A DNA stretch of 64,000 bases from the NCBI GenBank assembly GCA_945874765.1, contig CAMCHQ010000001.1, forward strand, positions 62,001 through 126,000, written 5' to 3'. Every line of letters begins with the position of its first letter. Position 1 is the stretch's first letter. The notes beneath the pieces are model-generated. The model saw nothing but the letters and a program-made list of their open reading frames with translations. It searched no databases and was not told where the DNA came from. Positions 1-64,000 of this stretch are shown here, piece by piece. Made by a program: the position numbers and the translations under genes. Origin of the DNA: an uncultured Clostridia bacterium. GTDB taxonomy: Bacteria; Bacillota; Clostridia; Oscillospirales; Acutalibacteraceae.

Positions 1-771
1 AAGTGACGGCAAAGCAAGATTCAATATGGCGGGAACACCGATAGAATAAAGTTTTTTAACCATATGAGAAGTAAGTCTTACATATTTTTTCTCTACCTTG
101 ACGCTTAAAGGTTTTGAAACATAATAAACAACATAAATAATAAAGGTTACGCATTGACCTATACCCGTTGCAAGCGCAGCACCTTTAATTCCCATTTTCG
201 GCATAAATGCAAGACCGAAAATCATAATCGGGTCTAAAATAATATTTGTTATACAGCCAACCATTAAGCCTATCATTGTTATTTTCATATTTCCGACAGC
301 CTGAAAAAGCTTTTCAAAAAAGAGATTTAAGCTGTTAATAATTGTAAAGAGAAATACAATATTGCAATACCGCACGCCGAGTGAAATTACGTTGCTGTCC
401 TTTGTAAAAGCGGACAAAAAAGGTCTCATAATAAAAATGCACGATACGGTAAGAACAACGCCGTGAATTAAAGAAAGCAAAAGACCTTGAGTTGCGGCAT
501 CATCAGCCTTTTCTTTATCACCTGCACCGAGATGAAAAGCGATAACTGCATTAATTCCGACGCCAAAACCGATAGCGACTGCGTTAATAAAATTTTGAAC
601 GGGATAAACAAGTGAAAGAGATGTCATAGCATTTTCACTGATTTTTGCAACAAAGTAACTGTCAACAATATTATAAAGTGAATTTACACACATAGAAATA
701 ACCATAGGAAGCGCCATTGAAATAATAAGCGGCAAAACGGGTTTTTCTTTCATAAATGTTTCGTTTTTCAT
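1..771 (-). CDS. MATE family efflux transporter, partial (C-terminus beyond window)
   Basis: Open on the minus strand from an ATG at 771 to the window edge, 257 codons; the ORF track misses it because it has no stop here. The N-terminus (MALPMVISMCVNSLYNIVDS) and the following run of hydrophobic helices match the first half of MATE (multidrug and toxic compound extrusion) transporters, which export drugs or metabolites across the cytoplasmic membrane using a Na+ or H+ gradient. The start is preceded by GAGGAG at good spacing. It lies downstream of a second MATE gene in the same direction but has its own sigma-A promoter and a 5' leader with a terminator-like hairpin. Substrate unknown. Confidence 0.88.
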   Translation of the reverse strand, partial: MKNETFMKEKPVLPLIISMALPMVISMCVNSLYNIVDSYFVAKISENAMTSLSLVYPVQNFINAVAIGFGVGINAVIAFHLGAGDKEKADDAATQGLLLSLIHGVVLTVSCIFIMRPFLSAFTKDSNVISLGVRYCNIVFLFTIINSLNLFFEKLFQAVGNMKITMIGLMVGCITNIILDPIMIFGLAFMPKMGIKGAALATGIGQCVTFIIYVVYYVSKPLSVKVEKKYVRLTSHMVKKLYSIGVPAILNLALPSL

Positions 772-809
772 AAATACTCCTCTCATTCATAAATTTAGGC
801 ATAAAATAA

Positions 810-835
810 GCCATACAGCCAAAAGACTGTATGGC
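810..835 (-). terminator. Terminator-like hairpin in the leader of the partial MATE gene
   Basis: GCCATACAG and CTGTATGGC form a perfect 9-bp stem with an 8-nt loop, followed on the minus strand by TTATTTTAT. It lies between the promoter at 886-913 and the start at 771. It could end the upstream MATE transcript, attenuate the downstream gene, or both. Confidence 0.6.
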
Positions 836-885
836 GAAAAGGTGACAATAAGTCAGGAAAAATCCACACTTGTTTTCGTAAAGTT

Positions 886-913
886 ATTATAACATAAGAA
901 ATAATAAAGTCAA
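886..913 (-). promoter_or_regulatory. Sigma-A promoter for the partial MATE gene
   Basis: On the minus strand TTGACT (908-913) is followed after 16 nt by TATAAT (886-891). It sits just after the stop codon of the upstream MATE gene, so the downstream gene is independently transcribed with a leader of roughly 110 nt. Confidence 0.7.
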
Positions 914-916
914 CAT

Positions 917-2299
917 TTATTTTTTAAGCTTAATTTGCTCGTGCGGAAGCCACTTTCCGAACTTTGTGTAAAGTGCCATAAGGATTGCACCGACAAGCCA
1001 AGAAATGGGATAAAGAATAAATACACCGTCAATGCTTGAATAAAACGGCAACGCAATTTTAATCCAAAGAATACGGAATACGCACATTGAGAAAAGCAAT
1101 ATAAGCATAGGCGGAACACCCTTGCCTGCACCTCTGACCGTTCCTGCAAGAGTATTTAAAATACCCAAAAGGAAATAGAACGGGCAAAAATACTTCATAG
1201 CAAGCTGACCGTATTTAATTACATTCTCATTATGAGTAAACATTCCCAACACCTGATGAGAGCCTAAAAGAAGAACAGCACCGATAAAAACAGTATATAT
1301 AAGCACCATTACAAGAGCATAGTACATACCCTTTTTAACCCTGTCGAGTTTATGAGCGCCTACATTTTGACCTGTAAATGTAGTAACAGCCATACTTATA
1401 CTCAAAACCGGAAGAATATTAAATCCGTCTATTTTCAGGTAAGCCGCATAACCTGCCATTGCAGTAGCACCGTATGTATTAACACTTGACTGGACAAGAA
1501 CGTTTGAAAACGAAATGACCATATTTTGAATAGCTGTCGGCAAGCCTATTTTAATAATTTTAACAGCTATATCCTTATTGATTTTCAACTCTTTAATGTA
1601 AAGTTTATAATCCGATTTAACTCTGAATAAATACCCGAGCGCAAGCACGCAAGAGAGTGCCTGACTGATATCCGTCGCAATAGCCGCACCCATAACGCCG
1701 AGCTTGAAAACCTTAATTAAAACAAGGTCAAGGATAATATTTGTTACAGAAGCAACGGCAAGATAAACAAGAGGTTTTTTAGAATTACCTGCCGCATTTA
1801 AAATACCGGTTGCCATATTATAAATTACGTTAAAAATAAGACCGCCGCAATAAATTTGAAGATAAAGAGAAGAAGCTTTCAATACCTCTTTAGGTGTTTT
1901 CATCATAACAAGCAAAGACGGGCTTAGAAATACACCGAGCAGTGACAAAACCACGCCTAAAATAACAGCTATGCACATAGCCGTATGAACGGATGTTTTG
2001 ACCTGTTCCTTTCTGTTAGCACCGAGATACTGCGACACAACAACGCCTGCACCTACAGCCGCACCCTGCGCAAAAGCAATAATCAAATTAATAAGAGCGG
2101 TGCCGGCGCCGACTGCCGCAAGACCGTTACTGCCAACAAAATTACCTACAATAATCGAATCGGCTGTATTATACATTTGCTGAAGAAGGTTACCCAAGAT
2201 AAGAGGAATAGAAAAAACAATAAGAAGCTTCCAAATATTTCCTTCAGTCATCAAAAGAGTAGTTTTGTCTTTTTTCGTTTTTGCTGCATTTTCCTGCAA
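917..2299 (-). CDS. MATE family efflux transporter
   Basis: 460 residues, full length for the MATE family of cation-coupled multidrug exporters. The conserved opening (MTEGNIWKLLIVFSIPLILG, then QQMYNTADSIIVGNFVG) starts at residue 17, and about twelve hydrophobic helices follow in two related halves. The ORF begins with TTG at 2297-2299, preceded by AAGGAAAG. The internal ATG at residue 17 lies closer to the usual family start but lacks a visible ribosome-binding site, so the TTG is preferred. A consensus promoter lies at 2337-2365. The gene is on the chromosomal side of the mobile element's left junction. The transported compound cannot be deduced. Confidence 0.9.
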   Translation of the reverse strand: MQENAAKTKKDKTTLLMTEGNIWKLLIVFSIPLILGNLLQQMYNTADSIIVGNFVGSNGLAAVGAGTALINLIIAFAQGAAVGAGVVVSQYLGANRKEQVKTSVHTAMCIAVILGVVLSLLGVFLSPSLLVMMKTPKEVLKASSLYLQIYCGGLIFNVIYNMATGILNAAGNSKKPLVYLAVASVTNIILDLVLIKVFKLGVMGAAIATDISQALSCVLALGYLFRVKSDYKLYIKELKINKDIAVKIIKIGLPTAIQNMVISFSNVLVQSSVNTYGATAMAGYAAYLKIDGFNILPVLSISMAVTTFTGQNVGAHKLDRVKKGMYYALVMVLIYTVFIGAVLLLGSHQVLGMFTHNENVIKYGQLAMKYFCPFYFLLGILNTLAGTVRGAGKGVPPMLILLFSMCVFRILWIKIALPFYSSIDGVFILYPISWLVGAILMALYTKFGKWLPHEQIKLKK

Positions 2300-2336
2300 A
2301 AAATCGCTTTCCTTTCATTTTTTATAAATCAACTGT

Positions 2337-2365
2337 ATTATAATCAAGTAATATATCAATGTCAA
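2337..2365 (-). promoter_or_regulatory. Consensus sigma-A promoter of the MATE gene
   Basis: Minus-strand TTGACA (2360-2365), 17-nt spacer, TATAAT (2337-2342). It lies about 25 nt from the proposed attL arm, so the element inserted just upstream of this promoter and leaves it intact. Confidence 0.8.
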
Positions 2366-2390
2366 TAGATAAAACAGCCGACAACTCAAT

Positions 2391-2453
2391 GCTAACGCCA
2401 CATAAGGAAGTAATTTGAAAATACATAAAAAATACAACTTTATGGGCGTTACA
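2391..2453. other. Putative attL of the integrated mobilizable element
   Basis: The core TACATAAAAA (2422-2431) recurs exactly at 13500-13509. The core start is flanked symmetrically by an inverted repeat: TAACGCC-a-CATAA at 2393-2405 and TTATGGGCGTTA at 2440-2451. Paired arms around a short core are what large serine recombinases bind. The left arm TAACGCCACATAAGGAAGT is also nearly the reverse complement of the right arm of the other junction (18 of 21 positions over 2391-2411 against 13509-13529). This supports the boundary by sequence alone; the exact crossover dinucleotide is not known. Confidence 0.6.
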
Positions 2454-2460
2454 AAGGCGG

Positions 2461-2507
2461 AAAGACAGCGTAGAAGGCAGAAATGCTTTTTACGCTGTCT
2501 TTTTTAT
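2461..2507 (+). terminator. Intrinsic terminator just inside the element's left end
   Basis: AAAGACAGCGTA (2461-2472) pairs with TACGCTGTCTTT (2491-2502), followed by more T residues on the plus strand. No plus-strand gene lies to its left in the integrated form. In an excised circle it would lie downstream of the recombinase gene and could end that transcript. Confidence 0.7.
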
Positions 2508-2582
2508 GTTCAGAAATATAATCGCACATTCGTCATCTTAATAATCTCCTGCTACAATGTAGATGAAAAGGAGGTTGAGCTT

Positions 2583-2768
2583 ATGCGAAAGCAAAAATAC
2601 TACTTAGCGATTGATGATTATGAGCGTAGCGTTATTATCAACAGTTTGAACAATTTGAGAAATAAACTGATTTCAGACGGAAGATATACAGATGCAGTTG
2701 ATGAACTTATTATCAAATTTGCTCACGCGCCGATTAAGAAATTTAGAATTAAGATGACGGAGGTTTAA
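2583..2768 (+). CDS. Small conserved protein of mobile elements
   Basis: 61 residues starting with MRKQKYYLAIDDYERSVI. The ATG at 2583 has AAGGAGG upstream; the longer ORF of the track (from 2415) runs through the terminator and is unlikely. The sequence is hydrophilic, predicted mostly helical, with no enzyme motif. Very similar short proteins are known to me from Clostridia transposons and integrative elements next to tnpV, as here (4-nt gap to the next start). Function unknown; it may be an accessory factor of transposition or regulation. Confidence 0.75.
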   Translation: MRKQKYYLAIDDYERSVIINSLNNLRNKLISDGRYTDAVDELIIKFAHAPIKKFRIKMTEV

Positions 2769-2772
2769 GATT

Positions 2773-3150
2773 ATGGAAAAGACAATTTTTGAGCAAATGG
2801 GCGGTACATACGAACAGCAGGGTGATTATCTTATCCCCTGTTTGAAATTACCCGCCGAAAAGGAAGAAAGATATATAGGTGTTTGGGGACAGCGACATTT
2901 GCGGTACATTCGCCAACATAGAAAAGTGTTATTTTCAACATTGCTAACAAGTGGCAAAATAAATACCTATCTTGCCGATGTTGAAGAACAGGCTCAAGAA
3001 CTTTTTGACCGTCTTATGAAGAAACGAGCAAAGCGTGAGGGTATTACCGAAAAGCTGAAAGCCGAAAACCCTATGTTATGGGTCGGTAGAATGAACGCTC
3101 TGCGAGATGCGGTCACGGAAACTGTCAATACAGAAATAATCTACATATAA
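2773..3150 (+). CDS. tnpV: TnpV-type transposon-encoded protein
   Basis: 125 residues, opening with MEKTIFEQMGGTYEQQGDYL and continuing through GVWGQRHLRYIRQHRKV and ENPMLWVGRMNALRDAV, the hallmark blocks of the TnpV family (named after Tn4451-type elements of Clostridium). The ATG at 2773 has GGAGG nine bases upstream. It forms a two-gene unit with the 61-residue protein. The biochemical role of TnpV is not established; it is typical of serine-recombinase mobilizable elements and marks this end of the element. A strong hairpin (3179-3214) follows the gene. Confidence 0.85.
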   Translation: MEKTIFEQMGGTYEQQGDYLIPCLKLPAEKEERYIGVWGQRHLRYIRQHRKVLFSTLLTSGKINTYLADVEEQAQELFDRLMKKRAKREGITEKLKAENPMLWVGRMNALRDAVTETVNTEIIYI

Positions 3151-3178
3151 AGCTAATCAAAATGCTACATTATGTAAT

Positions 3179-3214
3179 ATCGAGGGGTAAGGTATAAACA
3201 CCTTGCCCCTCGAT
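3179..3214. repeat. Long hairpin after tnpV
   Basis: ATCGAGGGGTAAGGT and ACCTTGCCCCTCGAT form a 15-bp stem (one G-T pair) with a 6-nt loop. No good T-tract follows on either strand, so it may be an imperfect terminator or a protein-binding dyad. The rest of 3215-3387 shows no coding or structured feature that I can support. Confidence 0.6.
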
Positions 3215-3387
3215 GTTCGTGTGTCGAAAACAGCCTGAATTAAGGCTTCTTTCTGCCCTAAATGTCTACTTCTTATTTGGATAATAAACGAGATGATATT
3301 CTTTATCGAGTAATGTTGATTAAAAAGAGACAATTGAAACATTAATAACAGCCAACATCTTATACGGCTCTGAAATATTCAAGCCAT

Positions 3388-3411
3388 TTATTCGCAACTT
3401 CTTGCGAATAA
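3388..3411. repeat. Perfect 10-bp dyad upstream of the cargo operon
   Basis: TTATTCGCAA (3388-3397) and TTGCGAATAA (3402-3411) are perfect inverted repeats around CTTC. No T-tract follows. It lies 25 nt before the -35 box of the cargo promoter and could be a regulator site or a boundary of the cargo segment. Confidence 0.55.
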
Positions 3412-3435
3412 TAGAGATATTATTAATCAAAATAG

Positions 3436-3464
3436 TTGACAAAATGCTTATTTGGTTATATACT
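3436..3464 (+). promoter_or_regulatory. Promoter of the cargo operon
   Basis: TTGACA (3436-3441), 17-nt spacer, TATACT (3459-3464). It is the only good promoter before the four co-directional cargo genes. Confidence 0.7.
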
Positions 3465-3512
3465 ATAATAGTGTTAGTGAAATCATTTTCGTGCTTACAG
3501 GAGGTGCGTAGT

Positions 3513-3725
3513 TTGCGAGTAAGCTACAAAAAGCTATGGATACTACTGATTGAAAAAGAAATATCTCCTGCTACGCTACGCAAAGACCTTAATATTGCTA
3601 CTGGAACAATGACCAAGCTGAGGAGAAATGAAGAAGTTGCGCTTTCAGTTTTGTTAAGAATATGCGAATATCTTGACTGCAATATAGGCGATATTTGTGA
3701 TGCCGTAAAAACTAATGATGAATAA
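3513..3725 (+). CDS. Small HTH regulator (Cro/CI type)
   Basis: 70 residues from a TTG at 3513, chosen because AGGAGG lies nine bases upstream; the longer track ORF would cross the promoter. The protein is almost entirely one Cro/CI-type helix-turn-helix domain: KKLWILLIEKEISPATLRKD, the recognition region ATGTMTKLRRNEEVALSVLL, and a C-terminal LDCNIGDICD typical of the short HTH_26-like regulators of Firmicute mobile elements. It is first in the cargo operon, 44 nt before the zinc-ribbon gene, and probably regulates its own promoter; the dyad at 3388-3411 is one possible site. Confidence 0.8.
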   Translation: MRVSYKKLWILLIEKEISPATLRKDLNIATGTMTKLRRNEEVALSVLLRICEYLDCNIGDICDAVKTNDE

Positions 3726-3769
3726 TGACTTGATTTGACAAAATCGTTATCAAGGGAGAAAACAGGGAT

Positions 3770-4621
3770 ATGGAAAGTAATAATCAAATACGTTTTTGTT
3801 CTTATTGCGGAACTAAACTAGATGATGGAGCGAGATTTTGCAAAGGATGTGGTAAGGCAGTCATACAGACCACTGAATCTACTCCAGAACACAACACAAT
3901 TAATGAACCTACTTATGAAACATTTTCCCATGAACCAAATACTGAAAGAAAAACAGTATATGAAGGTAATATACATAAATGCCCAAATTGCGGCGAAGTA
4001 TTACAAGCGTTTGTAACGCATTGCCCTGCGTGTGGGCACGAAATAAGGGATACTCACACTGCCAGTTCTGTCCGTGAATTTGCCGTAAAACTGGAGCGAA
4101 TAGAAGCTCAGAAAATGCCTGCTTTTGAAGAAAAAAAGTCTGTAATGAAAATGGTGTTCGGCAGGGATTTCAAAGATGAAGATGAAGCGGAAGAAGCAAG
4201 AGACCGATGGGAAGAACAAAAACATCAGGAAAAAGCAAATCTGATTATCAATTATTCTGTTCCCAATACAAAAGAAGATATTATGGAATTTATGCTACTT
4301 GCTTCTTCAAATATTGATGTAAAACATGGTACTGATGATGTGGTTACTAAAGCATGGATTTCAAAATTAGATCAGGTTTATGAGAAAGCAAGAATCTCTA
4401 TGGGAAACAGTTCTGATTTTGCACAGATTAAGAAAATTTACGACCAAAAGAAAAAGCAATTAAAAAATAAAAAAGTGCGAGGATTTCTTATTGGCGCAAG
4501 TTGTGTTGCTGGCTGGTTCTTCCTTTTAGGGCTTCTTTGGAATCCCGGAGCAACGATTGGCATTGCTATTGGCATATTTGTGCTAATAATTATCGGATAT
4601 ATTATATTCAAAAAAAGATAA
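3770..4621 (+). CDS. Double zinc-ribbon protein with C-terminal membrane anchor
   Basis: 283 residues. Two treble-clef zinc ribbons occupy the N-terminal third: CSYCG...CKGCG (about residues 10-30) and CPNCG...CPACG (about 70-92). A charged, helix-rich middle follows (about 100-235; one stretch is DEDEAEEARDRWEEQKHQEK), and two hydrophobic helices close the protein (about 238-280). The topology suggests a cytoplasmic zinc-ribbon and coiled region tethered to the inner membrane. Gene 2 of the cargo operon, 31 nt before the SPFH gene. No enzyme motif is present. It is a candidate adaptor between the membrane and the SPFH partner; function unknown. Confidence 0.75.
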   Translation: MESNNQIRFCSYCGTKLDDGARFCKGCGKAVIQTTESTPEHNTINEPTYETFSHEPNTERKTVYEGNIHKCPNCGEVLQAFVTHCPACGHEIRDTHTASSVREFAVKLERIEAQKMPAFEEKKSVMKMVFGRDFKDEDEAEEARDRWEEQKHQEKANLIINYSVPNTKEDIMEFMLLASSNIDVKHGTDDVVTKAWISKLDQVYEKARISMGNSSDFAQIKKIYDQKKKQLKNKKVRGFLIGASCVAGWFFLLGLLWNPGATIGIAIGIFVLIIIGYIIFKKR

Positions 4622-4652
4622 TATCTGAAATGACACAAAGGAGGATAATTAT

Positions 4653-5969
4653 ATGGCGCTGTTTGATAAGAATAAAAGAACAGGCGGATTTATGGATGAA
4701 ATCCGCTGTGATGAACCATCATATTTAATTTGGAAGTGGCATCCTTCCGGTTCAGAACTCGGTGAGAATAATCGCGAAAATGCTATTCGTTGGGGCTCAT
4801 CGCTAAGAGTAAAGGATGGTGAAGTTGCAGTATTTGTTTACAAGCAACCAAACGGGCAAATGCAGGATTTTATTGTTGGTCCTTATGACCAAATTATCAA
4901 AACGGAAAACTTTCCCGTACTTGCCAGCATTGTTGGATTAGCTTACGAAGGAGGAACACCTTTTCAAGCAGAAATATACTTTATTAACCTTGCTCAGATT
5001 GTTCAGACTAAATTTGCTGTACCCTATTTTGATGTGTATGATCCGAGGTTCTCAGATTTTGGCGTTCCGATTGCCGTTAGAGGAACTGTAAGTTTCAAGA
5101 TTAGCGATTACAGAGAGTTTATTAAACTTCATAGACTCAGTAGTTTTAATCTTGAGGATTTTCAGCATCAAATTCGTGATGCAGTGAGCCGTTATATTAA
5201 AGATACAGTTACCAATGCTCCTGCTGCTAACAATATACCTGTAATCCAAATAGAGAGTAAAACATCGCAGATTAATGACATCGTCGAGTATGATATAGCT
5301 GAAAGGTTAAGAGAAAACTTTGGTGTGAGTGTCTCCGGCATTGACATTGGAGCCATTGAAATCGACAAGTCTAGTGAAGGTTACAGGCAACTTATGGCAG
5401 TTACAAAGGACATTGCGGCTACAAGAATTCAAGCTGAAACAACTGACTATGTTGAGAGACTTCGCATTCAGAGAGAAGAAGGACAATACGCACAGCATAA
5501 GCAGACACAATCCGTTAATATAGGAGCTTTTCAAGTTGAAAAACAAGCAGAAGTGGGTGTCGCCGGTGCAAATGCTTTGGGACAGATGGGTGCTAACGAT
5601 GCTGGCAATGTTGATTTAGGCGGAAATGGTGTAGGGTTTAATCCTGCTGCAATGATGGCAGGTATGGCAGTTGGCGGAGCCGTGGGGCAGAATATCGCTG
5701 GAACCATGAACGGAATGATGTCCGGCATAAATCAACAGCAAGGCGTTGGTACTACCCCTCCTCCCGTTCCGATGATTTCATATCATGTTGCAGTAAACGG
5801 TCAAGCAACAGGTCCGTATGATATAAATACGCTATCACAGATGGCTATAAACGGGCAACTAACCGAAGGGACACTGGTATGGAAAAAAGGAATGACTGCG
5901 TGGAGTCGGGCTGATTCTATCGATGAACTTAAAGGATTATTTATCCCACCTATTCCACAAACAGAATAA
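4653..5969 (+). CDS. SPFH-domain protein with C-terminal GYF_2 domain (YdjI-like)
   Basis: 438 residues; AAGGAGG precedes the ATG. The N-terminal about 300 residues match the SPFH group annotated as 'virion core protein' and represented by YdjI of Bacillus subtilis (DEPSYLIWKWHPSGSELG, then PIAVRGTVSFKISDYREF). A Gly/Ala/Met-rich linker follows (about 300-360). The end has the signature of a GYF_2/DUF4339 domain (YHVAVNGQATGPYDINTLSQ...VWKKGMTAWSRA), which binds peptides. In B. subtilis YdjGHI work with PspA in a SigW-controlled membrane-stress response. By analogy this may be a scaffold on the membrane; that is inference. No PspA gene lies in the operon. Confidence 0.82.
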   Translation: MALFDKNKRTGGFMDEIRCDEPSYLIWKWHPSGSELGENNRENAIRWGSSLRVKDGEVAVFVYKQPNGQMQDFIVGPYDQIIKTENFPVLASIVGLAYEGGTPFQAEIYFINLAQIVQTKFAVPYFDVYDPRFSDFGVPIAVRGTVSFKISDYREFIKLHRLSSFNLEDFQHQIRDAVSRYIKDTVTNAPAANNIPVIQIESKTSQINDIVEYDIAERLRENFGVSVSGIDIGAIEIDKSSEGYRQLMAVTKDIAATRIQAETTDYVERLRIQREEGQYAQHKQTQSVNIGAFQVEKQAEVGVAGANALGQMGANDAGNVDLGGNGVGFNPAAMMAGMAVGGAVGQNIAGTMNGMMSGINQQQGVGTTPPPVPMISYHVAVNGQATGPYDINTLSQMAINGQLTEGTLVWKKGMTAWSRADSIDELKGLFIPPIPQTE

Positions 5970-5999
5970 AGGTTATTGAAATTAATGGAGGATAAGAGA

Positions 6000-8039
6000 A
6001 TGAAATGTTCAAAATGTGGTGCCGAATTAAGCGATGATACGAGGTTTTGTTCCTATTGCGGAGAAAAGATTGAAGTAAATTCTTCTGACTCTGTTGATAA
6101 TGGTGTAAGTGAATCAGATCACGGAGAAACAAATAATCAAACGACATTTTTGCCTGAAAAAGAAAAGAAATCCATTGCTGATAACATTAAAGATCGTGGC
6201 GTAGGCTTTTGGAACAAGCTATCTTCTTACGAAAAGGTAACAACCGTTGCATTGATAGTATTCACACTTATGTGTCTTATTGCATTTATTGCGGGAAAAA
6301 TTTTTGCAGGAATTATTGCATTATTGTCCATTGCACTTACAGTTGTTGCTCTTCTTATGAAAAAGCAGATTATAAAAACCCCTAAAAGTTGGATACATAT
6401 TGTTGCTCTTGCGATTGCAATAGTTCTGATAGTACCTTATTTTTCGCTGTTTGGAGGGAACGGAAATAGTTCCACTGATAAAGGAGAAAAATTTTCTTGG
6501 TCAAATTTGATACTCGGAGAAGTTATCCCCCAACCAAAATCTGATGTTGGCAAGATAATTACAAATACCGAAAGTAGTCTCTCGGTGTATATCTACAAAA
6601 CATCAACAGATGATTTCTATGATTATATAAAAGCTTGTAAGGATAAAGGATTTAATGTTGACGCAGAGCAATTAACATCTTCCTTTAATGCTTACAACGA
6701 ATCGGGATATAAATTATCTTTGTATTATGCAGAGAGCAACAAGGAAATGCACATTGGCGTGGACGCTCCTGTTGTTTATGGTGAACTTAAGTGGTCAGAC
6801 AACGGTCTCGGAAAACTTTTGCCGACACCAGTCTCAAAAGTCGGAGAAGTTAAAAAAGATGATGACAAAGGTTTTGAAGCGATTGTTGCTGAAACATCCA
6901 TTGAAGATTTCAAAGCCTATGCAAAACTATGTTTAGATAAAGGCTTTTCGGTAGATATAAAAGAGTCTGATAAATCCTTTGATGCCAAAAATGCAGATGG
7001 GTATAAGCTATCTGTTAAATACATCGGCAATAATGTAATGTCTATTTCCATTGATGAACCTGAATATCAAGTTACTGTCGAAGTCGAATGTGTAGAAAAT
7101 TGGATATTCAGCAAATATGATGTAGATGTTTATGTGGATGACTCTTTAGAAGGTACTCTCTCGCACGGAACTACAGACACATATTCTGTTACTCTTACAA
7201 AAGGAACTTATACCATTAAGTTTGTAAGTGCGGAAGATGATGGTGTAACCGGAACGGTAAAAATAGACATTTCAAAGGATGAAGATATCAAACTCAAGAT
7301 TTCTTGTTATAGCGACAAAATCAGCGTAGAAACCATCAGTGGCACATTGAGCAATAATAACGAGAATACTGAATCCTCAACTTCCGAATCATCCAAAATC
7401 ACTGTTACAATGAGCGAAGATGATTTCAAAGGTATGAATTATAAGGATGCTGAGAAAAAATTCCGAGAAATGGGCTTTACAACATTTGAGTATAAAACTG
7501 TCGATACGGAGAATGAATCAGCCGCAGATACGATTTGCTATATTGAGATAACCGAGTTCTTTATTGGTGATTCTGATTTCGTAAAGGGCGACAAATTTGA
7601 TGCTGATTCAACTATAACCTTCTACTCCTATAAGTATGAAGAACCAGAGGCTCCAAAACCTGTTTTCTACTCAACCAATGATTACGAAACTGCCAAAAAA
7701 GGAAATACAGGTGTATTTTCTTATCGTGATAGAAGCGGTTCATACGACATTTATTGGATTATAGATTTTAACGAGGGATATGTTTATTACTTTACCGATG
7801 GTAATGGTGATACCACCTGTGATAAAGTTAAAATAGTTTCCGGAGATTTGAACGATAAAATAATTATTACTTATCACGATGGCAGTGATGTTTGGTCTTA
7901 TGGTTTACATTTCAAATATGTTAATCATCCTGAAACTCTAATTATGCAGGATAACGATGGATTTGAATACAAGTATTCCACAACAGATTTAGACGATGCA
8001 TTGAAACTTAGAAATACGAAAACCATTCACGAATACTAA
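6000..8039 (+). CDS. Zinc-ribbon membrane protein with large repeat-containing C-terminal region
   Basis: 679 residues from the ATG at 6000, chosen for GGAGG seven bases upstream. It opens with a zinc ribbon (CSKCG...CSYCG) and has three hydrophobic helices at about 70-160. Then come two copies of a domain of about 85 residues (WSNLILGEVIPQPKSDVGKI... and WSDNGLGKLLPTPVSKVGEV...), a PEGA-like beta segment (about 360-445), a Ser/Thr/Asn linker, a PASTA-like segment (about 470-555; MNYKDAEKKFREMGF) and a C-terminal beta-rich domain. With three helices, the large C-terminal part is probably outside the cell. Last gene of the cargo operon, followed by a strong terminator. Its ribbon resembles that of the second cargo gene. 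Function unknown. Confidence 0.75.
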   Translation: MKCSKCGAELSDDTRFCSYCGEKIEVNSSDSVDNGVSESDHGETNNQTTFLPEKEKKSIADNIKDRGVGFWNKLSSYEKVTTVALIVFTLMCLIAFIAGKIFAGIIALLSIALTVVALLMKKQIIKTPKSWIHIVALAIAIVLIVPYFSLFGGNGNSSTDKGEKFSWSNLILGEVIPQPKSDVGKIITNTESSLSVYIYKTSTDDFYDYIKACKDKGFNVDAEQLTSSFNAYNESGYKLSLYYAESNKEMHIGVDAPVVYGELKWSDNGLGKLLPTPVSKVGEVKKDDDKGFEAIVAETSIEDFKAYAKLCLDKGFSVDIKESDKSFDAKNADGYKLSVKYIGNNVMSISIDEPEYQVTVEVECVENWIFSKYDVDVYVDDSLEGTLSHGTTDTYSVTLTKGTYTIKFVSAEDDGVTGTVKIDISKDEDIKLKISCYSDKISVETISGTLSNNNENTESSTSESSKITVTMSEDDFKGMNYKDAEKKFREMGFTTFEYKTVDTENESAADTICYIEITEFFIGDSDFVKGDKFDADSTITFYSYKYEEPEAPKPVFYSTNDYETAKKGNTGVFSYRDRSGSYDIYWIIDFNEGYVYYFTDGNGDTTCDKVKIVSGDLNDKIIITYHDGSDVWSYGLHFKYVNHPETLIMQDNDGFEYKYSTTDLDDALKLRNTKTIHEY

Positions 8040-8045
8040 TAATAG

Positions 8046-8083
8046 AAGGCTATGTAATCCAACTCGGGCTACATAGCCTTTTT
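8046..8083 (+). terminator. Terminator of the cargo operon
   Basis: AAGGCTATGTA (8046-8056) pairs with TACATAGCCTT (8070-8080), followed by TTT. It directly follows the last cargo gene. Confidence 0.85.
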
Positions 8084-8134
8084 AATAAGAAAGAAAAAAT
8101 TATGAGTGGCTTACATAAAATTTTCCTCAAAGTA

Positions 8135-8164
8135 TTGACAAACATATGTTCTGTGATGTATAAT
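8135..8164 (+). promoter_or_regulatory. Promoter with LexA-box-like dyad upstream of the mobilization module
   Basis: TTGACA (8135-8140), 18-nt spacer, TATAAT (8159-8164). The spacer holds AAACATATGTTC (8140-8151), one base from the GAACATATGTTC form of the Gram-positive LexA (SOS) operator. Its position between -35 and -10 would allow repression. Confidence 0.7.
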
Positions 8165-8169
8165 AAAAC

Positions 8170-8430
8170 AGTCTCTACAGAGAGATACAACTGAATATAA
8201 GAAATCACAATTTTAAGGGACGACTAAAAGTCGGATAATGTCTGCGATATACTAAGCGAAAATATCGCCGCTTCCGTCAACGCTTTGGTACTGTTGGCAG
8301 ACGGAAAGCGAATAAACAGTCCCGTCTTTGATTTTCAAAGCCGGTTACATTGATGTGATACCAAAGCCGCAAGGGATAAGTCTATCCTTTTGTATCGGTC
8401 GGTATGCGTTGATGTACCGGCTTTTTTGTT
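8170..8430 (+). ncRNA. Candidate structured RNA upstream of mobC, with its own terminator
   Basis: No ORF is convincing here, but complementarity is dense. GGGAC (8217-8221) and GTCCC (8319-8323) enclose three hairpins: CGAC/GTCG (8221-8233), GCGATAT/ATATCGC (8244-8268) and CTTCCGTC/GACGGAAG (8271-8308). Next come TTTGA/TCAAA (about 8327-8339) and a long branched hairpin beginning GCCGG and ending CCGGC (about 8340-8421), which contains AAGGGATA/TATCCTTT and is followed by TTTTTTG. The shape is a multi-branch junction plus an intrinsic terminator, about 260 nt downstream of the promoter. It could be a small regulatory RNA or a leader controlling mobC. I do not recognise a named RNA family. 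Confidence 0.55.
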
Positions 8431-8716
8431 GCCCAAAAGTCGGTTACAACTTAATGACCGGCTGAATGGGATATGATTTTGCCAAGACCTCTTGTGTGAA
8501 CAGAGCGAGCGAAACAACGCTGCGGTGAGATTCCGGGGCAGGAACTGCATTTAGGCAGAACGGCAAATAGCATAACGGTTGCGGCAATACGGATGTCGCA
8601 TACCGTAACGAGCAGGGAAACTGTATTGACAGTTTCCGCTCAAATCGACAGCGTGTGTCGATTACTCTTTGGGGAATACCCCAATCCCCTAAAAAATCTA
8701 AGAAAGGACTGATGTT
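8431..8716 (+). other. Non-coding region before mobC, likely oriT
   Basis: No gene is seen. Three tight hairpins sit next to mobC: GGAAACTG/CAGTTTCC (8616-8637), ATCGACA/TGTCGAT (8644-8662) and GGGG-AATA-CCCC (8671-8682), plus AGTCGGT/ACCGGCT (about 8448-8462). A cluster of inverted repeats immediately upstream of mobC and the relaxase gene is the usual place for an origin of transfer. The nick site cannot be identified from sequence alone. Confidence 0.45.
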
Positions 8717-9112
8717 ATGAATGAAGTTAAGAACAAAAATCTGTTTATCCGTGTAAGTCAAAAAGAGAAAAATATCATTGAATTAAATGCTGAAAAGTGC
8801 GGGCTTTCCGTGTCGGAATATCTCCGCCAGCGTGCGTTGGGATATATGCCGAGAGCAGTTTTGCCCGAAGTATTCTTCTCTTTTAATGACAAGTTAGATG
8901 AACTCTGCGTTGTTTGTGAGGGCAAAATCTCACCTGATACGGAAGAAAAAATCATCTCACTCATTGAAAGTATTACCGAAGAACTGATACTGCCGAAGCG
9001 TGAAAGGCTGGTGCAATCGGGGCCCCCGCAAAGCCTGCTTTGTGGGGAAAAGGAGCATCCACGGATTGTTGAGTTTTCGACGCTTGCGGCGGAAACGATG
9101 AAAGGAGTGTGA
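8717..9112 (+). CDS. mobC: MobC-like relaxosome accessory protein
   Basis: 131 residues. The N-terminal about 45 residues (NLFIRVSQKEKNIIELNAEK, then GLSVSEYLRQRALG) fit the ribbon-helix-helix DNA-binding fold of MobC proteins, which bind oriT and help the relaxase melt and nick DNA. The remainder is mainly helical. AAAGGA precedes the ATG. The stop is 6 nt from the relaxase GTG, so the two are co-translated. An unusually G/C-rich patch (about 9019-9050) near the 3' end differs from the AT-rich cargo genes and fits a separate origin for the backbone. Confidence 0.85.
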   Translation: MNEVKNKNLFIRVSQKEKNIIELNAEKCGLSVSEYLRQRALGYMPRAVLPEVFFSFNDKLDELCVVCEGKISPDTEEKIISLIESITEELILPKRERLVQSGPPQSLLCGEKEHPRIVEFSTLAAETMKGV

Positions 9113-9118
9113 TGCGAC

Positions 9119-10471
9119 GTGGCTACAACCGGATTTTGGCCTGTCAAAAGCAGGCTCAAAGAAGTAATTGATTATGCGGAAAACCCCGACAAGACCATAG
9201 ATAAAAAGTATGTGGACACCGACCTATACGCCGCCTTGCAGTATGCGGCAGATGATAAGAAAACGGATGAGCGTATGTATGTGTCAGGTATCAACTGCAA
9301 TGCAAAACGAGCCTATGAGCGTATGACGGCAACTAAAAAACGCTTTGGCAAAACAGGCGGTAATGTAGCGTATCACGGGTATCAGAGCTTTCAGACGGGT
9401 GAGGTTACACCTGAGGAAGCGCACAAAATCGGTATGGAAACCGCAAGGCGTATGTGGGGCGGGAATTACGAAATTGTTGTTACCACACACCTTAATACAG
9501 ATAATATCCATAACCATTTTGTTGTTAATTCCGTATCCTTTAAGACCGGCAGAAAGTTTGAAAACCATATTTCCGACCATTACAGACTTCGTGAAATTTC
9601 CGATGCCGTATGTTTGGATTACGGTAAAAGTGTACTTAAAGAAGCAAACTTTTACGGTGGCGATAAAAAAGAATACTGGCTGAAAAAGAAAGGCAATATG
9701 ACCCACCGAGAACTATTGAAATCGGATATTGATACCGCCATTTCACAGTCAACCAATTTTAAAGCCTTTGAAATTCGCCTAAAGGATATGGGATATATCA
9801 TACAGCGTGGCGAGGAATATGCCCACTATTCCGTCAAAGCACCAAGCTGGCAGAGGGCAATCCGTTTAGACAGACTGGGAAAGGAATACTCTCCCTCCGC
9901 TATTCGTGAAAGGCTGCTTGATAATCAGCGCCATATCGGTTATGTTCCGTTTCAAAAGCCTAAGTATGCACCGCTTATTATGCTTGAAATCGAATACCGA
10001 AAGGCAAAGAAGATGGACGGCGTACAGGTAATGTTCCAACTTGTGATTGAGCTCTGCAAATTGATTACAGGTAATAATATTACGCCGCAGACTCCGAGAC
10101 CGCTGTCTCCCGAAATGAGGCAAGAGGTTGTAAAACTTGATAAAACGCTGAAAGAATACAAGTTCCTATGTGAGAATCATATAGATTCCCCGCAGGAGCT
10201 TGTTTCTTTTATCAGCGAAAAGCGCGAACAGATAGATGTTTTAGAAAAAGAAAGGCAGTCTGTCTATAACCGCAACCGTCATAAGAAAAGCAAGGAGATA
10301 AACGCACAGGCAAGGGAAATTACAGCACAAATCAAACCTTTGCGTGAAGAACTATCCGTAGCAAAAGCGGTTCTTGCAAAAATACCGAAACTAAAAGAAC
10401 TGCTTGAAATCGAAAGGCAGACAGAAAATGATGCCATCTACAAAACGAAAGAAAGAGGTTATACACGATGA
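9119..10471 (+). CDS. MOBP-type relaxase / mobilization nuclease
   Basis: 450 residues from GTG at 9119, preceded by AAAGGAG. The start MATTGFWPVKSRLKEVIDYA is the standard opening of the relaxases of Clostridia mobilizable elements. The catalytic histidine cluster is visible as HLNTDNIHNHFVVN at about residues 124-137 (VirD2-like motif III), and HGYQSF lies upstream. The protein would nick oriT, stay bound to the 5' end of the strand through a tyrosine, and pilot transfer using another element's conjugation machinery; no type IV secretion genes are present here. The C-terminal about 120 residues are charged and coiled-coil-like. It overlaps the next gene by 4 nt (ATGA). Confidence 0.92.
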   Translation: MATTGFWPVKSRLKEVIDYAENPDKTIDKKYVDTDLYAALQYAADDKKTDERMYVSGINCNAKRAYERMTATKKRFGKTGGNVAYHGYQSFQTGEVTPEEAHKIGMETARRMWGGNYEIVVTTHLNTDNIHNHFVVNSVSFKTGRKFENHISDHYRLREISDAVCLDYGKSVLKEANFYGGDKKEYWLKKKGNMTHRELLKSDIDTAISQSTNFKAFEIRLKDMGYIIQRGEEYAHYSVKAPSWQRAIRLDRLGKEYSPSAIRERLLDNQRHIGYVPFQKPKYAPLIMLEIEYRKAKKMDGVQVMFQLVIELCKLITGNNITPQTPRPLSPEMRQEVVKLDKTLKEYKFLCENHIDSPQELVSFISEKREQIDVLEKERQSVYNRNRHKKSKEINAQAREITAQIKPLREELSVAKAVLAKIPKLKELLEIERQTENDAIYKTKERGYTR

Positions 10472-11376
10472 AAAATACAGAACAATTAGTAAATGAAATC
10501 TTATCCCCACCGAAGAAAAAGGCGGCGAACATACCCATTGAAAAGCTCCATACCTTTAACGGACATCCGTTCAAAGTCCTTGATAACGAGGAAATGGAGA
10601 TTTTAATCGAAAGTATCCGTCAGCAAGGAATACTCTCTCCGCTTATTGTAAGACCGATGGAAAACAAACCCGATGAATATGAGGTCATATCGGGACACCG
10701 AAGGTTGTACGCTTCTGTGAAAGCAGGGCTTACGGAAGTACCTGCTTTAATCTATCCCCTTGACCGCAATGCGGCAATTATTGCGGTGGTGGACAGTAAT
10801 ATCCACAGAGAACAGATACTGCCCAGCGAAAAAGCCTTTGCGTACAAAATGAAAATGGAAGCTATGAAAGAACAAGGTAAAAGAACGGATTTAACTTTAT
10901 CGCAAGTTGCGACAAAGTCGGATACCGCCGCAGCTATCGGCAAGGCACAGGGCGAAAGCCGTGACCAAGTATTCCGATATATCCGTCTTACTAACCTTAT
11001 TCCAGAAATCCTTCAAAAAGTTGACGAGGGTGCTATCGCTTTAAGTCCTGCCGTTGAGCTGTCATACTTATCCGAAGAACAGCAAAAAGTATTGCTTGAC
11101 GCTATGAGCCTGAACGACTGTACTCCCTCCCACGCCCAAAGTATCCGTATGAAAAAATCGGCACAGCAAGGCACTCTTTCTTCGGACAGTATTTATGAAA
11201 TTATGTCAGAGGAAAAAGCCAATCAGACTGAGCATATCAGTTTTAAAGTGCAGGATTTGCAGGCTTTCTTCCCAAAAAACTACACTCAAAAGCAGATGAC
11301 CGAAACCATCTTAAAATTGCTTTATGACTATCACAGAAAAAACGAACGAAAGCGTAACAGCCGTGACGAAAGGTAA
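10468..11376 (+). CDS. ParB/Spo0J-family protein
   Basis: 302 residues. Residues about 20-115 form a ParB N-terminal domain (IPIEKLHTFNGHPF, then SGHRRLYASVKAGLTEVPAL, with the GHRR motif of the CTP-binding pocket). A helix-turn-helix region and a helical tail follow. Such genes are common in mobilizable elements between the relaxase and the recombinase. They probably help maintain or regulate the excised circle, although no parA gene is present. Start ATGA overlaps the relaxase stop, so translation is coupled. Confidence 0.88.
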   Translation: MKNTEQLVNEILSPPKKKAANIPIEKLHTFNGHPFKVLDNEEMEILIESIRQQGILSPLIVRPMENKPDEYEVISGHRRLYASVKAGLTEVPALIYPLDRNAAIIAVVDSNIHREQILPSEKAFAYKMKMEAMKEQGKRTDLTLSQVATKSDTAAAIGKAQGESRDQVFRYIRLTNLIPEILQKVDEGAIALSPAVELSYLSEEQQKVLLDAMSLNDCTPSHAQSIRMKKSAQQGTLSSDSIYEIMSEEKANQTEHISFKVQDLQAFFPKNYTQKQMTETILKLLYDYHRKNERKRNSRDER

Positions 11377-11385
11377 GGTGACAAT

Positions 11386-11664
11386 ATGAAGAAAATAGAT
11401 ATGTTTCCGAACAATGAAGTAGTTTATGTGACTCCGCCGGAACAGATAGACGAAACCGAAGAAATCTGTGTTGTAGATTATCTGATACCGAGAAGTAATG
11501 AGCGCATATTTGACTATACAAAGGTACGCCGTTTCGGTGAAGATAATTTCACAATGAAAATCGGTGGAACGACCTATGAAGTATCCACACACTTTAATCC
11601 AAAAGGTAGGCAGTGTTTATTGGAACAATTCAAAGAATTGATACTGTCCGAACATTTAATTTGA
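11386..11664 (+). CDS. Small TnpW-like protein
   Basis: 92 residues, 9 nt after the ParB-like gene. The C-terminal half (MKIGGTTYEVSTHFNPKGRQ, then CLLEQFKELI) resembles the TnpW family of transposon-encoded proteins, in which a GxTTY-V--F/HF block is followed by a short helix. The N-terminal half (PEQIDETEEICVVDYLIP) is not recognised. Function unknown; it is typically found just before the serine recombinase, as here. Confidence 0.65.
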   Translation: MKKIDMFPNNEVVYVTPPEQIDETEEICVVDYLIPRSNERIFDYTKVRRFGEDNFTMKIGGTTYEVSTHFNPKGRQCLLEQFKELILSEHLI

Positions 11665-11686
11665 TAATCGCACCATAGAAAAAGAT

Positions 11687-11729
11687 AACAGGGCATACTA
11701 CAATAATTGTGCCTTTGCTATGCCCTGTT
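11687..11729. repeat. Hairpin in the recombinase leader
   Basis: AACAGGGCATA (11687-11697) and TATGCCCTGTT (11719-11729) form an 11-bp stem with a 21-nt loop, ending just before the recombinase ribosome-binding site (GAAAGGAG). There is no T-tract, so it may bind a protein or shield the start rather than terminate. Confidence 0.55.
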
Positions 11730-11750
11730 GTCGGAAAGGAGAAATGATTT

Positions 11751-13451
11751 ATGACAACAGCAAACAATATTAAAGGGCAGACAGAAGAAAAAATCACAGC
11801 GTTGTACTGTAGATTATCGGTTGATGATGACAAGAAAGACGCCGAGTCAAATTCCATAACCAATCAAAAGCAAATACTGTTAGATTACTGCCAAAAGCAG
11901 GGCTTTACAAACACGATGTTTTTTGTAGATGACGGTATTTCCGGCACAAGCTTTGAGCGAGGCGGCTTTCAGCAGATGCAGAAAATGGTGGAGGAAGGCA
12001 AAATATGCAGAGTTATCGTTAAAGACCTCTCCCGTTTCGGTCGAGAGATGGTTGAAGCAGGCAGACTGACTCAAATTGTATATCCTTCCTTGGATGTTAC
12101 CTTTATCTCACTCCACGAGAATGTAAACAGCACTACCGGCGAGGGTATGGAAATGCTGCCGTTTTACAACATATTCAACGAGTGGTATGCGGCACAAACC
12201 TCTAAGAAAATCCGTGCGGTGTGGCAGTCGAAAGCGGAAAACGGAAAGCGTGTCTCACCGACCGTTCCTTTTGGATATGTGAAAGACCCTAATGATAAAG
12301 AGAAATGGCTGATTGACGAGCCAGCCGCCGAAGTGGTACGCAAAATCTACGCTTTGTGTCTTGCAGGACGAGGTCCGTCACAGATTGCAAGACAGTTGGA
12401 GAAAGAGAGAATCCTTGTCCCCTCTGCCTACTATGAATCTGTCGGCAGAAGCCACGCACAGAAAGTACCAACTAATCCGTATAGTTGGGATCAGGCAACG
12501 GTTGTAGGTATTCTTGAAAACCGACAGTATACGGGTTGTGCGGTGAACTTCAAAAGCACTACGGTCAGTTACAAGGTTCACAAGAAAATTCATAATGCCA
12601 AAGAAGATTACCAAATCATACCGAATATGCAGGAGCCGATAATATCCGAAGAACAATGGCTGAGGGTGCAGGAACTTCGCAAACACCGCCGCAGACCGAC
12701 AGCAACCGGAAGAACAAGCCTGTTTTCGGGATTGGTATATTGCCCAGATTGCGGCGCAAAACTGCATTTCTGTGCTGCAAAGAGTCTGAAACGCAATCAG
12801 GAATTTTGGAGATGTTCCAACTACAAGGATGGCAGAGGGACTTGTCAAATCCACTATATCCGTGACGTTGTGCTTGAAAGAATAGTGCTTGAAGCAATCA
12901 GCAGCTTAGCGGATTTTGTGAAATGCCACGAGCCGGTATTTCTGTATATGCTTGCAAAGAAAACCAATGCTATGCGACAGAAAGAACACAAAAGGCTGGA
13001 GCAGGCGGTGGAACAAGGCACAAAGAGAATCGCCGAAATTGACAGGTTGATTGAAAAGGTTTTCGAGCAAAACGCAAGCGGCATACTCTCCGATGAACGC
13101 TTTTCTAAAATGCTTCAAAGCTATGAGAAAGAGCAAAAAGCATTAACACAGGAGGTTGCCGACAGCAGACAGACCTTAGAGGAAGCCAAGCAGAAAGCAA
13201 CGGATTTAAGGCTTTTACTCCGTACTCTGCGTGAAATGACCGAAATAAACGAACTCACGCCGACAATTGTAAATTCTCTGATTGAGCGTATTGAAGTCCA
13301 TAATAACGACAAATCAAGCGGTCATTGTTATGTGAAGGTAGATATTTACTTTACTGCGGTTGGTATGATAGATATTCCAACCGAACAGGAAATTCTTGCT
13401 ATGATGGAAGAAATACGGGCAAATCCGCAGGACTTCCGCTTTGTAGCATAA
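11751..13451 (+). CDS. Large serine recombinase (TnpX/TndX-like integrase)
   Basis: 566 residues. The N-terminal resolvase domain carries the nucleophile region ALYCRLSVDDD (about residues 15-25) and the conserved DLSRFGREMVEAG at about 90-102. A recombinase domain follows (VPFGYVKDPNDKEKWLIDEP), then a zinc ribbon (LVYCPDCGAKLHFC...FWRCSNY...GTC) and a coiled-coil region (about 400-500) typical of large serine integrases. It would excise the element as a circle and insert it at a short core. It is the last gene before the right junction, and GAAAGGAG precedes the ATG. Length is normal and no frame is broken, so the enzyme is probably active. Confidence 0.95.
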   Translation: MTTANNIKGQTEEKITALYCRLSVDDDKKDAESNSITNQKQILLDYCQKQGFTNTMFFVDDGISGTSFERGGFQQMQKMVEEGKICRVIVKDLSRFGREMVEAGRLTQIVYPSLDVTFISLHENVNSTTGEGMEMLPFYNIFNEWYAAQTSKKIRAVWQSKAENGKRVSPTVPFGYVKDPNDKEKWLIDEPAAEVVRKIYALCLAGRGPSQIARQLEKERILVPSAYYESVGRSHAQKVPTNPYSWDQATVVGILENRQYTGCAVNFKSTTVSYKVHKKIHNAKEDYQIIPNMQEPIISEEQWLRVQELRKHRRRPTATGRTSLFSGLVYCPDCGAKLHFCAAKSLKRNQEFWRCSNYKDGRGTCQIHYIRDVVLERIVLEAISSLADFVKCHEPVFLYMLAKKTNAMRQKEHKRLEQAVEQGTKRIAEIDRLIEKVFEQNASGILSDERFSKMLQSYEKEQKALTQEVADSRQTLEEAKQKATDLRLLLRTLREMTEINELTPTIVNSLIERIEVHNNDKSSGHCYVKVDIYFTAVGMIDIPTEQEILAMMEEIRANPQDFRFVA

Positions 13452-13462
13452 GAGAAAAAGAA

Positions 13463-13496
13463 TACGGTGTAACCCATTTTACTGAGTTACACCGTA
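13463..13496 (-). terminator. Hairpin terminator between the recombinase and the alkylation-repair gene
   Basis: TACGGTGTAAC (13463-13473) pairs with GTTACACCGTA (13486-13496). On the minus strand it is followed by TTCTTTTTC, so it best terminates the alkylation-repair gene, but it may work for both convergent genes. It overlaps the left arm of the proposed attR. Confidence 0.7.
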
Positions 13497-13529
13497 CCCT
13501 ACATAAAAACTTCCTTATCTGGCGTTGCC
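13470..13529. other. Putative attR of the integrated mobilizable element
   Basis: The core TACATAAAAA (13500-13509) is identical to the core at 2422-2431. TAAC lies 29 nt before both cores, and GGCGTT follows at nearly the same distance on the right (13521-13526 here, 2445-2450 at attL). The right arm (13509-13529) is the near reverse complement of the attL left arm. It lies inside the 3' end of the alkylation-repair gene, whose stop codon (13499-13501) straddles the core edge. With attL this gives an element of about 11.1 kb. Confidence 0.6.
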
Positions 13530-14209
13530 AAATGCCGACTGTTTTTTATTTTAAGCGTCTTTAAATATGCCTTATCCTCGTCTGATACTCTAAGGGATTC
13601 GCATATTTTTTGAATAGTTTTATTATGAACCCAAGGCTGTAATTTTTTGCCTTTAATGATACCGTCCACCTTATCCTTATAGTCAACATAAGCAGTTGCC
13701 AAAGTCCACGCAATTGCCATATTGATATAATATTCATCTCTTTTTATTGACAAAAGGATATTTAACACATTATCTATATATTCATCTTTTAAATAATAAT
13801 CGAGCATCATAACACACATAAAGCGCACTTCATACTCACTGCCGTTTTTGTATTTAAGAATATAATTTAAAACTTCATCAATATTTTTTAAAGTAAACTT
13901 AAATGTAGCCGCACAGCAATCGCAGATACCCCAATTATCAATAAGCGGTACAAATTCGTCAAGAAGAGAAAGTCTTTGCTCAATGCTTAAATTCTTATTA
14001 TATTCGATAACCATACCCTTTATCATTTTTTCTTCATAATAAAAGGTATCAACAAATGCATTTTCTTTAGCCGCCGCTTTTGCAATTTTCCTGATATTCG
14101 GAAGTCTTACGCCTATTACCTTATCTCTTTCAATATTCGGAATAAGTTTTGAATGAAAATCTCCGTATTTTTCATCTTGATTTTTAAATAATTCTTCTCT
14201 TACGTTCAT
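13499..14209 (-). CDS. DNA alkylation repair protein (AlkD-like, HEAT-repeat glycosylase family)
   Basis: 236 residues from the ATG at 14209. The ORF could start eight codons earlier, but that ATG has no ribosome-binding site and overlaps the preceding stop. The fold is helical, with family blocks MNVREELFKNQDEKYGDFHS, GVRLPNIRKIAK, LIDNWGICDCCAATFK and NMAIAWTLATAYVDY. Such proteins remove bulky or cationic alkylated bases such as 3-methyladenine and 7-methylguanine. Length is normal for the family. The last codons and the stop lie in the element junction, so the native C-terminus before insertion may have differed. It was probably followed by the MATE gene before insertion. Confidence 0.88.
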   Translation of the reverse strand: MNVREELFKNQDEKYGDFHSKLIPNIERDKVIGVRLPNIRKIAKAAAKENAFVDTFYYEEKMIKGMVIEYNKNLSIEQRLSLLDEFVPLIDNWGICDCCAATFKFTLKNIDEVLNYILKYKNGSEYEVRFMCVMMLDYYLKDEYIDNVLNILLSIKRDEYYINMAIAWTLATAYVDYKDKVDGIIKGKKLQPWVHNKTIQKICESLRVSDEDKAYLKTLKIKNSRHLATPDKEVFM

Positions 14210-14232
14210 AATATCACCGAGGATATTATACA

Positions 14233-15468
14233 TTAAGCAATATATTCTTTCAAGTCATCAATAATACTCTTTTCCATTATAATCTTATTTTCTCTTATTT
14301 CGCAATCAAGTTTGATTTCATCAACAAGTTTGGGATTTCTTAGTTCAATTGAATTATCGTTAAATCTGATTATATTCTGCACACCGCCTAAAGAGGACAC
14401 GGTATTTTTCAGCTTATTCGGTATATAAATATTTAAAAGTGAACTGATTCCGTACTTTTCATAAAAATATTTGGTGACAAAATAACCTATTGCAACAAAA
14501 ACAATTGAAACAGTTACAAGATAAACGTATTTATCGGCATTAGAAAGTATTTCAAATATTCCGCCGCCGAACGAGAAGCCGACAGATATTTTTACTAATG
14601 ACGCACAGAAATAGCAAAGTGAAGAAACGGCACACATACTCAAAAACAAATACGGGCTTTCAAAAAGAACAAAAAGCATAAAGAGATTAATATTACCGCA
14701 AAGAACGGCTGAAGAAAAAATCACGATAAAAACAATTTTTTCAACACCTTTAAGTTCTTTAAAAAGTGATGAAAATACGCCGACAATAAGAAAGATTAAA
14801 TATGAATGGCCCGAAAGATAATTTATAATCGAATTTGATTTAATCCCCGCTTTAAATAAATTAACAGCGCCGCTTATGATATGATTATCACTCAGTGCAG
14901 TTGAACCGAAACTTTTGTAATAAAACATATTTTCAAAATTTGAAAAGTCAAAAGGTGAAAAAAGAGAATTAATAAAGCCGAACAAAGCCGATGAAACATT
15001 ACCTTTATTAGATACAAAAGTTGCCATAACCATAATCAGATTATTATAATAATCAAACAAAAAGGTACATAAAACAGCAAAAATCAGAGTTGACAGAATA
15101 ATCAATAAAGTTGCGGTTATAAAATTTAAATTTTCATAGCAGTAATATGTCAACAAAGAAATCAATATTGCAAAAAAATATGATTTAGACTGTGTAAACA
15201 CTGAATAGAAAATAAAAGCGGAAAACAGCGAAAGTAACGCCTTAGCACTTTTTCTGCCTTTAACCAAATAAAAAGTCGTAAAGAAAGCAATTGAAAGCGG
15301 TGCAAAAAATTCAAGAGAAGATGAAAGAGCTGAAAATGACACAATATCGTTATTAAATTTCACCGACAAAAAGTCAAAAAAAGCCTTAAATGCAAAAATA
15401 AGCGATGATATTATGAAAGAGGCAAGCATTGCATTTTTTATTTTATTAAAATTACTGTAAATATTCAT
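14233..15468 (-). CDS. Degenerate PTS EIIC-EIIB-like membrane protein
   Basis: 411 residues from the ATG at 15468; the track's longer start runs back through a terminator. About ten hydrophobic helices are followed by a soluble tail. The layout resembles the glucose/N-acetylglucosamine PTS permeases: FGFINSLFSPFDFSNFENMF fits the EIIC block FLNRLLIPFGLHH, and VGFSFGGGIFEILSN fits the final EIIC helix entry. The tail (KLKNTVSSLGGVQNIIRFND, then SIELRNPKLVDE) lines up with an EIIB domain, but the phosphorylatable cysteine of the DACITRLR motif is absent. It therefore cannot act as a normal phosphotransferase permease. Role unknown: a sensor, a facilitator or a decayed gene. Confidence 0.6.
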   Translation of the reverse strand: MNIYSNFNKIKNAMLASFIISSLIFAFKAFFDFLSVKFNNDIVSFSALSSSLEFFAPLSIAFFTTFYLVKGRKSAKALLSLFSAFIFYSVFTQSKSYFFAILISLLTYYCYENLNFITATLLIILSTLIFAVLCTFLFDYYNNLIMVMATFVSNKGNVSSALFGFINSLFSPFDFSNFENMFYYKSFGSTALSDNHIISGAVNLFKAGIKSNSIINYLSGHSYLIFLIVGVFSSLFKELKGVEKIVFIVIFSSAVLCGNINLFMLFVLFESPYLFLSMCAVSSLCYFCASLVKISVGFSFGGGIFEILSNADKYVYLVTVSIVFVAIGYFVTKYFYEKYGISSLLNIYIPNKLKNTVSSLGGVQNIIRFNDNSIELRNPKLVDEIKLDCEIRENKIIMEKSIIDDLKEYIA

Positions 15469-15500
15469 ACACCTATTATTGCCAATTGACAAAAAAATAA

Positions 15501-15531
15501 ACAAGAGCAAGAAAAAATTTCCTGCTCTTGT
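15501..15531 (-). terminator. Terminator after radC
   Basis: ACAAGAGCA (15501-15509) pairs with TGCTCTTGT (15523-15531); on the minus strand TTTATTTTTTTG follows. It separates radC from the PTS-like gene. Confidence 0.85.
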
Positions 15532-15541
15532 AACAATTTAA

Positions 15542-16375
15542 TTACCATTCGTCTTGCATAAAGCTCATACGAAGTGAAAACGGCTCGTCATTACCGATTA
15601 TGATATGGTCAATAAAGTTGATATCAACATTTTTAAGCACCTTGTCAATAGAAACCGAAAAATTCAAATCAGCGTCAGAAGCTTTACTTGAACCGTTTGG
15701 ATGGTTATGTGTAAAAAGAACACCCGAAGCTTTATCGATTATCGCCGCTTCAAGAATTTCTCTTGTATTGGACGGAGCTGTATTTGCATTACCCTCACCT
15801 ATCAAATGAATATTGATAATTGAGCCGTCATTATTAAGCGAAATCATATAAAGTTTTTCAACTTTTTCGTATTTAAACAGATTGGTACAATAAGCTATTG
15901 CCTCTGCCGAACAATTAAGATTATCAACATTTTTATTTCTGTTATTTGCAACTCTTTTATTAAGTTCAACAACCATTTTAATACCGACTGCGGCAGATTC
16001 ACCGATACCGCTTACCGTCATTAACTGATTTGCGTCGGCATTAAGAACACCCTCAAGAGAGCCAAAACGATTAATCAATGCATATGCAAGCTCTTTGACA
16101 TCTTTTTGAGGAATAATAATCGATAAAAACAATTCAAGCAGATTGTGGTCGGGTGCATTTTCCATTCCGCCTGCAAGATATGTTTGCCTCATTCTCTGCC
16201 TGTGACCGTTCCTGCTGAGTTTTGGATTGTTTGATTCAACAGAGAGATTGTTAAAATCATTTACAGGAAAATTCTTATCAAGCGAATTTTGATAATATTT
16301 ATTTGTAAATCTGTTTTTGTCATTATAATCGGACAATGCACTGCCGAAATCAAATTTCGACATATCGATTTTCAT
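15542..16375 (-). CDS. radC: RadC family protein (JAB1/MPN metallo-domain)
   Basis: 277 residues from the ATG at 16375; the track ORF begins eight codons earlier with TTG and no ribosome-binding site. The middle carries a helix-hairpin-helix-like segment (LITRF-type region followed by LMTVSGIGESAAVGIKMV). The C-terminal half is a JAB1/MPN domain with the metal-binding motif THNHPNGSSKASDADLNFS. RadC proteins were once linked to DNA repair, but their real role is unsettled. It is the third gene of a unit with the GH51 and DUF6171 genes, which is an odd grouping. Confidence 0.9.
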   Translation of the reverse strand: MKIDMSKFDFGSALSDYNDKNRFTNKYYQNSLDKNFPVNDFNNLSVESNNPKLSRNGHRQRMRQTYLAGGMENAPDHNLLELFLSIIIPQKDVKELAYALINRFGSLEGVLNADANQLMTVSGIGESAAVGIKMVVELNKRVANNRNKNVDNLNCSAEAIAYCTNLFKYEKVEKLYMISLNNDGSIINIHLIGEGNANTAPSNTREILEAAIIDKASGVLFTHNHPNGSSKASDADLNFSVSIDKVLKNVDINFIDHIIIGNDEPFSLRMSFMQDEW

Positions 16376-16392
16376 ACTATCACTTACTCTTT

Positions 16393-16644
16393 TCACCAAA
16401 TTTTATTATTATAATCAGCGCAGTGTTTGTCTTTTAACGCCGCACGAATTTCTACATAACATCCGCATTTTAGGCACATACCCGATATAAGGAAATCACA
16501 TTTTTTACATTCGTCAAGCCTTGATTTGTATGTTTTATCATCTGCTTTTAACGAATCATCAAGGATATCAAGATATTCTCTTACAGTGGTATAAGACTTA
16601 TTTTCTCCCGCTTCCGACAGGAGACACCTCTTACATTTTTTCAT
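16393..16644 (-). CDS. DUF6171-like cysteine-rich protein
   Basis: 83 residues with eight cysteines in CKRC, CKKC, CLKC-GC and a final C. The pattern CKKCDFLISGMCLKCGCYVE near the C-terminus is typical of small proteins that I recognise as DUF6171; they probably bind zinc or an iron-sulfur cluster. Its ATG overlaps the stop of the GH51 gene by one base (TAATG), giving coupled translation. Function unknown. Confidence 0.75.
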   Translation of the reverse strand: MKKCKRCLLSEAGENKSYTTVREYLDILDDSLKADDKTYKSRLDECKKCDFLISGMCLKCGCYVEIRAALKDKHCADYNNKIW

Positions 16645-18128
16645 TATTCAATAATAAACTTTACAACACTGCAAGCAGGAAGCGTTGCCGTAAATCCGTC
16701 TTTTAATTGCCTGAAATTTGAAAATTCTTTTATTTTGACAACGTCGGCGTTATCAAAGTCGTTTCTATCGTGAATATCACCGCTTAAAACGTAAGCCTTT
16801 ATGCTTTCAACTTTTCTGTCGGCAATTTGGCATTTGATTTTAGCTGTTTTTTTATCTGAAACATTTACAACAGTTGAATAAATAATGCCGTTTTCATCTA
16901 TTGATGCCGATTCGATAAGCTGCGGGCAAGAACGCTTTGCCTCTTTAGAATCGATAATATCGGTAGTAATAAAGGAACCTAAAAGCATATTGTCTTGATG
17001 TTCCTTAAACATTTTGAAAACGTAATACGTCGGGGTAAGAACCATATTTTCGGCATCCGTTAAAATCATTGCCTGCAAAACATTAACCGTCTGCGCAATA
17101 TTTGCCATCATAATTCTGTCACTGTGTTTGTTAAAAATATTGAGAGTTAACGCCGCTACCATAGCGTCACGCATAGTATTTTGCTGATACAAAAATCCCG
17201 GATTGGTGCCCGGTTCAACATCATACCAAGTTCCCCACTCGTCAACTACAAGGTTGACCCATTTTTGCGGATTAACGCTATCCATTACGGCAATATGATT
17301 ATTTATAAGTTCGTCAATTCTGTAAGCTTTTGCAACAGTTTTATAATATTCCTTTGTATCAAACTCTGTTGCAGAGCCTTTATGCTCCCATGTGTCACCG
17401 GGAATAGTATAATAATGAAGCGATATCCCCTGTGCGTGATGCTTAACCTTATCCATTACCTCTCTTGTCCAGTGGTAATCGTCAACATTTGCACCGCAGG
17501 CGATACGTTTTATTTTGTTATTACTGTCATAATTACGAACATAAGTATTATATCTCTTGTAAAGGCAACCGTAATATTCTGGGTCCATATTACCGCCGCA
17601 GCCCCAAGATTCGTTACCCACGCCGAAATATTTAACTTTCCAAGGTTTTTCACTGCCGTTTTTCTTGCGAAGTTCAGCCATAGGAGATACGCCGTCAAAG
17701 GTCATATATTCAACCCATTCGTTCATTTCCCGAACCGTACCGGAGCCGACATTTCCGTTTATATAAGCATCGCAGCCGAGTTGACGGCAAAGTTCAAAAT
17801 ATTCGTGAGTGCCGAAGGAATTATCCTCAACAACACCGCCCCAATGAGTATTAATCATCTTTTTACGGCTTGACTTTTCACCTATTCCGTCTTTCCAATG
17901 ATATTCATCGGCAAAGCAGCCGCCCGGCCAGCGAAGAACCGGAATACCCATATCTTTCAATGCATTTACAACGTCAATTCTCATACCGTTGACATTAGGA
18001 ATCAGAGAATTTTCTCCCACATAAATTCCCTCATATATGCACCTGCCCAAATGCTCGGAAAAATGACCGTATATATCCTTATTAATCTTACTTATTTTAT
18101 GATTTGGGTTAATTAAATATTTTTCCAT
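16644..18128 (-). CDS. abfA: Alpha-L-arabinofuranosidase, GH51
   Basis: 494 residues, the normal length for intracellular GH51 enzymes, with no signal peptide. Family blocks are [17 protein letters not shown] at the N-terminus, [16 protein letters not shown], the acid/base region [10 protein letters not shown] and the nucleophile region VDEWGTWYD. It releases terminal L-arabinose from arabinoxylan or arabinan fragments taken into the cytoplasm. AGGAGTAA precedes the ATG, and it has its own promoter at 18157-18185. It is the first gene of the unit with DUF6171 and radC. Confidence 0.95.
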
Positions 18129-18156
18129 ATTTACTCCTAAAAAGAACTATACAATG

Positions 18157-18185
18157 AAAATATCACATCAAATTAAATTTGTCAA
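18157..18185 (-). promoter_or_regulatory. Promoter of the GH51 unit
   Basis: Minus-strand TTGACA (18180-18185), 17-nt spacer, TATTTT (18157-18162). Its -35 box lies 16 nt from that of the divergent M24 peptidase promoter, so one regulator could affect both. Confidence 0.65.
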
Positions 18186-18201
18186 TAATTTGCAGAAAAT
18201 A

Positions 18202-18230
18202 TTGACAACAAATATAAATACGTTTATCAT
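18202..18230 (+). promoter_or_regulatory. Promoter of the M24 peptidase gene
   Basis: TTGACA (18202-18207), 17-nt spacer, TATCAT (18225-18230), about 24 nt before the ATG. Confidence 0.7.
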
Positions 18231-18253
18231 TAACTCGAAAGCAGGTAATAAAA

Positions 18254-19330
18254 ATGTATATAAATACAGAAAAAACAGCAAAATTAATTCAAAAAAGAAA
18301 TTGCGACGCAGTTATTCTTTTTAACGAAAGCAATATGCACTACATTTGCTCATTTTCGCCGAGTGAAGGTGTAATTATCGTAACAAAAGACGGTAACGCT
18401 TATCATATTGTCGACTCAAGATATACCGAAACGGCAGAAAATCACGCCGAAAAAACAGGTTTAAAAGTAATAGAAATCAAAAGCACATTTTCAAATGAAG
18501 TGTACGATATTATCAAAAAAGAAAACATCAAAACGCTTCTTTTTGAAAACGAAACCATTTCTCTTTCACAATATAAGTTATATAAAGAAAAACTTGACAG
18601 CGTGGAATTTGTTGAATTAAATCACGATTTTATGCTTATGAGAAACAAAAAAGAAGCATTTGAAATTGAGCTTATTAAAAAAGCAAATAATATTGCTGAA
18701 AAGTCATTTTTAGAGCTTTTAAATGAAATCAAGGTCGGCAAAACAGAAAAAGAGCTTGCCGCTTTATTTGATTATATTATGGCTAAAAACGGTTCGCACG
18801 GAGTAAGTTTTGACACAATTTTATTAACAGGCACTCACACCTCTATGCCGCACGGTGTGCCGTCGGAAAATAAAATCAAAGACGGCGACTTTGTACTGTT
18901 TGATTTCGGTGCAACATATCAAGGCTATCATTCCGATATGACAAGAACAATTGCCGTGGGTCATGCAACCGACGAAATGAAAGAGGCATATGACCTTGTA
19001 TTAAAAGCACAACTTGCCGGAATAAAAGCACTTAAAGCCGGTGAAAAATGCGCCGATGTTTATCAGGCTGCGTATGACGTTCTTGATGAAAAGGATATGG
19101 CAAAATATTTTCGTCACAGTTTAGGGCACGGAGTAGGTCTTGATATTCACGAGGGATACAACGCTTCTCCGAGAAGCAAGGATACATTTGAAGTCGGAAA
19201 CGTAACTTCTATAGAACCGGGAATTTACTTACCTGACAAATTCGGAATAAGAATTGAAGATTTGCTTTATATTTCACCACGTGGCAGAGAAAATCTTTCA
19301 AAAGTCACAAAAAAATTAATAGTCTTATAA
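18254..19330 (+). CDS. Xaa-Pro aminopeptidase / M24 metallopeptidase
   Basis: 358 residues. The N-terminal about 130 residues form the creatinase-like domain. The catalytic pita-bread domain shows the five metal ligands: D in VLFDFGATYQGYHSDMTRT (two aspartates), H in RHSLGHGVGLDIHEGY, and two glutamates in SIEPGIYLPDKFGIRIEDL. It removes N-terminal residues preceding proline in the cytoplasm. GCAGGTAAT precedes the ATG. It is a single-gene unit between its own promoter and a strong terminator. Confidence 0.93.
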   Translation: MYINTEKTAKLIQKRNCDAVILFNESNMHYICSFSPSEGVIIVTKDGNAYHIVDSRYTETAENHAEKTGLKVIEIKSTFSNEVYDIIKKENIKTLLFENETISLSQYKLYKEKLDSVEFVELNHDFMLMRNKKEAFEIELIKKANNIAEKSFLELLNEIKVGKTEKELAALFDYIMAKNGSHGVSFDTILLTGTHTSMPHGVPSENKIKDGDFVLFDFGATYQGYHSDMTRTIAVGHATDEMKEAYDLVLKAQLAGIKALKAGEKCADVYQAAYDVLDEKDMAKYFRHSLGHGVGLDIHEGYNASPRSKDTFEVGNVTSIEPGIYLPDKFGIRIEDLLYISPRGRENLSKVTKKLIVL

Positions 19331-19336
19331 AACAGT

Positions 19337-19372
19337 AACCTCTCTGTAAAAAAGCAGAGAGGTTATTTTTTT
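19337..19372 (+). terminator. Terminator of the M24 peptidase gene
   Basis: AACCTCTCTG (19337-19346) pairs with CAGAGAGGTT (19355-19364), followed by ATTTTTTT. It lies between convergent genes. Confidence 0.88.
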
Positions 19373-19595
19373 ATAAATCTTTATATTGCCCTGTTGTATC
19401 AAATGCATCAGGCTCTTCGGGAATAAGAAGAGCACAAACAACGTAAATCAATATACCCGGAATAGTTGTCGATATCAAAGATATAACAGCCCATATTACC
19501 CTGACGGTGGTAGAATCAATGTTGAAATATGCGGCAATTCCACCGCAAACGCCTGATATTTTTCTATCCGTTTTAGAACGAAAAAGTTTTTTCAT
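19371..19595 (-). CDS. PspC-domain small membrane protein
   Basis: 74 residues. KKLFRSKTDRKISGVCGGIA and AYFNIDSTTVRVIW are the PspC (phage shock protein C) signature, followed by one hydrophobic helix (about 35-58) and an acidic tail. PspC-type proteins sense or respond to envelope stress; the simple Firmicute forms have no proven partner. CAGGAAG precedes the ATG. It ends the minus-strand run that begins with the dehydratase operon. Confidence 0.88.
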   Translation of the reverse strand: MKKLFRSKTDRKISGVCGGIAAYFNIDSTTVRVIWAVISLISTTIPGILIYVVCALLIPEEPDAFDTTGQYKDL

Positions 19596-19613
19596 AAAAA
19601 CACTTCCTGAACT

Positions 19614-19772
19614 TTACAGTCTTTTATCTTTCTTTTCAAGATTGTCATAATGTTTGCCCATTTTATCATATACAACTCTAATAAGTTTCATATCAAGATT
19701 GAAGAAATAAATTGTAAATGTAAGAGCAAAAAGAGCAAGAATAACAATAAGTATAATAAGTAATGCTTTCAT
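19614..19772 (-). CDS. Small single-helix membrane protein, 52 residues (not in ORF track)
   Basis: MKALLIILIVILALFALTFT is a membrane helix, followed by a short hydrophilic tail (DKMGKHYDNLEKKDKRL). Its ATG overlaps the stop of the activase gene by one base (TAATG), which argues for real, coupled translation. 18 nt separate it from the PspC gene. Not recognised; it might be a partner of the PspC protein. Confidence 0.6.
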   Translation of the reverse strand: MKALLIILIVILALFALTFTIYFFNLDMKLIRVVYDKMGKHYDNLEKKDKRL

Positions 19773-20566
19773 TATTTAGCGAGTCCTTTCTGTCTTGCAT
19801 ATTCAGCGGCACCGAGTGCACCCATAAGCTGTGGGTCGATTGATAGGTCAACCACTTTAATTTTAAGTACCTTTTCAATAGCCTTTTTAAGTCCCTCGTT
19901 TTTAGCACAACCGCCTGTAAGAGTAATAGAATCGGTAGCGCCTGCTTTTTTAGCCATTACAAAGCAACGTTTTGCAACTGCAAGCTGAATACCTGCGGCA
20001 ATCTCATCCATAGGCTTACCCTCACCGACAAGGGATATAACCTCACTTTCGGCAAATACAGTACACTGAGCGGTAATAGGAATAGTATTTTTAGCCTGAA
20101 GAGAAAGTTTACAGAAATCGGGTAAAGACATTTCAAAAGCATTAGCCATAGCCTCAAAAAATCTGCCCGTACCTGCGGCACATTTATCGTTCATAGCAAA
20201 GTTTTTAACAGTACCGTCGGTATCGATTGCAATACCCTTAACATCCTGACCGCCGATATCTATAATAGCCTTTACACTTGGATTTGTTACGTGAACACCC
20301 ATAGCGTGGCAACTGATTTCGGATATATTTTCATCGGCAAAAGGCACTTTATTTCTGCCGTAACCCGTACCGATAAGATAAGACAAATCCTCCGCTGAAT
20401 TAAGGTCGTCAACCTTTGAAATCGCCTCACCCAAAGCAAGTTCGGCACTTTGAACCGGATTAATTTTACTTCTTACCGTAGCGTCGGCAACCATTTTACC
20501 GTTTTCATCAAGAATTACACATTTTGCGTAGGTGGAACCTACATCACAACCACCAAAATATTTCAT
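19772..20566 (-). CDS. 2-hydroxyacyl-CoA dehydratase activase (BadF/BadG/HgdC family)
   Basis: 264 residues from the ATG at 20566, chosen for AAGGAGAGG upstream. It is an ASKHA-fold ATPase: DVGSTYAKCVILDENGK (phosphate 1), DIGGQDVKGIAIDTDG (phosphate 2) and TGGCAKNEGL (adenosine). The two cysteines in NDKCAAGTGRF and ITAQCTVFAESEV hold the single [4Fe-4S] cluster shared by the homodimer. It drives an ATP-dependent electron into the dehydratase to start radical dehydration and is oxygen-sensitive. It directly follows the two dehydratase subunit genes. Confidence 0.94.
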   Translation of the reverse strand: MKYFGGCDVGSTYAKCVILDENGKMVADATVRSKINPVQSAELALGEAISKVDDLNSAEDLSYLIGTGYGRNKVPFADENISEISCHAMGVHVTNPSVKAIIDIGGQDVKGIAIDTDGTVKNFAMNDKCAAGTGRFFEAMANAFEMSLPDFCKLSLQAKNTIPITAQCTVFAESEVISLVGEGKPMDEIAAGIQLAVAKRCFVMAKKAGATDSITLTGGCAKNEGLKKAIEKVLKIKVVDLSIDPQLMGALGAAEYARQKGLAK

Positions 20567-20582
20567 ATGTTTATACCTCTCC

Positions 20583-22124
20583 TTACCAAGCCATTGTATC
20601 GTCAAAATCAACGAGCGTCGGGTCAACAGGCTCTTCCTGCAAAACCGTAGTCATGTATTTATTAATCTGTTCACGCATATCACGTCGAGAAATAGTACGT
20701 GGGTCCATAAGGTCTTGGTCAACCCAAATGAAATTGATATTTCTTTCTCTTGCCTGGTCGTCAAACAAGCCGTTTAGACCGTCCATACCCTTGCAGGAAA
20801 TCTGATTATACATAATTACAGTATCTGCATTGAAGTCCTCGCATACTCTCCAAAGCTCATCGAGAACATTTTGATATCCGCCTTTTGTATGCTTACGCAT
20901 TGTCGTACGCTGAAGAGTTTTTGCATAAGTTTCAAGCGATTTTTCCTTATCCTCGGTATCATACATAATATATGAAATCATTGTTTCCATATCCATAACT
21001 ACATTGATACCCCAGCAGTTTTCAAGCCAATTTGCAAGGGAAGTATAGTAGTTGGCAGGGCATGACCAAACAATTGCTCTGTGGCGCATTTCTTTTGAAC
21101 AAGGCGTTTTCTTTTCATACGCTTTCATCATAATTTTATTAACCTTTTTATCGGTCTTTAAAAAACGCTTATCAATACCGCCTGAAAGGTGAAAATAGAA
21201 CAAACGGTAAAGCCAAAATGTAGCGCCTGTCATTTGCGGATAAGGTGTTTTATTTACGTCCCATTTTTGAAGTTCATATTCAAGCTGTTGGTTATAAACT
21301 TTCATAGCACTGAAATAAGAATCCCAGTCAAATTTCTCACCTGTTTGCTCTTCAATAAACTTAATACAGGATTTAACCTCATCAACTGCATATTCCTGCG
21401 TTGCCTCCTCCGTATATCTCAAAGGAACATTTACAACGTGAGTTGGCATATTAAATCTTCTTTCAAGGAAAGATGAATTCATTGTAGAACCGTCGCAAGG
21501 CATATTACATGAAAGGAAGATTTTACCCATCATAGGATAATCGTCGCAAATTGCAACACCAGCCTCGGCAGACGGAAGCGGACAAACGTCGGCAGGAACA
21601 CCGTAACTTTCCGTCGCATCAAGATAAGGCGGTGTAATATGCTGGTCAACCATAGACGAAAGGAAAATCGGCATAGTTTGAACAGGAACGCCGTATAAGT
21701 TCGGAAAACCTGACATAATCTCAAATGAGAAAAGTTCATCCATACAAACTACTTTGTCAGAAAACTTATCGTTTGGGTGAAAATGCTTATCGTGTTTAAA
21801 AAGCATATGTATCATATCGCACGCATGCTTAATCATTGCATTAAAATGAAGATGAGTAATACGAAGCTGCGGACCTCTCAGTCCCTCGGTATGTCTGTCT
21901 ATCCATGCGGGAACGGTAAGATAACTGCACATCCATCTGTAGCTGAAAAGTCCTTTAACGGTGGAAACAGGCGCTTTTAAAACCATTACTATCATATCTT
22001 TCCACGTAATGAGCCAACGGTAATAATCATACATGGTATCCTTAAAGCCACGCCATTCTCTGTGCTTTAAAATACCGGTTTTATCCTTATGAAGATTACC
22101 GAGATTTTTTGGTTGATTGGCCAC
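20583..22124 (-). CDS. 2-hydroxyacyl-CoA dehydratase, larger subunit
   Basis: 513 residues, starting with GTG at 22124 right after the stop of the preceding gene (TAAGTG), with GGAGGG nine bases upstream. Family features include a conserved cysteine in FLSCNMPCDGS and VWSCPANYY plus NQISCKG near the C-terminus, which are candidate [4Fe-4S] ligands. With the next-listed subunit it forms the heterodimer that dehydrates a (R)-2-hydroxyacyl-CoA to the enoyl-CoA. The substrate (2-hydroxyglutaryl, lactoyl, phenyllactyl or another) cannot be read from sequence. No CoA-transferase or 2-hydroxyacid dehydrogenase gene lies in the operon. Confidence 0.9.
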   Translation of the reverse strand: MANQPKNLGNLHKDKTGILKHREWRGFKDTMYDYYRWLITWKDMIVMVLKAPVSTVKGLFSYRWMCSYLTVPAWIDRHTEGLRGPQLRITHLHFNAMIKHACDMIHMLFKHDKHFHPNDKFSDKVVCMDELFSFEIMSGFPNLYGVPVQTMPIFLSSMVDQHITPPYLDATESYGVPADVCPLPSAEAGVAICDDYPMMGKIFLSCNMPCDGSTMNSSFLERRFNMPTHVVNVPLRYTEEATQEYAVDEVKSCIKFIEEQTGEKFDWDSYFSAMKVYNQQLEYELQKWDVNKTPYPQMTGATFWLYRLFYFHLSGGIDKRFLKTDKKVNKIMMKAYEKKTPCSKEMRHRAIVWSCPANYYTSLANWLENCWGINVVMDMETMISYIMYDTEDKEKSLETYAKTLQRTTMRKHTKGGYQNVLDELWRVCEDFNADTVIMYNQISCKGMDGLNGLFDDQARERNINFIWVDQDLMDPRTISRRDMREQINKYMTTVLQEEPVDPTLVDFDDTMAW

Positions 22125-23324
22125 TTACTTTCCCTCCTTTGCCTTTTGAATATTTTTAATTTCAAGACTTTCAACAAAAGCCTGAACACGTGTACGAAGC
22201 TGACCGGACGCACTTGCGGTATATTGCCTGTCAACAGTTACAGACGGAATACCGTATTCATTAGTCATAATATGTGACGCAAGCGCACGCTCATATCCCC
22301 AATATTCGCAGAACTTGATTTGCTCATAAATAACACCGTCTGCATGGTACATATGAACTAAATCTCTGACATATTCCTTTCTGCCATGCACTTTTTCTGC
22401 GCTCATATAACGAGGGCACTGACATGTTTTCATATAGTGAAGAACGATTTGTTCAAGAAGCGGAGTACCGTCATCTTTAAGGTGAATTTCCTCACGACCG
22501 GGAAGTGAACCGAAACAATATCTGTCTGCAACAACAAGCGCACCCGATTCCTCAATAAGTTTTGTAAAATCAGGATCATCCATTTCGGAGCCGACAACAA
22601 CAACTTTTGCCCTGTAATTCTTTTTCTCGTCAGGAACTCTTGTTTTAAGTTCCTCGGCAGTTTCACGAAGCTTATCAATAATCAAATATTTCGGGCAACA
22701 GTATGTAACAAGATTGATAACGTGAAATTCATAACCTGTAATTCTCGGGTTTTCTTCTTTTCTGTACTCCCCTATTTCCGTAATCAAACGGCAAACCTCA
22801 TTATGCTCCTCAACAGCCTTACGTATTGCGTCATCACTTATATCAATACCGTAAACCTCGTGAAGCTTATCAAGCACCTTGATTTGCATTTGATTTGTAT
22901 AATGCTTGACTGTGTGAGGCTCGATTTTAAATGGAATATCTGCAATGCTTACAAAAAACTTGTCATTTTCAACAAGGTTTAAAAGCTTGAAATGTTCATA
23001 AGTTCTGTTCATTTCAGAACACGATTCCGAACCGATAAGAGCAGAAAGAAAATTATATCCTCCCTCAATACCACGTTCCAAAAGAGCCTTTGAATAACCG
23101 CAAAGATATGAACTTAAATAATATGTTGCAATATCCATTGAGCCTGTTCTCGGCGCACGAAGCCTTACAGAGAAGCAATTGTCAAGATTGAGCAAAACCT
23201 CGGGAATATGATAGCAAGTATAAGCTATCGCCCTTTTTCCCTCGCTTCTTGCCTTTTGGACAAGCTCGTTATTAGCCTCCTGCAATAAATTTTCAAAATA
23301 AATAAGATGTTTTAAATCCCTCAT
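22125..23324 (-). CDS. 2-hydroxyacyl-CoA dehydratase, smaller subunit
   Basis: 399 residues; GAGGTAAGG precedes the ATG. Candidate cluster cysteines are AYTCYHIPEVLL, IGSESCSEMNRT and QIKFCEYWG, at the positions expected in HgdA/HgdB-type proteins. It is the first gene of the operon from the promoter at 23370-23398, and it is followed without a gap by the larger subunit and then by the activase. Reaction and uncertainty as for the larger subunit. Confidence 0.9.
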   Translation of the reverse strand: MRDLKHLIYFENLLQEANNELVQKARSEGKRAIAYTCYHIPEVLLNLDNCFSVRLRAPRTGSMDIATYYLSSYLCGYSKALLERGIEGGYNFLSALIGSESCSEMNRTYEHFKLLNLVENDKFFVSIADIPFKIEPHTVKHYTNQMQIKVLDKLHEVYGIDISDDAIRKAVEEHNEVCRLITEIGEYRKEENPRITGYEFHVINLVTYCCPKYLIIDKLRETAEELKTRVPDEKKNYRAKVVVVGSEMDDPDFTKLIEESGALVVADRYCFGSLPGREEIHLKDDGTPLLEQIVLHYMKTCQCPRYMSAEKVHGRKEYVRDLVHMYHADGVIYEQIKFCEYWGYERALASHIMTNEYGIPSVTVDRQYTASASGQLRTRVQAFVESLEIKNIQKAKEGK

Positions 23325-23369
23325 ACCTTACCTCTTATATAAAAAGTAAATAATATTCTAACCTAATTA

Positions 23370-23398
23370 ATTATACACATTCAGCTATATAAATACAA
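23370..23398 (-). promoter_or_regulatory. Promoter of the dehydratase operon
   Basis: Minus-strand TTGTAT (23393-23398), 17-nt spacer, TATAAT (23370-23375). Confidence 0.6.
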
Positions 23399-23504
23399 TA
23401 ATTTGTCTAAATTTAAACGTTCTTTGGTAAAATTTTGTCAATTTTCACAATTTGGTACCTATATTTTTGTTAATTATTTAACGAAACAAGATAATTACAT
23501 ACAA

Positions 23505-23702
23505 AAAATAAAGGACACACAAAGTATGTCCTTAAAATCAGTTAGATGTAAAATGTAATATCAATCGTTTAACCTATAAATTTGACTGATAAATAAACGC
23601 TATTCTTTTTAAAATCATCTGATAAACCTCACGTTGACTAATACTTATAATGAAATAAATACGGCAATACCTCAATATTATTTTATAAAAACATAAAGTC
23701 AA
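23505..23702 (-). other. Possible orphan transcription unit in the 650-bp spacer
   Basis: The spacer 23325-23974 has no convincing gene. On the minus strand TTGACT (23697-23702), 16 nt and TATAAT-like TAATAT (23675-23680) are followed about 140 nt later by a hairpin, AAGGACA (23511-23517) with TGTCCTT (23527-23533), with a TATTTTTTG tail. That could be a small RNA. Within it GAGG precedes an ATG opening 14 codons (MILKRIAFIYQSNL). In 23703-23932 I see only AT-rich sequence. Confidence 0.3.
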
Positions 23703-23933
23703 ATATTTCTTATGCAATTCATTAATCATATAATAACAGCAACAACATAATCCTACAAGTCAGCTTTCAGATATAGTTTTATTAATTATTCTATAGCAAA
23801 AATATTTTTGCAATACGCATAAATGTTGCAGTTTTTTGATTTTATAAATGAAAGATTTTTCAGTCGAAATGATAAAGTAATAAAGCGGGTCAAGAAAATG
23901 TATAACAAATCATCTACTGCGGGCACAAAAAAG

Positions 23934-23952
23934 AGGCAGGAAAAACCTGCCT
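23934..23952 (-). terminator. Terminator of the pyrophosphatase gene
   Basis: AGGCAGG (23934-23940) pairs with CCTGCCT (23946-23952); on the minus strand CTTTTTTGTG follows. Confidence 0.85.
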
Positions 23953-23974
23953 GAAATTATTTATTATTGATTTT

Positions 23975-24508
23975 TTATAACTGAAAATTTTCAATATAAT
24001 TATCTATACAGTGCTGAATAATTTCCTCTGCCTCTTCTTTCGGCTTAACTTCGGTAACAGAGGTTGTTTTTTCATGTTCAAGAGTTTTATAAACCTCAAA
24101 GAAATGCTTTATTTCATCAAATCTGTGAGCCGGAAGCTGGTCGATATTTGAATAGCAGTTATAATTAGGGTCATTAACGGGAACGGCAATAATCTTTTCG
24201 TCCTTAGCACCGCCGTCCTCCATAATAAGAACGCCTATAGGAAAGCACTCAACAATAGTCATAGGCTGAATTTTCTCACTGCATAAAACAAGAACGTCAA
24301 GCGGGTCGTTATCACTTGCATAAGTACGTGGAATAAAGCCGTAATTAGCCGGATAATGGGTAGACGTGAAAAGAACACGGTCAAGTTTAAGCATACCTGT
24401 TTCCTTATCAAGTTCATACTTATTCTTGCCGCCCTTTGAAATTTCAATTACAGCATAAAATCTATCTTTTTTAATTCTCTTAGGTGAAATGTCGTGCCAA
24501 ATATTCAT
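23975..24508 (-). CDS. ppa: Inorganic pyrophosphatase, family I
   Basis: 177 residues from the second ATG (24508). AAAGGA lies eight bases from it but only two bases from the first ATG. Signature YASDNDPLDVLVL carries the metal-binding aspartates; YELDKETGMLKLDR, YPANYGFIPRT and KTTSVTEVKPKEEA fit the family. It hydrolyses PPi in the cytoplasm and so pulls biosynthetic reactions forward. Single gene with its own terminator, divergent from fumarase. Confidence 0.94.
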   Translation of the reverse strand: MNIWHDISPKRIKKDRFYAVIEISKGGKNKYELDKETGMLKLDRVLFTSTHYPANYGFIPRTYASDNDPLDVLVLCSEKIQPMTIVECFPIGVLIMEDGGAKDEKIIAVPVNDPNYNCYSNIDQLPAHRFDEIKHFFEVYKTLEHEKTTSVTEVKPKEEAEEIIQHCIDNYIENFQL

Positions 24509-24589
24509 ATACATTTTCCTTTCGTATTAATTTAATATAATTTTATCACAAGTATTCGAATAAGTAAATATACAAAAAATGAATATTTG

Positions 24590-24618
24590 TTGAAAGTATA
24601 AAATATTTAGTGTATATT
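24590..24618 (+). promoter_or_regulatory. Promoter of fumarase
   Basis: TTGAAA (24590-24595), 17-nt spacer, TATATT (24613-24618), 30 nt before the ATG. Confidence 0.6.
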
Positions 24619-24648
24619 ATTATAAGACTTATTCGGAGGTATAAATTT

Positions 24649-26025
24649 ATGGATTATCGTATTGAGCACGATTCTATGGGAGAGGTAAAAGTTCCTGCCG
24701 ACAAATACTGGGCGGCACAAACGCAAAGAAGCCACGAAAATTTTGAAATCGGCGTCGGAATTGAAACTATGCCGAGAGAAATTACTCACGCATTCGGAAT
24801 ACTCAAAAAAGCGGCGGCGATTGCAAATAACAGATTAAAAAGCGATAAAATGACAGACGAAAAACTGAATGCAATATCTAAAGCCTGTGACGAGGTAATT
24901 GACGGAAAACTTAATGAGCATTTCCCTCTTGTTGTTTGGCAGACCGGCTCGGGAACTCAATCGAATATGAATGCCAACGAGGTAATTGCAAACAGAGGCA
25001 ACGAAATTGCAGGCAAAAAAATACTTCATCCAAATGATGACATAAATATGAGCCAAAGTTCAAACGATACATTCCCTACTGCTATGAGCATTGCGGCTGT
25101 ATTGGGACTTGAGGACAAAGTTATTCCTGCAATAGATATTTTAACAGAAAGTTTCAAAAAACTTGAAAAGGAAAACGAAGGAATAGTAAAAAGCGGACGC
25201 ACCCATTTACAAGACGCTACGCCGATAACATTTTCTCAGGAAATAAGCGGCTGGAGAAGTTCGCTTGAAAAGGACAGGAAGCTCATTGAAATCGCTTTGC
25301 CTGAACTTAAAGAATTAGCACTTGGCGGAACAGCGGTAGGAACAGGTCTTAATGCACCTAAAGGATTTGACAAAGAGGTTGCAAAAGCAGTTTCAAAAAT
25401 TACAGGAAAAGATTTTGTAACAGCTGAAAACAAGTTTCACGCATTAACGTCGAAAGACGAAATAGTTTTTGCCCACGGTGCTTTAAAAGCGCTTGCCTGT
25501 GACCTTATGAAAATAGCAAATGATATAAGATGGCTTGCAAGCGGTCCACGTTTGGGACTTGGTGAAATAACTATACCTGAAAACGAGCCGGGTTCATCAA
25601 TTATGCCCGGAAAGGTAAACCCTACGCAATGCGAAGCAGTAACAATGGTGGCTGTTCAGGTTATGGGTAATGATGCGGCAATCGGCTTTGCGGCAAGTCA
25701 GGGTAATTTTGAGCTTAACGTATTTATGCCGGTAACAATTTACAACTTTATGCAATCGGTCAGGCTTTTAAGTGAGGCAATGATTAGCTTCAATAAAAAT
25801 TGTGTAAGCGGAATTAAAGCGAACAAAGATAAAATGGACAGCAATCTTCACAATTCACTTATGCTTGTCACTGCTCTCAATCCTTACATAGGATACGAAA
25901 ATGCAGCAAAAACCGCAAAATACGCATATAAGAACAACATATCTTTAAAAGAAGCCTGCACAACACTCGGATTTTTAAGTGAAGAAAAATTTGACGAAGT
26001 TTTCCACCCGGAGCAAATGGTTTAA
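24649..26025 (+). CDS. fumC: Fumarate hydratase, class II
   Basis: 458 residues from the ATG at 24649 (CGGAGG upstream; the track's longer ORF crosses the promoter). Class II fumarase/aspartase features: GSGTQSNMNANEVIANR, SGRTHLQDATPITFSQE (with the catalytic-pocket histidine) and the signature GSSIMPGKVNPTQCE with the catalytic serine. It interconverts fumarate and malate. In a fermenting anaerobe it probably works in a partial, reductive or assimilatory branch of the citric acid cycle. No other cycle genes are adjacent. Confidence 0.95.
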   Translation: MDYRIEHDSMGEVKVPADKYWAAQTQRSHENFEIGVGIETMPREITHAFGILKKAAAIANNRLKSDKMTDEKLNAISKACDEVIDGKLNEHFPLVVWQTGSGTQSNMNANEVIANRGNEIAGKKILHPNDDINMSQSSNDTFPTAMSIAAVLGLEDKVIPAIDILTESFKKLEKENEGIVKSGRTHLQDATPITFSQEISGWRSSLEKDRKLIEIALPELKELALGGTAVGTGLNAPKGFDKEVAKAVSKITGKDFVTAENKFHALTSKDEIVFAHGALKALACDLMKIANDIRWLASGPRLGLGEITIPENEPGSSIMPGKVNPTQCEAVTMVAVQVMGNDAAIGFAASQGNFELNVFMPVTIYNFMQSVRLLSEAMISFNKNCVSGIKANKDKMDSNLHNSLMLVTALNPYIGYENAAKTAKYAYKNNISLKEACTTLGFLSEEKFDEVFHPEQMV

Positions 26026-26044
26026 AAACATAAAATACAGAAAA

Positions 26045-26076
26045 AAGGCACGAACCGATTAACCGATTCGTGCCTT
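26045..26076 (-). terminator. Terminator between fumC and the aldolase gene
   Basis: AAGGCACGAA (26045-26054) pairs with TTCGTGCCTT (26067-26076). On the minus strand TTTTTTCTG follows, so it ends the aldolase transcript and may also serve fumC. Confidence 0.8.
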
Positions 26077-26089
26077 AAACTTTATAAGC

Positions 26090-27307
26090 TTATTTATTAA
26101 TCTGCTTTGAATATTTAGCAAGATAAACTGTTCTCATAAGGAAACATTCTGCCTTTGGAACATAATGAGGACGATTGAAGATAGAAACATCAACCTGAGC
26201 CTCACAACCCTTTTCCATAATAAGGTCAAGAGCCTGCATATCACCGTCACTGTTACCTGTAACGATAGCACCGTTACCCTGAACAAGAACTGCGTTTCTG
26301 CCGTCAACTGCCTTAGCAATTTCCTTAGCACATTCATCTGTATCGCCGTCAATCCAAGGAACACACTTAACATCAACACCAACGATTTGAGCAAAGTCAT
26401 CAATCATAGGATACATTGTTTCATCAAGACAGGAAACAGCGACCTCATAAGGATTAGCAACATGCTTAATCATTGTGCAATTCTGGCTTTCATAAATAGC
26501 TCTGTGAATCTTAGCGCATTTAGGAGCGATACCGTTGACAGCAAGACCTGTTGTCATATCAACGTCAACCTTCTTGTCTCCATCATATGTAAGAGTAAAG
26601 ATATTGCCGTTTCTTACTGAAGAACCGAGGTCACAGATTGATTCCGGCATCTTGCCTGCCTCTTCCTTATTAAGGAAGTAGTTAAGTTTATTTTCAACAG
26701 AATATGTCTTATCCCAAGAATGACGAAGATAATTATCCTTAATTACCTTTTCGCAGCATTTTTCAAGTGCACCTGCAACCTCAAATGCCTGGTCAAAACT
26801 TTCACCGAGACAAAGAGTACCGTGGTGCATAAGCATAAATGCACGGCAGCTTGGGTTCATCATCATACATTTTTCAACCTTCTTACGAAGAGGTGTTGTT
26901 GTTGACATAGCATATTCAGCAACAGGAACATAGTCACCCAAAACAGGCTTAAACTCATTATAAACATTCTTGATTTCCATACCGGTAATGCTGACGATTG
27001 TAGCAGCCTTTTGGTGAGTATGAATAACAAAATTAACAAGCGGATGATGCTTATATGCATCAGCGTGAATACCCTTTTCAGATGAAGGTTTAATATCGCC
27101 TTCGTGTGAGCAGTCGTCAATATTAACAACAACTACTTCATCAGGTGTAAGAGTGTCATATGCTCTGCCTGACGGAGTGATAACAAACTGAGTGTCACTG
27201 ATTCTTGCAGAAACATTACCCCAGGTACGAGCAATAAGACCTGTTTCAAGAAGCTTTTTACCTGCTTCAACAACTAATTTCTTAGCTTCTTCAACATCGT
27301 AAGCCAT
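26090..27307 (-). CDS. Class II aldolase/adducin-domain protein with an extra C-terminal half
   Basis: 405 residues from the ATG at 27307 (AAGGAGA upstream). The first about 220 residues are a class II aldolase domain: TWGNVSARISDTQFVITPSG, zinc ligands in VIHTHQKA and LMHHGTLCLG. Family members cleave or epimerise sugar phosphates such as fuculose-1-phosphate and ribulose-5-phosphate. Residues about 240-405 look like a decayed second copy (VLVQGNGAIVTGNSDGDM corresponds to the HHGTL region but lacks both histidines). Single-domain relatives are about 210-230 residues, so this is a double-size form. Second gene of the unit with the aminotransferase. Exact substrate unknown. Confidence 0.85.
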   Translation of the reverse strand: MAYDVEEAKKLVVEAGKKLLETGLIARTWGNVSARISDTQFVITPSGRAYDTLTPDEVVVVNIDDCSHEGDIKPSSEKGIHADAYKHHPLVNFVIHTHQKAATIVSITGMEIKNVYNEFKPVLGDYVPVAEYAMSTTTPLRKKVEKCMMMNPSCRAFMLMHHGTLCLGESFDQAFEVAGALEKCCEKVIKDNYLRHSWDKTYSVENKLNYFLNKEEAGKMPESICDLGSSVRNGNIFTLTYDGDKKVDVDMTTGLAVNGIAPKCAKIHRAIYESQNCTMIKHVANPYEVAVSCLDETMYPMIDDFAQIVGVDVKCVPWIDGDTDECAKEIAKAVDGRNAVLVQGNGAIVTGNSDGDMQALDLIMEKGCEAQVDVSIFNRPHYVPKAECFLMRTVYLAKYSKQINK

Positions 27308-27350
27308 AAATTTTCTCCTTAATTTTAAATAAAATATGTAAACGCACATA

Positions 27351-27378
27351 AAGGGAGCAAGTATTAGCCTGCTCCCTT
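27351..27378 (-). terminator. Hairpin between aminotransferase and aldolase genes
   Basis: AAGGGAGCA (27351-27359) pairs with TGCTCCCTT (27370-27378); only TATGTGCG follows on the minus strand, so termination would be partial. It may lower aldolase expression or stabilise the upstream mRNA end. Confidence 0.5.
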
Positions 27379-27389
27379 AAAGCTATTGA

Positions 27390-28874
27390 TTAATAATCAA
27401 TCTTTTCGCACTGAGAAAGAACCTTATCAAATCTCTTGATACATTCGTCGATATCCTCTTCAGTGTAAGCACTTGAAGTGTAAAGACGTGAGCCTGCAAG
27501 AGTAACAAGACCTTCAGCCATATAAGCAGCACCCATATACTGCATTTCTGTCTGACGGATACCTGTTTCCTTAAGAACTGACGGAATAGTCCAAGGCTTC
27601 TTCCAGTTAATTCTGAAGTGCATTGTAGCAACAGTATGAAGCTGGCAGATAGAACCGATGTTGTAGCAAACAAACGGAAGGTCATACTTCTTAATTGACT
27701 CGTTAATACCCTTAACAAGTCTGTCAGCCATCTGACCTGCAACCTGACAAGCATTTCTCTTTTCAATTTCGGTAATTACAGTGTAACCTGCAACGCAAGA
27801 AATAGGAGTAGCAGCCATTGTACCGCCGCACATAGCCTTATGAATCTTCTTGCCCTCAGCCTTATCAAGACCAGCGCCAAGATACTTCATAACTTCTCTG
27901 TGACCGCCGATACCGCCTGCACCAGGATAACCGCCTGCGATAATCTTACCGAAGATTGTGATATCAGGATCGATACCGTAGTAACCCTGTGCACCTGAAA
28001 GACCGATACGGAAGCCTGTAACAACTTCATCACATACAAGAAGAGCGCCATACTTACGGCAAAGAGCCTGAACACCCTTAGGGAAGTCCTTATCTACAGG
28101 ACGAGTTGCTGATTCAGGACCGCATGGCTCAATGAATACAGCAGCTGTGCCGCCACGGAACTTATTGATGATAAGTTTCTTCTCAAGATCCTTAAGGTCA
28201 TTAGGGAAGAATTCCTGAGTATGCTTAAATACGAACATAGGTACACCGTGTGACTGAAGGTTAAGAGTACCGGGAACACGCATACCCCAAGCAAGCTGGT
28301 CAGACCAACCGTGGTAAGCGCCGCCCATCTTAATGATATTCTTATGACCTGTAGCAAGACGAGCTACACGAACAGCACACATACAAGCCTCAGTACCTGA
28401 ACCGAGCATACGGAACATTTCTACTGAAGGAACACACTCGCTGATCTTCTTAGCAAGCTTATATTCATAAGGGTGGAACAAACCTGTTGAAGGACCGCAG
28501 TCATCAAGGAGCTCCTTAACCTTTTCTTTTACAACGTCATCGTTTGAACCGATAATTGTAGGACCGCCTGCCTGAAGGAAGTCGAAATATTCATTACCGT
28601 CGATATCCCAAAGTCTGTTGCCCTTAGCCTTTGTCATAACGATTGGGAACGGATAGTTGAAAGCAAGGTTATGCTGAACGCCGCCCGGAATTACTTCCTT
28701 AGCTTCAGTAATCATTTCCTTTGACTTTGCACACTTCTTCTCAAAGTATTCTTCTTCATACTTCTTAAGAGCTGTACGGTTGATTGAGTAAATTGGTTTT
28801 TTGATGAGCGCATCAAGCTCTGCTGTGAGTACGGCTGCATCAGGATACTCTGTAATAGCGAATCTTGTATCCAT
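27390..28874 (-). CDS. Class III PLP-dependent aminotransferase / aminomutase-like enzyme
   Basis: 494 residues; AAGGAGGAA precedes the ATG. Fold type I, class III features: NRLWDIDGNEYFDFLQAGG, GSGTEACMCAVRVARLATGH, YHGWSD, LVCDEVVTGFRIG and the PLP lysine in TIFGKIIAGGYPGAGGIGG. This group includes glutamate-1-semialdehyde aminomutase and omega-aminotransferases. It is longer than the aminomutase because of about 60 extra N-terminal residues, and no haem genes are nearby, so a catabolic transaminase is more likely. It shares a unit with the aldolase and is divergent from a TetR gene; putative operators lie in its promoter. Confidence 0.88.
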   Translation of the reverse strand: MDTRFAITEYPDAAVLTAELDALIKKPIYSINRTALKKYEEEYFEKKCAKSKEMITEAKEVIPGGVQHNLAFNYPFPIVMTKAKGNRLWDIDGNEYFDFLQAGGPTIIGSNDDVVKEKVKELLDDCGPSTGLFHPYEYKLAKKISECVPSVEMFRMLGSGTEACMCAVRVARLATGHKNIIKMGGAYHGWSDQLAWGMRVPGTLNLQSHGVPMFVFKHTQEFFPNDLKDLEKKLIINKFRGGTAAVFIEPCGPESATRPVDKDFPKGVQALCRKYGALLVCDEVVTGFRIGLSGAQGYYGIDPDITIFGKIIAGGYPGAGGIGGHREVMKYLGAGLDKAEGKKIHKAMCGGTMAATPISCVAGYTVITEIEKRNACQVAGQMADRLVKGINESIKKYDLPFVCYNIGSICQLHTVATMHFRINWKKPWTIPSVLKETGIRQTEMQYMGAAYMAEGLVTLAGSRLYTSSAYTEEDIDECIKRFDKVLSQCEKIDY

Positions 28875-28913
28875 TGTAGTATTCCTCCTTAGAATAACAT
28901 TGTGTATTTTACC

Positions 28914-28955
28914 GTGAGCAGTTACTCACCTGTAACGGCGTGAGTGACGGCTCAC
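28914..28955. promoter_or_regulatory. Row of dyads, candidate TetR operators
   Basis: GTGAG-N6-CTCAC occurs twice (28914-28929 and 28940-28955), and between them GTTAC-N6-GTAAC (28921-28936) has the same geometry. They lie in the divergent spacer, over a possible minus-strand promoter (TTACAG, 18 nt, TAAAAT) of the aminotransferase gene. The neighbouring TetR protein is the natural candidate to bind. Confidence 0.6.
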
Positions 28956-29030
28956 TAAAATTTACACTTTAAGTATATCACATTTTTACGATTTGTCAAA
29001 TGATAAATTATTAAATATTCGCCTAACTTG

Positions 29031-29059
29031 TTGCAAATAAACGACAGAAATGATAATAT
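29031..29059 (+). promoter_or_regulatory. Promoter of the TetR gene
   Basis: TTGCAA (29031-29036), 17-nt spacer, TAATAT (29054-29059). Confidence 0.55.
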
Positions 29060-29100
29060 ACATTGTATAAGATAAGATTTGAGAGGGAGATTTGTAGAGC

Positions 29101-29823
29101 TTGCACAAAGAGGAATACGTAAATTTGTGCAACACTACAAAATTTATAAAAATGTTAGAAAAGCGATATAAAGAAGCGTTTGAAAGAGCAAGCGAAGAAA
29201 GACAGGAGTTAATTCTTGAAACAGGCATAGAAGAATTTTCTTCTAAAGGCTATGAAAAAGCTAATATTAATGTAATTGCAAAGAAATGCGGAATAAGTAT
29301 CGGGCTTATGTATAAGTACTTTTCAACCAAAGAGGATTTATTTATCACCTGCCTTCAACGAGGAATGAAAATACTTGACGACATACTCGACGATATTATG
29401 GCAAGCGACGATAAGATTCTTGTCAAAACCGAAAAAGTTATTCGTGCAACCTGCTTTCATTCAAAAAAGAATGCGAACTACATTAAGTTATATAACGAAA
29501 TCGCTGCAAGCAAGAACAAAGAAATGGTTGACATACTTGCAACGGCGATTGAAGAAAGCACGAGTCAAAAATATATAACAAGCATTACGCAAGCACTTGA
29601 AAAAGGTGACGTTAGGTCTGACCTTGACCCAAAGCTTTTTGCATTCTTCCTTGACAATCTTTTAACTACTCTTCAATTTTCGTATACCTGCGATTATTAC
29701 AGAAAAAGATTTGAAATCTATACGGGCATCGACGTAAATCAAATGGACGATGAGCAGGTTGTAAGTCAATTATTGAGCTTTATTGAGTCTGCATTTACTT
29801 ACGAAAAGAAAAAACAGCAGTAA
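29101..29823 (+). CDS. TetR/AcrR family transcriptional regulator
   Basis: 240 residues from TTG at 29101 (GAGGGAG about 12 bases upstream). An ATG at 29152 is an alternative but has no ribosome-binding site. The HTH domain covers about residues 36-80: ILETGIEEFSSKGYEKANIN, then VIAKKCGISIGLMYKYFSTK, the classic TetR recognition helix ending in YKYF. The C-terminal ligand domain is helical and not diagnostic. The gene is divergent from the aminotransferase/aldolase unit and just upstream of the FGGY kinase, so it probably controls both in response to the pathway substrate. The dyads at 28914-28955 are likely sites. Confidence 0.9.
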   Translation: MHKEEYVNLCNTTKFIKMLEKRYKEAFERASEERQELILETGIEEFSSKGYEKANINVIAKKCGISIGLMYKYFSTKEDLFITCLQRGMKILDDILDDIMASDDKILVKTEKVIRATCFHSKKNANYIKLYNEIAASKNKEMVDILATAIEESTSQKYITSITQALEKGDVRSDLDPKLFAFFLDNLLTTLQFSYTCDYYRKRFEIYTGIDVNQMDDEQVVSQLLSFIESAFTYEKKKQQ

Positions 29824-29839
29824 AAAATTAGCATTTTGC

Positions 29840-29868
29840 TTGAAAGTGAACACGGTGTACTGTATAAT
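29840..29868 (+). promoter_or_regulatory. Promoter of the FGGY kinase gene
   Basis: TTGAAA (29840-29845), 17-nt spacer, TATAAT (29863-29868). The kinase therefore need not depend on read-through from the TetR gene. Confidence 0.7.
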
Positions 29869-29947
29869 AATAGTATTACACAGCAATTGTTTTGTTTGAA
29901 AGCTTTATTTAATCTGCTGCGTATATTGAATTACGGAGGATATAAGT

Positions 29948-31567
29948 ATGAAAAAATATGTAATCACATATGATATCGGCACAACAGGAATTAAAACCTG
30001 TCTCATTGAAATTGAAGATACAATGAGAATTTTGGCATCGGCTACAGCAGGATATAATCTTTATGTTGACGATGAAACAGGTGTTAAAGGCGGTGCCGAA
30101 CAGGACGCAGACGAATGGTGGGCTGCTATGTGCTCAACTACAAGAACTGTATTTGACAAAATGCCTACAATAAAAAAGGAACAGGTTGAGGGTATCAGCT
30201 TCTGTTCTGCTATGCAAGGTCTTGTACTTGTTGACAAGGAAGGCAACTGCATCAGACGTCCTATGACTTATATGGACCAGCGTGCAAGAGAAGAGCTTAA
30301 AAAAGGTATGGCTCACGGTGTTCAGATTGCCGGCGCAGAAGTTACAAAGCTTTTAAAATATCTTAAATATACCGGCGCAGTTTCATCATCTGTTAAAGAC
30401 CCTATTTGGAAATACAGATGGGTTGAGGCACACGAGCCTGAAAACTTCAAGAAAATTTACAAATGGCTTGATATCAAAGAATATCTTATTCTCCGTGCAA
30501 GCGGTGAATTTGTTATGACGCAGGATTCGGCATTCGGTACACTTCTTTATGATACAAGAAAAGGTCACGAAGGTTGGTGCAAGCCTGTTTGCGATATGGT
30601 TGGCGTTAAGATGGAACATCTTCCTCCTATCAAGAAGAGTACGGAAAAAGTCGGCGAAGTAACCGAAGATGCTGCTAAAGAGCTTGGTCTTGCTCCGGGT
30701 ACTGCTGTTTACGGCGGCGGCGGTGACGCTTCTCTTATCGGTGTCGGTGCAGGTGCTACAGAAGTCGGTGACACTCATATTTATTCAGGTACATCAGGTT
30801 GGGTCGGCACAGTTGTTGAAAAGCAAACTGTTGACACTGGCGCTATGATTGCCGCTATTGTAGGTGCTGACCCTGATACATTCAACTATTTTGCAGAGCT
30901 TGAAACTTCCAATAAATGCGTCGGCTGGGTTAAGGACCACCTTGCACTTGATGAAATCGGCGTATTCCTTAAAAAATACGGCAATGCGGCTGACAGTCTC
31001 GAGCAGACTGAATTTAACCTATACGATTATCTTGAAGAAGTTATCGATACAGTTCCTGCAGGGTCAAACGGTGTTGTATTTACTCCTTGGCTTCACGGTA
31101 ACAGATGTCCTTTTGAAGACCCGAATGCCGCAGGTATGTTCTTTAATATCAGACTTGAAACAGGTAAAACCGAGCTTATTCGTTCTGTAGTAGAAGGTAT
31201 ATGCTTCCATATGAAATGGATGTATGAAAGACAGGGACTTAAAGTTAAGACTTCAGACGCTGTTCGTTTCTGCGGCGGCGGTGCACTTGGCGAAACAACT
31301 TGTCAGATTCTTGCAGATATTCTTGAAAAAGATGTTGTAGTTGTTGAGTCCCCTCAAAATATTGGTGCAGTTGGTGCTGCGGCTTGTATTGCGGTAGGTA
31401 TGGGACTTGTTAATTCAATGAAAGATGTTAAAAAGCTTATTCCTATTAAGACTACATATCATCCAAATACAGCAAACCGTGCAGCTTATGAAAGAAACTT
31501 CAAGGTATTTAAGAATCTTTATAAGTGCAACAAGCAAAACTTTGCTATTCTCAACGGTCAGGAATAA
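29948..31567 (+). CDS. FGGY-family carbohydrate kinase
   Basis: 539 residues; ACGGAGG precedes the ATG. ASKHA-fold kinase with N-terminal YDIGTTGIKTCLIE, the substrate-site block SAMQGLVLVDKEGN, YGGGGDASLIGVGAGAT, TSGWVG and C-terminal VRFCGGGALGETTCQILADI. Family members phosphorylate xylulose, ribulose, gluconate or related sugars and polyols; xylulokinase-like is the closest impression, but the substrate is not certain. With the aldolase it could supply a kinase-plus-aldolase route for a sugar or polyol under TetR control. Confidence 0.9.
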   Translation: MKKYVITYDIGTTGIKTCLIEIEDTMRILASATAGYNLYVDDETGVKGGAEQDADEWWAAMCSTTRTVFDKMPTIKKEQVEGISFCSAMQGLVLVDKEGNCIRRPMTYMDQRAREELKKGMAHGVQIAGAEVTKLLKYLKYTGAVSSSVKDPIWKYRWVEAHEPENFKKIYKWLDIKEYLILRASGEFVMTQDSAFGTLLYDTRKGHEGWCKPVCDMVGVKMEHLPPIKKSTEKVGEVTEDAAKELGLAPGTAVYGGGGDASLIGVGAGATEVGDTHIYSGTSGWVGTVVEKQTVDTGAMIAAIVGADPDTFNYFAELETSNKCVGWVKDHLALDEIGVFLKKYGNAADSLEQTEFNLYDYLEEVIDTVPAGSNGVVFTPWLHGNRCPFEDPNAAGMFFNIRLETGKTELIRSVVEGICFHMKWMYERQGLKVKTSDAVRFCGGGALGETTCQILADILEKDVVVVESPQNIGAVGAAACIAVGMGLVNSMKDVKKLIPIKTTYHPNTANRAAYERNFKVFKNLYKCNKQNFAILNGQE

Positions 31568-31585
31568 TTAAATAAGCAATAATTT

Positions 31586-31612
31586 AGGGACTGCAAATGC
31601 AGTCCCTTTTTT
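31586..31612 (+). terminator. Terminator of the FGGY kinase gene
   Basis: GGGACTGC (31587-31594) and GCAGTCCC (31599-31606) with a 4-nt loop, followed by TTTTTT; convergent with rluB. Confidence 0.9.
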
Positions 31613-31619
31613 AGTTATG

Positions 31620-32378
31620 TTATTTTTTGCTATTTTCTTCCTGAGTCGCCGGATTAGACGAACGAAGAAGTTTATGAACCTCATTGTCTGTCAAGCGGCG
31701 TGTTTTACCGGTTTGAAGCATTCCGAGTTTAACAGGACCTATAGAAATTCTTTTAAGTCTCGCAACCTGAAGTCCTACAGCCTCGCACATTTTTCTTATT
31801 TGACGGTTTCTACCTTCTCTTAAAATAAATTCAAGAACTACTCTTCCCTCTTCCTCGGTAATTATATTAATATCACAAGGAGCAGTCTTTCTGCCGTCAA
31901 TTTCAATTCCGTTTCTCATTTTTTCAAGTATTTCATCATTGACGCTCGGTCTGACGGTTACACGATAAACCTTGGCGTAATTGTGCTTTGGATGAGTAAG
32001 CGCATTAGCAAAAGAGCCGTCATTTGTAAGAATAAGAAGTCCTTCACTGTCCTTATCGAGCCTTCCGACAGGATAAACTCTTGCATCACAGTCAACAAGG
32101 TCCATTACTGTTGTTTTTCTGCCAAGTTCATCGGATACTGTTGTAACATATCCACGTGGCTTATTAAGCATAATGTAATACATACGCTCTTCTTTAGTGA
32201 TTTTTTTACCTCTTACTGCGACAATATCTTTTTTAGGGTTAATCTTGTCACCGATATGCGCAACGTGACCGTTTACCTTAACCTTACCCATTTCAATAAG
32301 CTCTTCGCTCTTACGTCTTGAAGCAACACCGCATTCAGCCATAAACTTTTGAAGTCGTACTAAGTTGTTGTTTGCCAT
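31620..32378 (-). CDS. rluB: 23S rRNA pseudouridine synthase, RluB/RsuA family
   Basis: 252 residues. An S4 RNA-binding domain at the start (VRLQKFMAECGVASRRKSEE) is followed by the synthase domain with the catalytic aspartate in VYPVGRLDKDSEGLLILTND, and by LREGRNRQIRKMCEAVGL. RluB isomerises a uridine in helix 80 of 23S rRNA. The gene overlaps the end of the carboxypeptidase gene by 44 nt in another frame. It is the last gene of the scpAB operon, an order common in Clostridia. Confidence 0.92.
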   Translation of the reverse strand: MANNNLVRLQKFMAECGVASRRKSEELIEMGKVKVNGHVAHIGDKINPKKDIVAVRGKKITKEERMYYIMLNKPRGYVTTVSDELGRKTTVMDLVDCDARVYPVGRLDKDSEGLLILTNDGSFANALTHPKHNYAKVYRVTVRPSVNDEILEKMRNGIEIDGRKTAPCDINIITEEEGRVVLEFILREGRNRQIRKMCEAVGLQVARLKRISIGPVKLGMLQTGKTRRLTDNEVHKLLRSSNPATQEENSKK

Positions 32379-33429
32379 ATTCTTTTACATCCTCGTCTGC
32401 CTCAATCGGCAGTCTTTCCAATATTTTATCATTATAATAGACTATCGCTTCACCGAGTTTATCACCTTTTTTAATCGGTGCATAAACAAAGGGATAGTAA
32501 TATTCCAAAACTTTCACACTGCCTAAAAGGCAGCGTTTTTTATTATATTTACATTTAACACTTTCATTGATACCGCCGACAACTTTTATTTCAATTTCAT
32601 TTGAAATAGTGACTTGATTATATTTTTTCTCACAAATTTCGGTATAGTAAGTATGTGCGTCCCAATCATCGGGGCAATTAAGTGTAACACAAATAATTGT
32701 ATTATTTTTAAATCTTTTAGCGCTGATTAAGCACCTGCCGGCTTTTTCGGTAAACCCCGTTTTAACGCCTATAAATTTTCCGTCTTTAAGATTATACGTA
32801 AGAAGTTTGTTATGATTATAAACCGTTTTAACTTTCCCATTGATTTTTATATCGGAGCTTTGAAGAGATACAATCTTTGAAAAAGTTTTGTTTTCCATAG
32901 CGAAAGACGCAAGCAGAGCCATATCATACGCACAAGAATAAGGCTTACCTTTATCAAGCCCGGACGGTGTGGCAAAATGCGTATTATTCATACCGATATT
33001 CTTTGCGGTATCGTTCATAAGCTTTGCAAAGGCGTCGATACTTGCGCACAAATAAAAAGCGACTGCATTAGCCGCATCATTACCTGATGAAAGCATCATT
33101 CCGACGCACAAATCATAAAGTGTAATCTTATCCCCTGCTTTTAAATAAATAAGTGAACCTTCCGTACCGTCGAGCATTTGTGATGTAACGGTTACGGTAT
33201 CATTTAACTTATTACTTTTACAGGCAATAAGACAAGTCATAATCTTAGTGGTTGACGCAACACTTCTATGTTCATAAATATTGTTTTCATAAAGTGTCTG
33301 CCTTGTTGTCATATCCATAACGCATACACTCGAAGCGGAAAAAGTCGAAGCGTATGAGATATTAGGAAAAGCAAATAAAAAAACAAAAAGAAACGATATA
33401 ATTTTCTTTAACAAAACAATCACCCACAT
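32335..33429 (-). CDS. D-alanyl-D-alanine carboxypeptidase (DacF-like, S11 family)
   Basis: 364 residues from an ATG at 33429. Serine penicillin-binding motifs are SVASTTKIMTC (SxxK), SSGNDAA (SxN) and KTGFTEKAG (KTG). The N-terminus KKIISFLFVFLFAFPNISYAS is a signal peptide. It trims the terminal D-Ala of peptidoglycan stem peptides outside the membrane; the DacF type acts in sporulating cells. The start is uncertain: an inverted repeat (33417-33424 with 33442-33449) spans this site, and a TTG at 33414, placed after GGTGAT, is an alternative. It lies directly downstream of gerW. Confidence 0.88.
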   Translation of the reverse strand: MWVIVLLKKIISFLFVFLFAFPNISYASTFSASSVCVMDMTTRQTLYENNIYEHRSVASTTKIMTCLIACKSNKLNDTVTVTSQMLDGTEGSLIYLKAGDKITLYDLCVGMMLSSGNDAANAVAFYLCASIDAFAKLMNDTAKNIGMNNTHFATPSGLDKGKPYSCAYDMALLASFAMENKTFSKIVSLQSSDIKINGKVKTVYNHNKLLTYNLKDGKFIGVKTGFTEKAGRCLISAKRFKNNTIICVTLNCPDDWDAHTYYTEICEKKYNQVTISNEIEIKVVGGINESVKCKYNKKRCLLGSVKVLEYYYPFVYAPIKKGDKLGEAIVYYNDKILERLPIEADEDVKEYGKQQLSTTSKVYG

Positions 33430-33449
33430 AAAATATATGCAGGTGATTG
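33413..33449 (-). terminator. Hairpin between gerW and the carboxypeptidase gene
   Basis: CAATCACC (33417-33424) pairs with GGTGATTG (33442-33449), extended by a wobble pair region; TTTTGTT follows on the minus strand. It overlaps the start of the next gene, so it may act as an attenuator that also hides that ribosome-binding site. Confidence 0.5.
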
Positions 33450-33463
33450 AGGTAATAACAAAA

Positions 33464-33877
33464 TTATTCAGCCTTAGCTTCTTCGCTTGCCGGTGCTTCT
33501 TCTTCCTTGTTTTCAGGCTTGAGAAGTTCTGTAACCTTGTCAACAAGTTCAGGAATCATAGCAATAGCACGGTCAGCAGATGAGGTGTAGTTGTTAATCT
33601 GCATCATTCTGCATTTGCCGTTTTCAATAACGATAAAAGCAACAGGAGTGATAGTGATGCCACCGCCGCCACCGCCGCCGAAAAGCTCTTGGTTTTGCTT
33701 TGAAGGGAGGTCTGTACCGCCTGAAGTAAAGCCGTAAGAAACCTTAGATACAGGAATCAAAGTAGTTGTACCTGTAACCATAGGCTCGCCGATAATAGTT
33801 GAAGTATCAACCATCTGGCGCATCTTTTCGAGAGTGTTTTCCATTATTTTGTTTACCGGAGTTTCCTTCATAATCAT
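33464..33877 (-). CDS. ytfJ: GerW/YtfJ family sporulation protein
   Basis: 137 residues, with KMRQMVDTSTIIGEPMVTGT, LIPVSKVSYGFTSGG and GGGGGGGITITPVAFIVIEN, the conserved core of YtfJ (GerW), followed by an acidic Glu/Ala tail. In Bacillus it is a forespore protein needed for normal germination; its biochemical role is unknown. The ATG overlaps the previous stop by 4 nt (ATGA), with AGGGG upstream. It argues that the host belongs to an endospore-forming lineage, although non-sporulating relatives also keep the gene. Confidence 0.92.
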   Translation of the reverse strand: MIMKETPVNKIMENTLEKMRQMVDTSTIIGEPMVTGTTTLIPVSKVSYGFTSGGTDLPSKQNQELFGGGGGGGITITPVAFIVIENGKCRMMQINNYTSSADRAIAMIPELVDKVTELLKPENKEEEAPASEEAKAE

Positions 33878-34662
33878 TTATCCCCTTTAATAGATTTTTT
33901 ATTTATAATTAAATTTTTGATAAATATAAATACTGCTTTAAATCCGACCTTTAAAATAAGCTTAACATTTATGCTCGCTATAAGCTGAAATTCAAATTCA
34001 GTTCTTTCGGCAATAAAATCAGGTTGAATATAGTCATCGTAATTATCAACCTTCATACCGTTTAAAATCATACCCTTAAGCGGATAATAATATCTGCAAA
34101 GAGTACCGTAGGCACGGGCAATAAGGTCGGCATCGCCACCGCCTACCAATATCATAACATAAAGTGAGTAAATATGTAAACCCCTAAATAACGTTAAAAC
34201 TGCATTATTTGCGGTTTCTGCAACATTTGTAAACAAATCAAGCATTCCGACAATGCCCTGCGTATCCCAAAGTTTTTTAATCGGATTGGGCTTTGGCGGC
34301 TGTTGACCCTTTTTATCCTCAACTTCCTCTGTTTTTTCGCTTTCGTCTGTTTCAAGCGATTTTTCCTCAGCTTCTACAGCAACGTCGGCTACCTTTTCAG
34401 CGGGAGTTTCGTTATCTTTACCCTTTTTGCCTTTTTTGTTTTTCTTTTTGTCTTCGCTTTCTTTTGCTACTTCTTCAGCTTTCTTCTCGGGAAAAAGTAT
34501 AAACGAAAGGATTTTTGAAAGAACTATATCTTTTTTAATAAAAAGAATTTGAACGGTAGTGTGCCAGCCTTTATCATAAACCAAAGTAACCGTTGCAGAA
34601 AGGGACAAAATCGCAATAATGATTACTGCCAAAACAGCAACGATAATAAGAAAAGTTTTCAT
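33874..34662 (-). CDS. DUF2953 domain protein
   Basis: 262 residues: one N-terminal membrane helix (FLIIVAVLAVIIIAILSL), a highly charged Lys/Glu spacer (about 60-120), and a DUF2953 core (AETANNAVLTLFRGLHIY, then GGGDADLIARAYGTLCRYYY). It is the YtfI-type neighbour of gerW in most Clostridia and Bacilli. Function unknown, assumed to be linked to sporulation or the envelope. Its start abuts the scpB stop. Confidence 0.85.
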   Translation of the reverse strand: MKTFLIIVAVLAVIIIAILSLSATVTLVYDKGWHTTVQILFIKKDIVLSKILSFILFPEKKAEEVAKESEDKKKNKKGKKGKDNETPAEKVADVAVEAEEKSLETDESEKTEEVEDKKGQQPPKPNPIKKLWDTQGIVGMLDLFTNVAETANNAVLTLFRGLHIYSLYVMILVGGGDADLIARAYGTLCRYYYPLKGMILNGMKVDNYDDYIQPDFIAERTEFEFQLIASINVKLILKVGFKAVFIFIKNLIINKKSIKGDK

Positions 34663-35279
34663 TATTCTTCATCCCCCTCTTCAAGTATTTCAGCCTCAGG
34701 AATATCAGGCTCTTTATTTTTCTCATCCTCAAAAAGTGAAGTTTGAGAATCGTCCTGCTTTTCCTCTTCGGGCAAGTCAGGCAAATCGTCAAGACTGTTA
34801 AGAGAAAAGCAACGCAAAAATCTGTCGGTTGTGCCGTAAACAAGCGGTCTGCCGGGCAAATCAAGCCTTCCCTTTTCCTCAATAAGTCCTTTTTGAATAA
34901 GATTGGATACAGGACCCGAACAATCAACGCCACGTATCTGCTCAATAAAGGAACGTGTTACCGTTTTATTATAAGCAACAATCGCAAGAACTTCAAATGC
35001 TGCCTGACTTAAAGGAGTATTCTTTTTAATTTCAAGAAGTCCCCTAACCTCGTCGGCATACTCTTCTCTTGTGCAAAGTTGATATTTGCCGTCAACACGA
35101 ATAAGCCTTAATCCTCGGTTATTTTCATCATACATAGCTTCGAGATGACCGAGCATTTTTATTACATTTTCAACATCAACATCAAGCACCTCTGCAAGCT
35201 TACCCGGTTCAACAGGGTCACCGGCAGCAAAAAGCATTGCTTCAAGAGACGCCATAATATTATTACTGCTCAATATCAT
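34662..35279 (-). CDS. scpB: Segregation and condensation protein B
   Basis: 205 residues; two winged-helix domains (EAMLFAAGDPVEPGKLAEVL, then LEVLAIVAYN-type region VLAIVAYNKTVTRSFIEQIR and GVDCSGPVSNLIQKGLIEE), then an acidic tail rich in Asp/Glu. ScpB dimers bind ScpA and regulate the SMC ATPase during chromosome segregation. GAGGTG precedes the ATG. It overlaps scpA by 17 nt. Confidence 0.94.
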   Translation of the reverse strand: MILSSNNIMASLEAMLFAAGDPVEPGKLAEVLDVDVENVIKMLGHLEAMYDENNRGLRLIRVDGKYQLCTREEYADEVRGLLEIKKNTPLSQAAFEVLAIVAYNKTVTRSFIEQIRGVDCSGPVSNLIQKGLIEEKGRLDLPGRPLVYGTTDRFLRCFSLNSLDDLPDLPEEEKQDDSQTSLFEDEKNKEPDIPEAEILEEGDEE

Positions 35280-35985
35280 TCACCTCGCCAGTCATTTGTA
35301 CTACAGGGTTATCCATATCGCCCTCAATAATTATTTTCTTGGTTTTAGCAAGTTCAAGCACCGCAAGAAATGTTGCAACCATATCGCTTTTTGTTTCGGC
35401 ATCTTTAAACAAATTTAAAAACTTAACCTTTTTACCGCCTAAAAGTTTTTTCATTACAGTAGAAACTTTAGAAGCAACTGCAACAAATTTTTTCGCAACA
35501 ATTACTTTAAAGGAATCAAGCGGAGGCGGTAATTTACGTCTGCCCCTGCCGGCGGCATTGATATATGCATTTAAAAGTTCTTCACCCTCGTGGAAGCGTT
35601 CATAATCGTAATTGATATGACCTTCCTCGGGCTGACGGACAAATCTGTTAAATCCGTCTGTTTGTTTTGCAAGCTTGCCTGCCATTATTTTACAGTCTTG
35701 ATATTCAATAAGTTCGCCCGTAAGTTCTTTTTTAAGAATTTCTGCTTCCTCGTGTCTTGGCAAAAGCGATACCGTTTTAATATAAATCAAACGTGCCGCC
35801 ATTTCAAGAAATTCACCGGCTATATCAAAATCCTGTTCCTGCATTTGCCTAACATAATCGAGATACTGATTTACAAGCTCAACTATAGGAATATCATTAA
35901 TATTCAATTTATGCTTTGAAATAAGATGAAGCAAAAGGTCCATAGGCCCTTCAAAAACATCTATTTTATAATTAAGCTGTTCCAT
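35263..35985 (-). CDS. scpA: Segregation and condensation protein A
   Basis: 240 residues from the ATG at 35985 (GAGGTAAT upstream; the 25 extra track residues overlap the site-2 protease gene). Kleisin features: NYKIDVFEGPMDLLLHLISK at the N-terminus (binds the SMC head) and a C-terminal winged helix (VATFLAVLELAKTKKIII). ScpA bridges the SMC heads in the condensin-like ring. Two-nt gap to the protease gene upstream. Confidence 0.95.
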   Translation of the reverse strand: MEQLNYKIDVFEGPMDLLLHLISKHKLNINDIPIVELVNQYLDYVRQMQEQDFDIAGEFLEMAARLIYIKTVSLLPRHEEAEILKKELTGELIEYQDCKIMAGKLAKQTDGFNRFVRQPEEGHINYDYERFHEGEELLNAYINAAGRGRRKLPPPLDSFKVIVAKKFVAVASKVSTVMKKLLGGKKVKFLNLFKDAETKSDMVATFLAVLELAKTKKIIIEGDMDNPVVQMTGEVNDIEQ

Positions 35986-35987
35986 TA

Positions 35988-36671
35988 TTACCTCGCCAAA
36001 AGACCGAATAAAAGCCTTGGAATTATACCGACAACGCTCATAAGTACGTTTGAAAGCCAAGATATCGGAGTATCAAGCACACCGGTAAAGAGCGCTACCA
36101 TAAGAGCTATCATAATATATTTTTCATATTTCATATAGCCAAAATATTTATCGTCCGGCAAAACGGCAAGCAAAATTCTTGAACCATCAAGCGGAGGAAT
36201 AGGAATAAGGTTAAACACTGCAAGAGTTACATTTACGCTTGCGGCAAAATAGAAGAAATATGCAATAGCATAAGTAACCGTGCTGTGAACTCCCTCAAAA
36301 TCTGCAATTCCATAATAGAAAAATAAAGAAACAAAAGCCATTAAGAGATTGGAAGCCGGACCTGCAAGTGCCGTAAGTGCCATTCCCTTTTTAGGATTTT
36401 TAAAATTATTGGGATTAATCGGAACAGGGTTTGCGTAACCAATACCGAAAAGAAAAATCATAATTGTACCGAGCGGATTAAGATGAGCAAACGGATTAAA
36501 TGTAAGCCTGCCCTGATTTTTCGCCGTATGGTCACCAAGCTTTTCTGCCATTAAGCCGTGTGCAAGCTCGTGAATCGGCAAGCAACAAAATACAACAAAG
36601 CAACGTGACAAAATAGCTATAATAGCCTCTATATAGTTACCTGCTCTTAAATATGAAAGAATTGAAAGCAT
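35988..36671 (-). CDS. Site-2 protease family protein (M50, YwhC-like)
   Basis: 227 residues, five or six hydrophobic helices. Zinc motif PIHELAHGLMAEKLGDHTAK (HExxH form with HELAHG) in the first helix region, and the second ligand in NLIPIPPLDGSRILLAV. Members cleave substrates inside the membrane, often anti-sigma factors, or act in sporulation signalling. The substrate is unknown. The gene sits between prmC and scpA. Confidence 0.9.
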   Translation of the reverse strand: MLSILSYLRAGNYIEAIIAILSRCFVVFCCLPIHELAHGLMAEKLGDHTAKNQGRLTFNPFAHLNPLGTIMIFLFGIGYANPVPINPNNFKNPKKGMALTALAGPASNLLMAFVSLFFYYGIADFEGVHSTVTYAIAYFFYFAASVNVTLAVFNLIPIPPLDGSRILLAVLPDDKYFGYMKYEKYIMIALMVALFTGVLDTPISWLSNVLMSVVGIIPRLLFGLLAR

Positions 36672-36695
36672 CGAATCATCCTTGTTTTCATTTTA

Positions 36696-37523
36696 TTATT
36701 TTTTATCTGCAACAACCATACGGTCATTACCGTATATATCTTTTAAAACTGTTACATTGTCAAAATTTGAAAGTATCGGCAAAATATCTTTTCCCTGCTC
36801 GTTTCCGATTTCAAGAAAAAGTTTACCGTATTTATTAAGTTTATTATTCCAATTATCGTTGATTATGCGATAAAAGTCAAGTCCGTCTTTTCCGCCGTCA
36901 AGCGCCATTAACGGTTCTTTTAAAACTTCACTTTGCAAAACGGCAATATCATCACTTTTAATATAAGGCGGATTGGAAATGATAACATCGGCATTTTCAA
37001 GGTCTGAAAAGTTGTCAATTTTACATATATCGCCCTGAATAATCTTAGCGTTTTCAATACCGTTTGCATTTTTATTTAAATAAGGAAGCGCCTCATCGCT
37101 TTTTTCAATCAAATAAACAAAAGCGTTTTTACACTTTTTAGCGATACTCAAACCTATACAGCCGCTGCCTGCACATAGGTCATAAACAATACATTTTGAA
37201 AGCGTTTTAATATAATCAATTGCCTTTTCGACAAGTTCTTCAGTTTCGGGACGTGGAATCAATACGCCCTGTCCTACATAAAATTCACTTTCATAAAAAT
37301 CCCACTTTCCCAAAACATATTGAAGCGGCTGACCGTCTTTTAATTTCCAAAGCATATCGGCAAGCTTTTTATTCGGTACAAAGTCATTTATATGAGATTC
37401 ATACTCGCTGTTTTTTATATTTAAAATAGAGCAAACAATGCAAAGTGCTTTAAAATCGCTTTCGTTAACGCCGTTTCTTTCCAAAAAAGTTACGGCATAA
37501 CTGTAAGCCTCTTTAAGTGTCAT
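36696..37523 (-). CDS. prmC: Release factor glutamine methyltransferase
   Basis: 275 residues. N-terminal helical domain, then GQGVLIPRPETEELVEKAI, the SAM-binding VYDLCAGSGCIGLSIA and the catalytic VIISNPPYIKSDD. It methylates the glutamine of the GGQ motif of RF1/RF2. The first bases overlap the DUF1385 stop by 4 nt. No prfA gene is present next to it. Confidence 0.95.
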   Translation of the reverse strand: MTLKEAYSYAVTFLERNGVNESDFKALCIVCSILNIKNSEYESHINDFVPNKKLADMLWKLKDGQPLQYVLGKWDFYESEFYVGQGVLIPRPETEELVEKAIDYIKTLSKCIVYDLCAGSGCIGLSIAKKCKNAFVYLIEKSDEALPYLNKNANGIENAKIIQGDICKIDNFSDLENADVIISNPPYIKSDDIAVLQSEVLKEPLMALDGGKDGLDFYRIINDNWNNKLNKYGKLFLEIGNEQGKDILPILSNFDNVTVLKDIYGNDRMVVADKK

Positions 37524-38491
37524 TTTATCTCATCATCCTCGGGATTATCCGTAATAACTGCTTTCAGAGATTCAATTCCGACTTCTATAATATCGTCGGT
37601 CGGCTCTTTTGTAGTAAGGCGCTGCATCCATAAGCCCGGAGCGCTCAGTATTTTAACGAATAAATTATCGTGCTTACCTGCATACTTAATAAATTCATAG
37701 CCGATACCCATTATAAGCGGAATAAATGCAAGTTTTAAAAGCATCCACAAAACTCTTACATGAGCAATTGACGGAAAAATCTTTGACAAAATCGTGCTGA
37801 AAATAATGCTGATAATAAGCATTACAAAAATAAACGATGTACCGCATCTTGGATGAAAACGGCAACTTTCACGTACATTGTCAACAGTGAGTTCCTTGCC
37901 TGCCTCATAGCAAGCAATCGATTTATGCTCGGCACCGTGATACATAAAAGTTCGTTTAATATCTTTCATTTGACTTACAAGGGCAATATAAATTACAAAA
38001 ATAAGTATTTTCATAACACCCTCAAACGTTCCCTGCCAAGGTGTCAAAGAACCGTGACAAGCCTGATTGAGTTTATTAAATGCAAGAACGGGAAGATAAA
38101 AGAAAATTACAAAGGCAAGTGCAAAACCTAAAACAGTCGCAATACCCATTAAAAAGTTCATAAATTTATCACCGAGTTTATCGGTAAGCCATTTTTCAAA
38201 CTTATTCATTTCAACGTCTTCAAGGTCTTCCATACCGGAAGCTTCGGCTGAATACATAAGCATTTTGTAGCCTAAAATCATAGACTCAACAAAATTGACC
38301 ATACCTCTGATTACAGGCAATCCCCAAAATTTATGCTTATCACGTATATGATTAAATTCGTGGTGTTTTACAACAATATCACCGTCAGCTTTTCTGACCG
38401 CCGTTGCAATTCCACGAGGACCTTGCATCATAACACCCTCAATAAGAGCCTGACCTCCGACTGAGGTTTTATGTATTTTTTTATCTTCCAT
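37520..38491 (-). CDS. DUF1385 membrane protein
   Basis: 323 residues with the family opening VGGQALIEGVMMQGPRGIAT, GAEHKSIACYEAGKELTVDN and CRFHPRCGTSFIFVML, plus several hydrophobic segments (about 120-165, 215-250). It is a conserved neighbour of prmC and prfA in Firmicutes with no agreed function; a metal-dependent role is possible from the conserved His/Cys positions. Thirteen nt downstream of the histidine kinase. Confidence 0.88.
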   Translation of the reverse strand: MEDKKIHKTSVGGQALIEGVMMQGPRGIATAVRKADGDIVVKHHEFNHIRDKHKFWGLPVIRGMVNFVESMILGYKMLMYSAEASGMEDLEDVEMNKFEKWLTDKLGDKFMNFLMGIATVLGFALAFVIFFYLPVLAFNKLNQACHGSLTPWQGTFEGVMKILIFVIYIALVSQMKDIKRTFMYHGAEHKSIACYEAGKELTVDNVRESCRFHPRCGTSFIFVMLIISIIFSTILSKIFPSIAHVRVLWMLLKLAFIPLIMGIGYEFIKYAGKHDNLFVKILSAPGLWMQRLTTKEPTDDIIEVGIESLKAVITDNPEDDEIK

Positions 38492-38504
38492 ACTGTTAAA
38501 CCTT

Positions 38505-40046
38505 TCAGTTTTTATTAATTTCTACACCCTCATTGATTTCGGCATCTTGCACTGTTTCGTTTTGCTTCATACCGTCAAGTTCATTTTTTGACGGACTGTT
38601 TTCAACAGGAAGATAAATGGTTACAAGTGTGCCCTTACCCTCTTTACTGTCAATTTCAAGTTTGCCGTGATGAAGATTAACTATTTCGTTAGTTACCGCA
38701 AGACCGATACCCGAACCTCTGACGGAAACATTAGCTTTGTAAAATTTTTCTTTAACGTGAGGCAAATCTTCTTTACTTATTCCGCAGCCTTGGTCGGCAA
38801 TAGCGATTTTAACAAAGTTGTCATTATCAAGCTTCGTAAATTCGGCTTTAACGAAAATCTTGCTCGGCGCACGTGAATATTTAAGCGCATTATCAAGAAT
38901 ATTCATAAATACCTGCTTTAATCTGTTGGCGTCGGCATTAGCTATAGCAGGCACTTCGGGAATGCTGTATTTTACTTCTATTCCCTCTCTCATCGCTCTT
39001 TCACGGAATGTAAATACTGTTTCGTCGAGTTCCGCAAAAAGGTCGGTTTTAGCAAGTCTGAGATTCATTCTGCCGCTTTGAAGACGGGAGAAATCAAGCA
39101 GTTCCTCAACAAAACCTTCAAGTCTGCCGGCTTCCTTAACAATAACCTGCAAGCCCTTACGTGTAAGCTCATCTACGGAATCATCTGTGCCGAGCATAAG
39201 AGTTTCACCCCAGCCTTTAATAGACGTAAGCGGTGTACGAAGTTCGTGAGAAATCGTAGAAATAAAATCGTTTTTCATTTTATCGGTGGTGGAAATTTCC
39301 TCCGCCATTGTATTAATAGAATCGCAAAGATTACCGATTTCATCATCATATTTTTTCTCAATACGAACAGAATAGTCACCCTGCGATATTTTTTTTGTAG
39401 TCTCCGTTATTTCCTGAACCGGGAAAATAATAGAACGGATAAAGAATAAATTAGAAAATATGATTAAAGCAAAAACAATAATAAGTGCCGCAAGAACAAG
39501 AAAAGTAAGCGTTGTAACCTGCCTGTCAATCTGTTCAAGTGAGGACAAAACACGAATAGCGCCGACGTTATCGCCGTTTGAATCTTTAATAATTCTGCAA
39601 ACAGCCATAACTTTTTCGCCGTTACTGATTTTACCTATAAACTTTGCTTTATTGCTGTCGCTTGCAAGCGCCTGACGATAATCGGGCATATCCTGCTTTT
39701 CAATAGCAAAACCGCTTGAAGATACAACAACATTGCCGTCATTGTCGATTATCCACGTAGTAGTTTTTTCTTTATAACTGTAACTGTCAATATATTCTGC
39801 GGCAGACTGTTCAAGAGTATTACCTGCGTCAAGGTTTGCGCTGAAATAACTGACAGCCGTTGAAGAAGCACCCGAATTAAGTATGCTTTCAACATTAGAA
39901 TAATATGTATTTTTAATCGCAAAAGCAGAAATAACAAAAACAATAATAAAAAATATCACAATAACGCCGATGATGTTAATAAGCCATCTCAGCGTAATAC
40001 CCTCAATTTTAGGCAAATGCAATTTTTCCTTAGATATTTTTTTCAT
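38505..40046 (-). CDS. Sensor histidine kinase
   Basis: 513 residues from the ATG at 40046 (AGGAC upstream). One helix (about 22-45), an extracellular sensor region (about 45-180; WIIDNDGNVVVSSSGFAIEK resembles a Cache/PAS-like fold), a second helix, HAMP (about 210-260), HisKA with FISTISHELRTPLTSIKGWG, and HATPase with IADQGCGISKEDLPHVKEKF and GSGIGLAVTNEIV. It pairs with the response regulator 33 nt upstream. The lipoprotein before that may feed into the signal. Signal unknown. Confidence 0.92.
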   Translation of the reverse strand: MKKISKEKLHLPKIEGITLRWLINIIGVIVIFFIIVFVISAFAIKNTYYSNVESILNSGASSTAVSYFSANLDAGNTLEQSAAEYIDSYSYKEKTTTWIIDNDGNVVVSSSGFAIEKQDMPDYRQALASDSNKAKFIGKISNGEKVMAVCRIIKDSNGDNVGAIRVLSSLEQIDRQVTTLTFLVLAALIIVFALIIFSNLFFIRSIIFPVQEITETTKKISQGDYSVRIEKKYDDEIGNLCDSINTMAEEISTTDKMKNDFISTISHELRTPLTSIKGWGETLMLGTDDSVDELTRKGLQVIVKEAGRLEGFVEELLDFSRLQSGRMNLRLAKTDLFAELDETVFTFRERAMREGIEVKYSIPEVPAIANADANRLKQVFMNILDNALKYSRAPSKIFVKAEFTKLDNDNFVKIAIADQGCGISKEDLPHVKEKFYKANVSVRGSGIGLAVTNEIVNLHHGKLEIDSKEGKGTLVTIYLPVENSPSKNELDGMKQNETVQDAEINEGVEINKN

Positions 40047-40079
40047 TACTTTAAGTCCTGCCAAATAAATAAAATAAAA

Positions 40080-40793
40080 TTACTGATTATCGGTTATCCA
40101 CTTATAACCAAGTCCCCAAATTGTAACAAGTCTTGTAGGGCTTGACGGATTATCCTCGATTTTCATTCTCAAACGTCTGATATTTACATCAACGATTTTT
40201 TCATCGCCGAAATAGTTAGCACCCCAAACGGTTTTAAGAATATCCGTTCTTGAAAGAGCGGCATTTGGATTTTTGAAGAAATATTCAATAATTTGAAATT
40301 CGACCTGCGTAAGCTCAATCATTTCCCCATTTTTAGAAAGCGTACGATTACGAAGATTAAGCTCAAATTCATCAAGAACAATGCTGTCACCCGTTGTATC
40401 GTTCTTTCTGATACCCCGTGTCATTTCAACACGTCTGTAAACGGCGTCAACTCTTGCCATAAGCTCGCTTGGAGAAAACGGCTTTGTAACATAGTCGTCT
40501 GCACCGTACATAAGACCTGTAACCTTGTCCATCTCCTGTGTTTTGGCGCTGAGCATAATAATACCCAAGTCGCTTGAACGTTTACGAAGCTCCTTACAAA
40601 CAGAAAGACCGTCAAGTTCAGGCATCATAATATCAAGAATTGCGACATCGAAGCCGGATTCGTCCTGAGAAAACTTTTCAAGCGCAACAGCGCCGTTTTC
40701 AGCCTGTTCGACATTATAACCGCTGCGAGTTAAATTGATAACAATAAACTCTCTGATGGATTCTTCGTCCTCGGCAACAAGTACCTTTTTCAT
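40080..40793 (-). CDS. OmpR/PhoB-family response regulator
   Basis: 237 residues. Receiver domain with VLVAEDEESIREFIVINLTR, the phospho-acceptor aspartate in VAILDIMMPELDG, and the lysine in DYVTKPFSP; then a winged-helix DNA-binding domain (LTQVEFQIIEYFFKNPNAAL, VDVNIRRLRMKIED). AGGAGG precedes the ATG. Partner of the downstream histidine kinase. Confidence 0.94.
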   Translation of the reverse strand: MKKVLVAEDEESIREFIVINLTRSGYNVEQAENGAVALEKFSQDESGFDVAILDIMMPELDGLSVCKELRKRSSDLGIIMLSAKTQEMDKVTGLMYGADDYVTKPFSPSELMARVDAVYRRVEMTRGIRKNDTTGDSIVLDEFELNLRNRTLSKNGEMIELTQVEFQIIEYFFKNPNAALSRTDILKTVWGANYFGDEKIVDVNIRRLRMKIEDNPSSPTRLVTIWGLGYKWITDNQ

Positions 40794-40810
40794 ACATATA
40801 CCTCCTATAA

Positions 40811-42127
40811 TCAGTATACTTTAATCATATCTTTTAAGGTTTGAATATTTATATCAATATCGGAACTTGAATTTACCTTTGCAAGATAAACAAATCCGCT
40901 ATTTTTCATAACCATTGTATAGTCATTATATTTAGGGTCGTTGGCGCTGTAGCTTGAACTGATAAGAGTAACAATTTCAAGAACGGTACTCTTATTCTTT
41001 TTACTTACAAGTGTAAGTTTTCTTGCCTCGCTGTCATAATTTGCCTTGACCTTGGAAAAATCACTATCGTCAACCACAAGAATATAGCCGTCACGCTTGC
41101 ACGCAAAAGAATAACACTTATGTGACAAAACAGTATTTCCGTAACTCATCCAATTTTGAGACGTAACCTCTGAAGATTGCTTTTTAGAAGAAGTATCTTC
41201 CGGAATTTCAATAACTCCGTCATCATCAATATCACGGCAAGTTACCAAACTCGAACGAACAGTTTCCTTAGTTCTGCCTGTAGAATAGCTGTAAAACGGA
41301 GAAATAATAGAATTATAATAATCCGACCAATAAATAAACTCTGTAACCATTGAAGAACCGTCGGCACAAAGTGCATCGGCATAAATCGACGTACCCTCAT
41401 CCGTCTTTGCATATTTTATACTTTCAAAAGAAGTAATTGTGCTGTCAAGCCTTGTTTCACCTATAAGTTCTCTTTTACCGGTTTCAAAAGAATAAAGCTC
41501 GGCTCTCGGATTTTCGCTTGATGTACCCGTTGCAAAAACAAGAAGCTCCTGAACACCGTCATCATTAGCGTCAACACAAATAAAATCACTGCCTGTTATA
41601 GCTTTTGAAACAGGTTTAAGTGAATATTTGCCGTCATTTTCATTTTGGGAATAAACATTAATCGAAGTACCGGTCTGTTTGGAAACAACGCTCCAGCAAA
41701 CAATTATTTCCATTTTTCCGTCATTGTTAAAATCGCAAAAATCAACACTGTTTACATCTGTAGCCGTACCGTCGACATTGGCAATCACGCTCCAGCGTTC
41801 CCCACTTTTTTTAATAACAGCCATTGAAATGGTACCAACCTTATTTGACGGCTCATAAAAGGCTACTGCTTCGTTGATTTTATCTCCGTCAATATCTTTT
41901 AAAATAAAAGAAGTTGTATAATTACCCGTAGCAGGAATTTTTATGGAATATCCGCCTTTGCAATATTCGTCCACAGCGCTTTGGACACCGGCATTATCCC
42001 CACTCGGTGAAATAGGAGAAATCAAATCATCAATTGAGGAGGACAGGCGAAAATTACTGCAACCGCAAAATAAAAATACAACAAGACACAATACCGCTAA
42101 TATCTTAATACCCTTAAATTTAGGCAC
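40811..42127 (-). CDS. Lipoprotein with VCBS/FG-GAP-like repeats
   Basis: 438 residues from the GTG at 42127, chosen because AGGAGGA is 7 bases away; an earlier GTG at 42133 would be too close. Signal peptide and lipobox ILAVLCLVVFLFCGC, so the mature protein is anchored by Cys on the outer face. It contains calcium-loop-like repeats: DIDGDKINEA, DFNNDGKMEI, DANDDGVQEL and DIDDDGVIEI, as in VCBS/FG-GAP beta-propellers. It lies 17 nt before the two-component genes in the same direction, so it may be a co-sensor or a target of that system. Not a recognised named protein. Confidence 0.8.
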   Translation of the reverse strand: MPKFKGIKILAVLCLVVFLFCGCSNFRLSSSIDDLISPISPSGDNAGVQSAVDEYCKGGYSIKIPATGNYTTSFILKDIDGDKINEAVAFYEPSNKVGTISMAVIKKSGERWSVIANVDGTATDVNSVDFCDFNNDGKMEIIVCWSVVSKQTGTSINVYSQNENDGKYSLKPVSKAITGSDFICVDANDDGVQELLVFATGTSSENPRAELYSFETGKRELIGETRLDSTITSFESIKYAKTDEGTSIYADALCADGSSMVTEFIYWSDYYNSIISPFYSYSTGRTKETVRSSLVTCRDIDDDGVIEIPEDTSSKKQSSEVTSQNWMSYGNTVLSHKCYSFACKRDGYILVVDDSDFSKVKANYDSEARKLTLVSKKNKSTVLEIVTLISSSYSANDPKYNDYTMVMKNSGFVYLAKVNSSSDIDINIQTLKDMIKVY

Positions 42128-42277
42128 ACGCACTCCTCCTTTTAAATAAATCTATAATATTATAACAGAAAGTAACAATAAAATAAACAACTATTTTAAA
42201 AATATTTACACAAATATTACACCGCATATATGGTAATATTACACAAATTAATTATTTGTAACCATATAAATATAAAA

Positions 42278-42301
42278 AATCCCCCGAAGTTCGAGGGATT
42301 A
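42278..42301 (-). terminator. Terminator of the DUF2804 gene
   Basis: AATCCC(C) and GGGATT arms (42279-42300) form a stem around CGAA; on the minus strand TTTTTTAT follows. The spacer 42134-42277 is AT-rich with no gene. Confidence 0.8.
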
Positions 42302-42311
42302 AAAAGTTAAA

Positions 42312-43340
42312 TCAGTATTTATTATGTACTTTTTCGGCAAAGCATAAGAAATCCTTAATTCTTATAACCGCTCCGTCATCAAGGACAGCCTTACCTGTCA
42401 TTTTACCGAATACCTGATGTTGATTTGTAACAATTATGCCAAGTGCACTTGTATAGTCGCTTCTGTCAATAATCGGCTCAAATTTCATTTCAAATCTTCC
42501 GTAAGAGGAGGTAAAAGTCCATGGGTCGATAAAATTATCGCTGATATTGAATTTTACATCATCAATTTTATGAGCAACGCCGTCATAAAAAATGACATTT
42601 TCACTTGCGGCAGAAGTATCACCGAAGCCGTAGCCGATATTAAAACCGAAACGGTGGCCGTCAACCTCGCCTGAACCCGAACCCCAATACCAAACATTAT
42701 CATAGGTCCAAACTCCTCTGCCCCAGTCGAGACCGCCGAAATCCGTTTCAGGTGAAAATTCATACAGTTTGCCGTCATAAAGCACCTTGCCCGATGCTCT
42801 CATACAATTGATTTTTTGGTTATAATAAAATGCTTTTTTATCTGTTTTAAACGGAGTGGCAATTACCATTGTGTCATCATCAAGATTTTCAAGCGTAATA
42901 TTTGCTTTAAGTCCTTTTCCGCCGTCAAATTCAGGAAAATCGCAACGAATAATGCGTTTTTTATCCTTAACCAAAAATTCAAGACCAAGCTTTGAATTAT
43001 ACGTTTTTACATCACCGATTGATGAATCGCTCGGCATATGAAGCCTGCCCAAAGGAAACGGTAAAATATTACCCTGCGTATGCTCTCTCGGCACAGAAAA
43101 ATCGAGAAAACTTACGCTGTCAAGTTCAATATATCCCAAATCGGACACAGTAAAGCAAACAGCGATATTATTCTTATTTGAAATTACAGAATAATAATCC
43201 CATTCCTTAATACGGGTGATACGCTTTTTAATATCCTTACGGCTGTACGTTTGAACAAGGCTTGTGCTCCAACCCGGTTCACGTAAAGTACCGTCCATAT
43301 TTAAAAGCGGCTGTTTAGTAGTAACCAAATGATTTCTCAT
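42312..43340 (-). CDS. DUF2804 domain protein
   Basis: 342 residues, beta-rich, with PLLNMDGTLREPGWSTSL, FSPETDFGGLDWGRGVWTYD and WYWGSGSGEVDGHRFGFNIG, the blocks that I associate with DUF2804. The fold resembles hydroxyneurosporene-synthase/lipocalin-like proteins; no function is established. AAGGGGGAA precedes the ATG. It has its own promoter (43391-43419) and terminator, so it is a single-gene unit just downstream of uvrA. Confidence 0.8.
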   Translation of the reverse strand: MRNHLVTTKQPLLNMDGTLREPGWSTSLVQTYSRKDIKKRITRIKEWDYYSVISNKNNIAVCFTVSDLGYIELDSVSFLDFSVPREHTQGNILPFPLGRLHMPSDSSIGDVKTYNSKLGLEFLVKDKKRIIRCDFPEFDGGKGLKANITLENLDDDTMVIATPFKTDKKAFYYNQKINCMRASGKVLYDGKLYEFSPETDFGGLDWGRGVWTYDNVWYWGSGSGEVDGHRFGFNIGYGFGDTSAASENVIFYDGVAHKIDDVKFNISDNFIDPWTFTSSYGRFEMKFEPIIDRSDYTSALGIIVTNQHQVFGKMTGKAVLDDGAVIRIKDFLCFAEKVHNKY

Positions 43341-43390
43341 AAATATTCCCCCTTATGAATATTCAAAAAATCGTTTTATTTGCCAAACAT

Positions 43391-43419
43391 ATTATATCAT
43401 ATTAAATTTTCGGTGTAAA
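43391..43419 (-). promoter_or_regulatory. Promoter of the DUF2804 gene
   Basis: Minus-strand TTTACA (43414-43419), 17-nt spacer, TATAAT (43391-43396). Confidence 0.6.
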
Positions 43420-43423
43420 TAAT

Positions 43424-46246
43424 TTATTTTTCCAAAAGCGGCTTTAAGTATTGACCCGTATATGAGTTTTCGCAAGCGGCAATTTCTTCAGGTGTGCCTG
43501 TGGCAACAATAGTACCGCCGCCTTTACCGCCTTCGGGACCGAGGTCAATAATATGGTCAGCCGTTTTGATTATATCAAGGTTATGCTCAATAACAACAAC
43601 CGTATTACCGGCATTAACAAGCATATCAAGAACTGTTGTAAGCCTATGAACATCGGCAGTATGAAGTCCTGTTGTAGGTTCATCAAGAATATAAATGGTT
43701 TTACCCGTACTTCTTCTTGAAAGTTCCGTTGCAAGCTTAACACGCTGAGCCTCACCGCCCGAAAGAGTTGTAGCGCTTTGACCGATTTTGATATATCCCA
43801 AACCGACGTCCTGAAGAGTTTTAAGTTTACGGTAAATTTTAGGCTGAGCAGAGAAAAATTCCGCCCCCTCGTCAACAGTCATTTCAAGAACGTCAAAAAT
43901 AGACTTGCCTTTAAATTTAACGTCAAGAGTTTCCCTGTTATATCTCTTACCGCCGCAAACCTCGCAAGGAACATAAACGTCGGCAAGAAAATGCATTTCA
44001 ATCTTAACAATACCGTCACCCTCGCAGGCTTCACAGCGACCGCCTTTAACATTAAACGAAAAACGGTTAGCCTTATATCCTTTTTGCTTTGCGTCCGGTG
44101 TTTGAGCGTAAAGTTCTCTGATATCATTAAACACGCCCGTATAAGTTGCAGGGTTTGAACGTGGTGTTCTGCCTATCGGAGACTGGTCGATATTAATAAC
44201 CTTATCAAGATTGTCAACGCCCGTAATTTTTTCAAACTTACCCGGTCGTTTTTTAGCGCCGTTTAACGTATTTGCAAGATATTTATAAAGAATTTCATTA
44301 ACAAGGCTTGATTTACCCGAACCCGATACACCGGTAACAGCGATAAATTTACCGAGAGGAAATTCAACATCAATATTTTTAAGATTGTTTTCCTGAGCGC
44401 CGAATACGGTAAGTTTTTTACCGTTGCCCTTTCTGCGTTTTTCGGGAACAGTTATTTTGCGCTTACCGCTCAAATACATACCGGTGATTGACCTTTCGCA
44501 ATTTATAATATCGTCAACTGTACCTGCTGCGATAAGTTCACCGCCGTTAATACCTGCACCCGGACCGATATCAACAATAAAGTCAGCCGCACGCATAGTA
44601 TCCTCATCGTGTTCAACAACAATAAGTGTATTACCGAGGTCACGCAGATTTTTAAGAGTTCCCAAAAGTTTATCATTATCTCTTTGATGAAGTCCGATTG
44701 ACGGCTCATCAAGAATATAAAGCACACCCATAAGAGATGAACCGATTTGAGTTGCAAGACGGATACGCTGTGCCTCACCGCCCGAAAGAGTTGCTGCCTC
44801 ACGTGCAAGGGAAAGATAATCAAGACCTACGCTGTTAAGGAAATTAAGTCTTTGCCTAATCTCATTAATAACAAGTTTACCTATCATTTGCTGGCGTGGA
44901 GTAAGTTCAAGCTTATTTACAAATTCAAGTTCTTCAGAAATAGGCATTGAGCAAAATTCATAAATATTCTTACCGCCGACAGTTACGCTCATTATTTCCG
45001 GAGTGAGCCTTGCGCCTTTACAGTCGGGACAAGTGCAAGTAGTCATAACCGCTTCAATATCTCCCCTTGCCCATTCGCTGTTTGTGCTTTCATATCTTCG
45101 CTTTAAATTAGGAATTACGCCCTCAAATTCAGCCTGGTAATCACCTGTGCCGTAAGAGGTAACACGTTTCATTTTAAGCTTTTTGCCGCCTGTACCGTAA
45201 AGGATTGCTCTTAATCCTTCTTTAGGTATCATATCAACAGGAACATCAAGCGAAAATCCGTATTCCTTTGCAAGACCGTCATAGTACATCTTAGCAATAG
45301 CGCCGTCCTTAACGTTCCAGCCGGAAGCCTTAATAGCACCTTGATTAATAGAAAGCTTCTTATTAGGTATTACAAGGTCGGGGTCAATCTCTTTATATGA
45401 ACCGAGACCGCCGCACTTCTTACAAGCGCCGAACGGATTATTAAACGAGAACATTCTCGGGCTCATTTCCTCAATAACCGCACCGTGTTCGGGGCAGGCA
45501 TAATTAAGAGAAAAAAGCTCCTCCCTGTCACCTACTATATCAACAATAACATTTCCGTCGGCAAGGTGTGTTGCCGTTTCAATAGAATCTGTCAAGCGTG
45601 ATTTAATATCATCGTTGATAACAAGTCTGTCAACTATAACGTCAATATTATGCTTTTTATTCTTTTCAAGCTTTATTTCCTCACTCAAATCATAGACAGA
45701 GCCGTCAACACGAACACGGACAAAACCCGATTTTCTTATTCCGTCAAGTTCTTTAACAAATTCGCCTTTACGTCCCTTAACAATCGGAGCTAAAATTTGA
45801 ATACGTGTTTTTTTATCAAGTTCCATTACTCTGTCAACAATTTGGTCAACAGTCTGCTGAGTAATTTCTCTACCGCACTTGGTACAATGAGGCGTACCTA
45901 TTCTTGCATAAAGAAGCCTTAAATAATCGTATATTTCCGTAACTGTACCGACTGTTGAACGAGGATTACGGCTTGTAGTTTTTTGGTCAATAGAAATTGC
46001 GGGAGAAAGACCGTCGATATAATCAACGTCGGGCTTTTCCATTTGACCGAGAAATTGCCTTGCATAAGATGAAAGCGATTCAACATATCTTCTTTGACCC
46101 TCTGCATAAATGGTATCAAAAGCAAGACTTGATTTACCCGAGCCGGAAAGACCCGTAAAAACAATCAGTTTATCTCTCGGAATAGTTAAATCTATATTCT
46201 TTAAATTGTGCTCTCTTGCACCTTTAATAACAATATTTTTATTCAT
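43424..46246 (-). CDS. uvrA: Excinuclease ABC subunit A
   Basis: 940 residues from the ATG at 46246 (AAAGGA eight bases upstream; the track start GTG is six bases earlier). Two ABC ATPase modules: [20 protein letters not shown] and [18 protein letters not shown]; signatures [17 protein letters not shown] and [17 protein letters not shown]; zinc-finger pairs CTKCGR, CPDCKG and CEACEGDG...CEVCGG. It is the damage sensor of nucleotide excision repair with UvrB. The stop of uvrB and this start are 2 nt apart, so they are cotranslated. Confidence 0.97.
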
Positions 46247-46248
46247 CG

Positions 46249-48222
46249 TCACATTCCTTTCTCTTTACTTTTGCCCTCTAATTCGGCAATTTGGTCACGA
46301 AGATATGCGGCGTGCTCGAATTCAAGCAACTTTGCGGCTTCCTTCATTTCCTTTGTAAGCTCGGCAATCATCAACTGGCGTTCTTTCTTTGAAAGATGCT
46401 TTTTCTTGCCCTCAAGTTTTTCTTTAGACGTAATTTCGATAATTTGATGAACGTCTTTTTTAATTGTTTTAGGAGTAATACCGTGTTCCTTGTTATATTT
46501 TTCCTGAATTTCACGGCGGCGAACAGTTTCCGTTATAGCTTTTTCCATAGACGGAGTTACGCTGTCTGCATACATAATTACCTCACCGTGCTCATTTCTT
46601 GCCGCTCTGCCTATAGTTTGAACAAGCGACGTTTCACTTCTTAAAAATCCCTCTTTGTCGGCGTCAAGGATTGCAACAAGGGATACTTCGGGAATATCAA
46701 GTCCCTCACGCAAAAGGTTAATTCCGACAAGAACGTCAAATTCACCCAAACGCAAATCACGTATAATTTCCATTCTCTCAATTGTATCGATATCGTGGTG
46801 CATATATCTTACTTTAACGCCGAAGCCCTCAAGATACTGTGTCAAATCCTCAGCCATAGCTTTTGTAAGCGTTGTCACAAGCACTCTTTCGCCTGCCTCG
46901 GCACGAGTGTTGATTTCTGACAAAAGGTCGTCCATTTGGTCCTCGGTAGGCTTAACGGTAATAATCGGGTCAAGAAGTCCCGTAGGTCTGATAACCTGCT
47001 CAACAATCTGAGCACTGTGTTCTCTTTCAAAAGGACCCGGGGTAGCGGAAGTAAAAATAACCTGATTTATTTTTTTATAAAATTCATCGAATGTAAGCGG
47101 TCGGTTATCAAGCGCACTCGGCAATCTGAAACCGTATTCAATAAGACTTTCCTTTCTTGCTCTGTCTCCTGCGTACATACCTCTGACTTGCGGAAGCATA
47201 ACGTGGCTCTCATCACAGAAAAGCAAAAAATCATCGGGCATATAATCAATAAGAGTAAACGGCGCCTGCCCCGGTTTTCTTCCGCTCATAACGGCTGAAT
47301 AGTTTTCAATACCCTTGCAAAAGCCTGTTTCCCTGAGCATTTCAATATCGTTCATTGTACGCTCCCTGATTCTCTGTGCTTCAAGAAGCTTGCCTTTTGA
47401 CTCGAATTCCGCAACTCGTTCAACCATTTCCTGATATATCTTATCAATAGCTTTATTCATTTTTTCAGGACCTACAACATAGTGAGAAGCAGGATAAATA
47501 GCAACGTGAGAAAGAATCCCCTCAACTTTACCTGTAAGAGGTTGTATTTCACAAATTCTGTCTATTTCATCGCCGAAAAATTCAACTCTGACAGCCGTGC
47601 CGTTAGAGCCTGCTGGGAAGATTTCGACCGTATCGCCTCTGACTCTGAACTTATTTCTGACAAAATTAATATCATTTCTTTCATACTGAATAGAGACAAG
47701 TTTTTCAATAAGTTTATCTCTGCCGTACTCCATACCCGAACGAAGAGAAATAACCATACTTTTATAGTCAATCGGGTCACCTATTGAATAAATGCAGGAA
47801 ACGGAAGCAACTATAATAACATCACGCCTTTCAAAAAGCGCAGATGTTGCTGAGTGACGAAGTTTATCTATTTCATCATTAATCGAAGAATCTTTTTCAA
47901 TATAGGTATCTGTTGTCGGAACATATGCTTCGGGTTGATAATAATCGTAATAAGAAACGAAATATTCAACCGCATTATCCGGAAAGAACTCTCTAAACTC
48001 ACTGCAAAGCTGAGCCGCAAGTGTTTTATTGTGGGCAAGGACAAGTGTAGGTCTGTTAATTTTTTCTATAATATTAGCCATAGTAAAAGTTTTACCAGAA
48101 CCTGTTACGCCCATAAGAGTTTGCTCTTTATCGCCGGCAAGAACACCCTTAACCAAAGCGTCAATTGCCTGAGGTTGGTCGCCTGTCGGTTTATATTTAC
48201 TTACAAGTTTAAATTTATCCAT
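46249..48222 (-). CDS. uvrB: Excinuclease ABC subunit B
   Basis: 657 residues. Walker [19 protein letters not shown], beta-hairpin region [40 protein letters not shown], helicase motif [20 protein letters not shown], and C-terminal UVR domain ([20 protein letters not shown]). It verifies the lesion and recruits UvrC. The ATG at 48222 is preferred over a TTG three codons earlier. The promoter is a TTGCCT/TATAAT pair upstream; no clear LexA box is visible there. Confidence 0.97.
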
Positions 48223-48267
48223 ATATATCAAGCCTATCTCTGTTAGATATAATATTCCATATTTAAG

Positions 48268-48296
48268 CTATTATAATATATCGTGTAAAAAAAGGC
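48268..48296 (-). promoter_or_regulatory. Promoter of uvrBA
   Basis: Minus-strand TTGCCT, 17-nt spacer with a T-run, TATAAT, within about 48268-48296. Coordinates are approximate by one or two bases. Confidence 0.5.
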
Positions 48297-48367
48297 AAGA
48301 CTTTGAGCATTAATGACAACATTTAACATTTTATTAACAAAAAATAATTACAAGTGTGTAACCTTTA

Positions 48368-48396
48368 TTGTTTATTTAGACATAATATGATAAAAT
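48368..48396 (+). promoter_or_regulatory. Promoter of upp
   Basis: TTGTTT (48368-48373), 17-nt spacer, TAAAAT (48391-48396), about 30 nt before the ATG. Confidence 0.55.
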
Positions 48397-48426
48397 TTGA
48401 GCAAAAAGATTTTGGAGGATATATTT

Positions 48427-49059
48427 ATGGAAAGAAAAGTAGTCATTTTTGACCATCCGCTTATCCAGCATAAGCTCAGCATTCTTCGTGACGAGAAAAC
48501 AAGCACTAAGGATTTCCGTGAACTTGTAAACGAAATTGCCATGCTTATGACATTTGAAGCAACAAGAGATTTACCGACAGAAGAAGTTGATGTTAAAACT
48601 CCTTGCGGTATCGCTAAATGCAACCACATCGCAGGAAGAAAACTTGCTTTTGTTCCTATTCTTCGTGCAGGATTAGGTATGGTTGACGGTTGTGTAAGCC
48701 TTGTTCCTGCCGCAAGAATCGGTCATATCGGTTTATACAGAGATGAGGAAACACATACTCCTGTTGAATATTACTGCAAATTACCAAAGGATATTGACCA
48801 GAGAGACGTTTACGTTGTTGACCCAATGCTCGCAACAGGCGGTTCGGCAATCGACGCTATCGGTCAAATCAAATTAAGAAATCCGAGAAAGATTGTATTT
48901 ATGTGCATTATAGCTGCTCCGGAAGGTCTTGAAGCACTTAAAAAGGCTCATCCTGACGTTGATATTTATTGTGCAGCACTTGATGAAAAACTTAATGATG
49001 ACGCTTACATTATTCCGGGTCTCGGTGACGCAGGCGACAGAATTTTCGGTACTAAATAA
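48427..49059 (+). CDS. upp: Uracil phosphoribosyltransferase
   Basis: 210 residues from the ATG at 48427 (GGAGG upstream; the track's longer start lies in the promoter). [40 protein letters not shown], the PRPP-binding [20 protein letters not shown] and the end [17 protein letters not shown] are diagnostic. It makes UMP from uracil and PRPP. It lies next to the uracil permease, a usual salvage pair. Confidence 0.97.
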
Positions 49060-49125
49060 TTTTAATTTAGGTTAAGGTTATTTTTTATATCATTACAAAT
49101 TTAATATTTTAGGAGGACTTGAAAA

Positions 49126-50499
49126 ATGTCTAACAAACCAAAAGTCGGCAAAGACGGCATCTATGATGCAAGACAGCTCGGCACTGCAAGAATGGTTGTT
49201 CTCGGATTTCAGCATATGTTTGCTATGTTCGGCGCAACTGTCACCGTACCTCTTCTTACAGGTTTGAGTATTTCCACTACTCTTCTTTTTGCAGGTTTGG
49301 GTACACTCTTGTTCCACTGTCTTACTAAGTTTAAAGTACCGGCATTCCTTGGCTCATCATTTGCATTCTTAGGCGGTTATGCAGCTGTAGCACCAATGGC
49401 TAAGGACGGAACACCTAACAAAGAAATGTTGCCGTATGCTTGTCTCGGCGTAGCGTGTGCAGGTCTTATTTATCTCATTCTTGCCGCATTAATCAAGGCA
49501 GTAGGTATTAATAAGATTATGAAGCTTTTCCCACCTGTAGTAACCGGTCCGATTATTATTGCAATCGGTTTGGGACTTGCACCATCAGCAGTAAACAATT
49601 GCTCGAAAAACTGGTGGCTTGCAATCGTAGCACTCGTTCTTGTAATCGCATTTAACATTTTCGGTAAAGGTATGATTAAGATTATTCCTATTTTGCTCGG
49701 TATAATCGGCGCATATCTCACTGCCGTAATCGTCGGTAACGTTTGCGGTGTTGAAAGCTTTGCAATTGACTTCACAGGCGTTAAAGAAGCTGCTTGGATT
49801 GGCTTCCCTATTGAATGGAGTTCAACAGTATTCGGCGGTGTTCACGACAGCGGTAAGGCTATTTCAGCTATCATTGCACTTGTTCCTATTTCAATTGCAA
49901 CTATGATGGAACACATCGGTGATATCTCTGCTATTTCAGCTACTTGTAAGAGAAACTATATTCAAGACCCGGGTCTTCACAGAACACTTTTAGGCGACGG
50001 TCTTGCAACAACACTTGCTTCTCTTTTCGGTGCTCCTGCTAACACTACATACGGCGAAAACACAGGCGTACTTGCTCTTTCAAAGGTTTATGACCCAAGA
50101 GTAGTAAGAATTGCAGCATACTTTGCAATGGCATTCTCATTCTGCCCTAAGTTTGCCGCTGTTATCGAATCAATTCCGGGCGCAGTAGTAGGCGGTATTT
50201 CATTCGTTCTTTACGGTATGATTTCTGCTATCGGTGTAAGAAACGTTGTTGAGGCAAAGGTTGACTTCTCAAAGGCAAGAAATACTATCATTGCCGCTGT
50301 TATCCTTGTTGTAGCACTCGGCCTTACAAACGGTATTACATTTACGGTAGGCGGTCACGACATCACTCTTACAGCTCTTGCTGTTGCTTCAATTGCAGGT
50401 ATCGTGCTCAACCTCATCTTCCCTGAAAAGGACTTTGACCCTGAAAAAGCTTTTGCGGCTGATACAGTATCAAAGCAGATTGAACTTGAAGAAAAATAA
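49126..50499 (+). CDS. uraA: Uracil permease (NCS2 family)
   Basis: 457 residues, about 14 hydrophobic segments. Opening RMVVLGFQHMFAMFGATVTV and the signature NTTYGENTGVLALSKVYDPR, with the Glu-and-Gly substrate site, are typical of UraA/PyrP uracil/H+ symporters. AGGAGG precedes the ATG. Sixty-six nt after upp with no terminator between them, so an upp-uraA operon is likely. No PyrR leader or other attenuator is seen. Confidence 0.95.
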   Translation: MSNKPKVGKDGIYDARQLGTARMVVLGFQHMFAMFGATVTVPLLTGLSISTTLLFAGLGTLLFHCLTKFKVPAFLGSSFAFLGGYAAVAPMAKDGTPNKEMLPYACLGVACAGLIYLILAALIKAVGINKIMKLFPPVVTGPIIIAIGLGLAPSAVNNCSKNWWLAIVALVLVIAFNIFGKGMIKIIPILLGIIGAYLTAVIVGNVCGVESFAIDFTGVKEAAWIGFPIEWSSTVFGGVHDSGKAISAIIALVPISIATMMEHIGDISAISATCKRNYIQDPGLHRTLLGDGLATTLASLFGAPANTTYGENTGVLALSKVYDPRVVRIAAYFAMAFSFCPKFAAVIESIPGAVVGGISFVLYGMISAIGVRNVVEAKVDFSKARNTIIAAVILVVALGLTNGITFTVGGHDITLTALAVASIAGIVLNLIFPEKDFDPEKAFAADTVSKQIELEEK

Positions 50500-50517
50500 T
50501 AATACCCATAAATATTT

Positions 50518-50552
50518 AACGGTCACACAATTTAGTATGACCGTTATTTTTT
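50518..50552 (+). terminator. Terminator of upp-uraA
   Basis: AACGGTCA (50518-50525) pairs with TGACCGTT (50538-50545), followed by ATTTTTTG. Confidence 0.88.
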
Positions 50553-50559
50553 GTATAAA

Positions 50560-51030
50560 TTACTCTCTTGTAATAATCAGCTTAAAATTATCGTTAATAT
50601 TATTAATTTCATCTTTTATAAACTCAGGATAAAGACTGATATTGTCAAGATTATTTGTATCAAGCCAAGCGTATCTATTTATTCGTTTTTCTTCTGCTAA
50701 TTCAAACTCAGATTCAAAATGATTAAAAGAAGTATTAGAAATATCAACATAATAATACATACCGATTTCGTGAAAATTCTTGCCACATTCATCAAAAAAG
50801 CACTCATTGAGCCAAAGAGGTCTGTAATCGGGTATATCGATTTTCAACTCCTCTTTAATTTCACGCAAAAGCGCTTCCTCGCTCGTTTCACCAAAAGTCA
50901 CCCTGCCGCCCGGCAAATAATACCAATTGGCTTTTGTATCTCTTTGAGCAAGAATTTTGCCGTCATTAACTATAACAGCTGCAACACGGTAATTAAAATA
51001 CCCCGCTTTTGTTTTAAGTGTTAAGTCCAT
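50560..51030 (-). CDS. Nudix hydrolase
   Basis: 156 residues. The Nudix box is complete: GRVTFGETSEEALLREIKEE (GX5EX7REUXEE). The N-terminal strand pair (YRVAAVIVNDGKILAQRDTK, WYYLPGG) and WLDTNNLD near the end fit a family that hydrolyses nucleoside diphosphates linked to other groups; the substrate is not predictable. GGAGG precedes the ATG. The 5' leader is unusual: it contains a 5S rRNA-like segment and a terminator hairpin ahead of the ribosome-binding site. Confidence 0.92.
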   Translation of the reverse strand: MDLTLKTKAGYFNYRVAAVIVNDGKILAQRDTKANWYYLPGGRVTFGETSEEALLREIKEELKIDIPDYRPLWLNECFFDECGKNFHEIGMYYYVDISNTSFNHFESEFELAEEKRINRYAWLDTNNLDNISLYPEFIKDEINNINDNFKLIITRE

Positions 51031-51056
51031 ATTGAACCTCCAAAATAAAAAAAATA

Positions 51057-51080
51057 AAGCCCTTGCAAATGCAAGAGCTT
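51057..51080 (-). terminator. Terminator hairpin in the Nudix leader
   Basis: Minus strand AAGCTCTTGC and GCAAGGGCTT pair (one wobble) around ATTT, followed by TATTTTTTTTATTTT. It lies between the 5S-like segment and the Nudix ribosome-binding site, so it can act as an attenuator or the end of a small RNA. Confidence 0.8.
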
Positions 51081-51112
51081 AACGACCGTGTTCGGAATGG
51101 GAACGGGTATAC
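51077..51112 (-). ncRNA. 5S rRNA-like fragment (helix II/III, loop B/C region)
   Basis: On the minus strand ACCCGTTCCCATTCCGAACA and then CGG, three bases and GTTAAGC match the conserved middle of Firmicute 5S rRNA (helix III with loop C, the part bound by ribosomal proteins L5 and L18). The rest of 5S (helix I and the 3' third) is missing, so it is not a functional 5S gene. It overlaps the 5' arm of the adjacent terminator. It could be a decayed copy or a mimic that binds a ribosomal protein. Confidence 0.65.
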
Positions 51113-51135
51113 ATCTTTTTATCAGTTTTTGCTGA

Positions 51136-51166
51136 TGAAATTAATATAGCATAGATTAAAATAAAT
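51136..51166 (-). promoter_or_regulatory. Promoter of the 5S-like leader and Nudix gene
   Basis: Minus-strand TTGACA, 17-nt spacer, TATATT, within about 51138-51166. The resulting transcript would begin near 51132 and include the hairpin ATCAG/CTGAT, the 5S-like segment and the terminator. Confidence 0.65.
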
Positions 51167-51181
51167 GTCAAATTATATGGG

Positions 51182-51235
51182 TGTTATGAGCCTTCCTCTC
51201 AAGGGGAAGCCTTACAATTCGGCTCAGCCGTCAAC
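51182..51235. repeat. GC-richer inverted-repeat block, possible dispersed intergenic repeat
   Basis: TGAGCC...GGCTCA encloses CTTCC/GGAAG and a CTCAAGGGGAAGCC stretch. Its composition differs from the AT-rich surroundings and recalls the REP-like repeats scattered in gut Clostridia genomes. Only one copy is seen in the window. It directly follows the P-type ATPase gene and may also terminate it. Confidence 0.35.
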
Positions 51236-51251
51236 CGATTATAAAATCTAA

Positions 51252-53126
51252 TCACTTCAATTTCAATGCACGGATTGCATTTAATACAGCGAGAATCGTT
51301 ACGCCGACGTCGGCAAAAATCGCAACCCACATATTCGCAATACCGAGTGCACCGAGGATAAGGCAAACCGCCTTGACAGCAAGAGCAAATACGATATTTT
51401 CCTTAACAATTTTAAGAGTATGAACACTGATTTTACGAGCCAAAGCAATTTTTGACGGGTCATCATCCATAAGAACGATATCGGCAGCCTCAATAGCCGC
51501 ATCAGAGCCGAGAGCACCCATTGCTATACCGATATCGGCACGGGAAAGAACAGGAGCGTCATTAATACCGTCGCCTACAAATGCAAGCTTCTTTTTAGCT
51601 GATTTTTGAGAAAGTAATTTTTCAACCCAATCGACCTTATCGCTAGGTAAAAGTTCTGCGTGATATTCATCAATGCCAAGTGCTTTTGCAACACGCTCAG
51701 CCGCCTGTTTTGAATCACCGGTGAGCATAACGGTTTTATCAATACCGCTCTTTTTGAGACTTGAAATTGCTTTCTTTGAGTTTTCCTTAACCACGTCTGA
51801 AATTACTATACAACCTGCATATTTACCGTCGCAGGAAACATAAACAACTGTTCCCTCATTATGCTCATTATCTACAGTAATATTTTCCTTTTTCATAAGT
51901 TTAATATTACCTGCGTACACTCTTTTGCCGTCAACGAGTGCAGAAACACCGTGACCTGCGATTTCCTGAATATCCGAAACTTCGTCAAGATTGATTTCCT
52001 TACCGTAATTCTTTTTAAGACTTACACTGATTGGGTGGCTTGACGCACTTTCCGCAAAAGCCGCAAGACGAATAAGTGTTTCTTTGTCGAAATTTTCAGC
52101 AGGATAAATTCCCGTAACTTCAAATACACCTTTTGTAAGTGTGCCTGTTTTATCAAAGACTACATACTGAGTATCAGAAAGAGCCTCAAGATAGTTAGAG
52201 CCTTTGACGAGAACACCGTTAGCCGAAGCACAACCGATACCGGCAAAAAAGCTCAACGGAATTGATATAACAAGTGCACAAGGGCAACTGATAACAAGGA
52301 ATGTAAGTGCACGGGTAATCCAATCTCCCCACATTGCGCTGTTACCTGAAATAAGTCTGATAATCGGCGGTAAAATCGCAAGCAAGAGAGCGCCGCCGCA
52401 TACGGCAGGAGTATAATATCTTGCAAATTTTGTAATAAAGTTTTCACTTTTCGACTTCTTCATACTTGAGTTTTCAACAAGGTCAAGTATTTTAGAAACT
52501 GTTGAATCGCCGAATTCCTTAGTAGTTTTAATTCTCAACACACCCGTAAGATTAATACAACCGCTGATAATTTCATCGCCGACCTTAGCCGAACGTGGGA
52601 CACTCTCACCTGTTAAAGCGCTTGTGTTAAGTGTAGAATCACCGCTGACAATTACACCGTCAATAGGCACTTTTTCGCCGGGATTTACGACAATTTCAGT
52701 TCCGATTGCCACGTCGTCAGGGTCAACTTTTTCAAGTTTTCCGTCAACTTCGACATTGGCATAGTCGGGACGAATATCCATAAGAGATGTAATATTCTTT
52801 CTGCTCTTCCCTACTGCAACGCTCTGGAAAAGTTCACCGATTTGGTAGAAAAGCATTACTGCCGCACCTTCAGCAAATTCACCGAGTGCAACGGCACCGA
52901 CAGTTGCAACAGCCATAAGGAAATTTTCGTCAAAAACCTGACCTTTAAATATTCCCTTAACAGCTTTTTTGAGAATATCATATCCTATAATAAAATAAGG
53001 AACAAGATATAAAACAAGCTGAATCCATTTATTAATTTCAACAAACTTTGTAGTAATCATTATTGCAGCAAGCAAAACAGCCGATACAATAATTCTTATT
53101 AAAACCTTTTTTTGCTTCTTAGTCAT
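51252..53126 (-). CDS. P1B-type heavy-metal ATPase (Zn/Cd/Pb-type) without own N-terminal HMA domain
   Basis: 624 residues. The membrane metal site SCPCALVIS (CPC), phosphorylation motif VFDKTGTLTKGVFEV, SSHPISVSL (HP locus), TGES and GDGINDAPVLSRADIGIAMG identify a P1B-2-like exporter for Zn2+, Cd2+ or Pb2+. Family members usually begin with an HMA domain; here that domain is the separate gene 53139-53357. AGGTGGT precedes the ATG, 12 nt after the small gene. ATP-driven efflux at the cytoplasmic membrane. The promoter carries ArsR-type dyads. Confidence 0.93.
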   Translation of the reverse strand: MTKKQKKVLIRIIVSAVLLAAIMITTKFVEINKWIQLVLYLVPYFIIGYDILKKAVKGIFKGQVFDENFLMAVATVGAVALGEFAEGAAVMLFYQIGELFQSVAVGKSRKNITSLMDIRPDYANVEVDGKLEKVDPDDVAIGTEIVVNPGEKVPIDGVIVSGDSTLNTSALTGESVPRSAKVGDEIISGCINLTGVLRIKTTKEFGDSTVSKILDLVENSSMKKSKSENFITKFARYYTPAVCGGALLLAILPPIIRLISGNSAMWGDWITRALTFLVISCPCALVISIPLSFFAGIGCASANGVLVKGSNYLEALSDTQYVVFDKTGTLTKGVFEVTGIYPAENFDKETLIRLAAFAESASSHPISVSLKKNYGKEINLDEVSDIQEIAGHGVSALVDGKRVYAGNIKLMKKENITVDNEHNEGTVVYVSCDGKYAGCIVISDVVKENSKKAISSLKKSGIDKTVMLTGDSKQAAERVAKALGIDEYHAELLPSDKVDWVEKLLSQKSAKKKLAFVGDGINDAPVLSRADIGIAMGALGSDAAIEAADIVLMDDDPSKIALARKISVHTLKIVKENIVFALAVKAVCLILGALGIANMWVAIFADVGVTILAVLNAIRALKLK

Positions 53127-53138
53127 AATACCACCTCA

Positions 53139-53357
53139 TTAAAAGAAGATTTCGCAATCATCCTCAACCTTACGGCAATTTTTAAGCACTTGTTTCATAA
53201 CTGCTTTTTCATCTGCCCCGTCGTCAAATTCAACTTTCATTTTCTGCGTCATAAATGAAACTGTTGCATTTGAAACACCGGCTGTTTTGTTAGCGGCGTC
53301 CTCCATCTTTGCGGCACAGTTTGCACAATCAACTTCAATACCATAAGTCTTTTTCAT
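53139..53357 (-). CDS. Heavy-metal-associated (HMA) domain protein
   Basis: 72 residues forming one ferredoxin-like HMA domain, with the metal motif DCANCAAKME (CxxC) and a cysteine/acid tail DDCEIFF. It probably hands the metal to the adjacent ATPase in place of the missing fused domain. AAAGGA precedes the ATG. First gene of the two-gene unit. Confidence 0.9.
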   Translation of the reverse strand: MKKTYGIEVDCANCAAKMEDAANKTAGVSNATVSFMTQKMKVEFDDGADEKAVMKQVLKNCRKVEDDCEIFF

Positions 53358-53397
53358 AATTAATATATCCTTTCAGTAATTATATATTTTAACACAG

Positions 53398-53456
53398 TTG
53401 AACATTTGCTCAACCGTTCTATCTGTATTATAGTTGAACAATCATTCAATTGTCAA
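53398..53456 (-). promoter_or_regulatory. Metal-regulated promoter with two ArsR/SmtB-type dyads
   Basis: Minus-strand TTGACA (53451-53456), 18-nt spacer, TATAAT (53427-53432). TTGAATGATTGTTCAA (53434-53449) fills the spacer and TTGAGCAAATGTTCAA (53398-53413) lies downstream. Both have the TTGAA-N6-TTCAA layout of CadC/CzrA/SmtB operators. No ArsR-family gene is in the window, so the repressor is encoded elsewhere. Confidence 0.65.
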
Positions 53457-53556
53457 GACTTTTTTTAATATTTTATGATATTTTTTATAAAATGATACAA
53501 GAATGTATAAAAAACAACCTCTTGAAATAACAAGAGGTTGCATAAAAGTTTTTTAT

Positions 53557-56223
53557 TTAAAAACCAAGTGTCTTACTCTCCCCTGCCTTAAGGGTGACGC
53601 TTTGCGTTTTGCCGTTTGCGGATATATTAAGCGTTTGGTCAATATCCGAGGTAATAACTGCTGATATCTTTTTGCCGCTGTCGCTCCATTTAAGCTCGGT
53701 AACAGTAGCACGGTTGCGTGTTTTAATACCCTTAAGTGTTCCGCTTTCAAAGCCTGAAGTAGGAAGCGCCGGAAGAAGCTCAATATCGTCATTATGAGAA
53801 TAAACAAGCGCTTCATTGATAATGCCGAGATAGCCGATTGCAAAATCGGTGCAATAACAGCTTCCTTGGTCATAATCGTGATTAGTCATAAGCGAATCAT
53901 ATCTGATTTTATGATTCATAAGTTTAACAAGTGCATCGGTTAGTGACTCGGAGTCTTTAAGCCTTGCGGCAATCAAACTGCGATGAACAAGAGCGTGCGA
54001 AGCCTCGTTTTCACTTGTTCTGTTAGCTATTGCCTGCTCGCAAGCCTTTGCAAGCTCATCATTGCCCTGTGTTTCAAACAAAGGCCATACACCGTACAAA
54101 TGGCTCAAATGGCGATGCTCGTTATTTTCTTCAAATGCGGTTGTTGCCCATTCCTTAAGAGCACCGCTTTCGTCATAAAGGTACGGTGGAAGCTTATCCT
54201 CAAGCGCCTGCCATTTTGATATATCGGCGCTCGGGTCAACGTCCTGCATAACCTTTTTAAGCATTTCAAGATTATCACGGCACGCTGAAATATCGATTGC
54301 ACAGTTTGCGTCTGACGGGCTGTTATAATTTGACGGATTATTTTCAGGTGAATAGCTCGGCAAAATGCAATAGGCTTCGTCATCATTAAGTGAGGTCTTG
54401 CCCTTTTCATAATGAATTGAGCCGTCTTTAGCCGTATAATATTCCGGTGTCATAAGCTGCGCCCAATAATTTGCGCTTTTAATCAGCAAGGGATAAAGTA
54501 TATCCTCCTCAAGCCTTAAATAGCCGCGCTTTTTGATTTTGTTAATTTGATTGTCTGTTAAATCTTTTTCGCTTATTGAAAGAACAGATTTAAGCTTATC
54601 AAGATTAAATTCATCACTGAGCGGAATATTGATATTGCCGTAAGAAAGCAGGGTTTCATAAAGCGGATTTATCATCCAAGAGGTGCCCGCATTCCAATAT
54701 CTGAAAGGATAAGGATAGCAAGTTTCTGTAATAACAGCCTTGTCGCCGTCGGTATTAACGGGAGCCTGAATAGCATCGGTAAAGCCGTGGGTTGCAGAGG
54801 CATTCTCCTCCCAATCGGGAAGCTGACGCAAAATGAAATATGCATAGCCTACAGGGGTGCTTGACATATTGCTTGTATTCATAGACGAGGTTTGCAAATT
54901 GACATTAGCGTCCATTGTATATTTACTGCCCCAGCCTGTATTGAACTCGCCCGTCCACATACCGTAAAGGCGGCTTGTTGAATAACCGCTGCAGCAAAGA
55001 TAAGCGTATCTGCCTGCATAATATGTACGCTGTGCAAGTGCAGAATTGATTTCCTTTTTACCCTTTTGCGCCTTTAAAAGTTTTTCGTTAGAGTCGAAAT
55101 TATCCTCACCGAGCGATAAAGTCACATTATTAAACTGCGGCTGATAAATTGCAAGATGATTTTTAAGTGCCAAATCATAATTAAAGCCCGATTTGTCATT
55201 ATACTTCTGAGCTACATTTTTAAGAGTATTTACGCAATCGTCAACAAGCGCAAAATCCGTTTGCTTATCAAAAGCATTTATATCGCCCATATCGTAGGTA
55301 CGTTCACTTACGGTGATAAGATATACGCTGTCGGCATCGGTAATTTTAACGCCTGCGTTTTCACCTGTAAACTGCGATTCATCGGTATTTTTATCAAGCG
55401 TAACCCTTTTCTTAGTGCCTCCCGAGGTAACAATATATGTAACGGTTGCATAGCCGCCGTTTTTAAGTTCACTCTTTTCATAATTAGGATAATGAGAAAC
55501 AAGTGCAAGAAAATCACCCGAATTATCGGCAAGTTTAGTATATTTCATATTTTTCTCATCGCTGTCGCCGAAATTTGCAAGAGTTGAAAGGTCGTCGTAG
55601 CTGAGAGTAAGATTAAGTTTTGAGCCTTTTGTAGATTTATCAAACTTAGTCACAACAACACCTTCAGCCATTGAGGTAAATGAGGTACGTAACCAAGTGC
55701 CGTTTTTATCCTCATAAGTAACACCGACCTGAGAGGTATTATAATCAGTATATCTGACGTAATTTTTAGCACGGCTTTGGTCAATATTAATTCTCAATTG
55801 ACCGCCCGGGTGATAACGGTAAACGTCATCATAGCTTGCATTATCGGTAATATCCTCGCCCTTTACTATGCTTTGCTTAACCGTTTCAAGTTCGTCAAAA
55901 GTAACGGGACAGGTACGCTGATTTTCATTCGGCATTATAAAATGCATATTTTGGAAAATAAACGTATCGCTATATGGGCTTCCGCTTTCAATAAAGCCTT
56001 GAAGTCCGTTACCCGACACCATACCCTCACGCCATGATTTTGTTTTATTGCGCTTTTTATCCTTTAGCTGTGTATAATCATAAGAAAACGATACCTTAGA
56101 CGTATCGGTAAAAAGGGATTTAATCACACCCTCATCTGATTTGCCGCCGGAGCAGGAAGCAAGAGAAAAGGCAAACGAAGCCGCCAAGCCGATGCAAAGT
56201 ATCTTTTTAACATATTTATTCAT
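53557..56223 (-). CDS. GH95-like glycoside hydrolase, secreted lipoprotein
   Basis: 888 residues. The N-terminus KKILCIGLAASFAFSLASCS is a lipoprotein signal with lipobox LASC, so it is anchored outside the cell. Family blocks are MVSGNGLQGFIESG, WTGEFNTGWGSKYTMDANVN, NEHRHLSHLYGVWPLFE, ALVHRSLIAARLKDS and ELLPALPTSGFESGTLKGIK. GH95 enzymes remove alpha-L-fucose or alpha-L-galactose from glycans. At the position of the paired catalytic asparagines (NxN in the known fucosidase) this protein reads DxN, so the specificity may differ. Divergent from an AraC-like regulator. Confidence 0.82.
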   Translation of the reverse strand: MNKYVKKILCIGLAASFAFSLASCSGGKSDEGVIKSLFTDTSKVSFSYDYTQLKDKKRNKTKSWREGMVSGNGLQGFIESGSPYSDTFIFQNMHFIMPNENQRTCPVTFDELETVKQSIVKGEDITDNASYDDVYRYHPGGQLRINIDQSRAKNYVRYTDYNTSQVGVTYEDKNGTWLRTSFTSMAEGVVVTKFDKSTKGSKLNLTLSYDDLSTLANFGDSDEKNMKYTKLADNSGDFLALVSHYPNYEKSELKNGGYATVTYIVTSGGTKKRVTLDKNTDESQFTGENAGVKITDADSVYLITVSERTYDMGDINAFDKQTDFALVDDCVNTLKNVAQKYNDKSGFNYDLALKNHLAIYQPQFNNVTLSLGEDNFDSNEKLLKAQKGKKEINSALAQRTYYAGRYAYLCCSGYSTSRLYGMWTGEFNTGWGSKYTMDANVNLQTSSMNTSNMSSTPVGYAYFILRQLPDWEENASATHGFTDAIQAPVNTDGDKAVITETCYPYPFRYWNAGTSWMINPLYETLLSYGNINIPLSDEFNLDKLKSVLSISEKDLTDNQINKIKKRGYLRLEEDILYPLLIKSANYWAQLMTPEYYTAKDGSIHYEKGKTSLNDDEAYCILPSYSPENNPSNYNSPSDANCAIDISACRDNLEMLKKVMQDVDPSADISKWQALEDKLPPYLYDESGALKEWATTAFEENNEHRHLSHLYGVWPLFETQGNDELAKACEQAIANRTSENEASHALVHRSLIAARLKDSESLTDALVKLMNHKIRYDSLMTNHDYDQGSCYCTDFAIGYLGIINEALVYSHNDDIELLPALPTSGFESGTLKGIKTRNRATVTELKWSDSGKKISAVITSDIDQTLNISANGKTQSVTLKAGESKTLGF

Positions 56224-56278
56224 AAACTCACCTCATATAAATTATATCATAAAGGTAAAAGCAAAACACGACATCATC

Positions 56279-56307
56279 TTTACTTAAATGTCGCAATTTG
56301 GTATAAT
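56279..56307 (+). promoter_or_regulatory. Promoter of the AraC-like gene
   Basis: TTTACT (56279-56284), 17-nt spacer, TATAAT (56302-56307), in the 101-bp divergent spacer with GH95. Confidence 0.65.
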
Positions 56308-56324
56308 ACAAGCGAGGTGGCAAT

Positions 56325-56987
56325 ATGATAAAATTTGAATGGAACGGCATTGTTTTTCTGATAACGGATTTAGGCGGAGGGAAGCTTGGAGAAAGCATAC
56401 CCCCTCATGCTCACGCAAAGGGCTGCTATGAGCTTCACTTTGTAACAAACGGAAAAGGAATACTGATAGCAGAGGATAAAAAAATTCAGCTTAAAAAGGG
56501 TGATTTTTTCATAACAGGACCAAATATTACTCACTCGCAAGATTTTGACAAAAATGAGCCGATTGAAGACGTATTCGTTTTAATTCAAGTGAAAGACAGC
56601 TCACAAAAAAATTATGTATCAAGCGTATTTTTAGAGCATTATTTTTGTTATTTTGAAAATACGGATAATGCGCTTGCAAGAGAGTTATTAAATGAATACA
56701 AGGAAAAGAATCCGAATTTTGAATATGCTGTTGCGGGATATTTAACAGTTATTTTAACACAAATAGTAAGAAAAATGCTGCCAAAGGATTTCAGCGGTAT
56801 TATAGGAAGTGACAATCTGAACGACAAGCGCTTTGCGATAATTGAGCAGGCTTTTTTGTACGAAAAGGATTTAGCACTTTCCAAACTTTCAAAAATGATA
56901 GGCTTATGTGAGCGGCAAACGCAAAGACTATTAAAAAAATATTATAACAAAAGCTTTAGAGAACTGAAGAAAAGCTCATTAAAGTAA
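56325..56987 (+). CDS. Short AraC-like regulator with cupin sensor domain
   Basis: 220 residues; GAGGTGG precedes the ATG. The N-terminal half is a cupin (PHAHAKGCYELHFVTNGKG, KKGDFFITGPNITHSQ). The C-terminus shows one AraC-type helix-turn-helix (LSKMIGLCERQTQRLLKKYY, then NKSFRELKKSS) and then stops. AraC proteins normally have a second HTH of about 45 more residues, which is missing; a terminator follows at once. It is divergent from GH95 and convergent with GH3, so it likely responds to a sugar for one or both, if still functional. Confidence 0.8.
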   Translation: MIKFEWNGIVFLITDLGGGKLGESIPPHAHAKGCYELHFVTNGKGILIAEDKKIQLKKGDFFITGPNITHSQDFDKNEPIEDVFVLIQVKDSSQKNYVSSVFLEHYFCYFENTDNALARELLNEYKEKNPNFEYAVAGYLTVILTQIVRKMLPKDFSGIIGSDNLNDKRFAIIEQAFLYEKDLALSKLSKMIGLCERQTQRLLKKYYNKSFRELKKSSLK

Positions 56988-56993
56988 AAAATA

Positions 56994-57019
56994 AGAGGTA
57001 CTCAATTAAGAGTACCTCT
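56994..57019 (-). terminator. Bidirectional terminator between the AraC-like and GH3 genes
   Basis: AGAGGTACTC (56994-57003) pairs with GAGTACCTCT (57010-57019); on the minus strand TATTTTTTAC follows. Confidence 0.88.
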
Positions 57020-57034
57020 ATAAATTTAACTATG

Positions 57035-59530
57035 TTAGATAGATTTAAGAAGAGCTGGAAGTCTTGTAAGTGCTCCGCCAAGTCTCCAGAAAATCTTATT
57101 AAAGCCGACAAAGCTTGATTCATCATCATTGAGCATCATAAGAAGACCGTCAGCCATCTTAGGTGAAAATACACCCATACTCATAGCAATAAAGTTACGA
57201 ATAGGAATTTGAGTAGCCATAGCCGCAAGCATCTTGCCGTCGCCGTTAGCGTCGGAGCCCATACCGCTCATAACCTTAGTAATCAAGTTGCAAAGCTTAC
57301 CGCCCCACTTAGTATGACGTGCGTCATTGAGACAGCAGTAAAGGTCAATCTTCTTAGTAGTGTCAATTTCAGGATTCGGAAGTTCACCGTATACAGCGGC
57401 AAAATCATCACGAGTGATATTTGCAACGTTGTTGTAGTAATCGGGAGCTGTTTCTCTGTAATCAGGAACTTCAGCTTCAACTGTTGATTCTACATTAACT
57501 GTAGCTGTAAGCTTAGGGTCACGGCTTGAAGCGGCAACGATGATATCAAAGTCGCCTGATTCAACATACCAATCGTTAATATTTACATTGAAGAATGCGA
57601 ACGCTCTCTTAGAAAGGTCAATTGAAACTTCCTTTTCCTCGCCTGCTTTAAGGAATACTTTCTTAAATGCACGAAGTTCCTTAACAGGACGGTAAATTGT
57701 TGATTCCTTATCGGCAACATAAATTTCGGCAATTTCAGCGCCGTCTACATCGCCTGTATTCTTAATCTTGAATGAAACCGTAACAGTATCTGTATCTTTA
57801 ATCTTATCAGCAGAAAGCTTAATGTCGCTGTATTCAAATGTTGTGTATGAAAGACCGTAGCCGAATGGGAATACAACGTCAAGGTTAGCTGAATCATAAT
57901 ATCTGTAACCGATATATACAGACTCTCTGTGCTCTGATGTAACAGGGCCGCCGGGATAATTGCCGTATGTCGGGTTAGATTCAAATGAAGTAGGATAAGT
58001 TTCAGATGTTTTACCTGATGGATTTACAACACCTGTAAGAATGTTAGCAACAGCGATACCGCCTGCCTGACCGCCGAGACCAGAGTTAAGAAGACCTTTA
58101 ACCTCATTGAGCCAAGGCATAAGAACAACCGAACCGCCGGCAAGAACAACAACAGTATTCGGGTTAGCCTGTGCTACAGCAGAAACGAGAGCGTTATGGT
58201 TTGCAGGCATATTGATTGTTTCTCTGTCGTAGCCCTCACCCTCGAAATCTTCGGTAAGACCAACAAATACTACTGCAACATCTGCTGATTTAGCAGCTGC
58301 AACTGCCTCTTTGGTAAGCTCTGAATCGCTCTTTCTGTTCTTATCTTTCTTTGTAGGAGCTGATTTATAATAGCCCTGTGAATATGTAAGGTCAACGCCA
58401 AGCTTTTCAAGTTCATCATAAGCATTTGAAAGCATTGTCGGATTAATTACGGATGAACCGGCACCCTGGAAACGAGGAGCCTTAGCCATTTCACCGATAA
58501 CTGCAACTTTCTGTCCTTTTTTAAGAGGAAGAATCTTATCGTCATTTTTAAGAAGAACCATTGAGCCTTCGGCAACTTTCTGTGCAATTGCGTGATGTGC
58601 CTTAGGGTCAAATGTATGCTCTTTTTCAAGTGCAGGCTTTGACTTCATAATAAGATTTACTACATTGTCAACTCTCTCATCAAGAGTAGCCTCGTCAAGT
58701 TCACCGTTCTTAACAGCCGCAATAATTTTCTTAGCATTAAGAGTACCTGAAGTAGGCATTTCAAGGTCGGTACCGTTCTTAAGGCCCGGAATTCTGTCAA
58801 CCGAAGCACCCCAGTCGGTAACAATAAGACCCTCAAAGCCCCAATCGTCACGGAGAATTTCTTGCTGAAGATGCTTATTTTCAGATGCATAAACACCGTT
58901 AATTCTGTTATAAGAGTTCATTACAGTCCAAGGCTGAGCCTCTTTAACCGCAATTTCAAATGCAGGAAGATAAATTTCACGCATTGTTCTTTCATCAATT
59001 ACTTCGTTAAGAACCATACGGAATGCTTCCTGAGAGTTACAAGCAAAATGCTTAAGCGATGTACCAACGCCCTTTGACTGAACGCCGTTGATAACACTTG
59101 CCGAGCACTTACCTGCAAGATATGGGTCCTCACTGAAATATTCAAAGTTACGTCCGCAAACAGGTGAACGCTTAATATTGGTACCTGGGCCTAAAATTGT
59201 AGAAACCTTTTCCTTTAAACATTCCTGACCCATTGCTTCACCCTCTTGCTTTAAGAGGTCCTCATCCCAAGAACAGGATGAAGTAGCGGCAGGTGGGAAA
59301 CAGGTAGCAGGAACAGAGTTACCGAGACCGATTCCGCCTTTCTTCTCCTCACCCTCGGCAGGAACATAATCCTTGCCCTTAGCCTTACGTAAACCGTGAG
59401 GTCCGTCAGTAATCATAATTTTAGGAAGACCGAGTTCAGGTGCCTCCTCAAGATGCCAATAGTCATAACCTGAAACAAAAGCAGCCTTTTGCTCAAGTGA
59501 CATTTTTTTAACGATTTGTGGGTATCTCAT
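57035..59530 (-). CDS. GH3 beta-glucosidase-like enzyme with extra C-terminal region
   Basis: 831 residues from the ATG at 59530 (GGGAGC upstream), no signal peptide. GH3 features: ITDGPHGLRKAKGKD, GPGTNIKRSPVCGRNFEYFS, SLKHFACNSQE and the nucleophile aspartate in GLIVTDWGAS; then the (alpha/beta)6 sandwich and a fibronectin III-like domain (about 560-680). The last about 130 residues (NDARHTKWGGKLCNLITKVM, then a partly hydrophobic end) are an extension also seen in some gut Clostridia GH3 proteins. It probably cleaves beta-linked oligosaccharides in the cytoplasm; the exact bond is unknown. Confidence 0.92.
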   Translation of the reverse strand: MRYPQIVKKMSLEQKAAFVSGYDYWHLEEAPELGLPKIMITDGPHGLRKAKGKDYVPAEGEEKKGGIGLGNSVPATCFPPAATSSCSWDEDLLKQEGEAMGQECLKEKVSTILGPGTNIKRSPVCGRNFEYFSEDPYLAGKCSASVINGVQSKGVGTSLKHFACNSQEAFRMVLNEVIDERTMREIYLPAFEIAVKEAQPWTVMNSYNRINGVYASENKHLQQEILRDDWGFEGLIVTDWGASVDRIPGLKNGTDLEMPTSGTLNAKKIIAAVKNGELDEATLDERVDNVVNLIMKSKPALEKEHTFDPKAHHAIAQKVAEGSMVLLKNDDKILPLKKGQKVAVIGEMAKAPRFQGAGSSVINPTMLSNAYDELEKLGVDLTYSQGYYKSAPTKKDKNRKSDSELTKEAVAAAKSADVAVVFVGLTEDFEGEGYDRETINMPANHNALVSAVAQANPNTVVVLAGGSVVLMPWLNEVKGLLNSGLGGQAGGIAVANILTGVVNPSGKTSETYPTSFESNPTYGNYPGGPVTSEHRESVYIGYRYYDSANLDVVFPFGYGLSYTTFEYSDIKLSADKIKDTDTVTVSFKIKNTGDVDGAEIAEIYVADKESTIYRPVKELRAFKKVFLKAGEEKEVSIDLSKRAFAFFNVNINDWYVESGDFDIIVAASSRDPKLTATVNVESTVEAEVPDYRETAPDYYNNVANITRDDFAAVYGELPNPEIDTTKKIDLYCCLNDARHTKWGGKLCNLITKVMSGMGSDANGDGKMLAAMATQIPIRNFIAMSMGVFSPKMADGLLMMLNDDESSFVGFNKIFWRLGGALTRLPALLKSI

Positions 59531-59728
59531 ACACAAAAACGCTCCCTTCGAATTAATAACACACCTATTATACTATAAAAATTACTTCTTATCAATATAA
59601 TTTTTGTGCATTTTTACAATTTATTTTATATTTTGTTTAGAAAGTGCACCTTTCATCTATATAATAGCAAATTATTTAAAACTGTATATCAAAAATCATA
59701 TTTAATATCACAAATCCCAACTAAAAAA

Positions 59729-59752
59729 GAGAGGCTTCATACAAAACCTCTC
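59729..59752 (-). terminator. Terminator of the rubrerythrin gene
   Basis: GAGAGG (59729-59734) pairs with CCTCTC (59747-59752); TTTTTTAG follows on the minus strand. Confidence 0.8.
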
Positions 59753-59772
59753 GATAATTATTTTGCTTGATA

Positions 59773-60309
59773 TTAATAATTTTCTGCGCTGATTTCAAAG
59801 AAACTTTGAGGATGATTGCAAGTCGGGCAAACGTCAGGTGCTTTAGTACCTACAACAATATGACCGCAATTGCGACATTCCCAAATCTTAACCTCACTTT
59901 TTTCAAATACTTTCATAGTTTCTACGTTTTCAAGAAGCTTTCTGTATCTTTCCTCATGGTGTTTTTCAACAGCGGCAACAAGTTTAAATTTAGCGGCAAG
60001 CTCGGGAAATCCCTCTTCCTCTGCCGTTTTTGCAAATTGGACATACATATCTGTCCATTCGTAGTTTTCACCCTCTGCGGCAGCTTTAAGATTAGAAGCT
60101 GTATCTGAAATACCTTCCATTTCCTTAAACCACATCTTAGCGTGTTCTTTTTCGTTATTTGCAGTCTTTAAGAACAAATCCGCAATCTGTTCAAATCCCT
60201 CTTTTTTAGCAACCGAAGCAAAATAAGTGTACTTGTTTCTTGCCTGCGATTCGCCTGCAAAAGCCGCTTCAAGATTCTTTTGTGTTTTGGTTCCGTCATA
60301 CTTACTCAT
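59773..60309 (-). CDS. rbr: Rubrerythrin
   Basis: 178 residues from the ATG at 60309 (AGGAGG upstream). Ferritin-like four-helix domain with the di-iron ligands in [28 protein letters not shown] and [13 protein letters not shown], then a rubredoxin domain ([11 protein letters not shown]...CPTCNHP). It reduces hydrogen peroxide and protects strict anaerobes. It is a single-gene unit with its own promoter, which fits the oxygen-sensitive dehydratase enzyme in the same genome. Confidence 0.96.
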
Positions 60310-60368
60310 AATTTTACCTCCTAAAATATAATGATTAAAAATCATATTAATATACAATTATATTATCT

Positions 60369-60397
60369 ATATTATCATTTTTAAACAAGTTTGTCAA
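60369..60397 (-). promoter_or_regulatory. Promoter of rubrerythrin
   Basis: Minus-strand TTGACA (60392-60397), 17-nt spacer, TAATAT (60369-60374). Confidence 0.75.
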
Positions 60398-60406
60398 CAT
60401 AAACAA

Positions 60407-60476
60407 AAGCCTTGAGTAAAACGTAAGTTAAACTCAAGACTTTTTGTGTAATAACGTGTAATAGTAGCATTACACG
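60407..60476. terminator. Two hairpins after the MBL-fold gene
   Basis: The pair CTTGAGT/ACTCAAG (about 60411-60438) is flanked by A-run and T-run on both strands and is a bidirectional terminator. CGTGTAAT/ATTACACG (60455-60476) is a second dyad just after the stop of the hydrolase gene. No gene lies in this spacer. Confidence 0.65.
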
Positions 60477-60485
60477 GAGGTTGGG

Positions 60486-61340
60486 CTACATAATATTTTC
60501 TTTAATTACTATATTTTCACCGTCAAACCAAGCGATTATTCCGTTTGAATCCACTGTGGCATAAAGCTTCGAATGAGAAATATTTTTAAGTTTATATTTA
60601 ACGTCAGGATAAACGCCTTTCATTTCGTTGCAAAAAATTGCAATCTTAGGCATTAATTTCTTTACCCAATAAAATGAAGTAGAATAAAAATAGCCGTGAT
60701 GACCTACTTTAAGTAAATCGACATTTCCTATTATATCGGCAATACGTTTTTCATCACCTGCTTTGTAGTTTATATCGCCTGCAAGAAATGCTCTTGACTT
60801 ACCTATTGATACAAGTGTGCCGACGCTGTTTACATTTTCGCCGAATTTTATTTTATGTTCTTTATATTTGCCGTTGAAAAACTTAATGTTAAAATCGCCG
60901 AGTGAAATTTCTTTTCCGTCAAAATTTTCAATAAGCTCAACATTATTTTTTTCAATTGCTTCAAGCATTTGAGTGTAAACTTCTGTATTATCCCACCTTA
61001 CACGTTCAAATCGGCAAATATTTTGTTCGTTATAAGGCTTTAAATAAGCTGTTTTGACAAAAATATTCGGGTGATTAATAACAGTATCGAAACCGCCGAT
61101 ATGGTCGGAATGGCAATGTGTACCCAAAACGAATTCAATATTAACATTGCCGTTTTCGTCGCCGAAATTATCGAGAAGATATTTAACAACAACATCCTCG
61201 TATCCCTTTAAATTAAGATGAGGTTTATCTTTGGGAAAATCAGTATCCTCAGCCGCATCAATCATTGCAATATTACCCTTGCTTTCAAGAATAATGCAAT
61301 CGCTGTGTCCCGTATTTAAAAAATGTATTTTGCCTTCCAT
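60486..61340 (-). CDS. MBL-fold metallo-hydrolase (ComEC C-domain-like)
   Basis: 284 residues from the ATG at 61340 (GAGGAG upstream). Metallo-beta-lactamase fold with the zinc motif LGTHCHSDHIGGFD, a further ligand in AFLAGDINYKAGDE, and LLKVGHHGYFYS, which is the pattern of the soluble ComEC/Rec2-like nucleases and hydrolases. No signal peptide or membrane segment. The gene follows the HAD phosphatase gene after 10 nt. Substrate unknown. Confidence 0.85.
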   Translation of the reverse strand: MEGKIHFLNTGHSDCIILESKGNIAMIDAAEDTDFPKDKPHLNLKGYEDVVVKYLLDNFGDENGNVNIEFVLGTHCHSDHIGGFDTVINHPNIFVKTAYLKPYNEQNICRFERVRWDNTEVYTQMLEAIEKNNVELIENFDGKEISLGDFNIKFFNGKYKEHKIKFGENVNSVGTLVSIGKSRAFLAGDINYKAGDEKRIADIIGNVDLLKVGHHGYFYSTSFYWVKKLMPKIAIFCNEMKGVYPDVKYKLKNISHSKLYATVDSNGIIAWFDGENIVIKENIM

Positions 61341-61350
61341 TTTTCTCCTC

Positions 61351-62175
61351 TTATTTAATGTAATTATCATATATGTACTTAACTATCGAATCATTGTTTG
61401 AACAAGCGGTATTTTTAGTTATTGATTTAATTTCATCACTTGCATTTCCTGCCGCAACAGGTAAGCCGGCAAATTCAAACATAGTCAAATCGTTTTTACT
61501 GTCCCCTGCCGCAATAACCTCATCACTTTTAGCGCCGATTAACTCGCTTAATTTTGAAAGTGCCGAGCCTTTTGAAACATTTGAGGCAGTGATTTCAATA
61601 TTATTACTCATTGAAGTAGTAAAAATAATATTATCAAATTGCTTTAATTTTTCAAAGCAGTCTTGTCTTTCGTCTTCGTTTTTGAAAAATATATTTAAAA
61701 GTTCCGTTTTATCGAATAAATCAACAGCACTTGACAAATCATCAATACCTATTCTCGTTTTATCAATTACGTCAATGTAATTTTCATCGATTTTAAAGTA
61801 TTGATATGATTTAAAATTAAGTTTTGATTTATCGGTTTTCGGCTCTTTATTTTCATAAAATTCAATCATTGTATCATATGATGACAAAAGATTATAAAGC
61901 CCGGTTAAAGTCGGCATATCTATATAATGCTCATATATGTTTTTGTTTTCTTTTTTATCAAATATAACCGAGCCGTCAGAATAGATAATATATCTAATGC
62001 TCTTTAATTCACGCAAAACCTGAGGTATCTCATAAAAAGTTCTGCCTGTGCAAAGTGCAAATTCTATCCCGTCATCAGTCATTTGTTCAATTGCGTCAAT
62101 ATTATCAGTTGACACATTTGAATTATCATCAAGAAGCGTACCGTCAAGGTCACACGCAAAAAGCTTATAATTCAT
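61351..62175 (-). CDS. Cof-type HAD family phosphatase
   Basis: 274 residues. Nucleophile motif FACDLDGTLLDDNSNVS, motif II-like CTGRTFYE, and C-terminal AAGDSKNDLTMFEFAGLPVA define the Cof/IIB subclass of HAD phosphatases, which act on sugar phosphates or nucleotides such as FMN. The specificity is not predictable. Start at ATG 62175 with GGGGAAA upstream. In one unit with the MBL gene. Confidence 0.92.
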   Translation of the reverse strand: MNYKLFACDLDGTLLDDNSNVSTDNIDAIEQMTDDGIEFALCTGRTFYEIPQVLRELKSIRYIIYSDGSVIFDKKENKNIYEHYIDMPTLTGLYNLLSSYDTMIEFYENKEPKTDKSKLNFKSYQYFKIDENYIDVIDKTRIGIDDLSSAVDLFDKTELLNIFFKNEDERQDCFEKLKQFDNIIFTTSMSNNIEITASNVSKGSALSKLSELIGAKSDEVIAAGDSKNDLTMFEFAGLPVAAGNASDEIKSITKNTACSNNDSIVKYIYDNYIK

Positions 62176-62235
62176 ATTATTTCCCCAACCTAAAATATTC
62201 TATAAATCAATTATATTAAATATGAATACGTGAAA

Positions 62236-62808
62236 TCAAGCCTTTTTCTTTCTGTGGATTACAAAACGGTTCAAAGGATATGTCCAAAGAGTAGGAACTG
62301 TCATAACAATAAGTTTTGTTAAAAGAACAATAAATACGCTGTCGTGACCGCTGTTTTTAATAAGTGTGCCGAGAAATGAACCGAACCAAGTGTTAAAAGT
62401 AATGGTGCAGACAACCATAATTGCATAAAGAATAGTTGAAAGAACAGGGTTAGCGTCTGCTTTAAATGTAAGTTTTCTGTTCATTATATAAGCTGCGGCA
62501 TAACCGATTACTGCCGAAATAAAATAGGAATACATATATCCCTTGTACTCTATTCCCAAAAACGAAAGAACCGGATTATCGGTTACGGGAACTTCGTTAA
62601 GTGATTTAAAAATAACATATTGCAAAAACCAAAAGACTGCAAGCTCCAAAACCGAGGTAGAAGCACCTGTGAATGAGAATTTTATAAATTTCCAAATTTC
62701 TGCGTGTTTATTAACGAATTTAATAATGTTTTCTTTGAATGTGTTTTTCTTTTGAGCTGTCATTGCATCGTCTGTATAAATAATTTGTGTGTCGTCAATT
62801 TGTTTCAT
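62236..62808 (-). CDS. GtrA-like family membrane protein
   Basis: 190 residues; the start is uncertain (ATG at 62808 or the TTG four codons earlier; neither has a good ribosome-binding site). Four helices follow a hydrophilic N-terminus of about 45 residues; FIKFSFTGASTSVLELAVFW and WTYPLNRFVIHRKKK fit GtrA, a family that moves lipid-linked sugars or supports wall glycosylation. Single-gene unit by position. Confidence 0.85.
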   Translation of the reverse strand: MKQIDDTQIIYTDDAMTAQKKNTFKENIIKFVNKHAEIWKFIKFSFTGASTSVLELAVFWFLQYVIFKSLNEVPVTDNPVLSFLGIEYKGYMYSYFISAVIGYAAAYIMNRKLTFKADANPVLSTILYAIMVVCTITFNTWFGSFLGTLIKNSGHDSVFIVLLTKLIVMTVPTLWTYPLNRFVIHRKKKA

Positions 62809-62827
62809 AATACTAATCAAAATAAAG

Positions 62828-62866
62828 CGAAAAACCGCAGCTAAGGCTCAAAGCCGCTTACGGTAT
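62828..62866 (-). terminator. Terminator after the 48-residue peptide gene
   Basis: ACCG and CGGT arms with an inner GGCT/AGCC stem, followed on the minus strand by TTTTTCGC. It directly follows the stop at 62868. Confidence 0.55.
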
Positions 62867-62867
62867 A

Positions 62868-63014
62868 TCAATTTTCAGAAACTGAATATTGAATCGAAGA
62901 TACATCACTGTTTGTTGCACTCATATAACAAGCATAACCCGAAACAGTCATAACAGATACTACAAGTGAAATTGCAAGAAGTGATGATAAAACCGTTTTA
63001 ATCTTTTCGCTCAT
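62868..63014 (-). CDS. Small membrane or secreted peptide, 48 residues (not in ORF track)
   Basis: MSEKIKTVLSSLLAISLVVS, then VMTVSGYACYMSATNSDVSS. A short positive N-terminus and a hydrophobic helix look like a signal peptide or anchor; the mature part would be about 20 residues. GGAGAG lies at good spacing before the ATG, and a terminator follows the stop, which supports a real gene. It is not a recognised family. It lies just upstream of gtrA on the same strand. Confidence 0.6.
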   Translation of the reverse strand: MSEKIKTVLSSLLAISLVVSVMTVSGYACYMSATNSDVSSIQYSVSEN

Positions 63015-63625
63015 ATTTATCTCTCCTTTCCTAAATCGTTGACTAAAGTATAAAACACGTCGATTAAAATATAATCAAGGTAGAGTAAAAAATGAGTAAA
63101 AATCAGGTAAATATCACTTATTATCGATTTAACATAAAATTAAAATTATTTAACATTGGCATAACAAAAGTTTTCTGAGTCTGCCTGATACTCAAGCTGA
63201 AAATTTATCAAAAGAACCATTTGTGCAAATCTCACAAAAAGCAGAGTGATTATTTGTGAAAGAAGCCGAATTTTCCGTTTCTTTTATTTTTTTGTCACAA
63301 AACGGCACTTTTTAGGGATTATGTTTAATGAGGGGATTAATTAAAAAGGAAGTATAAATTGCGACAAAGAAAGATGGTTACTTCTATATTTGGAAGTCAA
63401 ACCGGAATCATTTATAAGCTTGATTAACTTTTTATAATTTTTTTACAAAAAAATGTTCACATTTTTCCAAAAACCAACACTATACATATGAGAGGGCATT
63501 TTCTTAAATAAAGCTTTATTTAAATTTGTGATGAAAGAGGTGTTTGAAATGATTTAGATAAGCTTAAAAATAAACAAAAAAAATTAATAATTCTATTAAC
63601 AAAACTTTGAAAGGAATTTAAACAG
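63015..63625. other. AT-rich spacer without a clear gene
   Basis: No ORF of conviction. Near 63530 GAAAGAGG is followed by ATG-ATT-TAG, a two-codon reading frame, and near 63600 GAAAGGA precedes the damaged gene below. Several A/T runs are present; I see no rRNA, tRNA or riboswitch pattern. Confidence 0.5.
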
Positions 63626-63859
63626 ATGAAAAAACAGCAAAGCATATCGCATTAATTATGACATTTGTATCTTGTTTTTTATCATTTACACCTAACCGGT
63701 CAAATCCTTTGGAATTATGCGAATAAATATTCATGTATTCAATTTAACTATAATGCATATTGGTATATAAGCAACGGTGCAACTAACATTCACGACACAT
63801 CTAAAAAGGCTCAGGAACTCTTGTTTGGCGACCTGCTAAGCTTTACTGATATAAATTAA
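63626..63859 (+). pseudogene. Broken small secreted-protein gene
   Basis: GAAAGGA precedes ATG-AAA-AAA at 63626, but the frame closes after eight codons. Adding one base to the A-run gives a good signal peptide (MKKTAKHIALIMTFVSCFLS), which itself ends soon after. A third frame then reads YWYISNGATNIHDTSKKAQE to a stop at 63859, which is the end of the track ORF 63665-63859. The pattern suggests one small secreted protein damaged by two frameshifts, or sequencing errors in homopolymers. Family not recognised. Confidence 0.45.
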
Positions 63860-63889
63860 TAATCATAACAATTAAACGGAGTATATTTC

Positions 63890-64000
63890 ATGAATAAAAA
63901 AGCAATTACTTTTAGTGCAATTTTAGTTACCATATTAATATGTTCACTTTTGGTATCTGCATTGCATTCTAAAAATCAAGTTGATACTTCACCGGCAAAA
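63890..64000 (+). CDS. Secreted or membrane-anchored protein, partial (start only)
   Basis: ATG at 63890, with CGGAG upstream, opens 37 codons to the window edge: KKAITFSAILVTILICSLLV is a signal peptide or anchor, then ALHSKNQVDTSPAK. It follows the broken gene by 30 nt on the same strand, so the two probably formed a pair. Nothing more can be said without the rest. Confidence 0.6.
   Translation, partial: MNKKAITFSAILVTILICSLLVSALHSKNQVDTSPAK

Follow-up and report, generated by a model that had tools for sequence, protein, structure and literature searches.

5S rRNA-like leaders with intrinsic terminators precede kinase, Nudix and resistance-like operons in a clostridial lineage

Why should a segment resembling 5S rRNA, with a promoter and a terminator of its own, lie immediately upstream of a Nudix hydrolase gene? 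The question arises from a 64,000-nucleotide stretch of the genome of an uncultured Clostridia bacterium (Acutalibacteraceae; contig CAMCHQ010000001.1), termed here the window and numbered from its first base. A first-pass annotation, made from the letters of the DNA, had raised three possibilities: a ribosomal protein-binding 5S mimic that alters terminator formation, a small 5S-mimic RNA, or a decayed 5S copy.

Results

Organization of the window leader

The promoter, hairpin, 5S-like segment and terminator that the first-pass annotation placed directly before the Nudix ribosome-binding site are all present, on the minus strand between 51171 and 51037, arranged as follows.

51143..51171, minus strand: promoter TTGACA-17-TATATT, matching 11 of 12 consensus bases, the second hexamer preceded by TG
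51121..51136, minus strand: 5' hairpin ATCAG-caaaaa-CTGAT, read from the sequence, its first base near the expected transcription start
51114..51117, minus strand: 5' strand of helix II, AAGA, pairing with UCUU at 51076-51073 (sequence and duplex prediction)
51078..51110, minus strand: 5S-like core, RF00001 positions 25-57, kept in the 32 tabulated leaders
51108-51103 and 51089-51082, minus strand: helix III within the core, ACCCGU with ACGG-UC-GU
51102-51090, minus strand: loop C within the core, which also includes the start of the helix II 3' strand region
51057..51080, minus strand: intrinsic terminator AAGCTCTTGC-ATTT-GCAAGGGCTT, a 10-pair stem, then a T-run
51041..51058, minus strand: T-rich terminator tail reaching the Shine-Dalgarno sequence (sequence)
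51037..51041, minus strand: Shine-Dalgarno sequence GGAGG (sequence)
50560..51030, minus strand: Nudix hydrolase gene, 156 aa, ATG at 51030 (open reading frame; PF00293, E 1.8e-13)

Read along the minus strand from 51171 to 51030, AAAAAGATGT separates the 5' hairpin from the 5S-like stretch ATACCCGTTCCCATTCCGAACACGGTCGTTAAG, inside which the 10-bp terminator begins. The terminator 5' arm overlaps both the 5S-like core and the helix II 3' strand, GTTAAGC of the 5S-like segment extending into it as had been proposed, and the pairs of this arm are kept across related leaders, with compensatory changes. The window and the aligned leaders share the layout of an attenuator, i.e. a promoter, a leader and an intrinsic terminator before the Shine-Dalgarno sequence.

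In a cmscan analysis of 401 bases, the segment at 51110-51078 scored 26.5 bits (E 0.002) against RF00001, a score that covers only positions 25-57 and lies below the gathering score of 38 bits; the window leader is therefore not a 5S rRNA gene as defined by that score with helices I, IV and V. The related leader L015 reaches 39.2 bits by a loose end-to-end alignment and has a terminator and a gene there instead. The window segment is 94% identical over 34 nt to the single complete 5S gene detected in the genome, which is located elsewhere. No Rfam family, including T-box elements, riboswitches and r-leaders, was matched in the window at curated thresholds, and seven related loci compared with Rfam at E values up to 0.5 returned only 5S rRNA and one chance match. 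The only 5S gene detected in the genome is followed directly by two near-identical repeats of ~130 bases (L001, 1200-1500).

Recurrence of the leader

The strongest proof that the arrangement is not due to chance is that the whole order recurs in other species before other genes. Recurrence was first evident from a DNA search across 80 genomes of the genus; at the loci inspected the order is hairpin, GAGATAACCTGTTCCCATTCCGAACACAGAAGTAAAGCTCTTGCA, terminator, Shine-Dalgarno sequence and ATG, before different genes. Two covariance models (R1, built from 18 type 1 leaders, and R2, from 13 type 2 leaders; the types are defined below), together with inspection upstream of Nudix homologues, gave 38 leaders, as tallied by hand from the result tables, with 36 in 32 of the 80 genus genomes and two in neighboring genera (G149 and G112). 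The first-pass annotation had proposed a search for the segment upstream of genes in other Clostridia, and had made its idea depend on conservation beyond the source genome; these counts show the segment upstream of genes and conserved beyond that genome.

A scan of an 84,980-species genome collection with a type 1 pattern found leaders confined to the Eubacterium coprostanoligenes group of gut bacteria, the other matches being true 5S genes or coding sequence. The carriers in this group include a cultured strain, E. coprostanoligenes ATCC 51222 (L087), which makes the leader system testable. The type 2 pattern, from which leaders with a different terminator could escape, gave 0 of 394 in a sample of the order, and model R2 matched type 2 in the genus only, with the same proviso for leaders elsewhere that have a different terminator. 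A mobile or viral element was considered and rejected: two patterns gave no leader in viral contigs, and the plasmid and phage matches inspected are ordinary 5S genes.

Three leader architectures

The genus leaders comprise 21 of type 1 and 14 of type 2, with G031 carrying both types, and one of type 3. In type 1, to which the window leader belongs, the promoter is followed by the 5' hairpin, the 5S-like domain and a terminator whose 5' arm opens with the helix II 3' strand, such that CUCUUG is common to terminator and helix II. The terminator of L156, a type 1 variant, is a different one that again shares CTTG, which could pair with CAAG before helix III. L129 (G005) has an insertion of ~50 bases separating the 5' hairpin from helix III, the hairpin, 5S-like core and terminator being kept.

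Type 2 leaders have no 5' hairpin; full helices II and III are followed by the invariant GATGCTGNTACATC (in L190 without its first G) and then by an independent terminator. The invariant 14-mer may form a hairpin, one that shows no covariation, or else open a short reading frame, MLLHRPV..., which in several copies crosses the terminator and is in frame with or overlaps the gene. The sequence (G)ATGCTGNTACATC precedes the terminator in the type 2 leaders L039, L040, L043, L045, L048, L049 and L120, and likewise in L123, L190, L198, L204, L206, L207 and L217. An 8-bp alternative pairing, ACAGCGUU:GAUGCUGU, seen in some type 2 folds, was dropped, being conserved in neither L204 nor L207. In type 3 (L163), it is loop C/helix III that supplies the terminator 5' arm, CCGAACACA, whose partner is TGTGTTCGG.

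A near-consensus promoter lies at a near-fixed distance upstream in nearly all of the 32 tabulated leaders, those of L129 and L034 being the weakest. Before the metallophosphoesterase leaders L035, L036, L038 and L055, a palindromic stretch, aatttgggatatatc...ggatatatcccaaatt, lies just upstream of or touches the promoter, and is perhaps an operator.

The 5S-like structure is under selection

Helices II and III maintain pairing via compensatory changes and loop C is fixed; the 5S-like structure is under selection. In type 2, 92.9% of cells pair in helix II, where five of the six pairs have changed on both sides, and 97.4% in helix III; the corresponding type 1 values are 81.5% and 99.1%. The type 1 5' hairpin stem is 100% paired, with one compensatory pair, and loop C and its flanks are near-invariant across 32 leaders. 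Whole-structure covariation was 0.282 for type 2, compared with 0.184 ± 0.016 for shuffled alignments (0/500) and at most 0.108 for slid partners, and 0.131 for type 1, compared with 0.077 ± 0.010; the alignment rows are related, so the shuffle counts are not probabilities, though the slide control agrees. Swapping the strands of helix II gave a test of no power, the 3' strands being all but identical.

Genes behind the leaders

The families behind the leaders are Nudix hydrolases, a P-loop kinase, nucleotidyltransferases, methyltransferases, metallophosphoesterases and ABC exporters. The kinase, which is weakly related to 'DNA topology modulation protein', is often fused or adjacent to a Nudix domain, and kinase and/or Nudix genes occur in 29 of the 38 operons (hand count). 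At locus L106, nucleotidyltransferase, Nudix, kinase and MATE genes are preceded by APH and GNAT genes, and L099 (696-7393) has the series methyltransferase-kinase-Nudix-GNAT-methyltransferase-GNAT-MATE; these two longer clusters, in which leader-headed operons lie, resemble resistance clusters. There are no ribosomal protein genes among the families behind the leaders, whose context is not that of r-leaders. The reading frame behind one well-conserved leader (L034/L152, G060:C32) has no usable start codon and may be a decayed gene.

Relationship to 5S rRNA genes

To judge from alignments, in which the 5' hairpin too matches the 5S 5' end, the leader seems to have arisen by capture of a 5S gene's 5' half, with a terminator in place of the distal half. 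Without the core, the hairpin regions aligned to the 5' end of family 5S genes with a summed score of 137.8, compared with 41.4 ± 10.4 for shuffled sequences (300 in all, the highest at 71.3), a sum that is not a probability because the leaders are mutually related. The hairpin regions of single leaders, L034, L026 and L008 among them, each outscored all 300 shuffles; that of the window is not individually 5S-like (p 0.32 by shuffle comparison). In helix III, most leaders have CTG/CAG, as do 5S genes of sister genera, whereas the genus's own 5S genes have CCG/CGG, indicating that the leaders are not fresh 5S fragments. The window leader, unlike most, has CCG/CGG.

Discussion

The best-supported reading of these leaders is that of a ribosomal protein-binding 5S mimic altering terminator formation. 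More specifically, we favor, with a probability of roughly 0.55, a transcription attenuator in which the mimic is bound by uL5, perhaps together with uL18, so as to promote read-through; that the ligand is a protein, that binding gives read-through, and that a stress is thereby signaled are points that we infer. RNA polymerase starting at the leader promoter would first make the 5' hairpin and the 5S-like domain, with its bulged helix III, loop C and short helix II. If this domain were unheld, the terminator would form, capturing the closing strand of helix II or, in one species, helix III itself, and transcription would stop before the gene. A 5S-binding protein in free excess, the likeliest being uL5, at loop C/helix III, with uL18 a further possibility, would lock the 5S-like fold, weaken the terminator and allow the operon to be transcribed. 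An excess of free uL5/uL18 would report translation stress or a disturbance of ribosome assembly, a signal which the resistance-like and nucleotide-handling genes would fit.

The leaders have the features that such a ligand would recognize, i.e. 5S helix III and loop C with a bulge, along with helix II, uL5 (at loop C/helix III) and uL18 being the natural binders of this part of 5S rRNA. PDB 1mji, which we take to be an L5-5S fragment complex, was among the entries of one match to the source genome's uL5. The coupling to termination differs between the types. In the type 3 leader, the 5S-like fold and the terminator are mutually exclusive because the terminator 5' arm is itself loop C/helix III; the terminator is at -27.3 kcal/mol, compared with -16.5 kcal/mol for forced helix III, which is the first of the two to fold in the nascent chain. 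In type 1, helix III by itself can coexist with the terminator, and only the 3-5 bp helix II competes with it. In type 2, the folds allow the terminator to form alongside the 5S-like domain, and no switching step is apparent. A structure that excludes the terminator is clear in L163, type 1 shows partial overlap, and in type 2 exclusion is not apparent; the lead idea of the first-pass annotation is supported in part. In types 1 and 3, one and the same 5S-like domain is overlapped by different terminators, as expected if holding the domain promotes read-through. What has been added to that idea is the leader family, two further architectures, the likely origin from a 5S 5' half, and the association with kinase/Nudix/resistance-like operons. 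We propose, tentatively, a wider history in which this lineage recruited the 5' half of a 5S gene, as an exaptation, to sense free 5S-binding proteins, a sign of ribosome-assembly or antibiotic stress, and to activate these operons through antitermination.

The evidence for a cis-regulatory leader applies equally if the reader of the 5S-like fold is not a free 5S-binding ribosomal protein but, e.g., an RNase, a factor associated with the ribosome, a drug or other small molecule or, in type 2, a ribosome on a short upstream frame, and the non-ribosomal nature of the genes is in keeping with such a reader. We consider this a possible but rather unlikely alternative, given that loop C and the bulged helix III are strictly conserved, as a 5S-binding protein would demand; as to an upstream frame, the invariant element of type 2 could start one that runs through the terminator, but it has no Shine-Dalgarno sequence and type 1 leaders have no such frame. 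It appears improbable that the product is a terminated RNA of ~80 nt acting in trans, by titrating uL5/uL18 or disturbing assembly of the 5S ribonucleoprotein, with the downstream gene expressed via incidental read-through. The promoter and terminator would indeed bound a small RNA with a 5S-like domain, yet a free RNA needs neither an adjoining Shine-Dalgarno sequence nor recurrent gene families, and in almost every copy the terminator lies immediately before that of the gene, the same few families recurring.

The presence of two copies before unrelated genes in each of several genomes (G003, G053, G060 and G031) is what might be seen if a promoter/terminator cassette derived from a 5S gene had spread without any regulatory role; this is made very improbable by the compensatory changes within the 5S-like domain and by its repeated overlap with terminators. 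A decayed 5S rRNA copy, for which true homology to 5S rRNA and the incomplete 5S remnants of other Clostridia (PMC7812874) might speak, is scarcely tenable: the segment is kept in 32 of 80 genus genomes, covaries, and is followed by a terminator and a gene, and helix III in most leaders departs from that of the genus 5S genes. Where a pseudogene would be without constraint on sequence or structure, the leaders are conserved and covarying; together with the repeated association with the same gene families, this excludes the decayed copy that the first-pass annotation had offered as an alternative.

The preferred reading, i.e. an attenuator sensing a 5S-binding protein, has partial parallels in known systems. 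The L20, S15 and S4 leaders mimic the rRNA binding sites of ribosomal proteins (PMC7247131), a source in which no 5S, uL5 or uL18 mimic was found; the present leaders likewise appear to imitate an rRNA site and may thereby control the gene behind, but they mimic 5S rRNA, look derived from a 5S gene and precede non-ribosomal genes, whereas r-leaders control ribosomal protein operons. The autogenous control of bL25 (rplY) in Escherichia coli (PMC10931766) also has a 5S-binding ribosomal protein acting on an mRNA leader, as would be the case here; it differs in being translational repression of the protein's own gene, in γ-proteobacteria, with other leader features. No bacterial 5S-mimic leader was found in the open-access literature searched, absence from which does not prove that none has been published. 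The Peptococcaceae 5S pseudogenes and remnants are, like the present segments, incomplete 5S genes in Clostridia, but these have a decayed appearance and are mostly found at rRNA operon ends, after a normal 5S gene (PMC7812874), whereas the leaders are structurally conserved and joined to genes.

With the attenuators found before resistance genes, the leaders have in common a promoter, a leader and a terminator directly before resistance-like genes. In most known resistance-gene attenuators, the ribosome stalls on a leader peptide, which type 1 leaders do not have; a sensing upstream frame is exemplified by PMC12121999. In plants, the P5SM element of the TFIIIA pre-mRNA is a 5S mimic (Hammond 2009, as cited in PMC5972288). 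P5SM resembles the leaders in being a 5S-like element within another transcript, and is bound by a 5S-binding ribosomal protein; it is eukaryotic and governs exon skipping of TFIIIA, whereas the leaders are bacterial and lie beside transcription terminators, followed by a Shine-Dalgarno sequence and ATG. Bacterial rRNA mimics have hitherto been known for a few ribosomal proteins, acting on ribosomal protein operons, and a 5S mimic has been known in plants; the present leaders, if correctly interpreted, would place non-ribosomal, stress- or resistance-like genes under the direct influence of the state of ribosome assembly, and would provide a clear case of an rRNA gene fragment turned regulatory RNA.
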